Shown: in pieces, positions 1 through 64,000 of the stretch
Layout of the letters: each line of letters opens with the position of its first letter
Position numbering within the stretch: the stretch's first letter is position 1
NCBI GenBank assembly: GCA_003116975.1
Contig: BGKB01000027.1
Coordinates: forward strand, 372,001-436,000
DNA from: Aurantiochytrium sp. KH105
Taxonomy: Eukaryota; Sar; Bigyra; Thraustochytrida; Thraustochytriidae
Direction of reading: 5' to 3'
Length of the DNA: 64,000 nt
Notes under the pieces: model-generated
Told to the model about the DNA's origin: nothing
The model's database searches: none
The model's input: the letters and a program-made list of their open reading frames with translations, nothing else
Position numbers and translations under genes: made by a program

Positions 1-906
1 GAGGACGGCGACGAACTCGACGGCGGAGACGAGGACGGCGAGGAGGGCGAAGAGGGCACGGACGACGGCGGAGATGAAGAGGGCCCGGGCGAAGGTAGAT
101 CGAACATGGTTCCTTCGGCTCAAGTCGTGCAACTCGAGGCCTATCCTGGCTCCGGCATCGAAGCCGAGGAAGTGGTGACCGTGATTGAGCCCATTGTTGT
201 GCACCTTTACGAGGAGAACGACATGGCGACCATCTGCGGTACCCTTGGTAACCTCGAGCCCAACTCGAGTGGCGGCATTCACGTGCATTCCGGCAGCACT
301 TGCGAAATTGCTGGACCTCACTACTGGGAGGGCGATGGCGAAGACCCCTGGGCTGGGGCCAAGTGGTACTCTGACGAGAACGGCGTCGCTGTACTCAACA
401 TTTCCACGTCTCAGCCGTACGTGGCCCTCGAGCGCGACTCGACGCCTGGACGCACCGTGGTCGTGCACAACTCCGAGGGCACTCGCGTTGCGTGTGAGGC
501 GCTTCGCGTGGAGCATGCCGTGCAAACTACCATTGAACCCGTCGGGGATTCAACGATGAACGGCTTCGCCTACTCCAAGTATGAGGATGGTCAGCTCTAT
601 GTTTTTACCTGGGCTGACACCATTGCGGAGGCCGTTGATGGAAAGGTGTACCTAATGGCTCGCAGAACTTGCCCAGAGGATGACGACTTTTCGAGCTGGA
701 CCGGCGCGAAAGTCTGGAAATCTCAAGAATACACTGTCTCTTCGACGTATCAGGGCTCGAGCCTGCTGAATCGCACCCAAACGTACTTTCCTATTCCTCT
801 TGGTGGACTTTCCCCGAAAAAGGCTTTCCACAAGTACGAGCCAATTGCCCTGGTCTACCGCGATGTGAATGGCAACATTCTCGGATGTGGCGATGTTTCT
901 GCCTAA
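1..906 (+). CDS. Cu/Zn superoxide dismutase-like domain protein (5' end outside window)
   Basis: The frame is open from base 1, so the true start lies upstream; the ATG at 106 is internal. The visible N-terminal 30 residues are an acidic Asp/Glu/Gly linker. After it comes a domain resembling the Cu/Zn-SOD fold as found in many protist secreted or surface proteins: a CGTLGNL strand, then GGIHVHSG with two His in the position of the SOD metal-binding His-x-His, a Cys shortly after (STCEIAG), a HYW motif, and a later RTVVVHNSEGTRVACEAL segment with the last His and a Cys that could form the conserved disulfide. The full set of SOD metal ligands is not evident, so dismutase activity is uncertain. 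The C-terminal 130 residues (YVFTWAD onward) match nothing I recognise. The family call is by motif only. Confidence 0.6.
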   Translation, partial: EDGDELDGGDEDGEEGEEGTDDGGDEEGPGEGRSNMVPSAQVVQLEAYPGSGIEAEEVVTVIEPIVVHLYEENDMATICGTLGNLEPNSSGGIHVHSGSTCEIAGPHYWEGDGEDPWAGAKWYSDENGVAVLNISTSQPYVALERDSTPGRTVVVHNSEGTRVACEALRVEHAVQTTIEPVGDSTMNGFAYSKYEDGQLYVFTWADTIAEAVDGKVYLMARRTCPEDDDFSSWTGAKVWKSQEYTVSSTYQGSSLLNRTQTYFPIPLGGLSPKKAFHKYEPIALVYRDVNGNILGCGDVSA

Positions 907-1540
907 GGTCGTTTCAACATACCTTTTCGACATCATCCACACCTCCATTCAGGCTCGTCCATTTTAACTCAATGACGCGCGCAAAGAATTGTCAAGATTT
1001 TCTTTTCCAAGAATCGTTTCGTTCTTCACCTTTGATTTGCTCTCTCTTGACACTCCAGACCAGCGCTCAACTGGTCTCGGACCTCTTTTCCTTGACCTAT
1101 ATTTTCTGAGATGGCTCCATTTTGCGCCTGCGCAGAGAGGCAAGCAATGAGATGCCAGAGAGTTATCGTATCAAAAAGGCTTGCGTGGTAAGCTTTCAGA
1201 TCATCGATCCAATCATCACATTAAACTTTGCATGCACTGGATTGGTTGGGGGCGACTCACAGTTCGTAGTATCTGCGCAACGCATTTCACCAACGGCTAT
1301 ATTTTCATTCGAGAGGAAGGTGGACATCTCCTTTTACATCGACACTGCGGACGAGCGAGCGAGCGAGCGAGCGAGCAAGTGAGCAAGTGAGCAAGGAAGC
1401 GAGCATGATCTACTGCAGGTGACTATATCACGCTCCAAAGCGCCCGCTTTCTTGCTTTGCGGGCGAGCTCTCGGTGCAGTTTATCACTGCACTTCGAACG
1501 ATAGATCACAAACGATTCATCAGGGTTCACGTACAGCACC
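907..1540. other. Intergenic region with GAGC/CAAG tetranucleotide tract
   Basis: 634 bp between two plus-strand genes. No convincing gene. At 1350-1408 there is a tract of GAGC units passing into CAAGTGAG units, about 140 bp upstream of the next ATG; similar tetranucleotide tracts recur upstream of other genes in this window. The short open frames here overlap the repeat and look spurious. Confidence 0.6.
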
Positions 1541-3991
1541 ATGGTAATGAGAGCGCCCTCAAAACCGAGGAGCACAACTCGATCAAAAGGTTCGCGCCGC
1601 ATGCGCCGACCCAGCGCGGCGCGCATTCTGACCGATTTTAGCGAACCTGTCTACAAGGCGGGAGCAAGACTATACGTAACAGACACAGGAGCCAGGACCA
1701 CCGCGCGTGTCTTTATTCCCCTCGAACTGAGACTCGAGAAGCTCCCCAGCGATGAATCTTTTCCTCTTGATGGACAAATTGCTAAAGGCACGCCCAAAAA
1801 TCTGACGCGCTCGTTGTGCGTTATCGCGCAAGAGCCAAAGTCCCGCGCAAAGTCAAGACTCGTCTTGCACGTTGCGGACATTGATGCTTTCCGAAGCTTT
1901 TTGCAAAATACCAGCGAAGGAAAAAATGCAATGAGTAGCGACATTGAAGCAGTGCGAGACTGGCTGCAGAGTGTGCCAGGGGCTAGCATACCGTCGAATC
2001 ATGTTTTCTCTTCCGTGCTTGCTTGCATTCTCCACTGCACGAAGACAGAACATCGCTTCGAGCTCATTTGCGATCCAGGCCGCATGGCAAAGCTCGAGCG
2101 TGCACTGAGCGCGCGTCGACCGAGCAGCGCGCACATTCCTCGATCCGCGGGCGGATCGGCACCACATGCTCGCGAAATAAAGCTCGTCTCTGGCGCAAGA
2201 CCGCCGCGCACAGATCTCAGCTTGGATGAAGAGAGCGACGAGGCTACTGACGCTGCAACACGGGCTTTTCAAGCTACGCAAAATATGAAGGAGCAAAACC
2301 AGCGCATGCGGGCAGGGAGCGCCGCAAACTCTGACCAACATCTCACGCAAGCAAGCATCACAGTCAAGTCCATTGCAAGCGAACTTCAGCGCCAACAAGA
2401 TGGCATCGTCGCACAAAACATCGCAGCCACCGCCTTTCAGGCAGATGAGATCAAGAAGCTCGACGAACTACGCTCGGGTCATAGCAAGCGTCGTGAAGAA
2501 AACCGCGCCTATCGCCAAAAAATGCAAGAGGCCGTCGCCGCCAACGAGCTGGCCATGAGGCTCGAAGCCAAAGCCCGCAGAGAAAAGGTACGTCATACAA
2601 GGGAGATGGCGCGCATGAAGTGGAGTTGCTTCCCCTTTGCCAATGGCGGGCGTTGGCAAAAAGGTACCGTGATTGGGCCCGGGCCATTACCCATTCGCAA
2701 GCTTGCCCTCCTCAAACGCCCTTCGCCTTGCGATGAGGAGCAAGATCAAGAGGAAATACATCTTTCCTCTCATCATCGCCATCGCCACCAGAGTGGGCCT
2801 TCTTCAAGTCAACGGGACCGCGTTGCTGCTGCATTTGAGCTTTTGCGCAGGCTCGCAAAGACATATGACCCTCACTATTTGGACTTTGATCGCGCGTTTC
2901 TTCGTCTCGATCGCGCAAATCGGGGCTTCTTGCGACCAGCCGATTTTCGTGTCATGATGCGACCCCTCGGCCTTTCGGACGACGACCACATGCTTTTGTG
3001 GTCACACTTTGATCGCAATCAATCTGGATTTGTCGCAAAAGACGACCTCGTTTGGGGCTTTTACAACAAACGCCAAGTCCTGCAGGAGGCTCAGCGTGTT
3101 GATGACTCTACACTTTTCCGTGCCGAGGTCCTTGATCACATCATACATGAGCAGAAAATCGATGGTGGTGCAAGTGTCGAGGGAGACAGAGCGACTGAAG
3201 GCAGCAAAAAGAAAGATTCATCCGAAAACAACAAGACTACCGTCATGGTACGTCTTGGAGGCGTGCGTGAATTGCAAGATCTTCCAGACGGATACAAGGT
3301 GTTCTGCATCGCATCGTGCTGCCAAATTTGCAAGGATGACAATGAGGACACACTGATTATTTCAAGCGAGGTCCGCAGCGAAGTCGCTATAGCAAAGTCA
3401 ATGGGGAACAATCTTCACAGCATGCAGGTAAATTGGGATGATGATTTCGCCTCGATCGAGCTCTCTGGCGTGTCCACCAAGCATATCGAGATGGAGCATC
3501 TGCTTCTTGAATTTCGCGCGACAGCCCCGGGTGCAACTTCCGATGTAAATTCCCTCTTCTTAGGAGAAATCTTCTTTCCTCTTACGCAGCTCGATTTGCG
3601 GACGGCAAGCGATTTAACCTGGCTCTCCTTGCAGCACGGGGCTCATCACGGGCAAGCTCAGGTACAGGTGCGCGTTGCAGGACTGGTGGCGACCACACAA
3701 AAAGCTTGTCGCTCTCGTCCTGGGCCAAGACAGGTCAATGTGCGGACTGATCGTGAGATACACCAAGTCTCGCCAAAGGAGCAGTATCCCGATCGTGTCG
3801 ATGAATTTCCTCGCGAGCGTGCCGCCGCAAAGTCTGTCTTACTCTCACTGCTCCAGGACACTTCGCGATCGCCTTCATCTCCAGAAACTTGGGCTCACAC
3901 GGGCGATATAGAAGATGCATATCTCGATCGGCGCTATGAGCAAGAGCGACGCGAGGCCAAGTCACAACTCGATGCTTTGTTAAGATTGTGA
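1541..3991 (+). CDS. EF-hand protein with coiled coil and C2-like region
   Basis: An 816-residue single open frame from an ATG. The N-terminus is Arg/Ser-rich. Residues about 225-350 are Gln/Lys/Glu-rich and predicted helical or coiled coil. Residues about 430-510 hold a pair of EF-hands: the first loop (DRANRGFLRPAD) lacks several acidic ligands, the second (DRNQSGFVAKDD) has Asp1, Asn3, Ser5, Gly6 and Asp12 and could bind calcium. Residues about 565-710 form a beta-rich segment (VMVRLGGVREL ... LFLGEIFFPLTQLDL) reminiscent of a C2 domain, without an obvious calcium-binding Asp cluster. This combination occurs in axonemal and centrosomal proteins, but I cannot assign a function. The last 18 codons and the stop fall inside the first copy of a 141-bp tandem repeat. 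An unspliced intron near residues 350-390 (low-similarity WSCFPFANGG stretch) cannot be excluded. Confidence 0.7.
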   Translation: MVMRAPSKPRSTTRSKGSRRMRRPSAARILTDFSEPVYKAGARLYVTDTGARTTARVFIPLELRLEKLPSDESFPLDGQIAKGTPKNLTRSLCVIAQEPKSRAKSRLVLHVADIDAFRSFLQNTSEGKNAMSSDIEAVRDWLQSVPGASIPSNHVFSSVLACILHCTKTEHRFELICDPGRMAKLERALSARRPSSAHIPRSAGGSAPHAREIKLVSGARPPRTDLSLDEESDEATDAATRAFQATQNMKEQNQRMRAGSAANSDQHLTQASITVKSIASELQRQQDGIVAQNIAATAFQADEIKKLDELRSGHSKRREENRAYRQKMQEAVAANELAMRLEAKARREKVRHTREMARMKWSCFPFANGGRWQKGTVIGPGPLPIRKLALLKRPSPCDEEQDQEEIHLSSHHRHRHQSGPSSSQRDRVAAAFELLRRLAKTYDPHYLDFDRAFLRLDRANRGFLRPADFRVMMRPLGLSDDDHMLLWSHFDRNQSGFVAKDDLVWGFYNKRQVLQEAQRVDDSTLFRAEVLDHIIHEQKIDGGASVEGDRATEGSKKKDSSENNKTTVMVRLGGVRELQDLPDGYKVFCIASCCQICKDDNEDTLIISSEVRSEVAIAKSMGNNLHSMQVNWDDDFASIELSGVSTKHIEMEHLLLEFRATAPGATSDVNSLFLGEIFFPLTQLDLRTASDLTWLSLQHGAHHGQAQVQVRVAGLVATTQKACRSRPGPRQVNVRTDREIHQVSPKEQYPDRVDEFPRERAAAKSVLLSLLQDTSRSPSSPETWAHTGDIEDAYLDRRYEQERREAKSQLDALLRL

Positions 3992-4240
3992 GCGTCGACT
4001 TAAGGCGATCGCCATTTATCTTCGAAATTTTGAGATCGCACGGTCGATACGAACGGCGCATACTTTGATTGGCACGATGAGCAAGAGCGACGCGAGGCCA
4101 AGTCACAACTCGATGCTTTGTTAAGATTGTGAGCGTCGACTTAAGGCGATCGCCATTTATCTTCGAAATTTTGAGGTCGCACGGTCGATACGAACGGCGC
4201 ATACTTTGATTGGCACGATGAGCAAGAGCGGTGCGAGGCA
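3936..4240. repeat. 141-bp tandem repeat, two copies plus a partial third
   Basis: Units begin at 3936, 4077 and 4218, each with ATGAGCAAGAGC. Copies one and two differ by a single base that I can see (GAGATCGC versus GAGGTCGC). The third copy stops matching after about 20 bases. The first unit holds the 3' end and stop codon of the upstream EF-hand gene; the second lies in its 3' flank, so the coding tail has been duplicated beyond its own stop. The unit length is a multiple of three. Confidence 0.95.
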
Positions 4241-4325
4241 ACGTCACAACGACAAGGTCTCGACATGCAATTTAAGAATTATGAAATTCATCCAGCTTAG
4301 TTTCTTCTTCTCCTGTATCGTCAAT

Positions 4326-7300
4326 CTATCGACGACCACGACCACCGCGAGGCTTGCCACGACCGCGACCGCGACCGCGGCCGCCACTAGAACCTCCGCG
4401 GCCCATGGCGCGTCGTCTTGATTCAGCGAATGAGCTGGCCTCTTGTTTCTGGAGCCACTTCTTCTCCTTGGCAGAACCGTTATCGGTCTCAAGAAGCTGC
4501 GCAAATGCATCGGCATCTGCAAAGCTTGCTGCGGCCTTGTTTCGCTTACTAGGCCTCTCATTGTCGTCCTCGTCACTATCGTCATCGTCTTCGTCGTCAT
4601 CGTCCGAACCAGCAAAAGCGAAAGACGAATCTCCTGCGTCCATAAGATCATCGTCATCGTCATCTTCATCATCATCGTCGTCGTCGTCACTCATCTCGCC
4701 GTCAAGAGCAGCATTTTCCATCTCCTCATCGTCATCGTCCGAGTCGGCATCGCCGAAGAGGGCGGCCTCAGAGGATAGCTTCGGCTTCGCCGCTGAGGTC
4801 TTTTCATCGTCTTCATCCTCGCTGTAGTCAAGATCCAGGTCCATGTCACCATCAACATCGGCCTTCCCGAATGTGTCTTGCATGAGTTTATCAGCAAGCT
4901 TGTCCGCAAAAGCATCCATCTCCTCCTCACTGTCATCTCCTGGATCCACGGATTCACCCTTGCCAGAGTTCATCTTCTCGTAGAGGTCACTGCGAAGATC
5001 ACGGTTCTCGAGCTTGGCCTGGCGGTGAAAGTACTGATGGAAGAAGCGATCCTCTTCGGGAATTTCCTCCTCCGACTTGAGCAGAAACTTGGCGGAATTC
5101 ACGGAAGGTTGCGTTGCCTTGCGGCCTAGGCGAGCAATGCGGCCGTGCATACCAAACGTATGCTTCGTGTCTTTAGACTTGAGGGTATCAATATCTCGCT
5201 GGCGAGGATTACGGTAGACAAAGCGATCAAGAAATGCAGTTCCGCTGAAATCGCGCAACGGATCGCCCTCGTACGCGAGGCAGCCTGGATCGCGGATCAA
5301 GTCCTGGGCAAACTTGCGGACGGACGGATGGTAGTGCCGCGAGAAAACCTGAATCTCCCAAAGGAGACACGTCTTGGAGCACCCAGCAAAACGAGGCTCG
5401 CGCTTGGCAATATCGTACTCGTTGCCGCCGGAATCTTCGTCAACGGCGCTATGAGCTTTACCGTCTTGGTCTTGAGCGGTCTTCTCCTTCTCCTCTTCGC
5501 TGCTCCCCTCCTCGTCGTCGTCGTCGCCGTCATTCACCACGAGCAGCTTGGGCATCGGCGTCATTGCCGCGATCGACTCTTCGTCTTCATCTTCATCTTC
5601 ATCCTCTTCGTCTTCATTTTCCGTGGTCTTGGGTTTCGCTCCATCCCTTGCAGACGTACCTGCTTCCACCTCCGCTTCTGGCTGGGCGTCTCCATTTGCG
5701 GACACGTTTGCATCCGAGCCAAAGATCATGTCGCGAAGCGCAGGTCGCTGCCGAGCAATGGCTGATACGAGGACAAGAACGCCGGCGGCAAAAGGCGCTG
5801 AGGAATTCGCCGCCACCTGAAGCATTCGCTTGACGAAAGCGCGGATGCGAGGAAGCACAACATCACTCTTGATGGCGCGAAACAAGACGTTGAGGAACAT
5901 GGTCTGCTTGGAAGAGCTCCGCAGCTCGTCCGAATACAGTTTGGCGTACAGCGTGCGAAAAAACCTGTCAGAGAGTGCGTTGCGGGCAAGCATGATTTGC
6001 AGAAGCAGCATGAGGGCCTGCGTTGCCGTTGCAAAGCTGCTCACATGCACCATTTTGAAAAGAGTGTCGATCTGCTCCTCAAAGTCAGCGCCCTGGCTGT
6101 TGGCATAGGGAAAGGCGCGGTTGACACCAGTAAGAATGGCAGAGAGCAGACGAGACTTGATCTCTTCCACAGAGACCTCGAGCGTGGGGTCGGCGGCAGC
6201 ATTCTGCTTGGCCTTATTCTTGGACTTGTGGTGGCTTTTGCCCTTGCGGCCGCGTTTCTTGCCCTTTTTCGCGGAGGTGACCACAATTTGGGCTGGTTCG
6301 TCCGTTTCGCCGAGTGTGTCCATGCCCATGGTGTGCTTGAAGAGGCGAATGTAGATGTTGATGAGTTTCTGTGCAAGCGCCTCGTCGTTGTTGCGTTGTA
6401 GAACAATTTGGTTCAAAAATACAGCGCCGTAGTAAATGCCACGCGCCGGTGTGCGAGGCCGAAAGAGAAATTGCTCGACCTCGGTTGCAACGACGGCACG
6501 CATGTTTGGATGCGCATCCAAAAGCTGGCCCAAGAGAAAGACTACGTGAGAGGCCAGGCGCTTGGTGGAGTCGCCGAGTTTGTTCACGATGAGCATGAGC
6601 AGCATTTGCTCCTGCTCAGGCTTTTCGCGGAGGAGGCGACAGGCAGTCGTGACCGCCTTGCGCTTGGTGTGCTCAACTGTGTCAAATGACCACTGCTCGA
6701 GACTGCGAACGTACTGGAGGAACCTCGCCTTGATCTCGCCCTCGATCATCCAGTACTCTAGGTGAGACGCGGTGACAGCCTTGCGGCCCTTGGCGCTCAG
6801 ACTCTCAATGTTCTCGTTGAATGAACGCAGCGGTCGATCGGAGGGTAGCAGATTGTTGATGAACAAATCAGCGAGGGCGTCGATGGCGAGTTCTGCTTCC
6901 CGGCGACCTTTCGAGGAGGCCATGTTGACAAGTGATTGAAGCGTGTCGAGTTGCTCGGGCGGTGCCGACGAGACACTCAAGGCCATTGCGGCCACCTTAT
7001 CAGAGACGGTACCAGAGTGCATCACCTTGCGCATCCATTGGCTATCGGGATCGTTTCGCCGCTGCGCAGCGAGTGCGGCCGCTCGTTTCTGGACCAAGGT
7101 TTCCGCACGCGTACGGAGTTCGCCAATGGCTTCGTATTTCTCCCGTTTGAGCTTTGTCCGGCTGCTTGTGTCCATGGCTTCGAGATCGGCCTCACGCTCG
7201 AGGTCAAGTGGCGCAAGTCGTTCCGCAGCATCTTCGAACCAAAGTGATCCAGGCTCGTCCTCAGGGCCGCCATTCTGTTCTCCACCCTCTTCTTCTTCTT

Positions 7301-7742
7301 CATCTTCGTCTTCGTCATCATCGTCATCGTCATCGTCATCATCGCTAAAGACGGTGTGAGACGTGGACGTTTTGCCCAGAGGTTTTGGCTCATCATCGCT
7401 GTTGTCCTCATCCTTTTCTTCTTCGTCATCATCGTCGACATCGTTATCGTCGTCCTCGTCATCGAGGTCTCCATATGCTTCTGCCATACCATCGGGGACC
7501 TCGTCGTCATCACTGGAGTCGCCCTCGTACTCGGGCTCTTGGTCCTTCTTTCCAGCGCGAGCCGCCCTGGCGGCTGCGGCCTTGGCTACGTTGTCAGCCG
7601 AGGCCGCCGGGAGCTCGAGATCCTTGAGCATGGCCTGAATGTCTGCGTGCAGATTGTCGTCGGCATCCGTGGCCTTGCTGCTGTTCTTCTTGGACATGGC
7701 GCCCTTGGCCTTGGCGCCCTTGGCGCCCTTGGACTTGGCCAT
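4326..7742 (-). CDS. MAK21: Ribosome biogenesis factor MAK21/NOC1 (CEBPZ family)
   Basis: 1138 residues from the ATG at 7742; the frame extends nine bases further only through GTG codons. MAK21/Noc1 forms a dimer with Noc2 and acts in nucleolar assembly and export of pre-60S subunits. The CBF/Mak21 core is recognisable: a helical-repeat region with YYGAVFLNQIVLQRNN and NIYIRLFKHTMG, and the diagnostic C-terminal block REPRFAGCSKTCLLWEIQ, then VFSRHYHPSVRKFAQDL and LRDFSGTAFLDRFVYRNPR. Lys-rich and long Asp/Glu tracts lie near the N-terminus (about 70-165), mid-protein and C-terminus (about 960-1070). The protein ends in an Arg/Gly-rich tail (GRGRGRGRGKPRGGRGRR) typical of nucleolar RNA-binding proteins. 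It converges with the EF-hand gene. Length is close to the human protein (about 1050). Confidence 0.92.
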   Translation of the reverse strand: MAKSKGAKGAKAKGAMSKKNSSKATDADDNLHADIQAMLKDLELPAASADNVAKAAAARAARAGKKDQEPEYEGDSSDDDEVPDGMAEAYGDLDDEDDDNDVDDDDEEEKDEDNSDDEPKPLGKTSTSHTVFSDDDDDDDDDDEDEDEEEEEGGEQNGGPEDEPGSLWFEDAAERLAPLDLEREADLEAMDTSSRTKLKREKYEAIGELRTRAETLVQKRAAALAAQRRNDPDSQWMRKVMHSGTVSDKVAAMALSVSSAPPEQLDTLQSLVNMASSKGRREAELAIDALADLFINNLLPSDRPLRSFNENIESLSAKGRKAVTASHLEYWMIEGEIKARFLQYVRSLEQWSFDTVEHTKRKAVTTACRLLREKPEQEQMLLMLIVNKLGDSTKRLASHVVFLLGQLLDAHPNMRAVVATEVEQFLFRPRTPARGIYYGAVFLNQIVLQRNNDEALAQKLINIYIRLFKHTMGMDTLGETDEPAQIVVTSAKKGKKRGRKGKSHHKSKNKAKQNAAADPTLEVSVEEIKSRLLSAILTGVNRAFPYANSQGADFEEQIDTLFKMVHVSSFATATQALMLLLQIMLARNALSDRFFRTLYAKLYSDELRSSSKQTMFLNVLFRAIKSDVVLPRIRAFVKRMLQVAANSSAPFAAGVLVLVSAIARQRPALRDMIFGSDANVSANGDAQPEAEVEAGTSARDGAKPKTTENEDEEDEDEDEDEESIAAMTPMPKLLVVNDGDDDDEEGSSEEEKEKTAQDQDGKAHSAVDEDSGGNEYDIAKREPRFAGCSKTCLLWEIQVFSRHYHPSVRKFAQDLIRDPGCLAYEGDPLRDFSGTAFLDRFVYRNPRQRDIDTLKSKDTKHTFGMHGRIARLGRKATQPSVNSAKFLLKSEEEIPEEDRFFHQYFHRQAKLENRDLRSDLYEKMNSGKGESVDPGDDSEEEMDAFADKLADKLMQDTFGKADVDGDMDLDLDYSEDEDDEKTSAAKPKLSSEAALFGDADSDDDDEEMENAALDGEMSDDDDDDDEDDDDDDLMDAGDSSFAFAGSDDDDEDDDDSDEDDNERPSKRNKAAASFADADAFAQLLETDNGSAKEKKWLQKQEASSFAESRRRAMGRGGSSGGRGRGRGRGKPRGGRGRR

Positions 7743-8470
7743 GCTCACCACCTTGGTACGGAGCTCCTCTTGGCCGCGCGGGATCGCGCCACACGTACAC
7801 GACGCCGCACCACGCCAGCACTGGCGGCTGCAAGAGACTCGTCTTGCGCGCGTCGAGCGCTGCCCACAAGCAGTTCTGTCTGGTCTTCTTCTGGTTCGCC
7901 CGTCGCGCGGGGGTCTGGCGCGGCGCCAACCAATCCCGGGCCTGCTACACTGGAACTTTCGGAAACTGCGAAACCCTTTTTCTATTTGGGTCTTGAAAGG
8001 ACGAGGACTACTGGGATACTATAGTATCGGAACGCGCGTGCCTCGACTGCCGGTTTCGTGTCCAGCACGCAAGGTGATTGAAACAAGAGATAAGTGGGCA
8101 TGGGCGCTGTTGCCAGCGAAGATTAAAGATGTGTGTCATGGTTCATTCAGGTGGCCAAAACAATTGAAAAGGATTGCGCAAAGGCGAAGCCACCACCAGT
8201 GGTCCGGACTGCCTCCTTTTCAGACGTCACTGGCAACAGAGACCGGGCTAAGAAAACAACAACGTGGCCTGCAAAGCTCCCTGCCAGTCTACAATCACAA
8301 TAAAGAGAAAACCAGAGGAGCATCAGTGGATGTGGAGGACGCATTTATGTATTTATTGGATTGGTTTAATTTTAGAAAAAGCGGAAGGTAGGTGCGCTTC
8401 AACTAATACAGGACCCATGCATCAGAAACCTTCGTCAGATGCGATATAATCCTTTTGCAAGAGAGGGTGA
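7743..8470. other. Intergenic: MAK21 upstream region and MTHFR 3' flank
   Basis: 728 bp between two minus-strand genes. The first 200 bp next to the MAK21 start are GC-rich; the remainder is of ordinary composition. The open frames here have low-complexity or shadow translations and I see no gene. Confidence 0.5.
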
Positions 8471-9667
8471 TTACGCAGTGGCAGCGATCTTTTCGCCCTC
8501 CTCGCTCTTGAGCATGCCGAGGCCTTCGAGAACAGCGGTAACGACCTTATCGAGGTTGAGAGTGTAAAAGTGCAGGCCCTTGACACCACTATCGAGAAGC
8601 TTTTGGCACGTCTCAACACCGAACTTGACTGCAAAACGGGACACGGCGGCCTCGTCATCCTTGATCGCCTCGAGCTCCTCATACATTTGCGGGGTGACGC
8701 GGGTCTTGCAAAAGGCGCACATGCGCTTGTAGCCGCCGTACGAGGTGATGCACATGATACCCGGAATGACGGGGACGTTGATCTCGTACCGCTTGCAGGC
8801 CTCGACAAAATCAAGAAAAACCTGGACGTCATAGAACATTTGGGTGACGATCATTTGTGCACCAGCATCAACCTTTTGCTTAAGGTAGAGCATTTCCTCG
8901 TGAAAGTCGACGTCGCTGCAGACATGGACCGAACCGTCGTCCATGCGCACGGAGCGAGCCTGCTCGGAGGGTGAAAGAGACTGACCAGCGATTACCTTCT
9001 TGATGCGCGTCGGGTGGCCCTCGGGGTAGCCGGCGACGGAGATACTAAAGAGGTCACCGGTCTTTTCGCGAATATAGCGCACGAGATCGAGAGCGCAGGA
9101 AAATCCAGTGTCGACCGCCTTGAAGTCCTCCTGGCCGGCGGGCGGGTCGCCGCGCAGGGCCAAAATGTTGCGGATGCCGGCCTTTTCAGACTCCTCAAGC
9201 GCGATGTCGATCTTCTCACGAGGCATGTTGGTGCACGTGAGATGCATGTTGGAAACAAGACCGAAGCGGTCCTGCGCGGTGACGGCGAGCTCGAGCGTAA
9301 GGTCCGAGGTGCTGCCGCCAGCGCCCCAGGTGAAATCGGCATAGAGCGGTCCTGTTTACAGAGAGCGCAAACGTAGGAATGGAGATAGAAGAGCAGCAGC
9401 GCAAGCGAGTGAGTCTTGGCGTTCGCTTCGAGTGGGTCCCCGATCGTCTGACATGACGGATCAAAGGAATGAATGAATGAACGAATGAACGAATGTATAC
9501 AACTTACCGAGCTCCTTCATTGACTCGAGACGCTTGTACAGGGTCGCCACGCCCTTTTCCGTCTTGGGCGGGTAGTACTCGAAGGCGATCCAGGGCTCAT
9601 CGCCCTTGTCGGCGACAAGGTCCGAGATGAGCGGGGCGGGCGCCATCTTCTCCTCGCGCGTCGTCAT
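8471..9667 (-). CDS. MTHFR: Methylenetetrahydrofolate reductase, catalytic domain only
   Basis: Two exons: 9508-9667 and 8471-9351, with a 156-bp intron (9352-9507; donor GTAAGTT, acceptor TTTACAG). The splice restores the conserved junction MKELGPLYADFTWGAGGS. The product is 346 residues. It reduces 5,10-methylenetetrahydrofolate to 5-methyltetrahydrofolate for methionine synthesis using FAD. Conserved features: FEYYPPKT near residue 25 with the catalytic-region Glu, HLTCTNMP, ILALRGDPP (flavin-contacting segment), VAGYPEGHP, MIVTQMFYD, IPGIMCITSY and the closing GLHFYTLNLD. It stops about 25 residues after that block, so it lacks the roughly 300-residue S-adenosylmethionine-binding regulatory domain usual in eukaryotic MTHFR. 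The start at 9667 was chosen because it fits the family; an in-frame ATG at 9907 would add an Ala/Arg/Gly-rich leader, possibly a targeting peptide. Confidence 0.92.
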
Positions 9668-10797
9668 AAAAGCCTCCCGGCGTCGGGCTGCGACGCCCGC
9701 GCTCCCTTTCCGCGTACCTCGCGCCGACGCGCGGTCGCAGCGGGCTCCGCCTCCTCTCCGCCGCGGCCTCGCGAAGGAAGAAGCCGTGCGCGCGCCTCCC
9801 TCTCCCGCCCGCGCTGCTCCCGCCGCGCTGTTCCCGCTCCCGCCCGCGCTCCCGCTCCCGCTCTGCGTCTGCGGCTGCTCGGGCTCGGTGGCGTCGCGCG
9901 TCTGCATGCCTGCCTTGCGGCGGCGCGTTCGCCGCTGTTCCGCGGGGGAGGTAGCAGCGAGCCTAGCCGCGGCCTAGCCCCCCCTAGGCGCCCCGCGCCG
10001 CGCATCTCGGCCTGGGATCGCGCGATCGCGGTGACGAGCTCGGAGAAGATATCGAATCATGGCATGTGGTGCGCAAGACCTGTGATGCGTGTGGTGCGTG
10101 AGGTGCGTGAGGTGCGTGTGGTGCGTGTGAGCAGCCTGGGGAGGGGTCCTGGCGGGCGGGAGTGGAGATGGAGGCCTGCCGGTGCTATTCTGATGGAGTC
10201 TTCGTCGCGTCTTGCTCGTCTTCTGTTCGCTGACAAGTCTTTGCGCTCGAAGATCGCCGCATTCATCCATCACGAGCTCATTTTTATGTTTGGCTCACCT
10301 TGCTAGCGCACAACCATGATTGATTGCTCTCTTTCTCCATCTCATTTGCCGGGCCTCTCTGTCTTCCTCGTATGTATACACCAGGCAGGGTCCGAGCTTG
10401 CCAGGCTCCCTCGCCAACCAGCCTGTCGCATACAACTTGCGGAATCCCTTGTCCGCAGTCTGTCAGTCGCTCCAAGCTGACGCCTGATGGATTGCGAACG
10501 AGAGCGGGAGCCCGACAAGGCACGTGCCGCGTCGTCGTGTGCGTGCACGCGCGCGAGGGAGCCCGGGATATAAATCGTGTCACGTGCGCAACGCGCTCGA
10601 ATGGGTAGCTCTCAAAGCGTGCACGCAGGCCGGGGCGGCCGTGGCCGGCAGCGCCACGAGTAAAACCAAACGCAGAGCGAGCAGACCCAGAACCCGGTCG
10701 GTGCGGTCGGGTGGCAAAAGGCACGGTGCCGAGGCCGCGCGAGCACGCGTGGGCGGAGGTCGAGAGGCGGTAGATAGAAAGAAAGAAGGAGAACAAT
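9668..10797. other. Divergent GC-rich upstream region
   Basis: About 1.1 kb between the divergent MTHFR and nuclease/kinase-like genes. The first 340 bp are very GC-rich. At 10066-10128 there is a short array of GTGCGTGAG/GTGCGTGTG units. No gene is supported; the several open frames on both strands are Arg/Ala/Pro-rich by-products of base composition. Confidence 0.5.
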
Positions 10798-12708
10798 ATG
10801 GCTGCAAGCGGAGACACGCCGGCGTTCACGCTGTACGACGCGCTTGCTCGCACGCCCATGGCGCACTCCGCGTTCACAGATGAAGTCGAGATATCGACAA
10901 ATCCAGATAGGGCCAAGTCAAATCGCGAAGCATTGCAGAGAAGCATGACTGTATCTGGTGCTGGGGGTCAATTACGCGGCATTGAGCCCGGCAGGTTGGT
11001 TTTGTGGGATACCTTCGATGCCGATGTGGCTCCCGAGCCTACCGAGGCTGCCATCTTTGCAAGGCACGTTTCTCCAGTTCGCTTCTTCGAGACCGCGAGG
11101 CGGCGACAAATCCTTCTACGAACGAACGAGGAAGATGCACTCCATCTACTTAAGTCCTGTTTCATCATCGATTGCGAGTACGTGTTTGACAACCCGGACT
11201 TTGGCCTCGATGAGATGAGGGTGAGATTTCATTCTCAGCCTACGGAGAGAGGTGCAAGGCCTGACGCTCTGTGGACTCGGGTCGTAGACCCCGAGAATAG
11301 CGTGGCGTTGTCGCCAGACTTGTTTGGCACCGAGGGTGAGTCGAACGATAGAGTCATCTTGGCTCATGAGCACAAATCCCCTTTCAAGTTCCCTTACAAA
11401 GCAACGTTCGACGAGATGCTGAACGATGCGGTCGACTTTCTCGTTGATGAGGATCCACATTTCGATGAGGACGAGGAATATTCTCAGCACGCCACGTGGA
11501 TGATCGCCAACCGTCTGCATCATTTCTACGCCGAACACGACCTCGTGGGCTTCTCTGAAAGTGTTGCCCGCGACTCCAGCATTCCGACAGGCAGGAAACG
11601 CGACCTCCTCTACCCGATTCGTCAGGTCTACGCATACATGTTGCGAACCTTTTGCCGCTTTGGCGTCCTCAGCACTACGAACATCACCTGGTTCCTGAAG
11701 TTAGAGCCGGACAACACCCTGAAAATCACTAATGGTTACGACTGTACCGGCAACACCGAAGCTACGAATCCGAAGTACGCCTACTTCCGACTTCTTCTCA
11801 AGGCTTCGAAAGGTTCTCGTCTTACATTGGACAGCGCAATTCTCGATCGCCTGGGACGAAATGCAAACCTCAACGTCGCGGGGTCTCCGTGGAGAGCGAT
11901 TTACGACCAGATTGTCGCAGCACGCGCCGGCACCGCAACTGGCTCAGGTGCAGGAGCAGGTGCAGGTGCCACCGCAGGCGTTGGAAGAGGAACAACTACC
12001 CGCCAGGTCTCCGCGGGGCAGCCTGGTAGTGTGGCAGCAGACGTGTCTGGTGGTGGTGCGGCGGGACCAGCACCATCTGACGGCAGCGACGAAGCGCGGC
12101 TGAATTTTCTCCGTCAGACCCTACCTCTGGACGACTCGGTCTTCCCATACTATGGGGGTATGAAGGATCTCCTCTGGGAGGATTCGGACGCGTACGGCCA
12201 TCTCATGTCCGTCAACACCGGGGGCCTGGAGCAGCTGATCGCTGTGAAAACGCCTGAAGTCGACCCTTACCGTGAGCGAGACGACGAAACCGAACAAGAA
12301 GAGATGAGGCTTCTTCAAGCTTTCACGAACGAGATTGAGGTGTACGAGACTCTTCGACCGCTCTGGGGATCGCGGCACGTGCCTTGGTTTCTCTATGGAG
12401 GTCGCCACCTCTTTTCGGACTTTATTGTCGCAACGACGTGGGAGGGCCAGTCGCTGAAAAGTCACTTTAGGATACCCAGCCAATACACGAAGGCCGTGGT
12501 GGACAAGGCGCGGGAGACTCTTCTCATGGTGCATGGGCTAGGTGTCGCTCTTCGCGTGGACAATCCGGAAGACCTGGCCTCGACTTTTGTCATGGACGAC
12601 CACGGGGAAGTTCGACTGACTCGTTTTAGGAATGCCACCATCAAAGCAACGCCTGTCGAGCTTGCACAAGACATCCAAGATTTCAACAAGCACTTTCTCC
12701 AGGAGTAG
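10798..12708 (+). CDS. Crinkler-like PD-(D/E)XK nuclease fused to degenerate protein-kinase-like domain
   Basis: A 636-residue single exon starting at an ATG after an A/G-rich leader. The N-terminal half has the layout of the PD-(D/E)XK endonuclease superfamily: Pro155-Asp156 (GARPDALWT), then Glu191-His192-Lys193 on the next strand (VILAHEHKSP), followed by QVYAYMLRTF and LSTTNITWFLK, blocks typical of fungal and oomycete nuclease-kinase proteins. A Gly/Ala-rich linker (about 377-420) leads to a kinase-like domain: IAVK with Lys484, a helix-C-like NEIEVYETL (511-519), WEGQSL, and LLMVHGLGVALRVDN where the HRD-type catalytic loop would lie. The DFG position reads TRF (608-610), so the kinase part is probably inactive. 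Such proteins belong to the crinkler-related effector class described in stramenopiles and fungi; no signal peptide or LFLAK-type header is present. The nuclease motif is direct evidence; activity is inference. Confidence 0.72.
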   Translation: MAASGDTPAFTLYDALARTPMAHSAFTDEVEISTNPDRAKSNREALQRSMTVSGAGGQLRGIEPGRLVLWDTFDADVAPEPTEAAIFARHVSPVRFFETARRRQILLRTNEEDALHLLKSCFIIDCEYVFDNPDFGLDEMRVRFHSQPTERGARPDALWTRVVDPENSVALSPDLFGTEGESNDRVILAHEHKSPFKFPYKATFDEMLNDAVDFLVDEDPHFDEDEEYSQHATWMIANRLHHFYAEHDLVGFSESVARDSSIPTGRKRDLLYPIRQVYAYMLRTFCRFGVLSTTNITWFLKLEPDNTLKITNGYDCTGNTEATNPKYAYFRLLLKASKGSRLTLDSAILDRLGRNANLNVAGSPWRAIYDQIVAARAGTATGSGAGAGAGATAGVGRGTTTRQVSAGQPGSVAADVSGGGAAGPAPSDGSDEARLNFLRQTLPLDDSVFPYYGGMKDLLWEDSDAYGHLMSVNTGGLEQLIAVKTPEVDPYRERDDETEQEEMRLLQAFTNEIEVYETLRPLWGSRHVPWFLYGGRHLFSDFIVATTWEGQSLKSHFRIPSQYTKAVVDKARETLLMVHGLGVALRVDNPEDLASTFVMDDHGEVRLTRFRNATIKATPVELAQDIQDFNKHFLQE

Positions 12709-12749
12709 ATAGTGTTGCAAGTGTGTGGCCATGTAATTTTTTTAATTTT

Positions 12750-13740
12750 TTATTTTGTTTTCGCGTTCCTTTTTGAATCTAAGTTAGAGGCCGACTTTCT
12801 CCTCGGTGAATGTAAAGACATCTTCTTGAGTCCATGGAGCGTCTTTTGCATCGCTTCGAAATGGGTGTAGATCTGCTTGAAGCATTTGCATTTTCCCCTC
12901 TTTGCCACTACTCCCCCACCCGTTGAAGGAAGGGGAGGAGCTCGTGCGTTTCTATCGCGCAATTTGAGAAGGGACAGCTCGAGGTGCTCCATAGATTTGA
13001 CGGACCGTCTTACCGCAGTGTCTCGCAGAACGTCTTGTTCCTCTAAGTATCGCTTTACCATTCGGAAGTCGCATACTTCGAGCTCAAGAGCCTCTCTGAG
13101 TTTCTTCTCTTGCTCGAGTCGCTGAAGGTGCACCGCGATTCTTTCCAGGGCAAACTTTTTGCTGCTGTTTGCGCGCTCCGCCAGAGCCACCTTCATGCGC
13201 TTTTCGAGACGCTTGTTTTGGTCTCGCAAAGACGCGACCTCTTCACTCATATTGCTGATCTCCAAATTGAGCTCAGCTTCTCTTTGTTTAGCCGCCCGGC
13301 GCCGTCCCTTGCTCTTCAGTTTTATCACTCTCTTCTCGGAGGATGAGAGAGAGAGGGCGTTTTAGTCTAGCTTGCGCTTCCTGAAGCCTGAGTGAAGATC
13401 GTAGCCACCACATTCTACTCGCGCGCCTCCTGTTCATGCCCCGGATGGCTCTCCACAATGCCCTCAGATTGTTCTTCGACACCGCTTTCATATTCGGCGA
13501 GGGACGATCCACAGGTGACGATAGAGGCAACATCGTCGTTCTCGTCCTCCATAAGGAAGTCACTTGGGAAAGTCTCTCTTGTCTCCATCATCTCGGCCGC
13601 TTGGGGCTCGATGAAAAGGAGTGAAGAGGAAGCCTTCTGATCAAGAGAAGTGCGTGCTTGCTGGATCGCGCGAGTGCCGCCAAATCAGCATGTGTAAGAA
13701 ACCTGGATTGCTCAAAGATTGAAGAGCGCACGCAGTCCAT
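12750..13740 (-). CDS. bZIP-like coiled-coil protein, 5' exon structure unresolved
   Basis: The secure part is an open frame from about 13366 down to 12750. It has a basic stretch (KLKSKGRRRAAKQRE), then a heptad region (MSEEVASLRDQNKRLEKRM), a further coiled coil (HLQRLEQEKKLREALELEV) and a Cys-containing Lys-rich tail. This resembles a bZIP with a poor basic region: the invariant Asn is not evident. No ATG precedes it in frame. The pyrimidine-rich CCCTCTCTCTCTCATCCTCC ahead of an AG at about 13346 looks like an intron end. Upstream, a different frame holds an acidic segment beginning with MMETRETFPSDF (ATG at 13591), and another frame has an ATG at 13740 (MDCVRSSIFEQSRFL). These are plausible 5' exons, but I found no strong donor to join them. 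A transcriptional role is inference only. Confidence 0.45.
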
Positions 13741-13942
13741 GTTTGATGGCAAGAAGAAGAAGATAGATATTCACGGGCAGATGGTCGGTCTCTCAATGAA
13801 GCAGACCATGGTCGTCAAGATGCAAGGTCAAGGATTACAAGGAACAAAGAGTGAAAAAAGAGGAACGCAGATGCATATGCGTGTGACCTGCTTGTAAACT
13901 AAACATCGTGAACATCGTGAACATCGCGCATCGTAATCGAGC

Positions 13943-15586
13943 CTATAGCTCGCCGTTGAGAATAGCAGCGCGGATATCGGCCATGTTTCGGTTCATGCGA
14001 TACAGGTTATGCACGGTGAGCAAAACCGCAGCACTGGGCTCGTTGGCACGAATAAGATGGTGCAGATATGCCGACATGTAGTTGCGGCAGGTCGGGCAGT
14101 CGCAGCCGCGAAGCAGTGGACCCTTGTCGAGCGCGTTAGAGGTCCGACGCATTTGACGTGGGGGCTCCCCCATTTCCTGCAAGGCACCGCCGTGCCGCGC
14201 AAGGCGCGTCGGATACGAAGAGTCAAAGGTATCGGCGCCGAGAGGTACTGCACGCAAAACAGAGGACATGTCTCCGATGCCCAAAATGTGATTTGGCTTT
14301 TCTTGTGGAAGCTGCGGCAGTACAAACTGCAGCAAGTCAATGAGGTCGTCTCTTGTCTTGCCAAGGGACCCGCTGTGGTGGCAAGTTGAATGAACACGTG
14401 AGCATGTCAGTAAGTGTTTGCGCAAAACCAATCAAGCCCGATGACCCAGGCCCCCTTCACCTGCATAATCTGCAAGAGAGGAAGAGAGAGAGAGAGAGAG
14501 AGAGGGAGACGCCCAAAAACAAAAGAGGAGAAAGGAAAACGTACCCTACTGCGTGGCCATCAAAGTCCATGGCGGTAAGTGTGTCGATGCTCCGTTGTCG
14601 CAGATCGCGATCGAGGCCGCCGTGAATAACGCTGTACATGGCCTGGCCTTGAGGATTTTCAAGGTGCCTCTTGAGACTGCGCGCCTCCCAACGGTGCGTC
14701 ACCTCAAAAGCTTCGCGTACTTCGGCCTCAGAGGCCGAATACGGTAATAGGTAATCGAGAGGGATAATAATGTCGGCGCCGAGCGCCTTCTGGGCATCGA
14801 CCGAGGACTCGGGCGTCAACGTCAATTTGGCGCCGTCCCGATACGAGCGAAAGGTGGCTCCTTCCTCGTCCACCTTGAGAAGAAGACTCGGGCGAGACTT
14901 TTGGCCGGCACCCTTGAGACCGACATCCTTGTCGAGGTCCATGGCGCCAGCTTGCATGGAGAAGATCTGGAACCCCCCACTGTCGGCTTTGGCCAGGCGT
15001 TAGCATATCTTTCCCATCCTTGACCATGCACATTCAGTTATGAAGCGGTCGAAGTCTTCGTTTGTTGCTTTGTTCAGGGGCAAAGGAAACTTACTAATGA
15101 GGACGCCCTTGCGGTTCATGAATTTGTGGAGACCGCCCAGCTCGCGGACCGTATCGGCACCCGGGTGCAGCATGAGATGGTACGTGTTGCAGAACATGAG
15201 CTCGCAGCCGAGATGGTCCGCGGTCCGCGTGTCCACAGCCTTGAGGCTCGCATTGGTGGCAACCGGGACGAACCCTGGCGTGTGGACGACACCGTTCGGC
15301 GTCTCAAGCACTCCGACGCGTGCCCTGTCGGAAAAAGCTTTCGTCAGTCCTCCATCATTTCATCGCATTCCTACGAACTCCTCACAGCCGAGTCCTGCGG
15401 CGTCTGCGCGACCTCATGGCACGGCGTGTGCGGCAGGCCAAGCCAGCCTCGTATGGCCGCGACGCACGGCAAGAGACGAGACGAGACGAGACGAGACGAG
15501 TCGCGACGAGTCGCGACGCAGCCCCGGGCCCGAACCTACCTCGACAGCTTGCTCTGCTTGAGCACGCGGAAACGCAGCTTGGGCAT
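13943..15586 (-). CDS. QTRT1: tRNA-guanine (queuine) transglycosylase, catalytic subunit
   Basis: Four exons: 15540-15586, 15095-15324, 14545-14986 and 13943-14372. Introns are 215, 108 and 172 bp with donors GTAGGT, GTAAGT and GTACGT. The spliced frame is exact and gives 382 residues, the usual TGT length. The enzyme exchanges guanine-34 for queuine in GUN-anticodon tRNAs. Exon 1 supplies MPKLRFRVLKQSKLS, exon 2 the TPNGVVHTPGFVPVATNAS block and CNTYHLMLHPG. The exon 2/3 join creates ITDSGGFQIFS with the conserved Asp. Exon 4 carries the nucleophile region FDSSYPTRLARHG and the zinc site CDCPTCRNYMSAYLHHL (Cys-x-Cys-x2-Cys and His). The last intron contains a GA-rich run that is its pyrimidine tract on the coding strand. 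The exon 3 acceptor CCAAAG is weak but gives the only product matching the family. Confidence 0.93.
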
Positions 15587-17315
15587 GATTCCGCAGGCGC
15601 CCGCGCGGGCCTTGACGTCGCTCGCCCCGGGCTCGCTCGGCTCGGCTCGGCTTGGCTTCGCGCGGCCTGGCCCGGCGCGGCGAGCTCGACGGCGGCGGCG
15701 GCGGCCTCGTCCCGCCCCCGGCGCCCGCGCGCGAGGGGGCGCCGCGCCGCGACGCGCGCCCTGCGGAGCAAGCGCGGCGGGGCGAGCGCGGCTGCCCGCG
15801 CGAGGCCGAGCGAGCGCGCGCGCGAGCGGGCGGGCGGGCGCGCGCGATCTGCCGGGCGATTGCAGAATGAATGAAGTCGCGCCCGCCGCGGCGTCGGCAC
15901 GGCCAGAGGCGGGGGGACGCCCGCCGCGCGTCCCCCGCGCGTGAAAGTACGGGGCAGGAGTTCGGTACCGACGGTACCGGAGGCGCAAGGGAGGCACGGG
16001 GTACGCCGCGACCGCGACGGCGGCGGTGAAGGCGACGATGGCGGCGGCGAGGACGCGAGAGAGGAAGGCGGGGCGGAAAAGGGAAGGAGGGCGACGCGGG
16101 CACGGCCTGGAGCGGGTGCGTCTGCGGAAATGGAGGGCGCGGAGGCGGTCTGTGCTGGGCGTGCGGGCTGGCTGGCTTGGGTGTGGGGTGGATGAGGCCC
16201 GGGAAGAGGAGGAGCAGGGCAGCAGCCTGGATGATGAGCGAGAAGGTGAAGATTGGGGCCGACCTGGGGCGGGGAGATGGGGGAGGAGGAAAGTGGGGGG
16301 AGAGAGGAAGCGTGCCAGCCACTTCGGTCGAGCGGAAAAAGGCGAGTCGAAGTGAACGAGACGGATTGTGGCATTTGGGGGGAAGAAGAGTATGAGGAGA
16401 TGACGACCTGGGCCTTGGGCGCAGGGTTCGTCAACATTTGCAATTGGGAAGAATGGCACGTGATGTACATCTGACAGGTAGTAAAGAACTTGAGATGTTG
16501 CGAAATAGCTACTGAAAACTCTCAGAGTGCGTCCTGTCATCTGGCCTCCGAACACTTATGACCAGCCGCGACCAGCCGTCCATATGAACTTGTCGATCAT
16601 GGAGATGATACCGTTTTCTGGGTTCGTTTGCTCTTTCATCGGGCGTGTCCTTTGCTCATGGACTTCAATAGGCCTAGTGAGAGTTAGGTTAGGGTGAGGT
16701 CCATCAGAGCCCTTCTTCACGAGATATCGTGGTCAGAACTTTATGCCTTTGGAGAGGCTTCACGCAAGTTCTTTCATGAGCTGATATAGTCACAACTTCA
16801 CAGGTGCCTAAACCTGACACCAAGGCGCCCTTCTCCAGCCTCCTTGTCGGCGCGCTAAGCTAAAAGATGTAAAAGATGGGCACCATGTCATCGTCAGCCT
16901 CGTCTCTCTCTCCCTCTCGTGGTCATGAAGGTCAACCAATCGTAATCTCCACGCAGAGAGCTAGCTTCATGCCAAGGAGGTCTAACGTAGCCTCTTGTCG
17001 TCGCGATGCCAAACAATGACCGCTTTTCGCGCTTTCGCGCTTTCGCGCTTTCGCGCTTACTTTATTCACAGTCTTTTATACCATCAATGATGACGACGAG
17101 GATGAGGAGGACTATCTTGGGCCCCTGCTGCTAGTGAGAGGCCCCGATGATCGTCATTGGCAGGAAGAACAACAGCAACCGAACGAGCAAACGCCACTCG
17201 ACGGAGAGGCCGGCGCAAGTGGGCCGGCGCGAAGGGCCCTGGACGCGCAACGCGCGCGACGAAGGAAATTAGCAAGAGCCCCAAGAGCTTGCGGGAGTAC
17301 GAGGAGCGCGCTGAG
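15587..17315. other. Divergent upstream region, very GC-rich then repeat-bearing
   Basis: 1.7 kb between the TGT and P5A ATPase starts. 15590-16330 is extremely GC-rich and open in several frames. At 15635-15659 there is a short GGCTC/GGCTT pentamer array also seen near 32.0 and 39.1 kb. At 17026-17060 the octamer GCGCTTTC repeats about four times. Bases 16340-17000 show nothing I recognise. The region near 17213 carries one GGCGCAAGTGGG site. The frame of the ATPase extends upstream to 17157 without an ATG. Confidence 0.55.
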
Positions 17316-20300
17316 ATGGCGTGGCTGGAGAGCATCGTGACGGATGACGGCGTGGCCTCGGCCAGCCTGCACGTGAAGCTCGGGACCTTTGCGAGGCTCG
17401 ACGTGGCGCCCTTTTTGCTCCTCTACGCGCTGCTCGTTGGCGTCATGGTGCAGAACGAAGTGCTGTGGAACCTGGCCGAGGCAGCGGGACTTACAAACGA
17501 GGATGACGCACAGAAAGCCGCCGTTGGGCGATCCGAGTGGGAGCTCATCGCATGGTCGGGGGCCATCGCAGCAGCCGTCATTTCACACGTCATGACGCTG
17601 CTCAGCGGCGTTTGGTCTGTTAAACTACGCTGCTCGCTCAGGTATAGGGCCGCTCGCGACCTTCACGAGGCCGAAGCCGTCTGTATCATCCCTGTTGAGC
17701 ATCGCGGTATGCCAGCAATTTGTGAACTCCACAAGGACGCCGCGGATGACGTTCGCGAGAACGAGACTTCCGCAAAATCCAAGGACAAGACCACTCGCGC
17801 CCCCAAGACGCGGGCGCAAAGGCAGCGCGAGCGCATGGAAAAAGAGGAAGAGGAGGAGCAAATGCGTAAAAGCCAACTCGTCTCCCTTCGCTCGAGCGAG
17901 TGCTGGTTCGAGTTCCAGCGGAAGCGCTTTGAACTCGTCGGTTCGATCGTCGACACCCAGACGTCAAACCTATGCAAATTCAAGCCGCTCGACTTTCCCG
18001 ACAATCTTATGATCAACTCGTACTTGAACTGGCCAGGCTACACGGAGGTTGGGGATCGCCTGGCGGCAGTTCGCAAATGGAGCCGCAACGAGTTTGATAT
18101 CCCTATGCCGCCCCTACGTGATCTTTTCTTCGAGAACGCGACGTCGCCTTTCTTTCTTTTCCAGGTGCTTTGCGTCGCGCTTTGGTGTCTCGATGAGTAT
18201 TGGTACTATTCAGTTTTTACGCTCGCCATGCTTGTCATCTTTGAGCTCACCGTTTGCAAGCAACGTCAGCAGAACCTGGGCTTGCTTCGCGGCATGCTCC
18301 ACCCGCCGTATCCGGTGTGGGTGTATCGATCCGATCACTGGGTCCGCTCACTGAGCACCGATCTCGTGCCTGGCGACATGTGCTCGCTGGTGCGCCCCAC
18401 GAACCTGTATCGCCCAATGCCCGATGGCACAAGACAGGTCGAGGACGAGGAGAACATTCTTGTTCCCTGCGATATGCTTCTTTTGCGTGGCTCTTGTGTT
18501 ATCAACGAGGCCATGCTCACCGGAGAGTCTGTTCCCAAAATGAAGGAGTCCGTGCTCTCGTTGGCGCATGCCAAGAGCAACCTCTTGGAACGGCCCCTCG
18601 TCGTAGAGGGCAGCGAGTTCTCGAACCACCTCGTGCTGGGGGGCACTCGCGTCATTCAGCACAAGATGGAAGCCATCGATCCTCTCGACAAAGAAAAGCC
18701 AGCGGGCCTCATTCCTTCTCCACCTGACGGGGGCTGTCTAGCGATTGTTCTGCGCACGGGATTCTATACGAGCCAAGGCTCACTCATGCGTACCATCCTC
18801 TTTAGCACTGAACACGTGACGGTGGGCGACAAGGACACCTTTTACTTCATTCTCGTGCTTCTGGTCTTTGCCGTGCTCGCCTCGGCATACGTTCTCGTGG
18901 AGGGCCTCAAGAACGAGACACAGTCGCGCTGGAAGCTTTTTTTGCACTGTATCATGATTGTCACATCGGTGGTGCCGCCAGAGCTGCCCATGGAGCTCTC
19001 GCTCGCCGTTAATACCTCGCTGTCGCGGCTTTTTCGCCTTGCGATCTTTTGTACGGAGCCGTACCGCATCCCCTATGCAGGGCGTCTCAACCTCTGCTGT
19101 TTCGACAAAACCGGCACGCTCACGAGCGACGCCTACTTTGTCAAAGGCATCGCGCATCCAAGCGCTGTGCAAAATTTCTCGAAAGACACCCAAATCGCGC
19201 CAACATTGACTCCAGCGCAAGAATCGGATGGTTATGCCATCTTTGTCATTGCTGGCTGTCATCAGCTCGTACGTATGGCGGACAAGGTTGACGGCGACCC
19301 CATGGAAAAGGCCGCAGTGCGCGCCATCAATTGGGGCATGACCCGCGACAGTCGCATGATCAATCGGGCAAGCTCCAAGGCCAAAGGCGAGCGCGTCCAG
19401 ATTCGTATTCTGCATCATCACCCATTCTCCTCGACGCTGAAACGCATGAGTGCCGTGATTGCTGTCGAGACGCTCGACGCGCTCAAGCGCGTCAAGTCGT
19501 CCAAGATCATGGTCGTCTGCAAGGGCGCACCGGAGAAAATGGTTGAATTTTTCGAGAAGGAGCCCGCGCAATACAAAGAGTCGTATCAGGCCTTTATGCT
19601 CGCTGGCGGGCGCGTGCTCGCACTCGCATGCAAGACCTTGCCCGTGACCGTTTCCGAGACCTCGGCCAGTCTGCTCTCGCGTGACGAGTGCGAGTCGAAG
19701 CTTACGTTTGCCGGTCTCCTCGTCCTCGACTGCCCGCTCAAGGAGGACACACGAGACGCTGTGGACCAACTTCGCAACGCGCAGCATCGCATTGTCATTG
19801 TCACCGGTGATAATGCGCTCACGGCGTGCGACGTCGCACGTCAGCTTGAGCTTGTCGGCGACAATCACGAAGATGTGCTCGAACTCTCGCCAGAGCTTGA
19901 GTGGGTCCCCATTGACCCGCGCGCCTCGCCGCCCGAGGAATCCGTGCGCCGCTTCGAGCGTGGTCACACGGCTGCGGTGCTCGTGCAGCAGGAAGGCAAG
20001 CACCTTGTTGTCACGGGTGCCGCCCTCGACGCAATGGAGGCCGAAATGGGCGGACCGTCCTCGCATGGATTTGCGCGGGCCTTGCGGCGGCTGACCCCGC
20101 ACGTGACAGTTTTTGCGCGCGTGTCACCGCGTCACAAGGAGATTGTTCTTGCTGCAATGACCGCAGCGGGATGCAGGGCGCTCATGTGCGGGGATGGCAC
20201 CAACGACGTGGGCGCTCTCAAGCAGGCCGACGTTGGCGTGTCCATCATTAATTCTCCCGAGCATGAGGACGCGGTCAAGAGGGCGCGCGAACAGGTGGCC

Positions 20301-21149
20301 GATCGCTTTACTAGCAAGGAGATGCGCAAGATGTCTGCCGCAGACCGCATCCGCATGGAAATCCAGGCCATGGAGGCTGAAAAGCAGGGAAGTTCGGTTG
20401 TTCAGCTCGGGGACGCTTCGATCGCCTCTCCATTTACGTCAAAGTCAACCTCGATCATGTCCACCGTGCATATTGTCCGACAGGGTCGCTGCACGCTCGT
20501 GACCACGATCCAAATGTACAAGATTCTGGCCCTAAACTGTCTCGTATCCGCGTATTCCATGTCAGCGCTCTACTTGTACGGTGTCAAGCAAGGCGATACA
20601 CAGGCGACGATTGCGGGTCTGCTCATTGCAGGTCTCTTCATGTTCATCTCCTGGGCAGAGCCTCTCGAGACGCTTTCGCGGGAGCGCCCCGTGGCGAGCG
20701 TTTTCAGCGCTTCTGTCATGGTGTCTCTCTTGGGTCAGCTTGTGGTTCACTTTGCGAGCCTTTTTGCAGTCCTGCATCTCACGACCCCGTTCGTGGAGAG
20801 CGGCGCCGAGGAGATGCGTCCAGATGCGGACTTTAAGCCGAACGTGATCAACTCTGCTGTCTTCCTCGTTGGCCTCTGCATGCAGTGCAACGTCTTTGGG
20901 GCCAACTATCATGGCCATCCCTTCATGCAGAGTCTCTGGGACAACAAAGTCTTTCATCGCATCTTGCTGGCGACATGGTCACTAAGTGTGCTGCTTACTG
21001 CTGAGGTAATTCCTGGTCTCGGCGAGACGTTTGAGCTCGTTCCACTCCCGGACACGAACGACTATCGCGCAAAGCTCCTTGCGATTCTTTTGGCCGACAC
21101 CGCGTGCTCCTGGGCTTGGGAGTTTATGGCACGTAGTGCCCTCGCTTAG
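17316..21149 (+). CDS. SPF1: P5A-type ATPase (Spf1/ATP13A1)
   Basis: 1277 residues from the ATG at 17316, single exon. P5A ATPases sit in the ER membrane and extract or reinsert mislocalised transmembrane helices. Signatures: the P5A-specific PPELPMELS in transmembrane helix 4 (about residue 553), the phosphorylation site FDKTGTLTSD with Asp597, TGES in the actuator domain (MLTGESVP), KGAPE in the nucleotide domain, and the hinge GDGTNDVGAL (959-968). An N-terminal pair of hydrophobic segments (PFLLLYALLVGVMV and LIAWSGAIAAAVISHVM) precedes the core, as in the family, and about six segments lie at the C-terminus. A Lys/Glu-rich insert around residues 135-190 is a lineage-specific loop. The upstream frame from 17157 has only a TTG and is Arg-rich, so it was excluded. 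It converges with kinesin-13, leaving a 370-bp spacer. Confidence 0.95.
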   Translation: MAWLESIVTDDGVASASLHVKLGTFARLDVAPFLLLYALLVGVMVQNEVLWNLAEAAGLTNEDDAQKAAVGRSEWELIAWSGAIAAAVISHVMTLLSGVWSVKLRCSLRYRAARDLHEAEAVCIIPVEHRGMPAICELHKDAADDVRENETSAKSKDKTTRAPKTRAQRQRERMEKEEEEEQMRKSQLVSLRSSECWFEFQRKRFELVGSIVDTQTSNLCKFKPLDFPDNLMINSYLNWPGYTEVGDRLAAVRKWSRNEFDIPMPPLRDLFFENATSPFFLFQVLCVALWCLDEYWYYSVFTLAMLVIFELTVCKQRQQNLGLLRGMLHPPYPVWVYRSDHWVRSLSTDLVPGDMCSLVRPTNLYRPMPDGTRQVEDEENILVPCDMLLLRGSCVINEAMLTGESVPKMKESVLSLAHAKSNLLERPLVVEGSEFSNHLVLGGTRVIQHKMEAIDPLDKEKPAGLIPSPPDGGCLAIVLRTGFYTSQGSLMRTILFSTEHVTVGDKDTFYFILVLLVFAVLASAYVLVEGLKNETQSRWKLFLHCIMIVTSVVPPELPMELSLAVNTSLSRLFRLAIFCTEPYRIPYAGRLNLCCFDKTGTLTSDAYFVKGIAHPSAVQNFSKDTQIAPTLTPAQESDGYAIFVIAGCHQLVRMADKVDGDPMEKAAVRAINWGMTRDSRMINRASSKAKGERVQIRILHHHPFSSTLKRMSAVIAVETLDALKRVKSSKIMVVCKGAPEKMVEFFEKEPAQYKESYQAFMLAGGRVLALACKTLPVTVSETSASLLSRDECESKLTFAGLLVLDCPLKEDTRDAVDQLRNAQHRIVIVTGDNALTACDVARQLELVGDNHEDVLELSPELEWVPIDPRASPPEESVRRFERGHTAAVLVQQEGKHLVVTGAALDAMEAEMGGPSSHGFARALRRLTPHVTVFARVSPRHKEIVLAAMTAAGCRALMCGDGTNDVGALKQADVGVSIINSPEHEDAVKRAREQVADRFTSKEMRKMSAADRIRMEIQAMEAEKQGSSVVQLGDASIASPFTSKSTSIMSTVHIVRQGRCTLVTTIQMYKILALNCLVSAYSMSALYLYGVKQGDTQATIAGLLIAGLFMFISWAEPLETLSRERPVASVFSASVMVSLLGQLVVHFASLFAVLHLTTPFVESGAEEMRPDADFKPNVINSAVFLVGLCMQCNVFGANYHGHPFMQSLWDNKVFHRILLATWSLSVLLTAEVIPGLGETFELVPLPDTNDYRAKLLAILLADTACSWAWEFMARSALA

Positions 21150-21518
21150 TGAAAACGATGGGGCGCACTTTGACCCTTGACATGGACGGACTTGGACGGG
21201 ACAGTCGCGCGTCCGGAATGCAAGAACGGTACCGCTATCACACTTGCGTTTTGTTTGCTACCCTCCTGATGTTTCGATCCAGGGAACATTTTATGATAAA
21301 TTTGCCAAAGTGTCCAAGTCAAAATTGCCGCAATCCTTTTTTTTTTTTTTACTTCTTGAAAGCATTCCAAAGAAAGGGGGAAAGAAAAACATCAATGTCA
21401 ACTCAAGTGAGCCGAAAGGGGAAGAGAAGACAGCCGCCATGTCGGCCTGGCTTCAATTTCCTTTTTTCTTTCGGATTTGTTACTTGTCGTTTTCACTTTT
21501 TGTTTTCGTTCATCAAAA
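21150..21518. other. Convergent 3' spacer
   Basis: 369 bp between the stops of the P5A ATPase and kinesin-13 genes. It is more AT-rich than its surroundings, with a T run at 21339-21350. Expected to hold both 3' UTRs; nothing else seen. Confidence 0.5.
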
Positions 21519-23669
21519 TCAATTTTCTACGATCTTGGCGGCAACCTCGTCAAGGGCAAGGTGCTTTCTGAAATTGTGAAGCTTGCCTTGAAGATCCGTA
21601 AAGAGGGTGAGCTTGTCTGTGATGATCTGATCAAGACGCGCGGCGTACTCTTCAATGTCGTAATCAACAACGTCGCTGCCTTGTACTTTGGACAGCAAAA
21701 CACCTTCCTCGGTGAGCATGTCGGCATTTCTTTGAATTGCCTTCATATGCGCACTGAGGACCTCCTCCTCCATATCCACAAGCTTGGCGACCATGTCCTG
21801 AAAGTTTACCTCGGGAAGGCCTTCCTTGCTCGTTCCAGAAGACTCTTTGTTGCTATGTCCACTGCGCTTTGTGCGTTGTGCCGGGACGTTTGCGGAGCTC
21901 GGGCTCTTGACCTGAAGCGGTTCCCGAAGCTGGGGTGGGTCCGCGCTCGGATCGTCCCACTGTCGTCGGCTACTGCCTGCAGATGGCTTCGCTTTGGCTG
22001 CTGCGGGGGGCTGAATTCTGCTTGAGGGACCAGCACCAGCGGCACCCCGCCGAGAAGCGGGTTGCCTCAGACCTGAGATTCCCGCGGCAGCAGAAGCAGC
22101 GCTCGCTCCACGCGTCGCCCGGGGCGAACTCACGGGAACAGGGGCTTTGGCGGGAGTATGGCGCGGCCCAGAGGTGGATTTGTTACCGTGGGCGCGGCGA
22201 GAATGGTCCGGACTCGATTCCTCGGCGGGTTCCTCCTCAATGTCTTCCATTTCGTGAACCCTGCGACCACTGTCCGGGCTCTCGCGGCCCGGCGAGGACT
22301 CTTCACGATCCTCGTCTTCGTAATCGTCGTCGTCGGATGATGACATGTAGTAGCTGCTCTCGGTGGGGTCGGGCGTTGCGCCGCCACCGGCGGCGCCGTT
22401 TGTGATGCTCTTGCGACGGGCCGGACCTGAAACACGAATGACCTTTTCCTTGACGCGGTCGGCGTAGCGAAGTGTGTTGAGCGTATGGTCCGCAGACGAG
22501 GACACGGGACTGATGCAGCTGATCATGACCGTGCGCGCGTCGTTAGAGAAGGAGTCTTTGAGAATCATGGTCAGCTTGGAGGCCCGGTAGGGAACGTGGC
22601 TGCTGGCGCTGTCGAGAGCACGCACGCACTCTTTCAGCGCGAGGAGAGACTTGTTGATCTCTGCAGACTCTTGACGGCGTTGGCGGTTGTGGTGCTTGGT
22701 ATCTTGGCCGCGTTCGCTGCCTGCGAGATCGATGAGTGAGAGCTTGCCAAAGGGCTCGCTGCCCTCCTTGGCGGCGGTTCTGCGCAGCGCGATTTGGCAA
22801 ATTGCGTGCGAGCGCGACGAGTCGTTGTTCATTTCTGTGGCGTGGGTGGTGCGCTCGTTGTTGCCCTGCTCGATGAGCTGGAGGAGCTCGGTTTCGTCCG
22901 AGACAATGACCTCTTTGAGGCCCTCGACCTGGACACGGCCCTTGCCGTCCTCGCGCACGGAGCAGACGCGGCGATCGTGCAGGAGGTCGATGCAGCGGCC
23001 GCCGTAGAGCTCAAAGAATGCGCAGTGTACCTCGAGGCGCTTACTGCTATGCTCGGGCGAGTAGATGAGCCGGAAGACGTCTCTGGCGGCGAGCTTTTGC
23101 ACGCCGCCCATGGTAAAGGTCTTGCCAGAGCCGGTCTGGCCGTAAGCGAAGCAAGTGGCGCGTCCGCCGCCTACGGCGAACTCGACGAGGTACTTTGCGG
23201 TGTTATCGTAGACTTCCTCGTTGGAGGCGACCTCGTTAAAGGCGTGGTCGAGCTCGAAGTTGACATTGTCAAGGTACTTTGTGATGCCGTCGACCTTGAG
23301 CTTGCAGTGGTGCACGTACACGCGCGGATTGCTACAGCTGACGGAGTCGTAGTCCTTGCGGCGCACCTCGCTTTCGCTCACCGGCCGCTTGCGCACGACC
23401 ACGTTAATTTTGAGGGGCCCCGTGGCGGCGTGCGCCAGGGGTCTGCACATTTCGTTTTTCCTGAACTTGCGGATCATGCGCTGGAAGTCCACATCGCCGG
23501 GCTTGCCCTTGCGCTCGTTGCGCTTGATCTCCGTCTCGCGCTTGCGCTTGAACTCCTCCGCGGACTTGCGCCGGTTCGCGCGCTGCCGCGCCAGCTTCTC
23601 GATCTCCGCCACCGTGCGGTCCTTCCCGCCGCCCCTGCGCCGCGGGCTGGCGCCGCCGGGCTCCACCAT
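21519..23669 (-). CDS. Kinesin-13 family microtubule depolymerase
   Basis: 716 residues from the ATG at 23669. Kinesin-13 proteins (KIF2/MCAK) use ATP to remove tubulin from microtubule ends in spindle and flagellar-length control. The motor starts after a short basic neck (residues about 1-80), which places it near the N-terminus as in protist kinesin-13s: KINVVVRKRPVSESE, the family-specific KVD residues in CKLKVDGITKYLDN, P-loop GQTGSGKT (about 176-183), switch I NNDSSRSH, switch II LIDLAGSERG and TLNTLRYADRVKE. From about residue 430 the protein is low-complexity Ser/Asp/Glu/Arg/Pro-rich, then ends in a helical segment (FQDMVAKLVDMEEEVLSAH) like the kinesin-13 C-terminal coiled coil. The upstream region contains a cluster of CAAGTG-core sites (24017-24085). 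Divergent from the sulfotransferase gene across 2.1 kb. Confidence 0.93.
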   Translation of the reverse strand: MVEPGGASPRRRGGGKDRTVAEIEKLARQRANRRKSAEEFKRKRETEIKRNERKGKPGDVDFQRMIRKFRKNEMCRPLAHAATGPLKINVVVRKRPVSESEVRRKDYDSVSCSNPRVYVHHCKLKVDGITKYLDNVNFELDHAFNEVASNEEVYDNTAKYLVEFAVGGGRATCFAYGQTGSGKTFTMGGVQKLAARDVFRLIYSPEHSSKRLEVHCAFFELYGGRCIDLLHDRRVCSVREDGKGRVQVEGLKEVIVSDETELLQLIEQGNNERTTHATEMNNDSSRSHAICQIALRRTAAKEGSEPFGKLSLIDLAGSERGQDTKHHNRQRRQESAEINKSLLALKECVRALDSASSHVPYRASKLTMILKDSFSNDARTVMISCISPVSSSADHTLNTLRYADRVKEKVIRVSGPARRKSITNGAAGGGATPDPTESSYYMSSSDDDDYEDEDREESSPGRESPDSGRRVHEMEDIEEEPAEESSPDHSRRAHGNKSTSGPRHTPAKAPVPVSSPRATRGASAASAAAGISGLRQPASRRGAAGAGPSSRIQPPAAAKAKPSAGSSRRQWDDPSADPPQLREPLQVKSPSSANVPAQRTKRSGHSNKESSGTSKEGLPEVNFQDMVAKLVDMEEEVLSAHMKAIQRNADMLTEEGVLLSKVQGSDVVDYDIEEYAARLDQIITDKLTLFTDLQGKLHNFRKHLALDEVAAKIVEN

Positions 23670-25819
23670 CGCGGCCCCGCCTCTCCCGCCTCCAGGCACG
23701 GCCAGCTAGCGCCCTCGCCCGCGTCCTGCGCGAGCAGCTCCAGCTCCAGCTCCGCGGCGGTCTCCGCCTACCCGGCCAGCGCCGGACCCGCGACGCAGGA
23801 GACCGATCCGCCGGGGCCGCGGCGCGCGGCGCGAGCGGGCGGGCGCGGGGCGCGGCGCGAGCGGGCGCGGGGCGACCGGCGGCGCGGCGCGCGGCTCGAG
23901 CGGGCGCGGCCTCGCTCTGCGCGTCCTTGCGAGTCTGGCGGCGCGGCGGGCGCGGCCTCGCTTGCTCCCGCCCTCTCCCTCGCCCTCCCTGTCCCGCCGC
24001 CGGCCCGCGCATAGCCCACTTGCGCACCGCCGCGCAAGTCGGGAATGCGCGCGACCGGCACTTGCGCGCGCCGCCGCAAGTGCAGCCCGCGCATAACGTC
24101 CGCGCGCCGCCGCACACGCCTTAACGCGGCGGTTTGCGCGGCGAGAGCGCGCGCCGCGGCCAGGGGACAGGGGGCGTGAGTCCCCGAGGGTAAGGCGGGA
24201 CGGGGCAGAGGCGTCCCGGAGGAGGAGGAGGAGGAGGAGGAGGGGGACGCGGAGAAGGACTCCGTCGAGGAGGAGAGGGACCGGGAGAGCGAGTTGGCTG
24301 GCCGAATGGCTGGCTGAGTGGCCGGGAAGGAGGTCGGGGTTCTGGGGAGAGGGCGGAGGACGGAGGAAATGCGGATGCGCGCAGCTTGTACAGGCCAAAC
24401 GTGAGAGCGGCAAGATGACGGACACGAGGAAGGACAGCATGTGGAGTTCTTGGCGTGCTTCCGTGCTAGGAGTGTCAGGGAGAGAGGGAGGCTCGGAATG
24501 CGTGATCGGCGATGATAGTCAAGCAGTGTCAGCGAGGTGGTGAAGGGGGACGGACAATGACGTGTCGAAGGCAAGGCTTGTAGGCGAAGACGGGCTGCTT
24601 GCTGCTAGCCGCGGCGAGCGAGAAGGAAAATAAAGAGGATGCTACATCAACGAAATGCTGCAAAATGATGAAACGAGAGAAGTGGGGAACCTGATGCAAA
24701 GCCAACTCAAGGTCAACTTATCTTGACACTATCGTGAGACTTAGAGTATGATCGACGTAGATGCAGAGAGAGAGAGAGATCGTTGACGCAGATCGACGCT
24801 GATGCAGAACATATTGCCAAGTCTCACTAAAGTCGAAAAAGAAAAGCCGACCTCGTCATATCGACTGACTATTTTTGGTGTCAGACAGTCAGCCAAGTAT
24901 TCTGATATCTTGGTAGTACATACCAAGCGCATGGTACGTTTGACATCGCTAGTGGCATGATCAAGCAAGTTGAGGAAAGATCACCGGTTCAAGAGGCTAC
25001 TTATTCACGTTGTCCAAATCAAACCAAAATTGACTGTTTTCCTCACACAAAGAAAGTTGACAGCGCCAAGTTTCCATCTGGTTACAAATGGTCGACCTCC
25101 TGCCAAGCAGAAGCAAAGGATGTATAGATTTGTTGGTCTAATTGCGGGTGGGCTTGTTCAGACTGGCTCCCACCGATAGGCGTATCAGTGTCGCAAGCAG
25201 TGACAACGAGAGAAAGAAACACACAAGTCACCTCGTGTATACACACAAGCTTATGCCTACCGCGATAGAGCACGCAGGCACCCAACCTGCCAGGCTTTCC
25301 AGTTTGTTGATCCTCATCAATCGTCTGTCACAGTGGCAAGGGGTTTTTAGGAGTGAACAGAGCCGATGGACCAAAGCACGTATACTACGACTAGAGATTT
25401 GCTCCGTACGACCACGCCTGCGCGGGCGGATTCGCAAACGCCGCGCGCTGGGAGGGCACCGGCGGGGCTTCCTTTTTTCAATTCCCTTTGCCTAGCCTTT
25501 TCCTGCGCGTCCGTCGCGCGGACAGCTAGGCCCAGAACAAAGATCAGGACGAAGACGTGAAAACACCACACGGTCGCGGTCAAGATTCTTAGACGTCTGC
25601 AAGCGAACTCGTACCTTCAGTGAGTCTCGCTCACATCACGCGCGCCAGCGCACGAAAGAGACGGACGTGACGCACCGCGCGCCCACGCCAAAGTCGTATT
25701 TGCTTCGGCGATAGCTTGGTTGTTACGAAACAAATCGCAAAAGGCAACTCGCTCACACCTCTCTCTCTCTCTCTCTCTCTCAATTCTCCAGCAGGCTAGG
25801 AAGCCGGGACGCAAAAATT
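23670..25819. other. Long divergent intergenic region
   Basis: 2.15 kb between kinesin-13 and the sulfotransferase. 23700-24300 is extremely GC-rich and carries the CAAGTG cluster. Further on are a GGA run (24217-24242) and a GA run (24764-24777). From about 24600 the composition becomes ordinary. A CT run at 25760-25782 lies about 40 bp upstream of the sulfotransferase ATG and may be in its 5' UTR. I see no gene or structural RNA in it. Confidence 0.5.
24017..24085. promoter_or_regulatory. Cluster of CAAGTG-core sites upstream of kinesin-13
   Basis: Four related sites in GC-rich sequence: CACTTGCGC (24017), GCGCAAGTCGGGAATGCGC (core at 24035), GCACTTGCGCG (core at 24059) and CCGCAAGTGCAG (core at 24077). 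The two reverse-orientation cores are 42 bp apart and the two forward ones are 42 bp apart (the first reads CAAGTC). The same core and spacing rule appears upstream of histone H1 and near 39.3 kb. It lies about 350-415 bp upstream of the kinesin-13 ATG. Function is inferred from recurrence only. Confidence 0.45.
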
Positions 25820-27205
25820 ATGGCACGCGATGGCTTCTCTCTACTATCTGGTGGGAGGCAGGCGCTCGCCATCGTGATCGTGTTGAGCATTTTAGCTTTC
25901 ATCAGCACGAATCGAATGGTCTGGATTGCCGAGCCGCTGCGCCATCATGAGCCAGATGGCCTAAACATGCTGCAAGAGTCACCGCAAGAACAGACTGAAG
26001 CGTCACCTCCTGTACCTCTCCATTCGGCCCCACTTGTAGTGAAGTCTTTAGCGCAGCCGCAAGAACTCGAGTCTCAGACCGTAGAAAGCGTCATAGAGAC
26101 TCGCGCAAAAAAAGAAGACGTGGAAGAGCTCGAGTCCTTCCCCACGCAGACGGAAAGCGACGGCAGGATTTCGACACCAAGGCCTACGCCAAGGCCTACG
26201 CCAAGGCCAACGAAAAGTATGACGCAACTTGCAACAGCCGCCTCAAAGCCGAGCGTGACGCGGCGGCCAACGAAAAAGCCGACTCGTCCCGCAACAGCGG
26301 CTCCGACGCGAGCCTTGGACCCAGATCTACCGCCTGAATGCGGGACTCCACTTCACTTTCTGGACAAGAGACACAGAAAGGGGCCCGTTGCCTTCACATC
26401 CTTCCCAGGGTCGGGGAATACCTGGATCCGGCACGTCATACAACAGGGCTCTCGTTTGTATACGGGAAGCATGTACAACGATCGCCATCTTCATTACGGT
26501 GGTTTCCTGGGCGAAAAGACACGAGACAGGACTGTGGTCGCTATCAAGACACACTTTCCGTGCAAGAACTGCTGGATGGTGGATCGAGAAAACTATCGCC
26601 CCGTGAAGGCGACAGGAGATATTCCGAAAGCCACGCATGCGATTTATATGCTGAGGAGCCCGTTTGATGCTTTGCTCGCGGAGTTCAATCGCTTGTATTC
26701 TGGAAGCCACACGGGAAGCTCGAGCGCTTCCAGCTTCCAAGGATCGAGATGGGCGAACTTTGTACAGCTAAAGGGCGAAAGTTGGGCCTTTCACGCGAAC
26801 TACTGGCTTTCCCAAAAGGACGAATCAGTGGAGAATCTCTGGCGTGATGAACGGGGAATACCTGTCTATCTTTATTACTTTGAAAACCTTGTGAGCAATT
26901 TCAAAACAGAGGTTGTGCAGATCCTGCAGCAATTACGATCAATCCAGGGCGAGGAAAATTTGCCTGCACCCGAGATTGGTTTGCAATGCGTTCTGCACGA
27001 GCGGGATGGCAACTTTAAGCGCAAGGCAGGCAAAATCTTCAATCCTTACACATCAGAGCAAGTTGAGTACATTTGCGAGATAAGTCGAAGATTTTGGAAC
27101 GAAGAGGTCTGGGGACCATGCAACGGCCAGCTTCAGAAAGAACGCAAGCTGACGACATCTCGCCTCCCCATCGACATGCAAAATAATACGCAAGATGAAA
27201 CATAG
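25820..27205 (+). CDS. Type II membrane sulfotransferase-like protein (WSCD-like)
   Basis: 461 residues. A single hydrophobic anchor (about residues 14-33, LAIVIVLSILAFIST) follows a short basic N-terminus, giving a Golgi-type type II topology. A stem of about 150 residues is rich in Pro, Thr, Gln and Glu and includes TPRPTPRPTPRPTKS, encoded by a 12-bp tandem repeat. The catalytic region has the PAPS-binding P-loop TSFPGSGNTWIRH (about 193-205), AIKTHFPC, and the 3'-phosphate-binding motif YMLRSPFDALLAEFNR (about 276-291). Then come WAFHANYWL and VYLYYFENLVSNFKTEV, as in WSC-domain-containing sulfotransferases. No WSC domain is visible. It probably sulfates a glycan; the acceptor is unknown. 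The 3' end is followed 94 bp later by a transposable element. Confidence 0.82.
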   Translation: MARDGFSLLSGGRQALAIVIVLSILAFISTNRMVWIAEPLRHHEPDGLNMLQESPQEQTEASPPVPLHSAPLVVKSLAQPQELESQTVESVIETRAKKEDVEELESFPTQTESDGRISTPRPTPRPTPRPTKSMTQLATAASKPSVTRRPTKKPTRPATAAPTRALDPDLPPECGTPLHFLDKRHRKGPVAFTSFPGSGNTWIRHVIQQGSRLYTGSMYNDRHLHYGGFLGEKTRDRTVVAIKTHFPCKNCWMVDRENYRPVKATGDIPKATHAIYMLRSPFDALLAEFNRLYSGSHTGSSSASSFQGSRWANFVQLKGESWAFHANYWLSQKDESVENLWRDERGIPVYLYYFENLVSNFKTEVVQILQQLRSIQGEENLPAPEIGLQCVLHERDGNFKRKAGKIFNPYTSEQVEYICEISRRFWNEEVWGPCNGQLQKERKLTTSRLPIDMQNNTQDET

Positions 27206-27299
27206 TCGTAGAAAAAGGGAGCCAGAAGCGCTCCAACATTAAGACTGCCGGTGCACCTAAGAGTGCGCACCCCAAAAGTGTGCTGGAGTTGAATGATAG

Positions 27300-28506
27300 C
27301 CCTGGCTAAATTTCGTTCGGTCTAACCGAACGAAATTTTCGGCGAAATAGTTTCCCCGGTATGGCGGCAGGCTGGGTCAGTGAGACCGAACGAAATCTCT
27401 GGCAAACACGCGAGGCATTGCATTTTAAATACTTCTATTCAATTTTAAATCTTGCCGATTGGCCAGATCGTTCCCACGATGCCCCCGCACCCCTCTGCAA
27501 GTTTGCCGGCAAATTCTCCCGGTGGAAGGGTTGTTGTTCTTCTGCAAAGTTGGGTACCGTGAGGGCGAACTTGACCATGACCTAACGACCGCGCTTCATC
27601 AAGCGCTACAGCGGCTACAGCGAGCAGAAAAGCTTGGCAGCGACGCGAGTCACGCTCTGCGATCGTACCCCTGGCATGATCGCGTCCAATTTGTTTGCAT
27701 AGCGGNCTAAACGTGATGTTTAAAGGGACCAGAGCGGATGCGAACGAGCTCGAAGATCCGCCTGAAGAGGTGCCGAATCCGAGAGCACCTGGATATCGAG
27801 CCAGGCATCTCCCTGAGATTTTGTCAAACCGAGCACAGGGCAAGCACATGCAATTGCTGCAAGATCAAGCTTGTGCGTGCACTATATGCTGCACTAAGTG
27901 CGAAAAGGGTCAAATCCCTGACGAACACGCTAGACAAGCTCGTAGGACGCAAAAATGGTGCTTGGCATGTGACACCGCCATCTGCAAGCACTGTTGGGCG
28001 CACTTCCACGCCTCGGATGGTGCTGTCCAGGTAGCTCATGCGAATCTATGAAGCTCCTATACCTTTGCGACTATCCTGGCACGATACGTCGCTCAGCAGC
28101 ACCTCTTGGCATGCTCATTCGCTCATTTTAGCAATTGTGCTCTCATTTGGAGGCCGGCAAATCTTGATCACCCGAGCGCAACGCAATTTGAGATTTGGCT
28201 AGGCGAAACTCACCTAACACAGTCTTAGTCATATTACTCCTAATTAATTTCGTTCGGTCTCACTGTATCGGTCTATTCTGGCCAAATAGGCCACTTATCC
28301 GCCGCCTTCCCCCAAAACTAATTTTCCCTACCCCTTGACCAAAACTGGTTCCCAAGCCTTTAAAATTTGGCACAGCAATCTACGGGCTGAGGTCCTTCCT
28401 TGTGCTTAATTTCAAGGCGCGCGAGCTAGTTTTGAGCGCGCTGGACGAGATCGCGCAAAGGAAATTTCGTTCGGTTTTTCGTTCGGTTTCATGTGGCTAG
28501 CCAGGG
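27300..28506. mobile_element. DNA transposon copy 1 with 4-bp target duplication
   Basis: Bounded by CCCTGGCTA on the left (27300) and TAGCCAGGG on the right (ending 28506), flanked on both sides by ATAG (27296-27299 and 28507-28510). Length 1207 bp. Near each end are copies of TTTCGTTCGGT, arranged as a palindrome on the left (27311-27339, arms TTTCGTTCGGT and ACCGAACGAAA) and as a direct pair on the right (about 28465-28488). Further copies are at about 27385 and 28248. An N occurs at 27706. It encloses a degraded frame with a Cys/His motif like that of piggyBac transposases. A second copy, inverted, lies at 60156-60982. PiggyBac elements duplicate TTAA, so the superfamily is not settled. 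Confidence 0.88.
27716..28051 (+). pseudogene. Transposase C-terminal fragment, Cys/His zinc-binding type
   Basis: A 111-codon frame inside the mobile element, starting just after the ambiguous base. Its C-terminal part has Cys-x2-Cys-Cys-x2-Cys (CTICCTKC), then about 20 residues with several basic residues, then KWCLACDTAICKHCWAHFH. This spacing of Cys pairs ending in an aromatic and His resembles the C-terminal cysteine-rich domain of piggyBac-family transposases. No catalytic DDE core is readable upstream: frames before it are broken by stops. I infer a decayed transposase remnant. An unrelated zinc finger is possible. Confidence 0.4.
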
Positions 28507-28602
28507 ATAGAGTTACGAATACAAATGTGCAAAAGCTTGGCGAGACCTGTTCTCCTTGCTCCTTTCCTCTCTCTCTCTCTCTCTCTGAGCGTCTCTCTAT
28601 GT

Positions 28603-29598
28603 CTAGACGCGAAGAATTTGAACCTTGTCGTCAAAGCCGATGCCGACCCAGTCCGGAGTTGCACTGGACCACTGAAGATTATTGATGAAAGAGTCAGCCT
28701 TGTAGGCAAGAATCGGCTCGTCGATCTCACGAGGCAAAGTCGAAAGTTCCCAAATGAGCGCCTGTGAATCCTCGCCAACTGTGCAGATATGGCACGAGGA
28801 GTGAGGGGCCCACGCAAGCGCATTGACCGCGCCTCCGTGGCCGTTGAGTTCTGCGTACGGTTTGCAAGGGAGACGCTTGTCGAGAATGATCGTCTTGTTG
28901 CTGTTCAAGGCAACAAATGCGAGAAAGTTGGAGTCCTGCTTGTTCCAGGCGAGACGAAGCAAGGACTGGCGGCTCGAGTCGTCGTCGTAAATAATGACAG
29001 AGCGCTCCATGTGTCGCAAGTCAAAGGTGCGAATGGAGCCATCGGCGCTGGCGGTTGCGAACACGTTGCGATCTCGTGTCGCCCAGGCAATATCGTAGAC
29101 CTCATCATCATGCGCGATAAGCTGGGCCTTGACACGCTGTGTCTCTACGTCCCAGACTGTAGCCGTGGTATCAATGCTCGAGGTCGCAACGACATTGAGG
29201 TCGACCTGGTTCCAGTCGAGAGAGGTGAGGGGAGCGCAATAATCGTTGGTCTTGCTGTTGTTCAAGGTACATAGAGGCTGAACGCCGTCGCCATCAGGAT
29301 TCATTTGCCAAATTCGCAAATAGTCACCCGTCGTTGCGAGCATGTCTTTTGCCGTAGAATTTGGATCGGGGACCCAGCTGATCTTGGTTGTTGGGTACGG
29401 GTGATCAAACCCCGCCTTTTGCACAAAGTCGTCCTTCTCCTCATCATACTGAACAATATGGACCTGGTTCGTGTACTCCTCTCGGAAAGAGCCCACGGCA
29501 AACCTGAACTTGAACGGCTCATGCTTTCTTTCTGAAAAGGCCAGCGCGTATGCATTCCACGGCGCCGTGTACGTGTAAATCTCTCGTTTCTTCGTCAT
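28603..29598 (-). CDS. DCAF7: DCAF7/WDR68/TTG1-type WD40 protein
   Basis: 331 residues from an ATG, single exon; human DCAF7 is 342. It is a seven-blade beta-propeller scaffold that binds DYRK kinases and acts as a substrate receptor for CUL4-DDB1 ligases; in plants the orthologue TTG1/AN11 works with MYB-bHLH complexes. Diagnostic stretches are conserved almost word for word: FDHPYPTTKISWVPD, TSSIDTTATVWDVETQ, LIAHDDEVYDIAW, ASADGSIRTFDLRHMERS, LRLAWNKQDSNFLA, WAPHSSCHICT and the C-terminal QILRV. A CT run (28564-28587) begins 16 bp past the stop. Its start faces a GC-rich region shared with the downstream side of histone H1. Confidence 0.96.
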   Translation of the reverse strand: MTKKREIYTYTAPWNAYALAFSERKHEPFKFRFAVGSFREEYTNQVHIVQYDEEKDDFVQKAGFDHPYPTTKISWVPDPNSTAKDMLATTGDYLRIWQMNPDGDGVQPLCTLNNSKTNDYCAPLTSLDWNQVDLNVVATSSIDTTATVWDVETQRVKAQLIAHDDEVYDIAWATRDRNVFATASADGSIRTFDLRHMERSVIIYDDDSSRQSLLRLAWNKQDSNFLAFVALNSNKTIILDKRLPCKPYAELNGHGGAVNALAWAPHSSCHICTVGEDSQALIWELSTLPREIDEPILAYKADSFINNLQWSSATPDWVGIGFDDKVQILRV

Positions 29599-31089
29599 GG
29601 TGTATGGATGAATGCGTCACTCGAGTACTCAACCGGGGTTTGTCGCTGCACGGCGCTGCGCAGCGCGACGCTGCGCCTTTCGTCGGGCCCTTCTCGCGGC
29701 GCGCGCGAGGCCCCGAACTCGGGCCTCGGACTTGACTTGACCTGACTTGCCGTGACCTCCGTCCGCGCGGTCTGGTCCAGACTCGCTGCGCGGGTCGGGC
29801 AGGCCGCGCCACCGGCGCTCGCTCGGCAGCGAGCCGCCGGCCGCGTGCGCGTACGCGCGTATGAGCGTATGCGAGCCCGCGTCCGTCCGCGTCCGCCTGT
29901 TCGCGTGCTCGTTCCCTGGTCTGGTCTCGTCTCGGATCGGATCGCGTTCGCCGCCAGGGGCGGGCGCTCGAGCACCGGGACGGGCCCGGCGAGCGGCGAG
30001 CGGCAAGGCGCGCGCGCGCACGCGAGTCCGCGCAGCTGGTCGACGGAGCGGAGGTGGTCGCGCAAGCTGGCAGGCAGGCAGGCAAGCAAGCAAGCAAGCA
30101 CGCAAGCAGGCGATAGCGATTTGGCTTTTTCCATCCGTGTCCTCCTTGTTTGTTCCTGTATGGCACGCGTGAGTCGCGTGATGAGTCAGAACGCTTTCTT
30201 TCCGTCGGCGGTGTTTTTCGAGAGGAAATGATGTGATCGGTCGGCGAGCTCGAAAGCTTGCGTGTGGCATGCGGTTCGGTCGGGCGGCTCTGCCCCGAGA
30301 CAGAGCGATATTTCTCTTCGCCAACGCGAGGTGGGAAACAAGCAGCAAGACCGTCATGAAGAAAAGAAATTTTGTTCTTTCTTTGAACAGGACAGTTGGA
30401 TGAAGGATGATCATCCCGATCGATCCGCGGCGCCAGGACATCAGCTGCAGCCGGCACGACTCAAATGGCTGCACGGACTAGATAGACGTGTAGGAAAGGA
30501 TGTTGGCCTCTTTTGCTAACTACCAAGTTCCTGTCGTTCGACAAGGACCACTTTATGACGCCGTAATGTTTGTGCGTGCTCGCAGATCAAGAAAGTCTCG
30601 ATAGATTGACGTGAATGAAGAGCTCGTGTGGTTTTATTTATTTATTGTAGTAGATTGGTGCAGAAGGGGAAGAAGAAGGACAACCCGCCGGCCCATCCAA
30701 GACGTTGCCACATTGGTTTTGCTCCATTGTCTTGCAGCACGCCCGCCACAAGGGCGGCAAGTGTTGCCAGGTAGGTAGGTATAAAACGAAAAGAAGGAAG
30801 CGGCCGAGGGCGTCAGTCTTCTTCGAGGACGCAGAAAAGGGTATGTATTAGGTCCTTTGAGGCTCATTCAATGGGTATGCGTATTCGTATTCGTATCGGT
30901 GGGTTGGTTGCTTGCTTTGGGATGGGTTACTGTGGTTCATGCGTCCATTTTCCGTTGTTTGGCGTCAAGTGCTTGCATGTTTGCTTGCCCTGCAATGCGA
31001 GGAGGGGGAGAAGAAGAAAGAAAGAAAGAAGGAGACGAAGGCTGCTCGCGCGCTCGCTGTCGCGGGGCTCGCGCGTAAGGTGTGCCAAT
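29599..31089. other. DCAF7 upstream region and histone H1 3' flank
   Basis: 1.5 kb. 29640-30110 is very GC-rich and ends with a GCAGGCAAGCAAGCAAG-type tract (30068-30112). The remainder has ordinary composition with a purine run at 31006-31031. Many open frames overlap in the GC-rich part on both strands and none has recognisable content. Confidence 0.5.
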
Positions 31090-31608
31090 TTACTTGGCAG
31101 CAGCGGCGGGAGCTGCCTTGGGCTTCTTAGCGACAGGCTTCTTGGCGGTGGACTTCTTGGCAGCGGCGGGCTTCTTGGCAGCGTCAGCCTTGGGCTTCTT
31201 GGCGGCGGCGGGCTTCTTGGCAGCGGCGGGCTTCTTGGCAGCGTCAGCCTTGGGCTTCTTGGTGGCTGACGCCTTCTTGGTGGCCGAGGCCGGCTTCTTG
31301 GCAGCGACCTTCTTCTTGGGGGTCGTTGCTCCGGCAGCCTTGGGCTTCTTGGCGGCGGCAGGCTTCTTGGCGGCCTTGGGCTTCTTGGCAGCGGCAGGCT
31401 TCTTGGCGGCCTTGGCAGTCTTGGACACCTTGTAGTGTCCGCCGTTCTTGAGCAGGACGCCGGACTCCACACCGGTCCGAAGGGCCTTGTTCAGAAAATG
31501 GTACTTCTCCTTGGGCACGTCCAATGCGGACTTGAGCGCCGGCAGCGTCGAGCCCTTGCGCTCCTCGGACTTGTTAATCACCTCCACGACCTGATCGAGA
31601 AGCGTCAT
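31090..31608 (-). CDS. Linker histone H1
   Basis: 172 residues from the ATG at 31608. Residues 1-75 form the winged-helix globular domain (LDQVVEVINKSEERKGSTL, ALKSALDVPKEKYHFLNKAL, LKNGGHYKVS), shorter at the N-terminus than animal H1. The rest is the Lys/Ala/Pro tail built from KKPAAAKKPKA-type units. At DNA level the tail is internally repetitive (31140-31420), including a near-identical duplicated segment between about 31150 and 31260, so the copy number may vary between strains. It binds nucleosomal linker DNA. The frame extends upstream to 31698 only via a TTG. Its upstream region contains three phased CAAGTG sites (32200-32247). Confidence 0.9.
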   Translation of the reverse strand: MTLLDQVVEVINKSEERKGSTLPALKSALDVPKEKYHFLNKALRTGVESGVLLKNGGHYKVSKTAKAAKKPAAAKKPKAAKKPAAAKKPKAAGATTPKKKVAAKKPASATKKASATKKPKADAAKKPAAAKKPAAAKKPKADAAKKPAAAKKSTAKKPVAKKPKAAPAAAAK

Positions 31609-33340
31609 CTTGCTTGTGTGTTGTTGTTTTTTCCTGTGTCGCCCAAGCGCGCGCGGAGAAACAAGGAAAAGAAAAGCGTCGCCGCGAACGTTCGCCAAAA
31701 GTCAGTTCTCGCCGTCCTCCTGCATCCCCCCCGCCGCGCTCCTCTCCGCGGCTCGCACGGCCGCTCCCCGCCCCCTCCCCGCGCCTCTCCGCGCCCCCTC
31801 CTCGGCGCCCTTCTGCGCGCGCGCGGCCGCCGAGAAGGCCGCCAAGGACGCGTCGCGCGCCTTCTTCTTCGCCATTTCCCCTCATCATCCCCCTCTCCAT
31901 CACCGCATCTCTCCCGCCTCGCGCGGGGCGGCGCGCAGGGAGGGCAGAGCAGCTAGCGCAGAGCGCAGCGAGCGCGGCGGCGAGCGCGGCGGCGAGCGCG
32001 GCGGCGAGGGCACGTACCTGTCGGGCCGGGGCGAGCGGGCTCGGCTTGGCTTGGCGGCGATGCTTGCTTGCTTGCGTGCTCGCTTGCTTGCCTGTTAAGA
32101 CTTTGTTGGGCGCCGCGAGGGCGCGGCGGCCCGGGAGGGGAGCGAGGCCGCGAGGGGGCGCGAGCAGGGGCGGGAAAAAAGGGCGGCCGCCGCGCCGCGC
32201 AAGTGCGGAATGCGCCGCCGCAAGTGGGGAATGCGCCGCCGCAAGTGCCGCGCCGCGCCCCCGGCCGCCGAGGGAAAAAAAGCGCCACTGGGCGCCCGCC
32301 AGGGGGATGTCGCCGGCGGCGGAAAGCGCTGCGGGGCGGATGTGGGGGAGGGCGCGCCGCCGACGCAGAGGGGAGGGGAAAATCGCCGCCGCGGCAGCTT
32401 GAGAGGACTTCGCTGCGGGGGAATGCTGGTTCTGCAGCCAGTGCCAGGAGGGGGGGAAACGGGAAAGATCCTGGCGGTTTGCAGAGACGGATACACGACA
32501 GTGGGGAGGGAGACAATCATGCGTTAGTGGGCGCTAACGGTGATTAAGAGGCCGGTGGTTGGCCTGTTTCATTTTGTCGAGGTGGTTGGGAGAGCGAAGG
32601 AGGGATGAATCATCAGCCAGATGGATGGGTGCCGAGGTCGCGCTTGCGCAGGTTGTTGCTGCTGATGGATGAGAGCGATGATGTTCGCGTCTGCACTGCA
32701 GGAAAGAAAAGAAAAGAAAAGTAAGGAAAAGAGACCTTCTGCAGCCATGACCGTGCATGACGCACACGTGAGGCCATGTTTGCTTGCAGGCACGCGCGCC
32801 GCCGTGCCTTCGCTTTTACTACTGCATCTTGCTGTGAGCCTGGAGCATGCATGAAGAGCGAGGCCTGGGCGGTTAGTTCAGGATGGGTGGGTTGGTGGTT
32901 GAGTGGCCATGGTGGGTGGGTGGGTGGGAGGGCGGGTTCTAGGCACCACGTAGGCGGGTCCCTACGAGACTGGCCTCGCACGCCTGTACGACCCGGCCGC
33001 CGACTTCAAGGGAGTGTTTACTTTACTGTGAAGCCAAGCTCAAAAGGAAGCGGGTCAGGTCAAGGTGGAAGGGTCGTTCGATTCCTCCTTTATCGGCATC
33101 CGGCAAGGCTCAGAAGCCAGCAAGATGGAGTGGCTAGGGCGTGGCGGAAGAAAAGCAAAGAGACTGATGCCCAGCAAGTCAAGTCGAGCCTCACGCACAA
33201 GACATGACAAGACATGACAAAACAAGACAAGACGTGCCAACGTCACTACGCCTTAGGCCCCAGGACCTATCATCATCGTCATCGTCACCAACTTTATCAT
33301 CATAGTCTATGTATACCCAAAGATTGGCCTTGAGAGCCAC
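31609..33340. other. Histone H1 upstream region and VWA8-like 3' flank
   Basis: 1.7 kb. 31720-32410 is extremely GC-rich and holds a GGCTT pentamer tract (32037-32056), a CTTGC tetranucleotide tract (32060-32093) and the CAAGTG cluster. Later segments have AAAAG runs near 32702 and ACAAGACATG repeats near 33198-33232. No gene is supported; the long overlapping frames in the GC-rich part are compositional. Confidence 0.5.
32196..32250. promoter_or_regulatory. Three CAAGTG-core sites at exact 21-bp spacing upstream of histone H1
   Basis: Units GCGCAAGTGCGGAATGCGCC, CCGCAAGTGGGGAATGCGCC and CCGCAAGTGCCGCG have cores at 32200, 32221 and 32242. The first two also share GGAATGCGCC. They lie about 590-640 bp upstream of the H1 ATG. 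CAAGTG is an E-box-type hexamer (CANNTG). A shared regulator with kinesin-13 is inference. Confidence 0.5.
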
Positions 33341-36229
33341 CTAAGGAGAGACGACATTGGAAATGAGAATCTCGCGAAAGACACTCGGGAGCTTGCCCAT
33401 GTCCAGCAGGACGTGACCCCGACCCGGAGGTAGCTCACGCTGGAGTCGATGCGCCTCCTCGCCAAAAGACGCAATGAAGAGCGCATGCGCCTCAACATCA
33501 GGCGAAGCAATGAGGCGGCGCCCGAGTTCAGAGGCCGCGATACCATAACGACGCAAATTCGCGTCGCTCACAACAATCACCAGCTTCTGGTCCGCGTCCT
33601 CCTCATCAACCGCCTTGATGGCCGCCTCGGTGCCCTCAAGCGTCATGTCTCCAGACCAGCAAAATTGAGAATGCGCAATCATGTGCTGACATACACGGAG
33701 ACGATCCTTGCGTGTTCGTGGAGGGTTCCCAAATTTGACGAGCTGGATCGCCTCGCTTTCGCCCGAATGACCCACGATAGAGTACTTGTAGCGATCCGCA
33801 AAAGGCTCCAAGGCCTCCATAATCATCACCGCCAGCTCACACTCTCTGCGCAGACGGCCATCCTGCGAGTTAAAGCGGTACATGGACCCGCTGCAGTCCA
33901 AAAGGAACAAGAGCCGCTTCGGAAGCTCTTGCGCCTCACCCGGCGTAGGGTCGCGCACCCCGCGACGCTTGTAGACTAGACGCTCACCGAGGGCGCAGTC
34001 AACGAGCTTTGAGTCGTCGAGCTCGCCAAAAGTCTCGTTCTTGAGCCATTCCCGCTCCTGCTTCTTCTTTTCCGCAGCGTCCAGGACCACGCGCAACTGC
34101 GAGATTTCCTGCTCCACGTTGCTCAGAAATGTCGCGTACTGGTCGTGCTCGTCCTCGCTCATTTCAATCTCCTGCAGTCGCTCGGCAAAGGCCTTGCGGT
34201 TCAACTCTCGCGCCTGCTGTCGCGTTGCCTCGTCGACTTCGGCCTTGGCGGCTTCGGTGACTTGGTGGACCGGGTGGCCCTTGTCAAGTCTGTAGGGACC
34301 GCCGCGACCTCCAAGTCCAGCCGTGTTGCTGCCGCCCGTACCACCAGCCCAGGTGTTTCCGCCAACGTGCGGGGTATTCTCTGGATCTTCCTTGCCGTGC
34401 TTGGGTGACTCCACCTTGGGCGGGTTGGCGGAAAGCCCACCCGCGCCACCCTGCACAGAGAGCTCCAAAAGACCGCCCCCTGTGTTGTCGATGCTTACGG
34501 CCGTCGCACTCGTGGCATTCGAAGGGAGACCATGCATCTCCATCCATTGCGCGAGATCGCGAGTCATTGCATCATGATCGACCTGATACAGACGCAGGAC
34601 TGCGTGCGGGCCTTGGCGCTGCATGGTAACCAGCTCGCCTTCGTTCGTCTCAGCTAGGGTGACCCAATCAAGCGAGGCGTCCTCGTTACCGTCGTTCTCA
34701 TTCGCAGTTCCGCGCAGCTCCACGGGAGTGATCGTCTTGACAAGATTGCGATCCTCATCGACCAGACGAATGACTACTCCATCCTTGGGCGACGACTTGT
34801 TGCTGCTTTCCGACCGCGAAGAACCTGCTTGCAAAACCATGGCGACCTGACTTGTATGGTGTAAGGGCTGGGCAAGGCGCACCTCTTGCTCGAGGTCAAA
34901 GTCGACGTCGGCCTGAGTTGGCGTATCGGGCACTTGCTCGCTTGTGAGAGAGTTCGTCTCTTGTCCCTTGGATTTTTCCCCCTTGGTTTTGTTTTTCATT
35001 TTCTGCCCCCCGCGTGAAGTGTCCTTCTCCTCGTCGACTGTCGACATTTTCGGAATCGTCAGAAGCCTTGCTGTACGCGCGTCATCGGGGTCCTTGCAAA
35101 CGCGTTGAAGGATCGCAAGGGGGTGCGCCAGCGTCGGATGCTGACGAGCCCCATGGATCGCTACTGCGCGATCCGAGTCAACTGTCTCTAGAGACTTCAT
35201 GACGGCCCCCGCTACGCCGGGAAAGTCGAGCGAGTCCAACGAGGAGAGTGCCTCTTGCAACGACAGTTTGCGCTTAGCAATGGGTTGGATGTTGTATGCG
35301 TAGCCGGTCGGCTGGCTGGCGTCTTCGGAGCGTGCAATCCATGCCGCCTCGGGCGTCTTGTCATCTGCAGTGAGGTCTTCGATTTCGGCGAGCCATAAGT
35401 TGCGTGTGCAAAGGACGAGGTTACGGGCGAGAACTCCATCAGGAAGATGCACCCGGGACATTGCGGGAAAACTTCGGTCCGGCATAGACTCGAGGACATC
35501 GATACAGGGTGTCCCCAAGGGCCCACCATCGACGACCAAGAGACCTTGGTGCGCCAGTCCGCTCAGCATGCGCGGCTTGAGAGCACGACGTTTTTCCTTG
35601 TCTGAGCCGTGATCAAAAAAGTGGCGAAAAAAACCGCCCGAGTGCGCCTCTTCCTCGCCAAAATCGATGGCGCCATGCGCGGTGGAGAAGGGGTTGGGCA
35701 TCTCCGGCACGTTTAGCACACGGACCTCACCGCCATTGGGCGACATAAACACGAGAGTCCGCAGGTTGGGGAGAAACATGGCAAGCTCTTCCGAGCCAAA
35801 GGCAGCGAGTTCCGGTTTGTTGGCATTGTACGGGAGGACCTCGTCGAGATGGAGCCACGAGCGCGAAGGCGTCTTGCCGTGCGCCTCGGCGGAAGGACCG
35901 AGATTCCAGAACGAGTGCACGCCAATGGGGGACTCTGTGAGGACATGGATGCCACCGGCTGCACAGGCCATGTCCACGGCGCGCTGCCAGCTCGACTGTA
36001 CGGGAATCTGCCACCGCGTGCGTTCCTCTGTAAAGTGCTGTAAGCGCGCCTGGTCGGGCGCGAAGCGCTCCTTGGTCGCGTTCGGGACCCTGCCCTTGTA
36101 CAATCTCCCGTCCACCGACACCTTGTCCACGCGACAGGGTCCGGCCCACGCGCTCAGCGCGCGGCGCGCCCGTGTCGCGCCATCGCCCCCGCGAATTCGC
36201 CGTCGCAGCCCCAACGCAGCGATCGTCAT
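33341..36229 (-). CDS. VWA8: VWA8-like protein, C-terminal half with von Willebrand A domain, mitochondrial-type N-terminus
   Basis: 962 residues from the ATG at 36229. The first 30 residues (MTIAALGLRRRIRGGDGATR and onward) are Arg/Ala-rich and look like a mitochondrial transit peptide. The middle resembles the non-ATPase part of VWA8 (GRLYKGRVPNATKERFAPD, GIHVLTESPIGVHSFWNLGP). Residues about 765-960 form the VWA domain with a complete metal-ion-dependent adhesion site: DCSGS (DxSxS), the Thr in SGDMTLEG and the Asp in VVSDANLR. Vertebrate VWA8 is about 1900 residues with tandem AAA+ ATPase modules; none is visible here, so this is either a shorter paralogue or a split system with the ATPase on another gene. 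A GTGAGTGAGG just before the start resembles a splice donor, so an upstream exon is possible. Confidence 0.75.
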   Translation of the reverse strand: MTIAALGLRRRIRGGDGATRARRALSAWAGPCRVDKVSVDGRLYKGRVPNATKERFAPDQARLQHFTEERTRWQIPVQSSWQRAVDMACAAGGIHVLTESPIGVHSFWNLGPSAEAHGKTPSRSWLHLDEVLPYNANKPELAAFGSEELAMFLPNLRTLVFMSPNGGEVRVLNVPEMPNPFSTAHGAIDFGEEEAHSGGFFRHFFDHGSDKEKRRALKPRMLSGLAHQGLLVVDGGPLGTPCIDVLESMPDRSFPAMSRVHLPDGVLARNLVLCTRNLWLAEIEDLTADDKTPEAAWIARSEDASQPTGYAYNIQPIAKRKLSLQEALSSLDSLDFPGVAGAVMKSLETVDSDRAVAIHGARQHPTLAHPLAILQRVCKDPDDARTARLLTIPKMSTVDEEKDTSRGGQKMKNKTKGEKSKGQETNSLTSEQVPDTPTQADVDFDLEQEVRLAQPLHHTSQVAMVLQAGSSRSESSNKSSPKDGVVIRLVDEDRNLVKTITPVELRGTANENDGNEDASLDWVTLAETNEGELVTMQRQGPHAVLRLYQVDHDAMTRDLAQWMEMHGLPSNATSATAVSIDNTGGGLLELSVQGGAGGLSANPPKVESPKHGKEDPENTPHVGGNTWAGGTGGSNTAGLGGRGGPYRLDKGHPVHQVTEAAKAEVDEATRQQARELNRKAFAERLQEIEMSEDEHDQYATFLSNVEQEISQLRVVLDAAEKKKQEREWLKNETFGELDDSKLVDCALGERLVYKRRGVRDPTPGEAQELPKRLLFLLDCSGSMYRFNSQDGRLRRECELAVMIMEALEPFADRYKYSIVGHSGESEAIQLVKFGNPPRTRKDRLRVCQHMIAHSQFCWSGDMTLEGTEAAIKAVDEEDADQKLVIVVSDANLRRYGIAASELGRRLIASPDVEAHALFIASFGEEAHRLQRELPPGRGHVLLDMGKLPSVFREILISNVVSP

Positions 36230-36651
36230 CCTCACTCACCTTGAGCGTGTTTGGGGGATTGGCCGAGGTAATGAGAAAGAAAAGAAAGGAGGTCATGTTG
36301 GTGACGGTCAAGAGCGGACAAGGAGGAAAGCAACAAAGCAGCAGTCAAAAGAGCAACCGAGGCGTGAAGTAATCGTTTCGACTTGCTCGTACGAATATAA
36401 AGAAGGGTCTTCCATAGTACAGTTATCGTAGCGTAGCGTGTGAGATTTGCGAACAAAGGTCAGGACATTGTCGAGCTGCAACGTGATGGTGGCGACTGCA
36501 AGAGCTCTGCTCTGTCCGGGTTGTCTGTATCTCAAACTGTGACATCTTTTTGGCGGATTGATTGATCCACAGAGTGCCGTCTTTCCCGGCCATCCAACTC
36601 CTAAAATGTGGCAAACATCATTTCACAGGCAATACGAAGGTCCTCGTGAGT
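36230..36651. other. Intergenic spacer
   Basis: 422 bp between the VWA8-like start and the stop of the double UBP-finger gene, both on the minus strand. Ordinary composition; nothing recognisable. Confidence 0.45.
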
Positions 36652-38211
36652 CTAATACTGACTGGGGCCGGAATCTGAAATCGAAGGCGCCTCCAGACCA
36701 ATCGAGTCGACACCACCGAACTGAGGGTCAAAGGATTCCTGAGATGCAGCCTCGACTTTCGCAGACTGCAGCACGGGACCATCGAGCGAGGCCGCCGACT
36801 CTGAGGCAAATGGAACATGCTGCGCCTGGCGCGCACGGGGCGGGGATGTTGGCGGCGCAGGCCCGCGATCCCCAAATTTGAGATGGGAAAAATGATCAAA
36901 GACGGCTTGTGTACGCGGGAAAAAGGTGTGATCCACATACTGAACGCAGCTGTAGCACCAAATCGAGAGATCCTGCAAACTAAGACAAACCGCATGACCC
37001 GTATTCTGATGATGCTCGAGCATGTGGCGTGAGTTGTAGCGTCCACAGAATACGCCAGCGCAATCAAGACAGACCCAATTCTCTTGCGAGGCAGCGGCGG
37101 AAGGCAAGACGCCCATGGCCGCGCACGTTGCACACTGCGCGTTAATGTCCTGCACATGATCGCTCGACTGGGTAATGCCACTGGTGTGTGAACACATGAG
37201 CTCTCCCATGGGGCCGAGATTTTCCCAAAACAAAAACGCTTCTTCGCCTTCCGCGGGGCCCTGTTTATCACTCTGTACAATGGCATTTTGTGGCTCTTCA
37301 CGAAACTTGAGTCTGTGCATGCGAGCGAAAAAGGCATAGAGCGGCGGGAAAACGTCGTGATCGAGGTACATATCGCAGGCGTAGCACCAGACCGAGAGAT
37401 CGAGCAAGGACATGCTGACACAGTGTCCACTGTCGACGTGGTGCTGAAGCATGTGCCTGTTTGCGAATCTGCCACAAAAGAACTCGTGGCAGACCAGACA
37501 GAACCAGTTTTCTTCCCTGGTTTGACATGTGCTACAGACGACTGTGTCGAGATCGACGGCAAAGTCATCCGGAATCGGACGCACCGTGACGCGGTGCTGG
37601 CATTCGCGAGTTTGAAAGAGAAAATTGTTGGCGTCGAAAATGCGTACTTTGGTCCCCTCGCATGTCGCAACAAGCTTGCTTACATTTGGTGCGCGATGAG
37701 CCGCAGAGTCGATGGCGTTTGGACCTTGCATCTCGCCTGCGGACGGCGTCGTCAGCGACTCAAGCGTGGCATACATGCTTGAGCTGCGCTCAAAAGACGG
37801 TGCTTCCGCTTTTCGCGGGGACGCTGGCCCAGGTTCTCCCCCCGCCCACGCTTTCGTTGCTGTCGATAATGCTGACGAAGACGCAGACGAAGACGACGAT
37901 GATGATCCAGCAACACCGGTGACCTCAGGCGAGTACGCCGTGAGCAGCGTCGGCGGCGACAGCGCTAGAGAGCCCCCTCTCTCGCCTGTCGCCGCACGGC
38001 GTTTGCTCGCGTGCACGTCCGTGTGTAGTCGTCCATTGTGAGTGTCATTCTGGCTCTGTGACCTTCCCTCTTGCGAGGCCCGCGGGGCAGGAGCAGGAAG
38101 GGGCGCTGTGGCCGTTGCGGGCACGCTCCCCTCGGCGTCCGGGTCCGTCCATGCAGCCTCGCCCCCGGCCAGCGGGGGCGATGCCTCGCTCGAGTACGTA
38201 AAACTCTCCAT
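36652..38211 (-). CDS. Double UBP-type zinc-finger protein
   Basis: 519 residues from the ATG at 38211; upstream in-frame sequence has only a GTG. After a Ser/Ala/Glu-rich N-terminal 195 residues come two ZnF-UBP domains. The first (about 210-300) reads VCSTCQTREENWFCLVCHEF, then CGRFANRHMLQHHVDSGHC and WCYACDMYLDH. The second (about 335-430) reads CATCAAMG, then NWVCLDCAGVFCGRYNSRHM, LEHHQNTGHAVCLSLQDL and WCYSCVQYVDH. These fingers bind the free C-terminal GlyGly of ubiquitin, as in HDAC6, USP5 and BRAP. No deacetylase, protease or RING domain is present, and the remaining 85 residues are low complexity. It may act as a ubiquitin-binding adaptor; this is inference. Confidence 0.88.
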   Translation of the reverse strand: MESFTYSSEASPPLAGGEAAWTDPDAEGSVPATATAPLPAPAPRASQEGRSQSQNDTHNGRLHTDVHASKRRAATGERGGSLALSPPTLLTAYSPEVTGVAGSSSSSSSASSSALSTATKAWAGGEPGPASPRKAEAPSFERSSSMYATLESLTTPSAGEMQGPNAIDSAAHRAPNVSKLVATCEGTKVRIFDANNFLFQTRECQHRVTVRPIPDDFAVDLDTVVCSTCQTREENWFCLVCHEFFCGRFANRHMLQHHVDSGHCVSMSLLDLSVWCYACDMYLDHDVFPPLYAFFARMHRLKFREEPQNAIVQSDKQGPAEGEEAFLFWENLGPMGELMCSHTSGITQSSDHVQDINAQCATCAAMGVLPSAAASQENWVCLDCAGVFCGRYNSRHMLEHHQNTGHAVCLSLQDLSIWCYSCVQYVDHTFFPRTQAVFDHFSHLKFGDRGPAPPTSPPRARQAQHVPFASESAASLDGPVLQSAKVEAASQESFDPQFGGVDSIGLEAPSISDSGPSQY

Positions 38212-39135
38212 GGCAGAAGCGTTCTGCTTGCGCCCATGCGTGCCTCTTTCTTTGCTGCCTGCTTTTCCGTCCACAAGTCATTATGATGAGGGGAGATTTT
38301 CGCGATACCTATCTCAAGTACCAGAAGTCAACTCTTTTTATACTATACCTTCTCTTGCCTAGCCGCCGACTGACAGTGAAAGAAAGCTAAAGAAAGCGCA
38401 AGCGGGAGGCTGTCATCGATAAAGCGATCGCGAGAGTCTTGTGACTGTGCAGGTGGTCCAAGATCGATGCACTGTAGTCTTTTTGTGGATGTGGCTGAGG
38501 CAGTGGCTGGCTGGCTGGCTGCGCCATCTCGAACTATTGTTGTTCGTTCATACTACTGACGTTACAGTACTACGGCTACGTTTATTTTCTGTTGACGAGC
38601 ATGGACTGCGAGATTGCTCCATACAGCTAGAAAATGCGCAACAACAAAAGCTGTATTTTCTTATCCGCGAGGGTGATGTCGAGGAAAATCGACTTGCACA
38701 TAGGCCTATTCAACGTGGACTTTTTTCCCATGAGGCAACGTCGAGACTTCTTTATGGAGCAAAGTCATCTCTTCGATCTCTATCTCTACTGCCAGTTCCG
38801 CACACGATTTGCTGATCAATTGTGAAAGTAAAATTGAGCAGCGAGTCTGTATTCGAAATGAGTCAAATCGCAGCACGTCATCCCGGGGCGGTGGGATGGA
38901 GAGGTCATCTGTATCAGGCATTCTCCCCGTACACACAGTCAAGCATCATCTGTAGGCCTCGGTGATAGCCATCAGCTCTTGCTTGCCTCTGGCGGGCTCT
39001 TCATTCCGTTTTCATTGTCATCATTCCTGCCAGCCAGCAGCCAGCAGGACCTATCTCGCATCGTGACGCCTTTGCAGCATCGGTGCACCTTCGCTCCCTC
39101 CGCCACTCCGTAGCGCCTCCAGACACCGCGCCGAG

Positions 39136-39811
39136 CTGGCTTGGCTTGGCTTGGCTTGGCTCGGCTCGGCTTGGCTGCCTCAACGGCGGTGAGGGAAAAA
39201 AAAAAGAAACTGTGTCCGCGGTCGGCAAGTGGGCAAAGGCGCATAGTCCACTTGCGCGCGCGCGATGGTGGACTTGCAGCGAGGGCCCTCTCGCGGCGCG
39301 CGGCCAAGTGCGCTATCCGGCGCCGCAAGTGGACAACCCGGAAAGCGCGACTTGTGCGGAACGCAGTTTGCGCGAGGATTCTTTTTTCCCGCCTCTTTCA
39401 TTTTCTCCTTCAAATTCAAATCAGCAGCCCCGCGATCCGCCACGCGACGCGACGCGACGCGACCCGAGGCGCGGCGACGCGACCTGAGCCGACGCGACGC
39501 GCGGCGACGCGACGAGACGCGCGGCGCGACGCGACGGCCCAAGGCGAGGCGGTACCGCGCCCCGCGCGGCCGTGTCCGGCCTGCATTTGTTCCTTCCCTC
39601 CTTCCCTCCCTCCCTGTCCGCGACCCGCCGCAACGCCTCGCGGCGCATCCATCCCGGCCCTGCATCCCGGCGCGCGGGCGCGGCGCCGCACGCGAGGGCG
39701 GGCGGCGCGGAGGAGACGCCGCGGCGCGCGAGGAGCACCGGCCGAGGCAGGCAGGCCAGCCAACCTAGGCCAAGCCAAGCCAAGCCGAGCCGAGCCGAGC
39801 CGAGCCGAGCG
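39136..39811. repeat. Pentanucleotide arrays in inverted orientation
   Basis: A GGCTT/GGCTC array (39136-39176) and its reverse complement type CCAAG/CCGAG (39767-39811) face each other across about 590 bp, so the strands could in principle pair over about 40 bases. Similar single arrays are at 15635-15659 and 32037-32056. Confidence 0.75.
39226..39354. promoter_or_regulatory. CAAGTG-core site cluster near 39.3 kb
   Basis: Cores CAAGTG at 39226, 39305 and 39326 (the last two 21 bp apart), CACTTG at 39249, and degenerate GACTTG at 39271 and 39349. Flanks repeat the GCGC/GCCG context seen at 24.0 and 32.2 kb. It lies about 800-900 bp upstream of the gene starting at 40129 and about 1 kb upstream of the UBP-finger gene, so its target is unclear. 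Confidence 0.4.
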
Positions 39812-40128
39812 AGGAAGGAGAAGCCAAGCCAGCCAGGGGAAAGTTTCCTCGTCGTGTCGTGCCGCGCTCTCTCTCTCTCGCGCGCGCGCGCCCGGCTGTC
39901 GCATCCGCGCCCGACTTCTTCTTCTTCCCCGCGTCTTTCCTCTCTCGCCCGCGCCCAGAGCCAAGGCCGTAGCGCGGCCCGAGGCAGAGCCGAGCGCAGC
40001 CGCGCCGCGCGAGTGAGTGAGTGAGCGAGCGAGCGAGCGGGCGGCGGGTCCGCCGGTTTGGGACCGCAGAGGGCGAAAAGCGAAAAAGGGTTGCGCAGAC
40101 GGCAGCGGCCCCGTGCGCGGGACCGAGG

Positions 40129-42393
40129 ATGCGCGGGCGCGGGCTGCGGCGGGGCGCGCGCGCGGCGATGGAGGAGCGCGCGGCCGCGGCGGTGCTGGGC
40201 AACCTGAAGGACAAGGAGGGTGAAGCCGACGAGGAGGCCGAGCGCCAGGAGGACCGCGAGGCGACCAAGGACGGCCAGAACGCCGCCTCTACTGCTGCTG
40301 CTGCTGCTGCCGCTGCCGGAACGACCAGTGCTCATGCTGAGGAAAATGGGGAGGGGCAGCAGGATGGTGACAAGGAAGTGAAGAAGAAGGAGAACGAGGA
40401 TCTAAACCAAGAAGAAGAGAAGGCCGGGCAGCCCGCGGCCAAGAAACAACGTAAAGAGGATACAGACGTGGGTGCTGACGACGTCGCGATGGGCGATGCC
40501 CAAGTCTCGACAATAGAGAAAGAGGGCGAGCCAGAACCGAGCGCAACGCACGACAAAGTGTCCCCGAGCGCCCAGGACCCAAGTGATTCATCATCACAGA
40601 GTCAGAATCCCGAGCGCGCCGATGACAACGGCAGCGGAGAAGGGACCGAAGACAATGCTGCCGTTGCTGCTGAGGCTGACGCTACCGCGACCCAAGGTGG
40701 TTCGGCCGACAAGGACGAAAACGATGCTTCTTCCAGTAGCAGCAGCAACATTCTCGCCAAGCCTCTTAATACCAGCAGCACTAGCAGCAGCGGTGGCGTC
40801 GATGGTCCCGGGGATGGGAACGACACCAATGGCAGTGGCAGCAAAGGAGGGCCACTCGGTGCAGAGGACCGGAACAAGGCCGGCAATTCCGCAAAGGATA
40901 AACGTCCTCCGCCAGAAGCTCTTGGCCTCGACGAGCATATTGATCTTTACACCTCCATCAGCGAGGAACTATGGACAAACATCAGACAAGAGCGCGACTG
41001 GAATCAATTGTACGAGAAACTGAACCAAAAATACGATTGGATGTCCCGATCCTTTGCATCCGTCAGCCTCTTCAAGCAGCGCTGCAAACTGCTCATGGAG
41101 GAACGCAGAAAGCGCCAGCATGTGGCGACCTGGAAGAACATGAAGTCCGCACTTACTGGCCCCGCCATCACCGTTATTCTCGAAAAACGCCTCAAGCTTC
41201 TCAACGTGCCGCCGTCCGAGGTCCCCTGGGACTTTAGCATGCTTGGAGACTACTTTGCTCAGCGCATTCAGCGCTCCGACCGATCCCCCGGATCCATTCT
41301 TGATTGGCCGCAGGGACCCAAGAACTCGATGATTTCCAAGCTCATGGCCTTACACAAATACTACGGCTACGGGAGCTTCTACCAGGTCCATGAACATGTT
41401 GACCAGCTTGTACAGGCCTGCGAGGTCGAGCTCGCCATTCTCAGCACGTGTGATTGTGTCGGATGCTCCCGTTGGAAACTCACGCAATACCGCGTCAATA
41501 CACAGGCCTTTGAACTCCGTCTCCGTTGGACGCGCAAGCGCGCCGAAATCATGCGCGACCTTCTCGAATTGCACCGCCAACACCCGCACGTAGATCAAGA
41601 GGGCGAGTTCGCCACTCTCGTCAAAGAAAAGATTCCCGTCTTTGAAAACTGGCGCAACAAAGACATTAACCTGTTTCTTCACGCAGCCCACTCCTCACGC
41701 AAATGTAACGCCTGTGAACCCGGTTCCCGCCCCAAGAGGCCATACCGGAACCGCAAATTTGTCGCCCTCCAGGCCGCAGAGGAACGTCACGCTGTGGCTG
41801 AGGCTAACTTCAACCTTGCCGAGCAGGTGGCCTCCTCCCCAGCAGCCATTAGCGAGGCCCGGCGCAATTTGCAGCTCGCCGAGGAGGGTGCCAAGGTTGC
41901 GCTCAAAGCTGTCGCTCCGGTGATTGAGCGCGCTCCGCAGGGCCAGGACACCGCCAACGTCGTTGCTGCCGTCGCTGCTGCTGCGGGCGTTTCTTATTCT
42001 CTTCAAAACTTGGGTTCTGCCGGAAAACTCTCCCCGCGGTTTCCCTTTTACAACCCGCTGCCTTCTTCGGCCTCGGGGTCTCTTCTCGCTGCCTCGCCTC
42101 TGGCCGGTTCGTCAGCCGCTCCGTTGCAGACGTCCCCCAAAGACGGCGCCCCAGCGGTTCCGGCGGCCGACGCCTCCGCTACGGCCGCTGCGGCTGCGGC
42201 TGCGGCTGTCATCGGGGAGCAAAAAGATGAGGAAAAGTCCAAAGACGGGTCAAACCCTGTCCCTGACCTCGCACATGAGAGCTCGTTGGGGCCAGCGTCG
42301 GATAACGTCGGTGATGGGGACGCCCCGATGGAGACCTCCGAGCCAAGAGCATCCCGATCTCGGACATCATCAAAATCTGACCCCAAAAAATAG
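40129..42393 (+). CDS. Unrecognised protein with conserved-looking core and acidic low-complexity flanks
   Basis: 754 residues from the first in-frame ATG (40129); a second at 40168 (MEERAAAAVLGN) is equally plausible. The N-terminal 270 residues are Glu/Asp/Lys/Ser-rich with an Ala run and a basic KKQRKE stretch that could be a nuclear signal. Residues about 280-540 are of normal complexity: ELWTNIRQERDWNQLYEKL, QKYDWMSRSFASVSLFKQR, VPWDFSMLGDYFAQRIQ, HKYYGYGSFYQVHEHVD, STCDCVGCSRW and HSSRKCNACEPGSRPKRPYR. They contain Cys pairs that might bind metal. The C-terminus is Ala/Pro/Ser-rich. I do not recognise the core; its style suggests a nuclear protein. No function is assigned. Adjacent to the convergent myosin gene (151-bp gap). 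Confidence 0.7.
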   Translation: MRGRGLRRGARAAMEERAAAAVLGNLKDKEGEADEEAERQEDREATKDGQNAASTAAAAAAAAGTTSAHAEENGEGQQDGDKEVKKKENEDLNQEEEKAGQPAAKKQRKEDTDVGADDVAMGDAQVSTIEKEGEPEPSATHDKVSPSAQDPSDSSSQSQNPERADDNGSGEGTEDNAAVAAEADATATQGGSADKDENDASSSSSSNILAKPLNTSSTSSSGGVDGPGDGNDTNGSGSKGGPLGAEDRNKAGNSAKDKRPPPEALGLDEHIDLYTSISEELWTNIRQERDWNQLYEKLNQKYDWMSRSFASVSLFKQRCKLLMEERRKRQHVATWKNMKSALTGPAITVILEKRLKLLNVPPSEVPWDFSMLGDYFAQRIQRSDRSPGSILDWPQGPKNSMISKLMALHKYYGYGSFYQVHEHVDQLVQACEVELAILSTCDCVGCSRWKLTQYRVNTQAFELRLRWTRKRAEIMRDLLELHRQHPHVDQEGEFATLVKEKIPVFENWRNKDINLFLHAAHSSRKCNACEPGSRPKRPYRNRKFVALQAAEERHAVAEANFNLAEQVASSPAAISEARRNLQLAEEGAKVALKAVAPVIERAPQGQDTANVVAAVAAAAGVSYSLQNLGSAGKLSPRFPFYNPLPSSASGSLLAASPLAGSSAAPLQTSPKDGAPAVPAADASATAAAAAAAAVIGEQKDEEKSKDGSNPVPDLAHESSLGPASDNVGDGDAPMETSEPRASRSRTSSKSDPKK

Positions 42394-42544
42394 AAACAGA
42401 AAGCCCCTTCAAGTTCGAAAATAAAAACAAAGTACGTATAATGGTTCTTGCAAAGTAATAGATTTGTAGTCGGGTATACTACACTCTTGCGAGTCAAGAC
42501 TCTTGCAGCTAAAAGACTACATATCAGGCACGATTGATGTCATC

Positions 42545-45500
42545 TCACGCCGCCGCATCAGGGTCTCTGGCACAGACGTATTTGAGCGCGATGCGTCGCG
42601 TTCGAACGCGAATTTCCAAGTCGCGCTCCGCGGTGCGCTGCGAGCGCTTGAAGATGACCTCTGCCCTCGTCACTTGCGAGCGAGCGTACCGCACAGCGCT
42701 CTCGCAGGCATCCCAGGCATCGTGCGCTTGTACCGCTGCATGTGAGCTCAACGCGTCGCGCCCAAGCACCTGCAAGACCATGGTGCTCGCATTTGGCAAA
42801 TGGCTCACTTTATTTGCCCGCAACTCCGCACAATCGAGAGCGGCTTCCGCCCCCTCAAGAGCTTGCATCCACATGGCAGGCAAATCTTCGGAACTCGATT
42901 CCAAGCTCTTGTTCGTGGCGCCTGACTCCATTTGCGTGACGCGGAGCTCAACTTCTGCCCGAAGTGCTCGCCAGCGCGCTCTCTCCAGAGCGCAGCGCTC
43001 CTTCAGGTCCAAGACGCTTGGGAGTCGCAGCTTTCGCGCCTCCTCTCTGGCTCGCCGCGCCGCTTCCGTGTGAATACGCCAGGGATCCATGGACATGGTT
43101 CCCTGGTGATTTGCATTCTTCCGCAGTGCAGCGACTCCTAGCATGAGCCGCGACGCATTTGAGCTGGGCGCCAAAGGTGCTCTTAGAAAGCTGGTCGTCA
43201 CAGGCGTTCCCAGATCATAACGGCTGCTCTCTTCGATCTTGAAGTCATCTCCGTCTTCACCTTCGCCTTCGTCTTGGTCTTGGGTCAGGTGGCGATCAGC
43301 GAACATGAGACGTTGCAACTTGGCACCCTCAGCGAGGGTGAGCTTGATCTGCTTGGCGGCTGTGCTAGGGTCGTCGCGCTCCACAGAAGCTTCAAACAAG
43401 GTAAGACAATACGCCACGTGTGCGGTCTGCACAATTGCGTCCGTTGAAAGCGTCTCGCAAAGTCCGTGGGCTTCGAGCTCGCCAATGGTGGCCACGAGAC
43501 GCCGGAGTGGCTCAAGACGTTCAGTGCCTTCGGCGCGTACTTTGCGGAGCTCGACGGCGCGCGCCTCCGATTCGGCTGCTTCGAGGCGTTGCAGAGCCGC
43601 CACACGCATGTCACGCTCCGCTTCGAGTCTTGTAGATTCCTCAATGTAGGCGGTCTGCGTCGCAATCGTAGACTCGATCTGACCAAGCGCAAATGCGGCC
43701 CGCTCGCGTGCTTCCAGCACTACCTGCACCGGGTCTGTCTTGACGAAGAGCAGAACTTCGATCGGGTCATCATCATCATTCTCATCCGCCGTGCCCGAGC
43801 CTAGTTGTCCCGCAGTTGCGCGATATATGGCGTTCAAGGATCGTGCGTCCGCCTCATTCGCCGTCAAGAAATCGATGCCTTTGCTAAAAGAATGAAGCGC
43901 TTCAGATGCATCTTCTAGACACTTCTTGACCGGCATGTGAAGATTCTCACGTCGTAGCGTTTCTGCAAGGGAGGCTGCACGCTCCCAGCGACGTTTTTGG
44001 TCCCCTAGATCACACTTTAGCTCGTGCAAGAGCGCTACTTCCTCGCCGCGCCGCTCAATCAGCGTCGAAAGCGCTATTTCGGCGCTTGCGCAGCACTTGT
44101 TTGCCCGAGTGGCTGCAGCTTTGACAGCGCGACTCAAATTTTCCTCCTCGTCCTCGGTATCACAGGCGCGCCGACACTGCAAGGCGCTTAGCTTTCGTTG
44201 GAGGCGATCAAGCGCTGCATGCGTTTCCACAAGACCTTCGTGCGTTTGTTTGGCGAGACTGCACACCTCAGCACCGCACCAAGTCGCCTTGCAAAGACTT
44301 CTCAGGGACCTTGTTTCGAAAACTGGGTGTTGCATTATTCGGGCCTCAAGCCGCCCCACCTGACCACTCACACGTTCCGCGACGCCATGAGCTTGCCTCA
44401 CCTCTTCCCGAAGACTTTCAATGAGCTCGCGCTCCTCCTCTACCAGCTTTGCACATGCCTCTACCAGGTCGACAGCAAGATCGACCTTTTTAGGAAGAAT
44501 TTTCAGCTCCGAACGGGACGGGAGGCCGCCGTCTGGTCCAAAGTCCAGCACGCCTTGTACTTGATGCACATGCGTCTCGACGCTTTGGATTGCATCCCTT
44601 ATTTTGAAGCGCTTTTCAAGGTGATGTCTCGAGATGAGCACGCGGGTTGCCTTCAGCATTTCCAGCGCGGGGACAAGCTTCTCGTACGCTGCTTCCTGAC
44701 CCTCTCTTGCACGATCCAGACGTGCACGAACCTTTGCCATCTCGTGCGCGTACTTTTCCGATGCACCCGATAGGAGAATCGTTGTTTCGCGCATGCTTTC
44801 AGAGATTCCCTGTAGATTGGCTGTGGTGAGTTGAAGAGAGCTGGCGCTCGCGAGCGCCTTTTGCGCTGTTGTTTGAGTCGCAGTAAGTTGCTCACGAGCG
44901 TTTCGGACACGATCATTTCCAAAGAGGACGTCTGCGTCCTTGGGTCGGAGCTGTTCCTCTTGTTTAGTCTCGAGCGTGTTACGCTGATGCACAGACTCTC
45001 GCAACTCGTCCCGAAGGTCCGCCACACACGCCTCGTACACGGAAAGTCGTCTTGCGGCATCAGTAACAGTGTCTTCAAGGTCTGAAATGGCTGCAGCTGC
45101 ATGCACGAGCGCAATGTCGGTCTCTTCAACATTGACCAGGCCTTGCTCAAATACAAAGGTGGTGCGAATCTTGTCCTCGTCACAATCGCTCACGCATTCA
45201 CTTTCACTTTCGCTCTCGCTGTCATCGCTGGACGCTTCGTCAAATGTTGTTACTCTCGCTCGTTTCAAGGCGCCGTCAATTCCTTCAAGAAGTCCAGGAC
45301 GCTTGAGCGCGGCGCAGACCTGCGCGAAGGCATTGCGCGCCCGGAGACTGCATTCCTGCACTTCGGGAAGACCATGGGTCTGAGGAGCGATGCCGTGACT
45401 GTGCAAAGCTGCAACAAGGTCCCGGCGGGTCGAAAGCGCTGCCTTGAGCAACCGTTCGAGGTTTGCCTCAATCTCTCGTTTCTTCGCCAGCGCCTCGGCA

Positions 45501-48500
45501 AGATTATTCTCTTGAGCGTCGATTGTCGCGTCAAGAGCGTCTATCAGGCTCGAAGCGTGATCGAGTCCAAACTCGGACACGGCCTTTGCAGCCTCCCGTA
45601 GGCCGCTTAGCACACTCTGCTGGGCCTGCGCGTGCCCAGGGCAGAACCCATCGACGAGGGTGCAGGCGGTGTTCGATTCGAGCTGCGGTGGCCTGACGAA
45701 GGTCAGCGCTGACCTGGCGTCCTCCTCATTTCCGAGAAAGTCTTGCATGCGGGTGTCGAGGACTTCTAATGTGAATGCGAGACGCCCTTGAGCCTTTTGC
45801 AGTTGTTCCAAAGCCGACTCCGCATGATCTGCCGCTGTTCGCGCGGTATTGACAGCCTTGTCGAGTTGCTCGAGCGAGGCGTCCGCGGCTGGGAGATCCG
45901 CCTGGCTCGAGACGAGCTCAATTGAGACCTTCTCGCAGGCAGAGGCAGCGTCAAGGGAGACTGTGAGATCAGCGGTGTCAATGTGAAGGCCTCCAGGGGC
46001 GAGGCGCAAAGCATCTTGACGAGAAAGCAGAGCAGCCAAGGCGTCTCGCAATGATGCAAGGCGAGCTGTTCGCGCAAACCACACGCGTTTGGCTTCAAGA
46101 GCGCGAATCTGAGCTGCGAGCGCAACACGGGCGCGATGACCGCGAAAATGAGCTTGTGTCCAAATGGCAAGACGTCGCTTCGCCTTGAAGCGCTGCACGT
46201 GAAGATATTGCCGCACGATGCTTTGCAGCGAAATGACCTGCTCCGTGACGTGCTGCTGAATGACGCTATCCACTTCGTGCAAAACATTGGCGCGAAGGAA
46301 AACCTTTGTTTGACCAAAGGCGACGCCATCGGCCCAGCTCGCAATGGGGCCCGAGGCAAAGAGCTCTTCGACCAGGCCTCGCCATAACCCATCCCCAACA
46401 CGAGCATCGCGAGGCAACAGTGCTCTGCAGCGAAGACAAAAGTCCTTGTAGCCCAGCCGATTTGGAAACCCCGCACGCCGCATTTCAAGAGCGGCAATAA
46501 CGCCCGCATTCTTCAACTGCCGGAGCACCTCAATACGATCGACTTTGCCGCTGACGAGCTCATTGTTGGTCTTGATGCAGCGAACAAAAATTGGATTGGT
46601 CTTGCGAATCTCTTCGGTAAGCACGTTGACCTGCGCTGCAAATGCCTTGGCCACAGTCTCTTGCAGCTTGCTGGTGGCAGGCCCGCGGCTGGAGACATTG
46701 GAGCCGTCCTTGGCTTCCGCCTCCGCTCTTGCTTGACCAGGGAAGAGCTGGCCGACCAGCGGGGCCTTGGACGCAGCGAGAATGGCCTCCACATGCGGGT
46801 AGAGGGTGTCACGGTTCTTTTTGATAAAGTCCGCGCACGTGTACACAATTTCGCCGGCAAAATGCACGATGGCAAAGTTAGTCTCGGAAGTTCCTTTGCG
46901 GCGAGATCCTGGCCCGCAAACCCCAAAGTGCGGGTGGGACCTATACTGCTGGGTAATTTGGCCGGCAAGACTGAGGTCCGAGCCGGCACTCATACGCAAG
47001 CACTCGTCGTGCATAAGCTTGAAAATACCATTGACGAGGGAGATGCATTTTTCGTTGTTTGGAATCTCGGTGCGCGAAAAGGGGACGCCTTCCGCCTTGT
47101 ACATGGTTTCTTCGGCGCGAAAAACTTGTTCATTGAAAAGACTCTGCAGCTTTTCATTGGCGTAGTTAATGAGGAGCTGTTCGAAGCCGTTCTCGCGAAA
47201 GGACTCAAAGCCATAAATGTCGAGAATTCCAATCGCGGTCTGCAGCGAGGTCTGCACATTTTTTTGCAGACTCGAATTGACGCACTCGACGATATGAGTG
47301 AAAAGCTGCGAGTAAATGGACTTGGCCAGCGCGTCGCGAAGATCTGCGGCCTTGCGGTTGTCCAATGGCGACTCAATGGCCTTGCCGTTGACCTTGATGT
47401 ATTTTACGGTCAGGGCGTGTGCTAGTTTACTCGCATCGCAACCAAGGAGGTCGCAGGCTTGGCGAAGCGCAGATCGATTCGTCGTGCCATCCCCGGTCTT
47501 AGTCTCCTCGATGTCCGCGCCGCCGACAGCGACTTGAGCAGTCTCTGACGAGTCCTCTGAGGCAACTGAGACGGACCTTGGTTTCGACCCTGACGATGCG
47601 CCAGCGATCCCGCTCGGGTCGCTCTTGCCAAATTGAACGTTGCCGAGATGGAGAATCGCGGCGACAATGCGGAAGATAGCGTCCATTTCCTGCTCGGGAA
47701 CGTCGATAGCTTTCATGGCATCAAGAGTGGAGAGGAACTCAGTGGCGTCGTCGAGATGTGGAACGTCGACGCAGCCGCTCTGGTTCAGGTATCGAAAGAC
47801 CTGCATATCCTGGCCGAGCCCGAGGGCCTGAGCGCGTTTCGGGTCGGCGCCTCTGCAGAGCTGGTAAAAGATGTGATAGTTTCGCTCGCCCTTGTTCTGT
47901 CGCACCGTGCGACTTTTTTCAAGAAGGTAGTTTGAAACATGAGCGCCCTGAATGGATTTCTCACGGAAGCCGAGCTGGATGAACTTCCCAAAGCGACTCG
48001 AATTACGATTACGAAGCGTCTTGGCATTGCCAAAGGCCTCGAGAAGTGGATTCGACTTCATGATGCGCTCAGCAATCCCGAGATTGGCGGCTTCCGTGTA
48101 GTTGTGCGAGAGGAACTCGAGCATGAGCTTGGTAGTCTCTGTCTTTCCGGCTCCACTTTCGCCACAAATGATGAGCGACTGGCTTGCACACGAGGAGACT
48201 AGGGCAGTGTATGCTTTTTGAGCCTCTGCAAAGCAGTGTGGTGGGAGCTCGTCGAGTCCCCGTCCAGTCTCGCAATAGGTGGCCATGGCGTCTTGACCAT
48301 AAATTGGCAACCACTCGAATGGATTCATAGCAACCAGGATGGGGCCAGTTCGCGTGTAAATTTTCTGTTCTGCAAATCTCGCACTTACGTTGTGGAGGAC
48401 GCACGCCTCATTAAGGTGCGTAAGATCGTCCATGTTCTCGAGACCAGTGCCTTTGCGCCCGACGTCGCGAGGCACGATTCGTCGGCTCCCTTTCCCCTTG

Positions 48501-48685
48501 AAGCATCGCCCTTGGGCGTCGATTTGGACGTCTTCCACGCGGTCTGCATCATCGAATTTCACGCGCACATGCTCTCCTTCGCGGACCTCTTCGATGACGG
48601 CCTGAACCCATGCCTCGTTCTCATCGGAGACCCATACGGCTTGCTTTGCGTGCTGCGCCGCCCAGACCTGGTCCGCGCCGTCCAT
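42545..48685 (-). CDS. Myosin heavy chain, unconventional, long helical tail
   Basis: 2046 residues from the ATG at 48685, one uninterrupted exon. An N-terminal SH3-like segment (AVWVSDENEAWVQAVIEEV) precedes the motor: LNEACVLHNVSARF, TGPILVAMNPFEWLPIYG, P-loop GESGAGKTET (about 173-182), switch I NRNSSRFGKFI, switch II DIYGFESF, and the converter end VFLRANVLHEVD. Two IQ-like light-chain sites follow (VISLQSIVRQYLHVQRFKAK and IWTQAHFRGHRARVALAAQI). The remaining 1200 residues are Ala/Glu/Arg-rich with many short helical stretches, and I see no FYVE, PX, MyTH4, FERM or WW domain. The class cannot be named from motifs alone; stramenopiles have several lineage-specific classes. It converges with the preceding plus-strand gene. 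Confidence 0.93.
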   Translation of the reverse strand: MDGADQVWAAQHAKQAVWVSDENEAWVQAVIEEVREGEHVRVKFDDADRVEDVQIDAQGRCFKGKGSRRIVPRDVGRKGTGLENMDDLTHLNEACVLHNVSARFAEQKIYTRTGPILVAMNPFEWLPIYGQDAMATYCETGRGLDELPPHCFAEAQKAYTALVSSCASQSLIICGESGAGKTETTKLMLEFLSHNYTEAANLGIAERIMKSNPLLEAFGNAKTLRNRNSSRFGKFIQLGFREKSIQGAHVSNYLLEKSRTVRQNKGERNYHIFYQLCRGADPKRAQALGLGQDMQVFRYLNQSGCVDVPHLDDATEFLSTLDAMKAIDVPEQEMDAIFRIVAAILHLGNVQFGKSDPSGIAGASSGSKPRSVSVASEDSSETAQVAVGGADIEETKTGDGTTNRSALRQACDLLGCDASKLAHALTVKYIKVNGKAIESPLDNRKAADLRDALAKSIYSQLFTHIVECVNSSLQKNVQTSLQTAIGILDIYGFESFRENGFEQLLINYANEKLQSLFNEQVFRAEETMYKAEGVPFSRTEIPNNEKCISLVNGIFKLMHDECLRMSAGSDLSLAGQITQQYRSHPHFGVCGPGSRRKGTSETNFAIVHFAGEIVYTCADFIKKNRDTLYPHVEAILAASKAPLVGQLFPGQARAEAEAKDGSNVSSRGPATSKLQETVAKAFAAQVNVLTEEIRKTNPIFVRCIKTNNELVSGKVDRIEVLRQLKNAGVIAALEMRRAGFPNRLGYKDFCLRCRALLPRDARVGDGLWRGLVEELFASGPIASWADGVAFGQTKVFLRANVLHEVDSVIQQHVTEQVISLQSIVRQYLHVQRFKAKRRLAIWTQAHFRGHRARVALAAQIRALEAKRVWFARTARLASLRDALAALLSRQDALRLAPGGLHIDTADLTVSLDAASACEKVSIELVSSQADLPAADASLEQLDKAVNTARTAADHAESALEQLQKAQGRLAFTLEVLDTRMQDFLGNEEDARSALTFVRPPQLESNTACTLVDGFCPGHAQAQQSVLSGLREAAKAVSEFGLDHASSLIDALDATIDAQENNLAEALAKKREIEANLERLLKAALSTRRDLVAALHSHGIAPQTHGLPEVQECSLRARNAFAQVCAALKRPGLLEGIDGALKRARVTTFDEASSDDSESESESECVSDCDEDKIRTTFVFEQGLVNVEETDIALVHAAAAISDLEDTVTDAARRLSVYEACVADLRDELRESVHQRNTLETKQEEQLRPKDADVLFGNDRVRNAREQLTATQTTAQKALASASSLQLTTANLQGISESMRETTILLSGASEKYAHEMAKVRARLDRAREGQEAAYEKLVPALEMLKATRVLISRHHLEKRFKIRDAIQSVETHVHQVQGVLDFGPDGGLPSRSELKILPKKVDLAVDLVEACAKLVEEERELIESLREEVRQAHGVAERVSGQVGRLEARIMQHPVFETRSLRSLCKATWCGAEVCSLAKQTHEGLVETHAALDRLQRKLSALQCRRACDTEDEEENLSRAVKAAATRANKCCASAEIALSTLIERRGEEVALLHELKCDLGDQKRRWERAASLAETLRRENLHMPVKKCLEDASEALHSFSKGIDFLTANEADARSLNAIYRATAGQLGSGTADENDDDDPIEVLLFVKTDPVQVVLEARERAAFALGQIESTIATQTAYIEESTRLEAERDMRVAALQRLEAAESEARAVELRKVRAEGTERLEPLRRLVATIGELEAHGLCETLSTDAIVQTAHVAYCLTLFEASVERDDPSTAAKQIKLTLAEGAKLQRLMFADRHLTQDQDEGEGEDGDDFKIEESSRYDLGTPVTTSFLRAPLAPSSNASRLMLGVAALRKNANHQGTMSMDPWRIHTEAARRAREEARKLRLPSVLDLKERCALERARWRALRAEVELRVTQMESGATNKSLESSSEDLPAMWMQALEGAEAALDCAELRANKVSHLPNASTMVLQVLGRDALSSHAAVQAHDAWDACESAVRYARSQVTRAEVIFKRSQRTAERDLEIRVRTRRIALKYVCARDPDAAA

Positions 48686-50140
48686 GGTGCTCGCGAGCAA
48701 TCCCGACTGCCCCGCTTCTGTTTGTCTCTCGCGCGCGGCCTCAGCCTGTGCTGTCGCAGTCTGTGATGCTGGCGGGACCCGGGCGTCAAGGCGTCAAGCG
48801 CTCTCAGGTCTCATCACCAATTCTTTACTACCCACCCTCTCGCTTCCTTTGTCCTGTCCTCACAGTCACGCGCGCACACCCTGCGTTCGATCGATCGTTC
48901 CCTCCTTCCTCTCGCTCATGCGTCCGCTGACGTCCTGGGAACGCTCCCGCGCACTACCTAAAAGTGCCAAAGCCACTGCCAGTGCCAGTGCCAGTGCCGG
49001 TGCAGAGCGCGCGTTTCCCTTTTCCATACCCCTCCAAGTGGAGCGCGCAGAAGCAAGCAGTGCAGCGGCTGCGGCAGGCAGTCTGCCGCAGCGACCGCGA
49101 CAGGAGTCTCGCGCTCGGACTCCGAGAGACGCCGAGAGTCGAGTCGAGTCGAGTCTCCATCATCGCGCTCACCGGATCTATTCGTCTCGAATCTGTGGGC
49201 CTCCTTCGCGCGTGCACGCGCTGCGCGGTCTCGCGGAGAGGCGCCGCCGAGGACGCGCGGGAAGGGGGGAGGAGGACGATTCGAGGCGGCGTGAGGCGAC
49301 GCGCTGAGGCGTGCCGCCTGTCGCGGCGGAGAGCCATGTCCGCTGCTTGTGCAGAGCTTCCGCCGCTGCTGCTAGAAGTCGCGGGGCGAATGATTGTCGG
49401 GGCCGCGGCGCAATCTCGGGCGAGCCGCGGACTCATGGCAGCAGCCAGCTGCAGCTCCCTCGGGCCCGGGTCTGCGCGTGGCGCCAGGATCGGCGCGGAG
49501 GCCGTCGAGGCGGGAGGGCGGGCACGGAGAAGCTCCCCGCGGCAGCGTTCGGCGCCGGCGCGAAGTAGAATCACGAGCAACGGCATCCCGGGCATGAATG
49601 AGAAAAGAGAAACTAGTGACGAGGGCCCTGCAGGCAAGACGAAGAAAGGTGCGTTTTTCCTGATTGACGACCGCGCTAGATTCGCGTGGCAAGAGCCCTC
49701 GCGGCCTGCCGCCAGCAGCAGCGGCAGACGCAGTCGCAGGTCGAGGCAGCCCCGAGGGTGTTTGCACGGCGTTTGTGCGATCTTTCTCTCGCTCGCTCGC
49801 TTGCCCGCGGATTTCTTCTCCAGCCTGCCGTGCCCGCTGGCTGCGTGTGCACTGAGGCGGAGATGGCAACTCGGCTCGAGGAGGAAAACCAAGCTGGGCG
49901 CGGCAGAAGGCGTAGTACGCAAGTAGGCCTGGGCCGGCCTGGGCAGTACAAAAGGGGGCTGCCATGACTGACTAGGTGACGAGGAGATCCAAGCTGGCAC
50001 GCGGCAGAGCAGCAGAGCCCTGTCGAGGTCGGGTCCCGGCGCGAGCGAGGCGAGGCGAGCGAGGAGCGAGCGACAGGCGGGAGCGAAGACGAGCGGAAGT
50101 GGACGGCGAGCTAGCGAGCGAGCGAGCGGTGTGCAAGAAG
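48686..50140. other. Divergent GC-rich intergenic region
   Basis: 1.45 kb between the myosin and UDP-sugar pyrophosphorylase starts. It includes a CCAGTG repeat at 48976-49000, a CGAGT run (49139-49156), one CAAGTG site in GC-rich context (49034) and a GCGA tract immediately before the pyrophosphorylase ATG (50111-50129). Long overlapping frames on both strands are compositional. No gene is supported. Confidence 0.5.
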
Positions 50141-51904
50141 ATGGACGTCGAGCGCGTGGACGAGTTGGGCCAGGGCCACCTTCTGGAGGAGTTCGAGGGC
50201 GAGGCGCGCGAGGCGCTGCTCGAGCAGCTCGCGCAGCTGGACAAACAGTACCCCGGCGGCCTCGAGGCGTACGTGGACAACGCGCAGACCCTGCTGGCGG
50301 CGTCCAAGGCTGGCGACAACCCATACGATGGGTACGTTCCGGCGGTGCCGCTTGGTGAGCGTTTGCAAACGGCAACCTCGCAGTTTGACGAGTGCGAAGA
50401 GCTCGGCATGAAGAACGTGGGCAAGACCGGATTCGTCCTGGTAGCCGGCGGTCTCGGTGAGCGTCTCGGGTACAATGGAATCAAGGTAGCCCTCCCGCAT
50501 GAGATCATCACGGGCAAGTGCTTTCTGGAGGTGTACTGCGCATCTATCCTCGCTTTGCAGGAGCGCGCCCGCAGCTTGAGCGGCGATTCGAGCCTGGAGA
50601 TCCCCTTGGCCATCATGACGAGTGGCGACACACACGAGAAAACTGTCGAGCTCCTGCACAAGCACGGTAACTTTGGCATGGCGGCAGGCCAGATCACGCT
50701 CATGAAGCAGGAAAAGGTCCCGGCCATTGTTGACAACGAGGGCCACTTTGCGCAGGAGGACGATGGTCTCGTCGCCACCAAGCCCCACGGTCACGGCGAC
50801 GTGCATTCGCTCCTGCACAGCACCGGCACCTTGGATGACTGGAAGGAAAGGGGTATTGAGTGGGTGGTCTTTTTCCAGGACACCAACGGCATTGTCTTTC
50901 GTGCTCTGCCCTCGGCGATTGGCGTCTCGGCCATGCATAACTTTGATGTCAACAGTCTCACGGTCCCGCGGCGACCGGGTGAGGCCGTAGGTGGCATTTG
51001 CCAGCTCGATAATGAGGAAACGGGCAAGAGCCTGACGATCAATGTCGAGTACAACCAGCTCGATCCCCTGTTGCGCGCGACGACGAGTCCGGAAGGTGAC
51101 GTCGCCGACGAAACGGGTTATTCGCCGTATCCGGGCAACATCAATGTGCTCATCTTCCGCTGCGAGAGCTACCATCGCGTGCTGTCCGAGACGGGCGGCG
51201 CCATCCCTGAATTCGTCAACCCCAAGTATGCCGATGAGGAGAAGACCAAGTTCAAGAAACCGACCCGACTGGAGTGCATGATGCAGGACTACCCGAAGCT
51301 TCTTGCCGACGATCCTGACGCAAAGGTTGGTTTTACGCAGATGGAGCGCTCGATTTGCTTTTCTGCCGTCAAGAACAACCCGGCTGATGCGCTTGGCAAG
51401 CTCAAGAGCTCAGGGTTTGCGGAATCCGCCTCGTCGGGCGAGTCTGACGTTTACGCCGTGGGAAGGTTGCTGCTCGCGATGGCAGGTGTGCAAATCAAGA
51501 CCGCTGATATCCCGAGCACCACTTTTCTTGGTCTTCCCTTTCCACTCGGCGCCAAGGTCGTCCTCTGCCCTTCTTTTGGTACCACGGTCAAGGAGATCCG
51601 CGAGCGTTTTGTTTCGCCAGAGAACGTCAAGATTTCGGAGCGTTCTTCCCTTGTCTTGGACGGCGACATCTTCATCGAGAACCTTGACCTCGACGGCGAC
51701 CTCCGCGTCATTGCGGCGCCGGGCGCCAAGATCCACATCAAGAACCTAACTGTGCGCAACGAGGGCGTCACGTTTACTGAGGTGGACGCCGATGACATGT
51801 CCGTCGACGAGATTTACCGCATTCGCGGCTACGTCAAGGAGGAGTCCGAAACCATGGTCATTCAGCAGTCCGAGCCGGGCGAGACTGTCATTGACCGCAA
51901 GTAA
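50141..51904 (+). CDS. USP: UDP-sugar pyrophosphorylase
   Basis: 587 residues from the ATG at 50141; the frame runs upstream to 49976 only from a GTG and through an Arg-rich leader. The enzyme converts sugar-1-phosphates plus UTP to UDP-sugars with broad specificity (glucose, galactose, xylose, glucuronate), supplying glycan synthesis. Key blocks: the nucleotide-binding loop LVAGGLGERLGYNGIK (about 100-115), PLAIMTSGDTHEKT, KPHGHGDVHSLL, VVFFQDTNG and GYSPYPGNINVLIF, followed by the USP-specific PTRLECMMQDYPKLL. A left-handed beta-helix-like C-terminus (LVLDGDIFIENLDLDGDLRV) ends the protein. The length is close to plant USP (about 600). A tetranucleotide GCGA tract sits directly upstream of the start. 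Confidence 0.94.
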   Translation: MDVERVDELGQGHLLEEFEGEAREALLEQLAQLDKQYPGGLEAYVDNAQTLLAASKAGDNPYDGYVPAVPLGERLQTATSQFDECEELGMKNVGKTGFVLVAGGLGERLGYNGIKVALPHEIITGKCFLEVYCASILALQERARSLSGDSSLEIPLAIMTSGDTHEKTVELLHKHGNFGMAAGQITLMKQEKVPAIVDNEGHFAQEDDGLVATKPHGHGDVHSLLHSTGTLDDWKERGIEWVVFFQDTNGIVFRALPSAIGVSAMHNFDVNSLTVPRRPGEAVGGICQLDNEETGKSLTINVEYNQLDPLLRATTSPEGDVADETGYSPYPGNINVLIFRCESYHRVLSETGGAIPEFVNPKYADEEKTKFKKPTRLECMMQDYPKLLADDPDAKVGFTQMERSICFSAVKNNPADALGKLKSSGFAESASSGESDVYAVGRLLLAMAGVQIKTADIPSTTFLGLPFPLGAKVVLCPSFGTTVKEIRERFVSPENVKISERSSLVLDGDIFIENLDLDGDLRVIAAPGAKIHIKNLTVRNEGVTFTEVDADDMSVDEIYRIRGYVKEESETMVIQQSEPGETVIDRK

Positions 51905-52437
51905 GAGCCCTCCGACCCTCCGACCGACGGGCACCGCGTTTTGAAGTTGCATTATTTCGCACTTTGTCAACGAACGCCCTTGCACACAAAGCAAGAACGA
52001 GTGACGTGGCTTCCTCTCCTGCGCACATCGTTCGAATTTCCATACTTCAAAAGAATAATAGACGATTTTTTTTCTGTCTTCCCTCTGCTGGCTGGCATTC
52101 GGCTTCCTCGATTTTCCCTGGTTACGACCGTGGTCGGAAGGCTGCCTCCTTTTCGTTGTCGTTATACATTGTTCTATCAAATGTTGGTCTTAGATCGCAC
52201 GAGCCAGATTATCTGACGAGAAACAGCGGAGAAGGGAATTTATTTGGATTTCACACAAAAAAGAGAACAAGTTTATATTTATTCCTTGCTACGACTTGGC
52301 GCATACGATTTATTTCTTTGTCTTCTTTCTAAAATCAATCGTCTATCTAGTTGTTGATTTCAGAGTGCACGAGGCAAACAAGCGACAGACAGAGAGAGAA
52401 AGGGCGAGCAAAAACAATTGGAAGCCTTGTTCAATGG
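51905..52437. other. Convergent 3' spacer
   Basis: 533 bp between the stops of USP and the hydroxylase gene. Relatively AT-rich, with a T run at 52066-52073. Expected to be 3' UTRs; nothing else seen. Confidence 0.5.
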
Positions 52438-53453
52438 TCAGTTGACCTTCTTCTCCTCGGCAGGCTTGTGCGAGGCCCGGAAGGTGCCGTACGCCTTGTC
52501 GAAAAGCATGATGTACTGGCCATAGTTGCACGTAGGAATACAGTGATGCAAGTCGTGCGCCTTGGTGTCAAAGAAGTGGGGGATCTCGAGGTCCATGCGC
52601 GTGTGGTTCAACGAGGCCATCACACCTCCCACGAGCACGAAAATTGGGATCGAAATCACGTGCGGCGTGAAAATTTGAGCTACAACGGCCACGGCCACGA
52701 GGTGAAGGTACTCGCCGAGTACAAACTCAATCGGGTGCGTGTTGGATGCGTCGGTGTTGCCGCGCGAAGGGGCGGCCTCTGCGTGAACGAACAGCAAATC
52801 AAAGTTTCAAAGCAAAAAGTCAGTAAGCTGTATTCGAAACGAACGGAACCAAAACCAAAACCAACACCAAAGTTAGAATCGCAACCAGGCATTGAACCGG
52901 ATCCAGACAATAAAGTAAGCCCAAACCCAAACCAAGATCCGAATCCAGACCAAGTCCATGCAGTTTGATGTTGTCATCTCCGATGTTGCCCATCATTCAG
53001 TCATTACTTACGTCGGTGATGGTGCTTGTGCACCCACGGGTAGACTGCCCGGACGTGCAAGAAGGCATGGAAAGGCACGTAAAAGAGATCGTAGACAATG
53101 TAGTAAGCGACGACAGCACCAAGCGTGTTGAGGAGACCAATGTCCTCGACTTTCCAGGTAATGTCGCCCGAGGAGAAGGCATACCAGAACATGTGATAGG
53201 TCATGAGCGGCACGCTCAGCCGGTTAAAGTAAACGAACGCCCAGTCCTTCCAGCCGAGCACCTCGAGACTCTTGCCCGAGTACGGGATTCGCTTGCTCGT
53301 CGCGCGGTCAAAGGCCTCGAGCACGAAGAAGAGCAGCTCCTGCCCGATGACGACGACCGCCCAGAATGCCGCGAGCTCGCCCCAGGACCATCGTGCCCAG
53401 TCGGCCTCGAGCTCGAGGTCGCCCACGCGCAGGGTCGTGTCCGTCGCGTTCAT
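52438..53453 (-). CDS. Fatty acid hydroxylase / sterol desaturase family membrane protein
   Basis: Two exons, 53012-53453 and 52438-52778, with a 233-bp intron (donor GTAAGT, acceptor TTCACGCAG). Joining gives HKHHHRQAAPSRGNTDASN, as expected for the family, and a 260-residue product. These ER enzymes use a di-iron centre to hydroxylate or desaturate sterols, sphingoid bases or alkanes. The His clusters are present: HAFLH, HKHHH and HDLHH, with an additional H in NTHPIEF. Hydrophobic segments include LAAFWAVVVIGQELLFFVL, TLGAVVAYYIVYDLFYV and LVAVAVVAQIFTPHV, then ISIPIFVLVGG. The ending GTFRASHKPAEEKKVN has a Lys-rich tail that could be an ER-retention signal. Substrate cannot be decided; plant sphingoid-base hydroxylases and C4-methyl sterol oxidases are related. 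The intron is unusual for CCAAA/CCAGA-like runs on the plus strand. Confidence 0.85.
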
Positions 53454-54210
53454 CCTGCTCGCCTGCGCGCCTGCCTCTCCGCCTGCCTGCCTCCGCGCTG
53501 CCCGCCTCTCCGCCTGCCTCCCTCCGAGTTCCGGCTCTGCTCGCGGAGGCGTCCGGGCCCTCCGAGCTCGCGCGAGCCGCCGATGATGCGGCGCTGTCTC
53601 CCTCTCCCTCCCGTCCCGTGCTGCCAGCGTGTTGCCTGCCGTACGTAGGCAGTAAATGCAGGGCGGAGTGTGTGGGATGCCTGCGTTGCATGCGCGCGAT
53701 GATGCCGCGGACGGCTTGTCAGACAGTGTGAGTGAAGTGACACACGGCGACTCGTGTGCGCCGCCGCTGCTAGCGCAAACATCGAGTGCCGCCGCAACTG
53801 ACGCTGACACTGCTGCGGCGACCGTCATCTTCCCGAAGCAAGCAAGTTGTTGTTGGCAAAAGGAAGAATACGCACGGAGCGCGAGGAGGAGCGCGGGATG
53901 GAGTAGCGTGGAGGACCCGGAGGTCGAGGCTGCTACGGACAATGTAGCTGCAGCGGCTGCGGCTGGCAGCTGCCACTTCTGATGGATAGATTGTGCGAGC
54001 GAGGCTGCGTCGGAGATTACGGCAGACAGCCAAGCCGGCCATGGCGACCATGGCTGACGAGAATCGTGTTGTGTTGCCATCAGCCAGCCAGCCAGCCAGG
54101 CAAAAGATGAACATTGCTTAGATTAACCCGCGTTATACTAACGGCGGCTGCGGACGCTGCCTGGATAGCTGGCACTCGCTAGCTAGCTGGCTTTGCGAGC
54201 GGCCAGACTG
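53454..54210. other. Intergenic: hydroxylase upstream region and DMC1 3' flank
   Basis: 757 bp. The first 150 bp hold CCTGCCT/CCGCCTG-rich repeats; 54079-54098 has a CAGC-type short repeat and 54175-54191 a GCTA repeat. No gene seen. Confidence 0.45.
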
Positions 54211-55551
54211 CTAATCAGAATCAGCCAGACCACCCTCGGTAATAAGGAAACGCGCCTCGGCTTCGGGCATGTTGGGTGAGTCGACAAGCTTTGCCACACG
54301 TTCGTTGTCGCGGCCCTTGCGAAACATGAGACGCGTGTTCGAGGCATGAGCGACCACATGTCCACCAACGTGCTTCTTCGGGTCAGAGACGTACGTCATC
54401 CCGCCAGCAGGATCAGACATGACTCTGTGCGCGCATTTATCAATGATAAATACCTCAATGGGTCAGTGTGCTGTGCTTTCCGAGGGAAAAAAGACAAGAA
54501 AAGAAGAAATACGTCTCTTGTCGGACCTTGCTGTCGTTCACAAGCAACTTACTGGTTAGAATAGACGACAGCCAGGTTGTGCCGTTCCGCGAGCTTTTTC
54601 AGCAGGTTCAAGTGACGCCCAACGCGTTGCTGACGTTCCGAAAGCTCGCCGCGTCCTGAATAGTCGGTTCGCCACAGATTCATGAGCGAGTCAATGATGA
54701 GTAGCGAAAAGGCAGTGTCATCCTCATCGATCTTTGCTTCAATCTGGACAGGAACTTCTTCCTGCTGATCCGTCGTGAAGATACGTGCGTACATGATGTT
54801 GTCCAGCACGGTCTCAAAGTCAACGTCGAACCGCCTGCAGATCGGCTCGAGACGATCCGGCCGAAAGGCACCTGCAGTCGCGACGGCAATTTAAATTAAG
54901 TTAAGTTGAGGTGTCATGCAATTTCGTGTCAGCTCCGCGAACACCTGCTCTTCCCATCGATTAACATAACGTACCTTCTGTGTCCACGTAGACCACTTTG
55001 CCTGCATTTGTCCCGAGCTGAGCGACGACCGCGAGGGTCATCATCAACTGAGACTTGCCGGTTCTGAACTCTCCGTAAATCTCAGTCGTGCTGCTTGACT
55101 CGACGCCACCACCGAGGATAGCATCAAGTTCTTTCGACCCAGTTGAAATGTGGAATCGTCTTGCTTGGCTGCTCTGCACCTCGCTCGCAGATTGAAATCG
55201 TCCGCTGGCGCGGTATGAAACTGCGCTCGCGGCCTGGACCAAATTTGCGTACCGAGCATCTGTGATACCGCGAATGTTCAGAATGTCTTTTTTGGTGGCC
55301 ATTTGAAAACCTTCCACTGTACAAATCCCAGCAGCTTTCAGCTTCGAAAGGTCAGCAGCGTTGATGCCATGGTTTTGCAGTTCGTCTGTGAGAAAGGCGA
55401 GCCTCGTTCGTTAGAATGCATCGATTCACAATATTTCGCGTGTCTTCTCGCTCATGCCCTTACCGATTTTGTTGGCTGCCCGACTGCAGTTTTCCTCGTC
55501 CCCGGCCATCGCGGCGGCCTCCGCCATGTGAGCCTCGAGTTGCGCGGCCAT
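54211..55551 (-). CDS. DMC1: DMC1 meiotic recombinase
   Basis: Four exons: 55464-55551, 54975-55385, 54553-54871 and 54211-54424, with introns of 78, 103 and 128 bp. All junctions use GT-AG and keep frame, giving 343 residues, the usual DMC1 length. DMC1 forms filaments on single-stranded DNA and performs strand exchange between homologues in meiosis. The first junction yields [19 protein letters not shown] and then [12 protein letters not shown], which match DMC1 rather than RAD51. Walker A is GEFRTGKSQ, with Ser where most members have Thr. Walker B is [23 protein letters not shown] follows. The L2 region is [20 protein letters not shown]-terminal [13 protein letters not shown] and [19 protein letters not shown] close the protein. 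The upstream frame beyond 55551 has no ATG. Confidence 0.93.
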
Positions 55552-56149
55552 ACTCGTTTCAAATTTCACAAACGTGACAAAGCCAAACCTTGCGCAACCA
55601 GGACGAAGTCTGCAAACTTTTTCTCTGTGAGTGTGTGTAAGACTTGAATGGCTGACCAATGCAGCCGACGCCAACGAATGCGACTCGTGCGCGTAGCTCG
55701 CGCGCTCACGAAATGTCTTCAAGATTCAAATGCCGCGCCTCTCCGCTTCACGAAAACGTTTTCCGTTGTCGTGGAGGAAACGCACTTCCTCGCACGTTCA
55801 CAGCGAATCGGCAAATAAAGAATACCAGGCGTGATCCTCGCAATCTCCTTCGTCGTGAACTCTTTTGCGCAGTACTCGAGCGTCGTCGCGCAAAGGACGG
55901 TTCTTTCAATGATTTGAATTTCGGATTTGCTGTGATGATCGAGTTATTGCTTTTCAAAATAAATTCTAGGCGACGCTGAGCTGCGGAGCTTCTACTACTA
56001 CTACCATGCATAGGCACTGACTAAAACGAACGTTGATGGAGTGCAACGAGGCAGACGTGAAGGATTGAATTATCGGAGGAAGGGCAAGACAAGAAATTGG
56101 TGGAGCAAGAGTGTCCCAAATTACAGACGTCTTTGTTCGTGATATGTAC
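55552..56149. other. Intergenic spacer
   Basis: 598 bp between the DMC1 start and the stop of the tryptophan-repeat gene, both on the minus strand. Ordinary composition, no repeats or gene recognised. Confidence 0.45.
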
Positions 56150-59100
56150 TTATGCGTCCGCAGCATACATGTTGATCCCCTTTGGCTTGATGCTGAGACG
56201 CTTGCTCTGTGACTGGGTCTTGTTCGAGACGATCCGGCGCTGCACAGCGAGGCGAGCGTTGTCGTTGGCAGGATGCAAGAGAGGGAATTGCTTGCTGAGC
56301 CCTTGGAGAAAATCGTTCCAGTTTGCCAAGTTATGGATGCGTGCCTTGCGCAGGTTGCCTACCATTTCTGAGGTGGTAGATGCCAAAGCGGCGCGATCGA
56401 GGCTCTTCCTCCGCTCCGCAGCGCTCTCGTCCGGCTGAAAGAGATCCACGGCATGAAGGTCTCCCGACAAAACAAATGCCAAGATTGACTGCAAATTGCG
56501 CACCTCCATTTCCATCTCGCCTGCGTCTGGGCCCTGCTCGTCCTCTCGCTGCTGCTGCTTTTTGTTGGCGAGCTGCTTCAATTTCGATTGGGCCCACAAG
56601 GTGCGCAAAATAACATCCGCGTCGTGAGGGGTGACCCAGGTTACAGCTGCTGCCTCGAGGGTAGGTCGTTGTAGTGGTGGTGGTGGCGCATCTCGCAAGT
56701 CATCATCGTCGTCATCTTCATCGACCCGAGACGGTTTGGCCTCAGTTTCTGCGTCGTGGGAGGTCCCTGTCTCGGGTTCCCTGCCTTCACCCGCTTCGCC
56801 ATCGTCATTCTCGGCTTCGTCTTCTGGGGAACGAGCATCAGGGTCGCCAGGGATTTGCCATCCTCGCGACTCGATCCGCGGACGCGCCGAGAGCGGCTCC
56901 GCGCAAGTCTGCGATGGGTCATGACCACACTTGACACACGGTCCTGACCTTGCCGATGCCCCTGCAACTACTGCTCCTCCTCCTCCCCCAATACTGGAAC
57001 CACGTGATCCGCTTCCAGCAGTCGGCGAGGACGGCGCTGCGCCTGGATTGCTAGAAGATGATGGCGACGAGGGTCCGCCCGCACTCAGCATTTTGGACTT
57101 CTCGCCCGCTCGTCGAGCCACCGCACCAACGCCGCAGGCCTCGTCTTCCTTGGTCCGCATCTGCAAGAGACGTTTCGCCGTGCCAGGGTGAATCAAGCTC
57201 ATGGCATCGAAAAGGGCTTGAACACGAACGACTTCCTCCTCAAGCTGCTGCTGCGCGAACTTGCTTCGAATAAGTTCTTCCTTACGGTCGGCAATGTTTA
57301 ATTGAAGGTTCTCAGCACGGTCCTTTTCATTTTGCAAGGCGGTCTCAAGTTCCGCAATGGCTTCCTTTTGCTGATCACTGTTCACCTCCATGGCAAGAAG
57401 CATTTTTTTTTGCGTGTCAAGAGCTTTGAAGAGGTCTCCGCGCGTGTGCAGACCGCCAATTTTGCCAAAGATCGCTTTGTGTTTCCACACACGAAAGAAT
57501 TGCGACTGCAAAAGACGCTTCTTGCGTCGCTTGAAAGCTGAGAGCAAGACAGCTTGGGCCTCGCGCACCTTGCGCGCTCGCTTCGTGTAAACGTACCAAG
57601 CGCGAAAGGGAAGTTGGCGCCTTCGGTAACTAAGGTCGCGCCATTCGTCCACACAGATACGCTTGACTTGCAACTGGAAGCGCGCACGTGTTCGCCAGGC
57701 CGCAAAGACCGCCGCTACTTCACGAGTGAGCACGGCGCGCTGCCGATCTCGGATTTGTCGATTCTGCCGCGTAACGAAGTGCCATGCCTGCGTGTACTTT
57801 CGAAGAATGAGACGACGGGCAAAGTTCTCGATGACGCGCTCATTATGCTCCACGTCAAAGCGAACGGGGTCCCACACGTAAGCGACCTTGGCTTCGCTCT
57901 GACGAATATGCACGTATTCCTGCCATGCCCGAAAAAATCCCGGAAATCGTCTGACCAAAAAGAAGCGATCGGCGCGCTTCTTGAGTTGGTTTAGGTCAAA
58001 GCAAAGCTCTTCCGACCACGTCTTGAAACAAATACGCTTTGTGTGAAACGCACGTCGCTTGATAATGTAATCACTGGCCTCGTCACTCAGAAACTTGAGC
58101 ACATCGGCGCGGCGGATGGCACGTTTGGCATCAGACGCCTCCATGTGGGCAACGGCTTTGGCGTAGCGTTCCTTGTATGCAGCTTCTACGGCTTTGCGAG
58201 AGCGAGTTCCCACGGCTAGACTGAGCCAAGCCTCCATACAGACACGCAGCAAGTTGAGCTCGATTGATTGTTGCAGATCCTCGGCAGCTTGCAAAACGCG
58301 AGACCTCTCGACCCGCGTCGAAATAATGTAAGCGTGCCAGGCGACAAGCGTGCTTTCCTTGGTTTGTTCCTGGCGTCGAACATCGAGCTCGCGCATGCGT
58401 GCAACAATCTTTCGCCTGCGCCGCATGTACTCGTTGACCTTGTCGCGTACGATCGAGGAACCCTGTCGACCGCGCCATCGCCGAAGTGCTTGAATCGCAC
58501 GTGCATAGCGTATTCGCTGCAGGTAGCCTCGCGCTGCAGCTGCAAGTCGAGTGGCCGCAGCCTGAATTTGTTCTTGACGCAAAATGGCCTCGTGCTCGGT
58601 CGTGCTGAGTGCCCGTTCGAGCCGATGAATGGTATCCTGGATGCCGTCCATAACCATGATCATTTCCTCCTTTTCTTCACTTCCTTCCTCGGCGGTGACG
58701 GGAAATTCTGGTTCTGCGCGCCCGGCTGTCGAGCCGTGAACAGCAGACGCGCATCGTTCGCTCTCAGGAGTCTGGTTGCAAAGAAGCGCGTTTCCTTGAG
58801 CATTCCGTGTTCGCGCTCGTGCTTGGGACATTTGCTGCAATTCGAGGTGATCGAGTCTCGAGAGTACTCCGAGAAGCTGAGATCTGAGGTCTTCGACAGA
58901 GGTCTCTGGCGAAGAGGTCGCGATACTTCCCGTTGAGCCCCTGTCTCGCAAGGAAGTGGATCGGACGAGACGGTTGTTGGTCGAAAAGTCGGCAAGCTTG
59001 CCACCATGTTTGCTTCGAAGGCGATCCTCGCCATCGTCCAAGGCGCCAGCAACAGGGACGCTTCGTGGAAGCTCTCGTCTGCCTCTGAGCGCCTTCTGAG

Positions 59101-59386
59101 AGGTGGCGTCCCATTTTGGTCGATCGGCGAGCCGCTCCGCGTACTCGAGCTCCATGGGTGGCAGGAGATGGAGTTGACGTGGAGACTCTTTGTTGTTTTT
59201 GCATTTGCGCATGAGCACTACCTCTTCAAGGGTCTTGCAACTTGGATGGATAGTCGCTCCAGCGGCCGTGACAACTTGGTGCAGGTGCGTTGGTAGATGC
59301 AGATTCTTACGATGCGTTTGTCCACGCCAGCGAGCCGAAGCGCGCTCGTGGCTTCGTCGCCGTCCACCGAGTGGCGTTGTCTCCAT
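56150..59386 (-). CDS. SFI1-like tryptophan-repeat and coiled-coil protein, probably centrin- or calmodulin-binding
   Basis: 1078 residues from the ATG at 59386. An Arg-rich N-terminal region leads to an IQ-like motif (AAARGYLQRIRYARAIQALR). Between about residues 340 and 645 are at least nine short helices centred on an alanine/aromatic-Trp pair: TLVAWHAY, CMEAWLSL, CFKTWSEE, FFRAWQEY, YTQAWHFV, VFAAWRTR, CVDEWRDL, PFRAWYVY, FFRVWKHK. Each is followed by basic residues. This is the pattern of SFI1/centrin-binding repeats. A coiled coil follows (MEVNSDQQKEAIAELETAL), then a Ser/Gly/Pro-rich disordered segment and an acidic stretch, and finally a helical tail. Such proteins build centriole, basal-body or fibre structures. 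The role is inferred from repeats. Confidence 0.75.
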   Translation of the reverse strand: METTPLGGRRRSHERASARWRGQTHRKNLHLPTHLHQVVTAAGATIHPSCKTLEEVVLMRKCKNNKESPRQLHLLPPMELEYAERLADRPKWDATSQKALRGRRELPRSVPVAGALDDGEDRLRSKHGGKLADFSTNNRLVRSTSLRDRGSTGSIATSSPETSVEDLRSQLLGVLSRLDHLELQQMSQARARTRNAQGNALLCNQTPESERCASAVHGSTAGRAEPEFPVTAEEGSEEKEEMIMVMDGIQDTIHRLERALSTTEHEAILRQEQIQAAATRLAAAARGYLQRIRYARAIQALRRWRGRQGSSIVRDKVNEYMRRRRKIVARMRELDVRRQEQTKESTLVAWHAYIISTRVERSRVLQAAEDLQQSIELNLLRVCMEAWLSLAVGTRSRKAVEAAYKERYAKAVAHMEASDAKRAIRRADVLKFLSDEASDYIIKRRAFHTKRICFKTWSEELCFDLNQLKKRADRFFLVRRFPGFFRAWQEYVHIRQSEAKVAYVWDPVRFDVEHNERVIENFARRLILRKYTQAWHFVTRQNRQIRDRQRAVLTREVAAVFAAWRTRARFQLQVKRICVDEWRDLSYRRRQLPFRAWYVYTKRARKVREAQAVLLSAFKRRKKRLLQSQFFRVWKHKAIFGKIGGLHTRGDLFKALDTQKKMLLAMEVNSDQQKEAIAELETALQNEKDRAENLQLNIADRKEELIRSKFAQQQLEEEVVRVQALFDAMSLIHPGTAKRLLQMRTKEDEACGVGAVARRAGEKSKMLSAGGPSSPSSSSNPGAAPSSPTAGSGSRGSSIGGGGGAVVAGASARSGPCVKCGHDPSQTCAEPLSARPRIESRGWQIPGDPDARSPEDEAENDDGEAGEGREPETGTSHDAETEAKPSRVDEDDDDDDLRDAPPPPLQRPTLEAAAVTWVTPHDADVILRTLWAQSKLKQLANKKQQQREDEQGPDAGEMEMEVRNLQSILAFVLSGDLHAVDLFQPDESAAERRKSLDRAALASTTSEMVGNLRKARIHNLANWNDFLQGLSKQFPLLHPANDNARLAVQRRIVSNKTQSQSKRLSIKPKGINMYAADA

Positions 59387-59446
59387 CTTTGCCGTCTCCC
59401 TTTTCGATGACAATGCGCGTGCGGGTAGATTAGATTATGTCTCAGT

Positions 59447-59690
<244 letters not shown>

Positions 59691-59900
59691 GAGTTGATGA
59701 GAGACTGCCCTAAATGGAGAGTACGCACGCCGTGCACACGAGTGCGTGCTGGCTACGCGCTGGCTCCGCACGTACGAAAGCAAGCGCAGCTCTCGCTTGT
59801 CCACGCCAAATCGCGCCAGCAGCCAAGCCAGGCGGCCAGACAAAAAGAGCAATGCAAACCGAGCCACCGCCACTTCTGCCACTTCTGGCAGTTCGGCGGG

Positions 59901-59923
59901 CAGACAGGCACAGGCAGACAGGC

Positions 59924-59982
<59 letters not shown>
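59901..59982. repeat. ACAG tetranucleotide microsatellite
   Basis: An imperfect start (CAGACAGGCACAGGCAGACAG) passes into about 14 uninterrupted ACAG units ending at about 59982. No associated gene; it lies 170 bp left of the second mobile element. Confidence 0.95.
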
Positions 59983-60155
59983 AGAATCTGGCAGGCTCCT
60001 TTGCACCTTTCGTTTGACACCTGCACCTGCCACCCACGGCTCAATGTGAGAGAGCAATCGATCTTGCAGCGCGTGCACAATGAGCGCAACGCATTTTTGC
60101 GTAACGGATCATTGTAGAATTTTTCTTCTTTGTGGTGATTTTTTTTATTTGATAA

Positions 60156-60982
60156 CCCTGGCTAGCCACATAAAACGGGACGAAATTGGGACGAAATCTC
60201 TGCTCACGTTATCCGTCTGGGCATGATCAGATCTACACCGCGTGTTATGAAATTGAGCGCAAAGCTAGGTTTCCATGTCTAGATTACTATACTAAAGTTT
60301 GAGATTCTGAAAAGTGTTTTTGATTGAGATTTAGATGAAAGACTGACTTGGCGGCTGCGAGTATAAAGTGGTCTATTTGGTCAGAATAGGTCTCGTCCCG
60401 AAAAACGGGACGAAATTAATTAAGGCTAATATGACTAAGACCCTCTTACTGGAGTTTCGTGTAGTAAATTTAAGAATTGCGTTGCGCTCGGAGAATTTAT
60501 TGCTGCGGCGCTCGCACGTCACCATCCTCAAAGGCGTGCGTCATGGCGTGGACGAACTTGCGCTGCCGACCACAGCGCGAAGAAGGATGATGCGAGAACA
60601 GCTGCGGCACGTCTGCTGGGTGATCTCGTCGTTGCGCGTCGCAACGCGACGCCAAGGTAAGGCTATGCAGCCGTCGCAGCTATCAACGAAGAGCGGTGGT
60701 TAGGCTCCCGCTACAATGCCAACAAGTACCCACTTTGCAGATCATGCTTGATCATGTCTACCGGATGAATCTCCCCGAAAACTTGCATGGCGACGGAGGG
60801 GTATCGTGGGAATAAGCATGCCAACGCGCGAGATTTAAATTTGATCTGGGGTATTTCTTTCAATGACTTTTCTGATTTTTAGATATTTCGTCCCGTTTTT
60901 CGGGCCGAGACTACACCCCGTTTCGGCAAAACTATTTCGCCGATGATTTCGTCCCGAAAAACGGGACGAAATTTAGCCAGGG
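60156..60982. mobile_element. DNA transposon copy 2 (non-autonomous), inverted relative to copy 1
   Basis: 827 bp bounded by CCCTGGCTAGCCACAT (60156) and TAGCCAGGG (to 60982) and flanked by ATAA on both sides (60152-60155, 60983-60986). Read on the minus strand its right end matches the left end of copy 1: CCCTGGCTAAATTTCGT, then a hairpin, then TCGGCGAAATAGTTT. Its left end matches the right end of copy 1 (CCCTGGCTAGCCACAT). An internal block, CTTAGTCATATTA and AATTAATTTCG, is also shared. Every hairpin here uses GTCCCG/CGGGAC where copy 1 uses GTTCGG/CCGAAC. No transposase-like frame is visible, so it is probably mobilised in trans or dead. Confidence 0.88.
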
Positions 60983-61072
60983 ATAATGTTTGTCTTTTGG
61001 TGCATTGACGTATACGCGAGAGTGAGATGGATCAAAGCGAAAGAGAAAAGAAGTGGAGTAAAGGATTGTAAA
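60983..61072. other. eIF5B 3' flank next to mobile element
   Basis: Only 86 bp separate the right target duplication of the second mobile element from the stop of eIF5B, so the element probably sits in or next to the eIF5B 3' UTR. Confidence 0.5.
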
Positions 61073-64000
61073 TCAGGCAATATCAAAGACCTTCTTGAGC
61101 TTGATGACAAGCTCCCAGTCAGGACGCTGAAGGTCGTTCTTGAAGTTCTCCTTGAGCAAGTCGATCGATTTACGCGTGAGCTTGGAGACGAGCGCGTTGG
61201 TGTGATCAAAGTGACGACCAAAGGTGACGTATGACTGTGCGCTAGTACCCTGGATCTTGACTGCAACCTTGGTGCCGCGACCCGAGGTCTGCACGGGGGC
61301 GCCATCCTTCTCGATGGAGACAATCTTACCAAGCGAAAGCATCTTGGTCTGGCCCGGGTTGGCGTCGTCCGGAATGAGCTTGTCCGGGACCACAAGCGGG
61401 GTGCCAACCTTAACAATGCCACTCTCGACTTCGACACCAAAGACGAGCGGGTTGCGCTTCATAAAGACATGTTCGGGGATGATCTTGAGCACGCACGGGA
61501 AGACAGCGTCGGCCTCGATCTCGGTCTTGCGCTCGTTCTTGCACTCCTCAAGATACTTGGTGAAGTGATCAAAGAGATGGTAGATGATATCGGCCGTGAA
61601 GATGCGCACGCCAAGATCTTCTGCCATTTCCTGAGCCTCGCGCGTCACCTTGACGTCGAAAGCGAGAATGCAAGCGTACTCCTTTTCGTGCTCGAGCATG
61701 ATGGACGCGCGGCTGACATCCTTTTTGTGCACGGGGCCAATTTGCACCGAGGCGACCGGAATGTCGCTGGTACGCAGAAACTCCATGAGAGCCTCGAGCG
61801 AACCGAGCGTGGACGCCTGGACGGAAACGCCGCGGCCCGTCACGGAGACGTTGCCCATGATGTCGGCAACGTCAGCCATGACGGCGTCCTTGAGCTCGTC
61901 CTCGTCGTCATCATCCGTGAGAAGGAACATGCTGGTGCCGGCGATTGCGTCCTCGAGGTTCTGAGCGGCAATCTTGACACCCATGGCCGCACGAAGCTCC
62001 TCGTGGTGCACGAATTCGCCCTTGACGCGCATCTCCTTGGCAGGCTGCGGCGTGAGTAATGCTCGAATCTGTGTGACAATGGGGCCGTTCATGCCTGCCA
62101 CAACGATGGTATCGCCACGGCGCAGCTTGCCGTTCATGAGCAAGACATCGACCGTGGTGCCTACACCCTCAATCTTCTTCACATCGAGGACAGTGGCCTC
62201 CATGATGGGCGAGAACATGAGCTGCTCGACCATGAGACGCTGCGTGAGAGTCAAGAGCACCATGAGAAGATCCGGGATACCCTCACCTGTGTGAGCCGAG
62301 GTGGGAACAAGCGAGACGACTTGCTTGAAGCGCTTGTTCTCGTAGTACAGCTTGGCGTTAAGTCCCTGCTCCATGAGCTGGGTGATGACCTGCTGCGTGC
62401 GAGTCTCAAACTCCGAAAAGACATTCTCGGGCTGCTGCGCGAGAGATTCACGGATGGGTGCGCCGGGCAGCGGCTGCCAGCCGTAACACCTGTCCACCTT
62501 GTTAATGGCACAGACAAAGGGAACGCGCTTGGCGCGGAGCATCTTGATGGACTCGATCGTCTGCTGCTCGAGGCCGTGCATAATGTCGACAACAAGTACA
62601 GCAACGTTGGCGCTTGAACTGCCGCGGTGGCGAAGGTTGGCAAAGGACTCGTGGCCAGGTGTGTCAATCACGAGCAGACCGGGCAGTTTGACATCAATGG
62701 ACAGATCCTTGTTGAGGCGCTCCGTGATGTTACGCAGGTTGTCCATGGGAAAGTAGGTGGCACCAATCTGCTGCGTGATACCTCCGGCCTCGCCCTCTTG
62801 CACGTTGGTACGGCGAATCTTATCGAGCAGCTTGGTTTTACCGGTATCGACATGGCCCATGACAACGCACACAGGCGAGCGCAGATCGTCGGGGCTTCGG
62901 TTCTTGAGGGCCTCACGCATGCGCTCCTCGCGACGTTCGCGGGCGGCCTCGATTTCGCGCTCCTTTTCCATTTCCTTGAGACGTACGCGTTCTGCACCGG
63001 TAAGTTTTGAGTTGTCGTCGTCATCGCTGCTGTAGTCGTCATCATCGTCATCGTCGCTGTCGTCGCTGTCGTACGCCTTGGAGGTCGTCTTGGTGGCGCC
63101 ACCCTTCTTGCCCTTCTTCTTTTTCTTCTTGTTGTTCTTCTTTTTGCCTTCGACACGGGTCGGGGCAGAAGGTGCGGCCGCAGCGGCCTTGCGAATTTCC
63201 TCGGCCTCATCCTCGACAACTTCGTCGTCATCGCCCTGAAGTTTGTTGTCCAGCTGCTCATCCAGAGCGTTCTCCCAGTCGTCGTCGCTGGCATCCCAGT
63301 TGTCGAGCAGAGCGTCCTCTTCTGCCTCCTCCTCTTCTTCCTTTTCATCCTCCTTGGTGGCCTTGTCGTCATCGGCGGCGTCGGCAGTGTCTTCTTTTGC
63401 GTCAGCGTCTACTGCTTCTGCTGCTTCTGCTTCGACCTCGGCCTCGGCGGCAGGAGAAGGGGCGGCCTCCTTGGGGGCCTCGGCGGCGGCTGTCACGGCC
63501 TCGGCCTCGTCGTCCTCTGCATCCTCCTCTTGCTGCTCCTCTTGCTGCTCCTTTTGCTGCTGCTGCTGCTGCTGCTGCTGCTTCTTGTTGTTCTTGCGCT
63601 TGCCGTAGACGGGCTTCTGCTTGGCGGGCTCAATGACATTGCCGTCCTCGTCGATCTTGAGGATGCCGGAGTCGATGAGGCGCTGGCGTGCTGCTGCGGC
63701 CTTGGCCTCGCGGGCCTTCTCGGCCTTGGTGACGGCCTTGCCCTCCGCGCGGAGACGCTCCTTGCGCTCCTTGTCCTTTTGCTTCTTCTTGTCCTTGCGC
63801 TCCTGCTCGAGGCGCTCCTCCTCGACGCGCTTGCGCTCGGCCTCCTCCTCGAGGCGCTTGCGCTCGGCCTCCTCCTCGGCGGCCTTTTCGCGCGCGAGCC
63901 GCTCCTGCTCGAGCCTCTCCCGCGCGAGCTTGGCCGCGGCCGAGAGCGGCGCGCCGTCCTTGGCGCCGGCCTGCTGCTGCTCGCCGCCGCCGCCGCCCTT
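61073..64000 (-). CDS. EIF5B: Translation initiation factor eIF5B (5' end outside window)
   Basis: At least 975 residues; the frame stays open from the stop at 61073 to the right edge, so the start lies beyond it. eIF5B is the GTPase that joins the 60S subunit to the initiation complex. The visible N-terminal part is a charged Lys/Glu/Arg region with a Gln run, then RQRLIDSGILKIDEDG, more acidic tracts and KKNNKKKKKKGKKG. The G domain carries the P-loop GHVDTGKTKLLDKIR, the switch segment EAGGITQQIGATYFP, DTPGHESFANLRHRG (G3) and CAINKVDRCYGW (G4). Domain II (VLLMNGKLRRGDTIVVAGM) and the C-terminal domains up to RPDWELVIKLKKVFDIA complete it. Note GHVDTGKT rather than the bacterial GHVDHGKT, as in eukaryotic eIF5B. 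Confidence 0.96.
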   Translation of the reverse strand, partial: KGGGGGEQQQAGAKDGAPLSAAAKLARERLEQERLAREKAAEEEAERKRLEEEAERKRVEEERLEQERKDKKKQKDKERKERLRAEGKAVTKAEKAREAKAAAARQRLIDSGILKIDEDGNVIEPAKQKPVYGKRKNNKKQQQQQQQQQKEQQEEQQEEDAEDDEAEAVTAAAEAPKEAAPSPAAEAEVEAEAAEAVDADAKEDTADAADDDKATKEDEKEEEEEAEEDALLDNWDASDDDWENALDEQLDNKLQGDDDEVVEDEAEEIRKAAAAAPSAPTRVEGKKKNNKKKKKKGKKGGATKTTSKAYDSDDSDDDDDDDYSSDDDDNSKLTGAERVRLKEMEKEREIEAARERREERMREALKNRSPDDLRSPVCVVMGHVDTGKTKLLDKIRRTNVQEGEAGGITQQIGATYFPMDNLRNITERLNKDLSIDVKLPGLLVIDTPGHESFANLRHRGSSSANVAVLVVDIMHGLEQQTIESIKMLRAKRVPFVCAINKVDRCYGWQPLPGAPIRESLAQQPENVFSEFETRTQQVITQLMEQGLNAKLYYENKRFKQVVSLVPTSAHTGEGIPDLLMVLLTLTQRLMVEQLMFSPIMEATVLDVKKIEGVGTTVDVLLMNGKLRRGDTIVVAGMNGPIVTQIRALLTPQPAKEMRVKGEFVHHEELRAAMGVKIAAQNLEDAIAGTSMFLLTDDDDEDELKDAVMADVADIMGNVSVTGRGVSVQASTLGSLEALMEFLRTSDIPVASVQIGPVHKKDVSRASIMLEHEKEYACILAFDVKVTREAQEMAEDLGVRIFTADIIYHLFDHFTKYLEECKNERKTEIEADAVFPCVLKIIPEHVFMKRNPLVFGVEVESGIVKVGTPLVVPDKLIPDDANPGQTKMLSLGKIVSIEKDGAPVQTSGRGTKVAVKIQGTSAQSYVTFGRHFDHTNALVSKLTRKSIDLLKENFKNDLQRPDWELVIKLKKVFDIA

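Follow-up and report, generated by a model that had tools for sequence, protein, structure and literature searches.

The 64,000-nucleotide window of Aurantiochytrium sp. KH105 DNA analysed here carries two related transposons, at 27300-28506 (copy 1) and 60156-60982 (copy 2), whose internal palindromes differ in both arms at once, and this raises the question of how all the sites of one element came to bear the same variant. A previous sequence-only reading described two copies of one family with hairpin cores, and proposed either a recognition-site switch matched to different transposases or homogenisation within each element. The coordinates, termini and 4-bp duplications that it gave are exact (ATAG on both sides of 27300-28506 and, on the + strand, ATAA on both sides of 60156-60982), and the left palindromes are as it described them. 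The parts of the two elements are as follows.

27300..28506, + strand: copy 1, a B-type element (TTCG core) broken by a probable assembly gap
27296..27299: left target-site duplication of copy 1, ATAG
28507..28510: right target-site duplication of copy 1, ATAG
27300..27308, + strand: left terminal inverted repeat of copy 1, CCCTGGCTA
28498..28506, - strand: right terminal inverted repeat of copy 1
27310..27336: left palindrome of copy 1, two inverted half-sites, ATTTCGTTCGG (S1 27310-27320, S2 27326-27336)
27386..27396, - strand: subterminal half-site S3 of copy 1, TTCG core, partner arm not complementary, context as in the B reference
28247..28257, + strand: subterminal half-site S4 of copy 1, TTCG core
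28464..28486, + strand: tandem direct half-sites S5/S6 of copy 1, 12-bp period, compared with the B reference
27706: single N of copy 1, a probable collapsed assembly gap, corresponding to positions 404 to 1772 of the C8 copy
27695..28051, + strand: C-terminal transposase remnant of copy 1 with a cysteine-rich domain (CxxCCxxC...CxxC...CxxC...FH), homologous to the 417-aa C26 frame
60156..60982, - strand: copy 2, an 827-bp A-type element (TCCC core) without a transposase of its own
60152..60155: target-site duplication of copy 2, ATAA (+ strand)
60983..60986: target-site duplication of copy 2, ATAA (+ strand)
60946..60972: left palindrome of copy 2, two inverted half-sites, ATTTCGTCCCG
60885..60895, + strand: subterminal half-site S3 of copy 2, TCCC core
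60406..60416, - strand: subterminal half-site S4 of copy 2, TCCC core
60176..60197, - strand: tandem direct half-sites S5/S6 of copy 2, 11-bp period

When the flanks of copy 1 and copy 2 were joined over a single duplication, they matched C32:341428-341729 (92%) and C32:373213-373536 (94%), respectively. Both junctions are uninterrupted on C32, and the two copies are therefore insertions absent from the homologous region. Copies 1 and 2 are cut-and-paste insertions with 4-bp duplications; the C32 sites are unoccupied, uninserted versions of these loci rather than products of footprint-free excision. C27 and C32 appear as two homologous versions of the region (92-94% identity), perhaps haplotypes or the result of a hybrid, a reading consistent with the 76-Mb assembly total.

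The length of copy 1 is unreliable, because the N at 27706 stands at the exact point where its match to the 2,571-bp C8 copy skips from position 404 to 1772 and because an N is present in 17 of the 19 B copies, compared with none of the 29 A copies, among the copies and fragments compared. Its 1.2 kb is thus probably the artefact of a collapsed assembly gap. The 827 bp of copy 2 recur exactly in 13 A copies compared, with 0-27 pairwise differences.

Matching 4-bp flanks were found in 22 of the 31 copies with both termini, and all 22 conform to NTAN (CTAA 8, ATAG 4, TTAT 3, ATAA 2, CTAG 2, and TTAG, TTAA and GTAT 1 each), a pattern that accounts for 3% of the 4-mers in the genomic DNA compared. 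The TTAA specificity of piggyBac-type elements is not seen here, TTAA being found in 1 of the 22 matched pairs. Unequal flanks occurred in 9 of 18 A copies with both termini (in C274 due to Ns) versus 0 of 13 B copies, and these nine were left out of the duplication count; they (e.g. C115:116120, C89:96795 and C24:225008) may reflect recombination between copies or one-ended events.

Examination of the ends showed that the "hairpin" consists of two inverted copies of an 11-bp site, ATTTCG-NNNN-G, which is present six times per element at homologous positions. The NNNN core is TTCG in subfamily B (copy 1), TCCC in subfamily A (copy 2) and GGTA in a further subfamily, C, whose ends were read in one element, C97. 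The A, B and C references share one layout, with an inverted pair at the left tip followed by one inverted subterminal site, and, on the right side, one direct subterminal site and two tandem direct sites near the tip; in each reference, 6 of 6 homologous half-sites bear the core of that subfamily. Written out over all sites the motif is (A/T)TTTCG-NNNN-G, with a near-constant ATTTCG hexamer and a terminal G that is mostly kept, S5 ending in A in families A and C. Together, the two leftmost sites make up a palindrome that spans bp 11-37, counted from the tip, and the left ends are identical across A, B and C from bp 1 to 16 and begin to diverge at bp 17. The left palindrome of C97 (C97:199911-199957) carries a small internal duplication of the core arm that is absent from the other five left ends of type C.

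To count core types across the genome, we searched for the pattern CCCTGGN{1,8}ATTTCGN{6,36}CGAAAT, which sets the outer ATTTCG/CGAAAT arms and leaves the core free. The 63 rows obtained comprise 47 family left ends, 14 second lengths of the same place and 2 unrelated places. By core, 19 left ends are of type A (TCCCG...CGGGA), 22 of type B (TTCGG...CCGAA) and 6 of type C (GGTAGT...ACTACC). The core arms are complementary in 47 of 47, each left end having one of three self-complementary cores, so that the claim of arms co-varying beyond chance holds. Elements mixing cores, which would have spoken against the sequence-only reading, were looked for and found in 0 of 47 site-bearing copies (48 copies and fragments compared, 29 A and 19 B, fragment C99 having no site). 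At the level of half-sites, with mutated cores left out of the counts, the core of the other subfamily was met in 0 of 132 sites of A-type copies and 0 of 99 sites of B-type copies.

A wider palindrome search gave 156 matches, compared with 9 in a reversed control. Among the 40 of these 156 matches listed were the families, scattered matches and one other recurring palindrome, AATTTCGTGCT...AGCACGAAAT, which lies outside the CCCTGG-tip pattern at C3:616975-617009 and C26:868116-868150; matches of the same length are found at C32:86364, C32:113502 and C72:100729, the letters being known for C3 and C26 alone.

Complementary arms in all 47 left ends are what would be expected if a real DNA or RNA hairpin were recognised, as in REP/RAYT or IS200-type systems, where a hairpin is the recognised object, and if compensatory changes kept its fold. 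However, the same cores are also found at single and tandem direct, non-palindromic sites of the elements, including S3 and S4 of B, where the partner arm lacks complementarity, and cut-and-paste of double-stranded DNA is indicated by the terminal inverted repeats together with the 4-bp duplications of the target. In the REP/RAYT literature available to us, palindromes of bacteria are paired with matching transposase lineages, a likeness to the present elements; REP/RAYT systems differ in that single-strand hairpins are recognised, by an unrelated enzyme. We regard recognition of a folded hairpin as very improbable. Because single and tandem direct sites bear the same core, the conserved object is better read as a set of putative inverted protein-binding half-sites than as a DNA hairpin.

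To compare the ends of the subfamilies, a three-way alignment was made with one reference per family (one A site is placed one base off). The cores differ at 2 of 4 positions between A and B and at 4 of 4 between A and C and between B and C; counted over the aligned core positions, agreement is 12/23 (A-B), 0/23 (A-C) and 0/24 (B-C). The constant motif positions are identical between families at 36, 37 and 41 of 42 (86-98%), and the end spacers at 61-65%, the A-B value being about 65%. Copies 1 and 2 are thus akin, as had been noticed, and belong to two old sister subfamilies rather than to one homogeneous family.

Could the sites of one element have been made uniform by copying among themselves, through gene conversion over short tracts, through template switching or through the inverted duplication of pieces of the ends? 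Such homogenisation predicts the uniform cores observed within elements, and traces compatible with it are present: B sites S3 and S4 have 19 bp in common, 8 of them past the half-site (TCTCACTG), and a T5 spacer is common to three A palindromes. Against this, the half-sites of one element are preceded by differing 8-bp stretches upstream of the hexamer, and the adjacent spacers can still be aligned between families, which would demand very short tracts starting at the motif. Homogenisation alone also leaves the 86-98% identity of the constant motif positions between families unexplained, and we regard it as unlikely.

A second possibility is plain descent, in which A, B and C would be old separate families with inherited sites under ordinary purifying selection only. 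The low identity of the end spacers and the near-saturated synonymous divergence of the A and B transposases (see below) agree with it, but it would require six homologous sites to have arrived at the same new core with their hexamers hardly altered, an outcome that independent drift cannot give, and we consider it improbable. The concerted sites leave about four independent columns in the core, too few to show that the core itself changed faster than the spacers. Within subfamily A, motif and remaining positions did not differ in conservation over all eight diverged copies, truncated ones included (Fisher p=0.76); in the three of these with both termini, a subset picked after the eight-copy result was known, 171/173 motif positions versus 1988/2202 of the rest were conserved (p=1.3e-5).

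Does the core type go with the transposase? The B elements C8, C26 and C44, in which both ends are present, contain a 417-aa open frame beside other disrupted frames. For type A the link is provided by C173 alone, the 19 A-type left ends having no known transposase: C173 has an A-type right end, without a left end, and a 331-aa C-terminal transposase piece at a contig end, which is 66% identical to B in the genome search and 70% identical to the C310 frame. Taken region by region, identity is 73-81% for the nuclease and DDE parts, falls to 37% for the linker and is 65% for the cysteine-rich domain (CRD). All six C-type left ends are followed within the next ~2 kb by a transposase match (38-66% to B over blocks); in C97, identity to the B transposase is 51% in the main block and the CRD is degenerate. 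Core type thus goes with transposase lineage, a correlation that holds across the three lineages as judged from these alignments, and the check suggested by the sequence-only reading comes out in its favour for B (C8, C26, C44), C (6 of 6) and A (C173).

The A-B transposase dS is ~1.9 (near saturation, a rough estimate), with dN/dS ~0.13, and dN/dS among B copies is 0.7-0.9 in three comparisons, as for dead copies. The A, B and C transposase lineages are related but old; because A-B dS is near saturation, the lineages split long ago and no recent switch took place inside one family. Of the proposed site switch matched to the transposase, the association of core and lineage is retained.

We then asked what the transposase resembles. 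Its closest protein relative, P0001 from Hondaea fermentalgiana (FCC1311_015262), aligns with C152 in three blocks, two of them at 98% identity and one at 94%, and on this one gene the host is probably a thraustochytrid very close to Hondaea. The 1307-aa ORF of C152 covers the N-terminus of P0001 and the nuclease-to-CRD part of P0003. Further relatives are found in the diatoms Skeletonema dohrnii (P0008, 1178 aa) and Thalassiosira exigua (P0010 and P0012, partial). These three share the order (x)DDDK, then, ~80 aa on, FFxxRGYL and GTxK, a nuclease-like block (NE, SPDG, E-x-K and Q motifs) and WNKxMGxVD; a cysteine-rich end is present in P0008 and P0010, and P0012 stops at its start. At motif level a putative DDD triad can be placed, with ~77-81 aa from D1 in (x)DDDK to D2 in FFLDRGYL in P0010 and P0012 and with D3 in G(N/H/G)VD; P0008 has N at the D2 position.

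When hand-chosen sub-blocks were used as profiles against PDB, the third-Asp (VD) block gave piggyBac 6X67 as its sole match at E<=10 (weak, E=0.059), and the nuclease block likewise gave solely mimivirus R354 (weak, E=0.041-0.042), which we take to be a lambda-exonuclease-type nuclease. With a whole-protein profile, 6X67 was third of four matches (weak, E=0.6); two other whole-protein profile searches returned no piggyBac, one of them scoring best (E=0.0021) against an acidic segment in an unrelated protein, and an N-terminal DDE profile retrieved no piggyBac structure from PDB. The C-terminal cysteine-rich zinc finger of the piggyBac superfamily is present, PF13842 scoring 26.1 bits (cut-off 24) in the relative P0003 and the cysteines being aligned in A, B and copy 1; the B ORF itself does not reach the PF13842 cut-off. 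PF13843 (DDE_Tnp_1_7), the catalytic family expected of the superfamily, had no match in the B ORFs or the relatives scanned, and its six places in the genome are all other than these transposase loci. PF09588 (YqaJ, cut-off 22) was approached or passed in the C270 ORF (1306 aa; 21.9 bits, 23.7 with neighbours) and the C24 ORF (1272 aa; 21.4 bits, 24 with neighbours), both of which are also matched by the B transposase. The 4 places listed in the genome search with PF09588 include neither C152 nor the loci of A, B and C, and the nuclease pieces of P0012 and P0004 had no Pfam match. Searches of the B, A and Hondaea proteins against Pfam, PHROGs, NCBIfam and directly against PDB gave no significant match, and a scan of viral contigs with P0003 gave no relative. 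From these sequence comparisons, in which piggyBac kinship rests on weak matches, we read the protein as a piggyBac-like transposase with an embedded nuclease, and do not file it as canonical piggyBac.

The likeness extends to the DNA. As in piggyBac of Trichoplusia ni, whose tip begins CCC, the elements have a CCC tip, a 4-bp duplication with a central TA and palindromic internal repeats from about bp 17, along with the third-Asp block (weak match, E=0.059 to 6X67) and the C-terminal CRD. The architecture of short terminal repeats and palindromic internal repeats is present, and binding of the latter by the CRD is predicted by analogy. Unlike piggyBac, these elements target NTAN instead of TTAA, repeat the half-site six times, leave PF13843 unmatched and have transposase relatives in which a YqaJ-like nuclease separates Asp 2 from Asp 3. 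That nuclease-like block resembles YqaJ/lambda-type exonucleases and R354 in the motif order N-E, SPDG, E-x-K and Q and in its weak matches to PF09588 and R354, and differs from them in being embedded in a transposase-like ORF. In piggyBac, core domains hold the first 16 bp of the end and a CRD dimer binds bp 17-33 (PMC7351741). In piggyBat of Myotis lucifugus, a unit made up of a hexamer (bp 11-16) followed by a palindrome occurs three times (PMC11707139), an arrangement similar to ours; the sequences differ, and in our elements no 3-bp gap precedes the variable palindrome, which begins at bp 17, and the sites lie at both ends. PiggyMac of Paramecium, a domesticated protein, likewise makes breaks centred on TA (PMC6143343), and differs in that its CRD does not bind DNA (PMC8086355).

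Taken together, these data make it reasonably probable, in our view, that copies 1 and 2 represent two sister piggyBac-like cut-and-paste subfamilies whose core is read by the CRD and in which sites and transposase changed together. A transposase lineage would shift its core specificity, and the sites of one element would be forced to follow and to change together; selection, and not copying, would have matched the sites to the transposase. Because the left end is constant up to bp 16 and its palindrome is variable from bp 17 onwards, as in the core/CRD split of piggyBac, the CRD most likely reads the variable core from bp 17 and co-diverged with it. For types A and C, the CRDs read are those of one transposase piece and one degenerate copy, respectively, from which no residue-to-base code is derivable. 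Since the ATTTCG hexamer accompanies the core at each site, the CRD may bind it as well.

More tentatively, and with somewhat less than even confidence, we propose a stramenopile piggyBac-like branch, in thraustochytrids and diatoms, with a YqaJ-type nuclease between Asp 2 and Asp 3 and an NTAN target, in which the core would have switched at least twice and dragged six sites along while a hexamer read by the catalytic core stayed fixed. If true, the relaxed NTAN target and the embedded nuclease would widen the known range of piggyBac-type machines. Three sister subfamilies of the same layout, with three clean 4-bp cores and recognisable CRDs in two, constitute a natural specificity series, and suggest that an enzyme and its docking sites changed together. 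In a literature search of limited scope, which claims no absence from print, piggyBac was not found together with thraustochytrids, nor Hondaea fermentalgiana with transposable elements; papers joining piggyBac and YqaJ were judged unrelated, as were those on piggyBac and NTAN among the papers listed.

C152, with its 1307-aa ORF, was considered as a fourth core type and rejected, no such motif being present in the ~470 bp that follow its stop codon; for C143 the sequence read beyond the stop was <100 bp, a length uninformative on core type. Stop-free ORFs of ~1.06-1.4 kaa that match the transposase are found at C152, C40, C270, C24, C13, C65, C34, C17, C36, C143, C77 and others, several of them in apparent homologous pairs, and some of these long ORFs may be domesticated genes.
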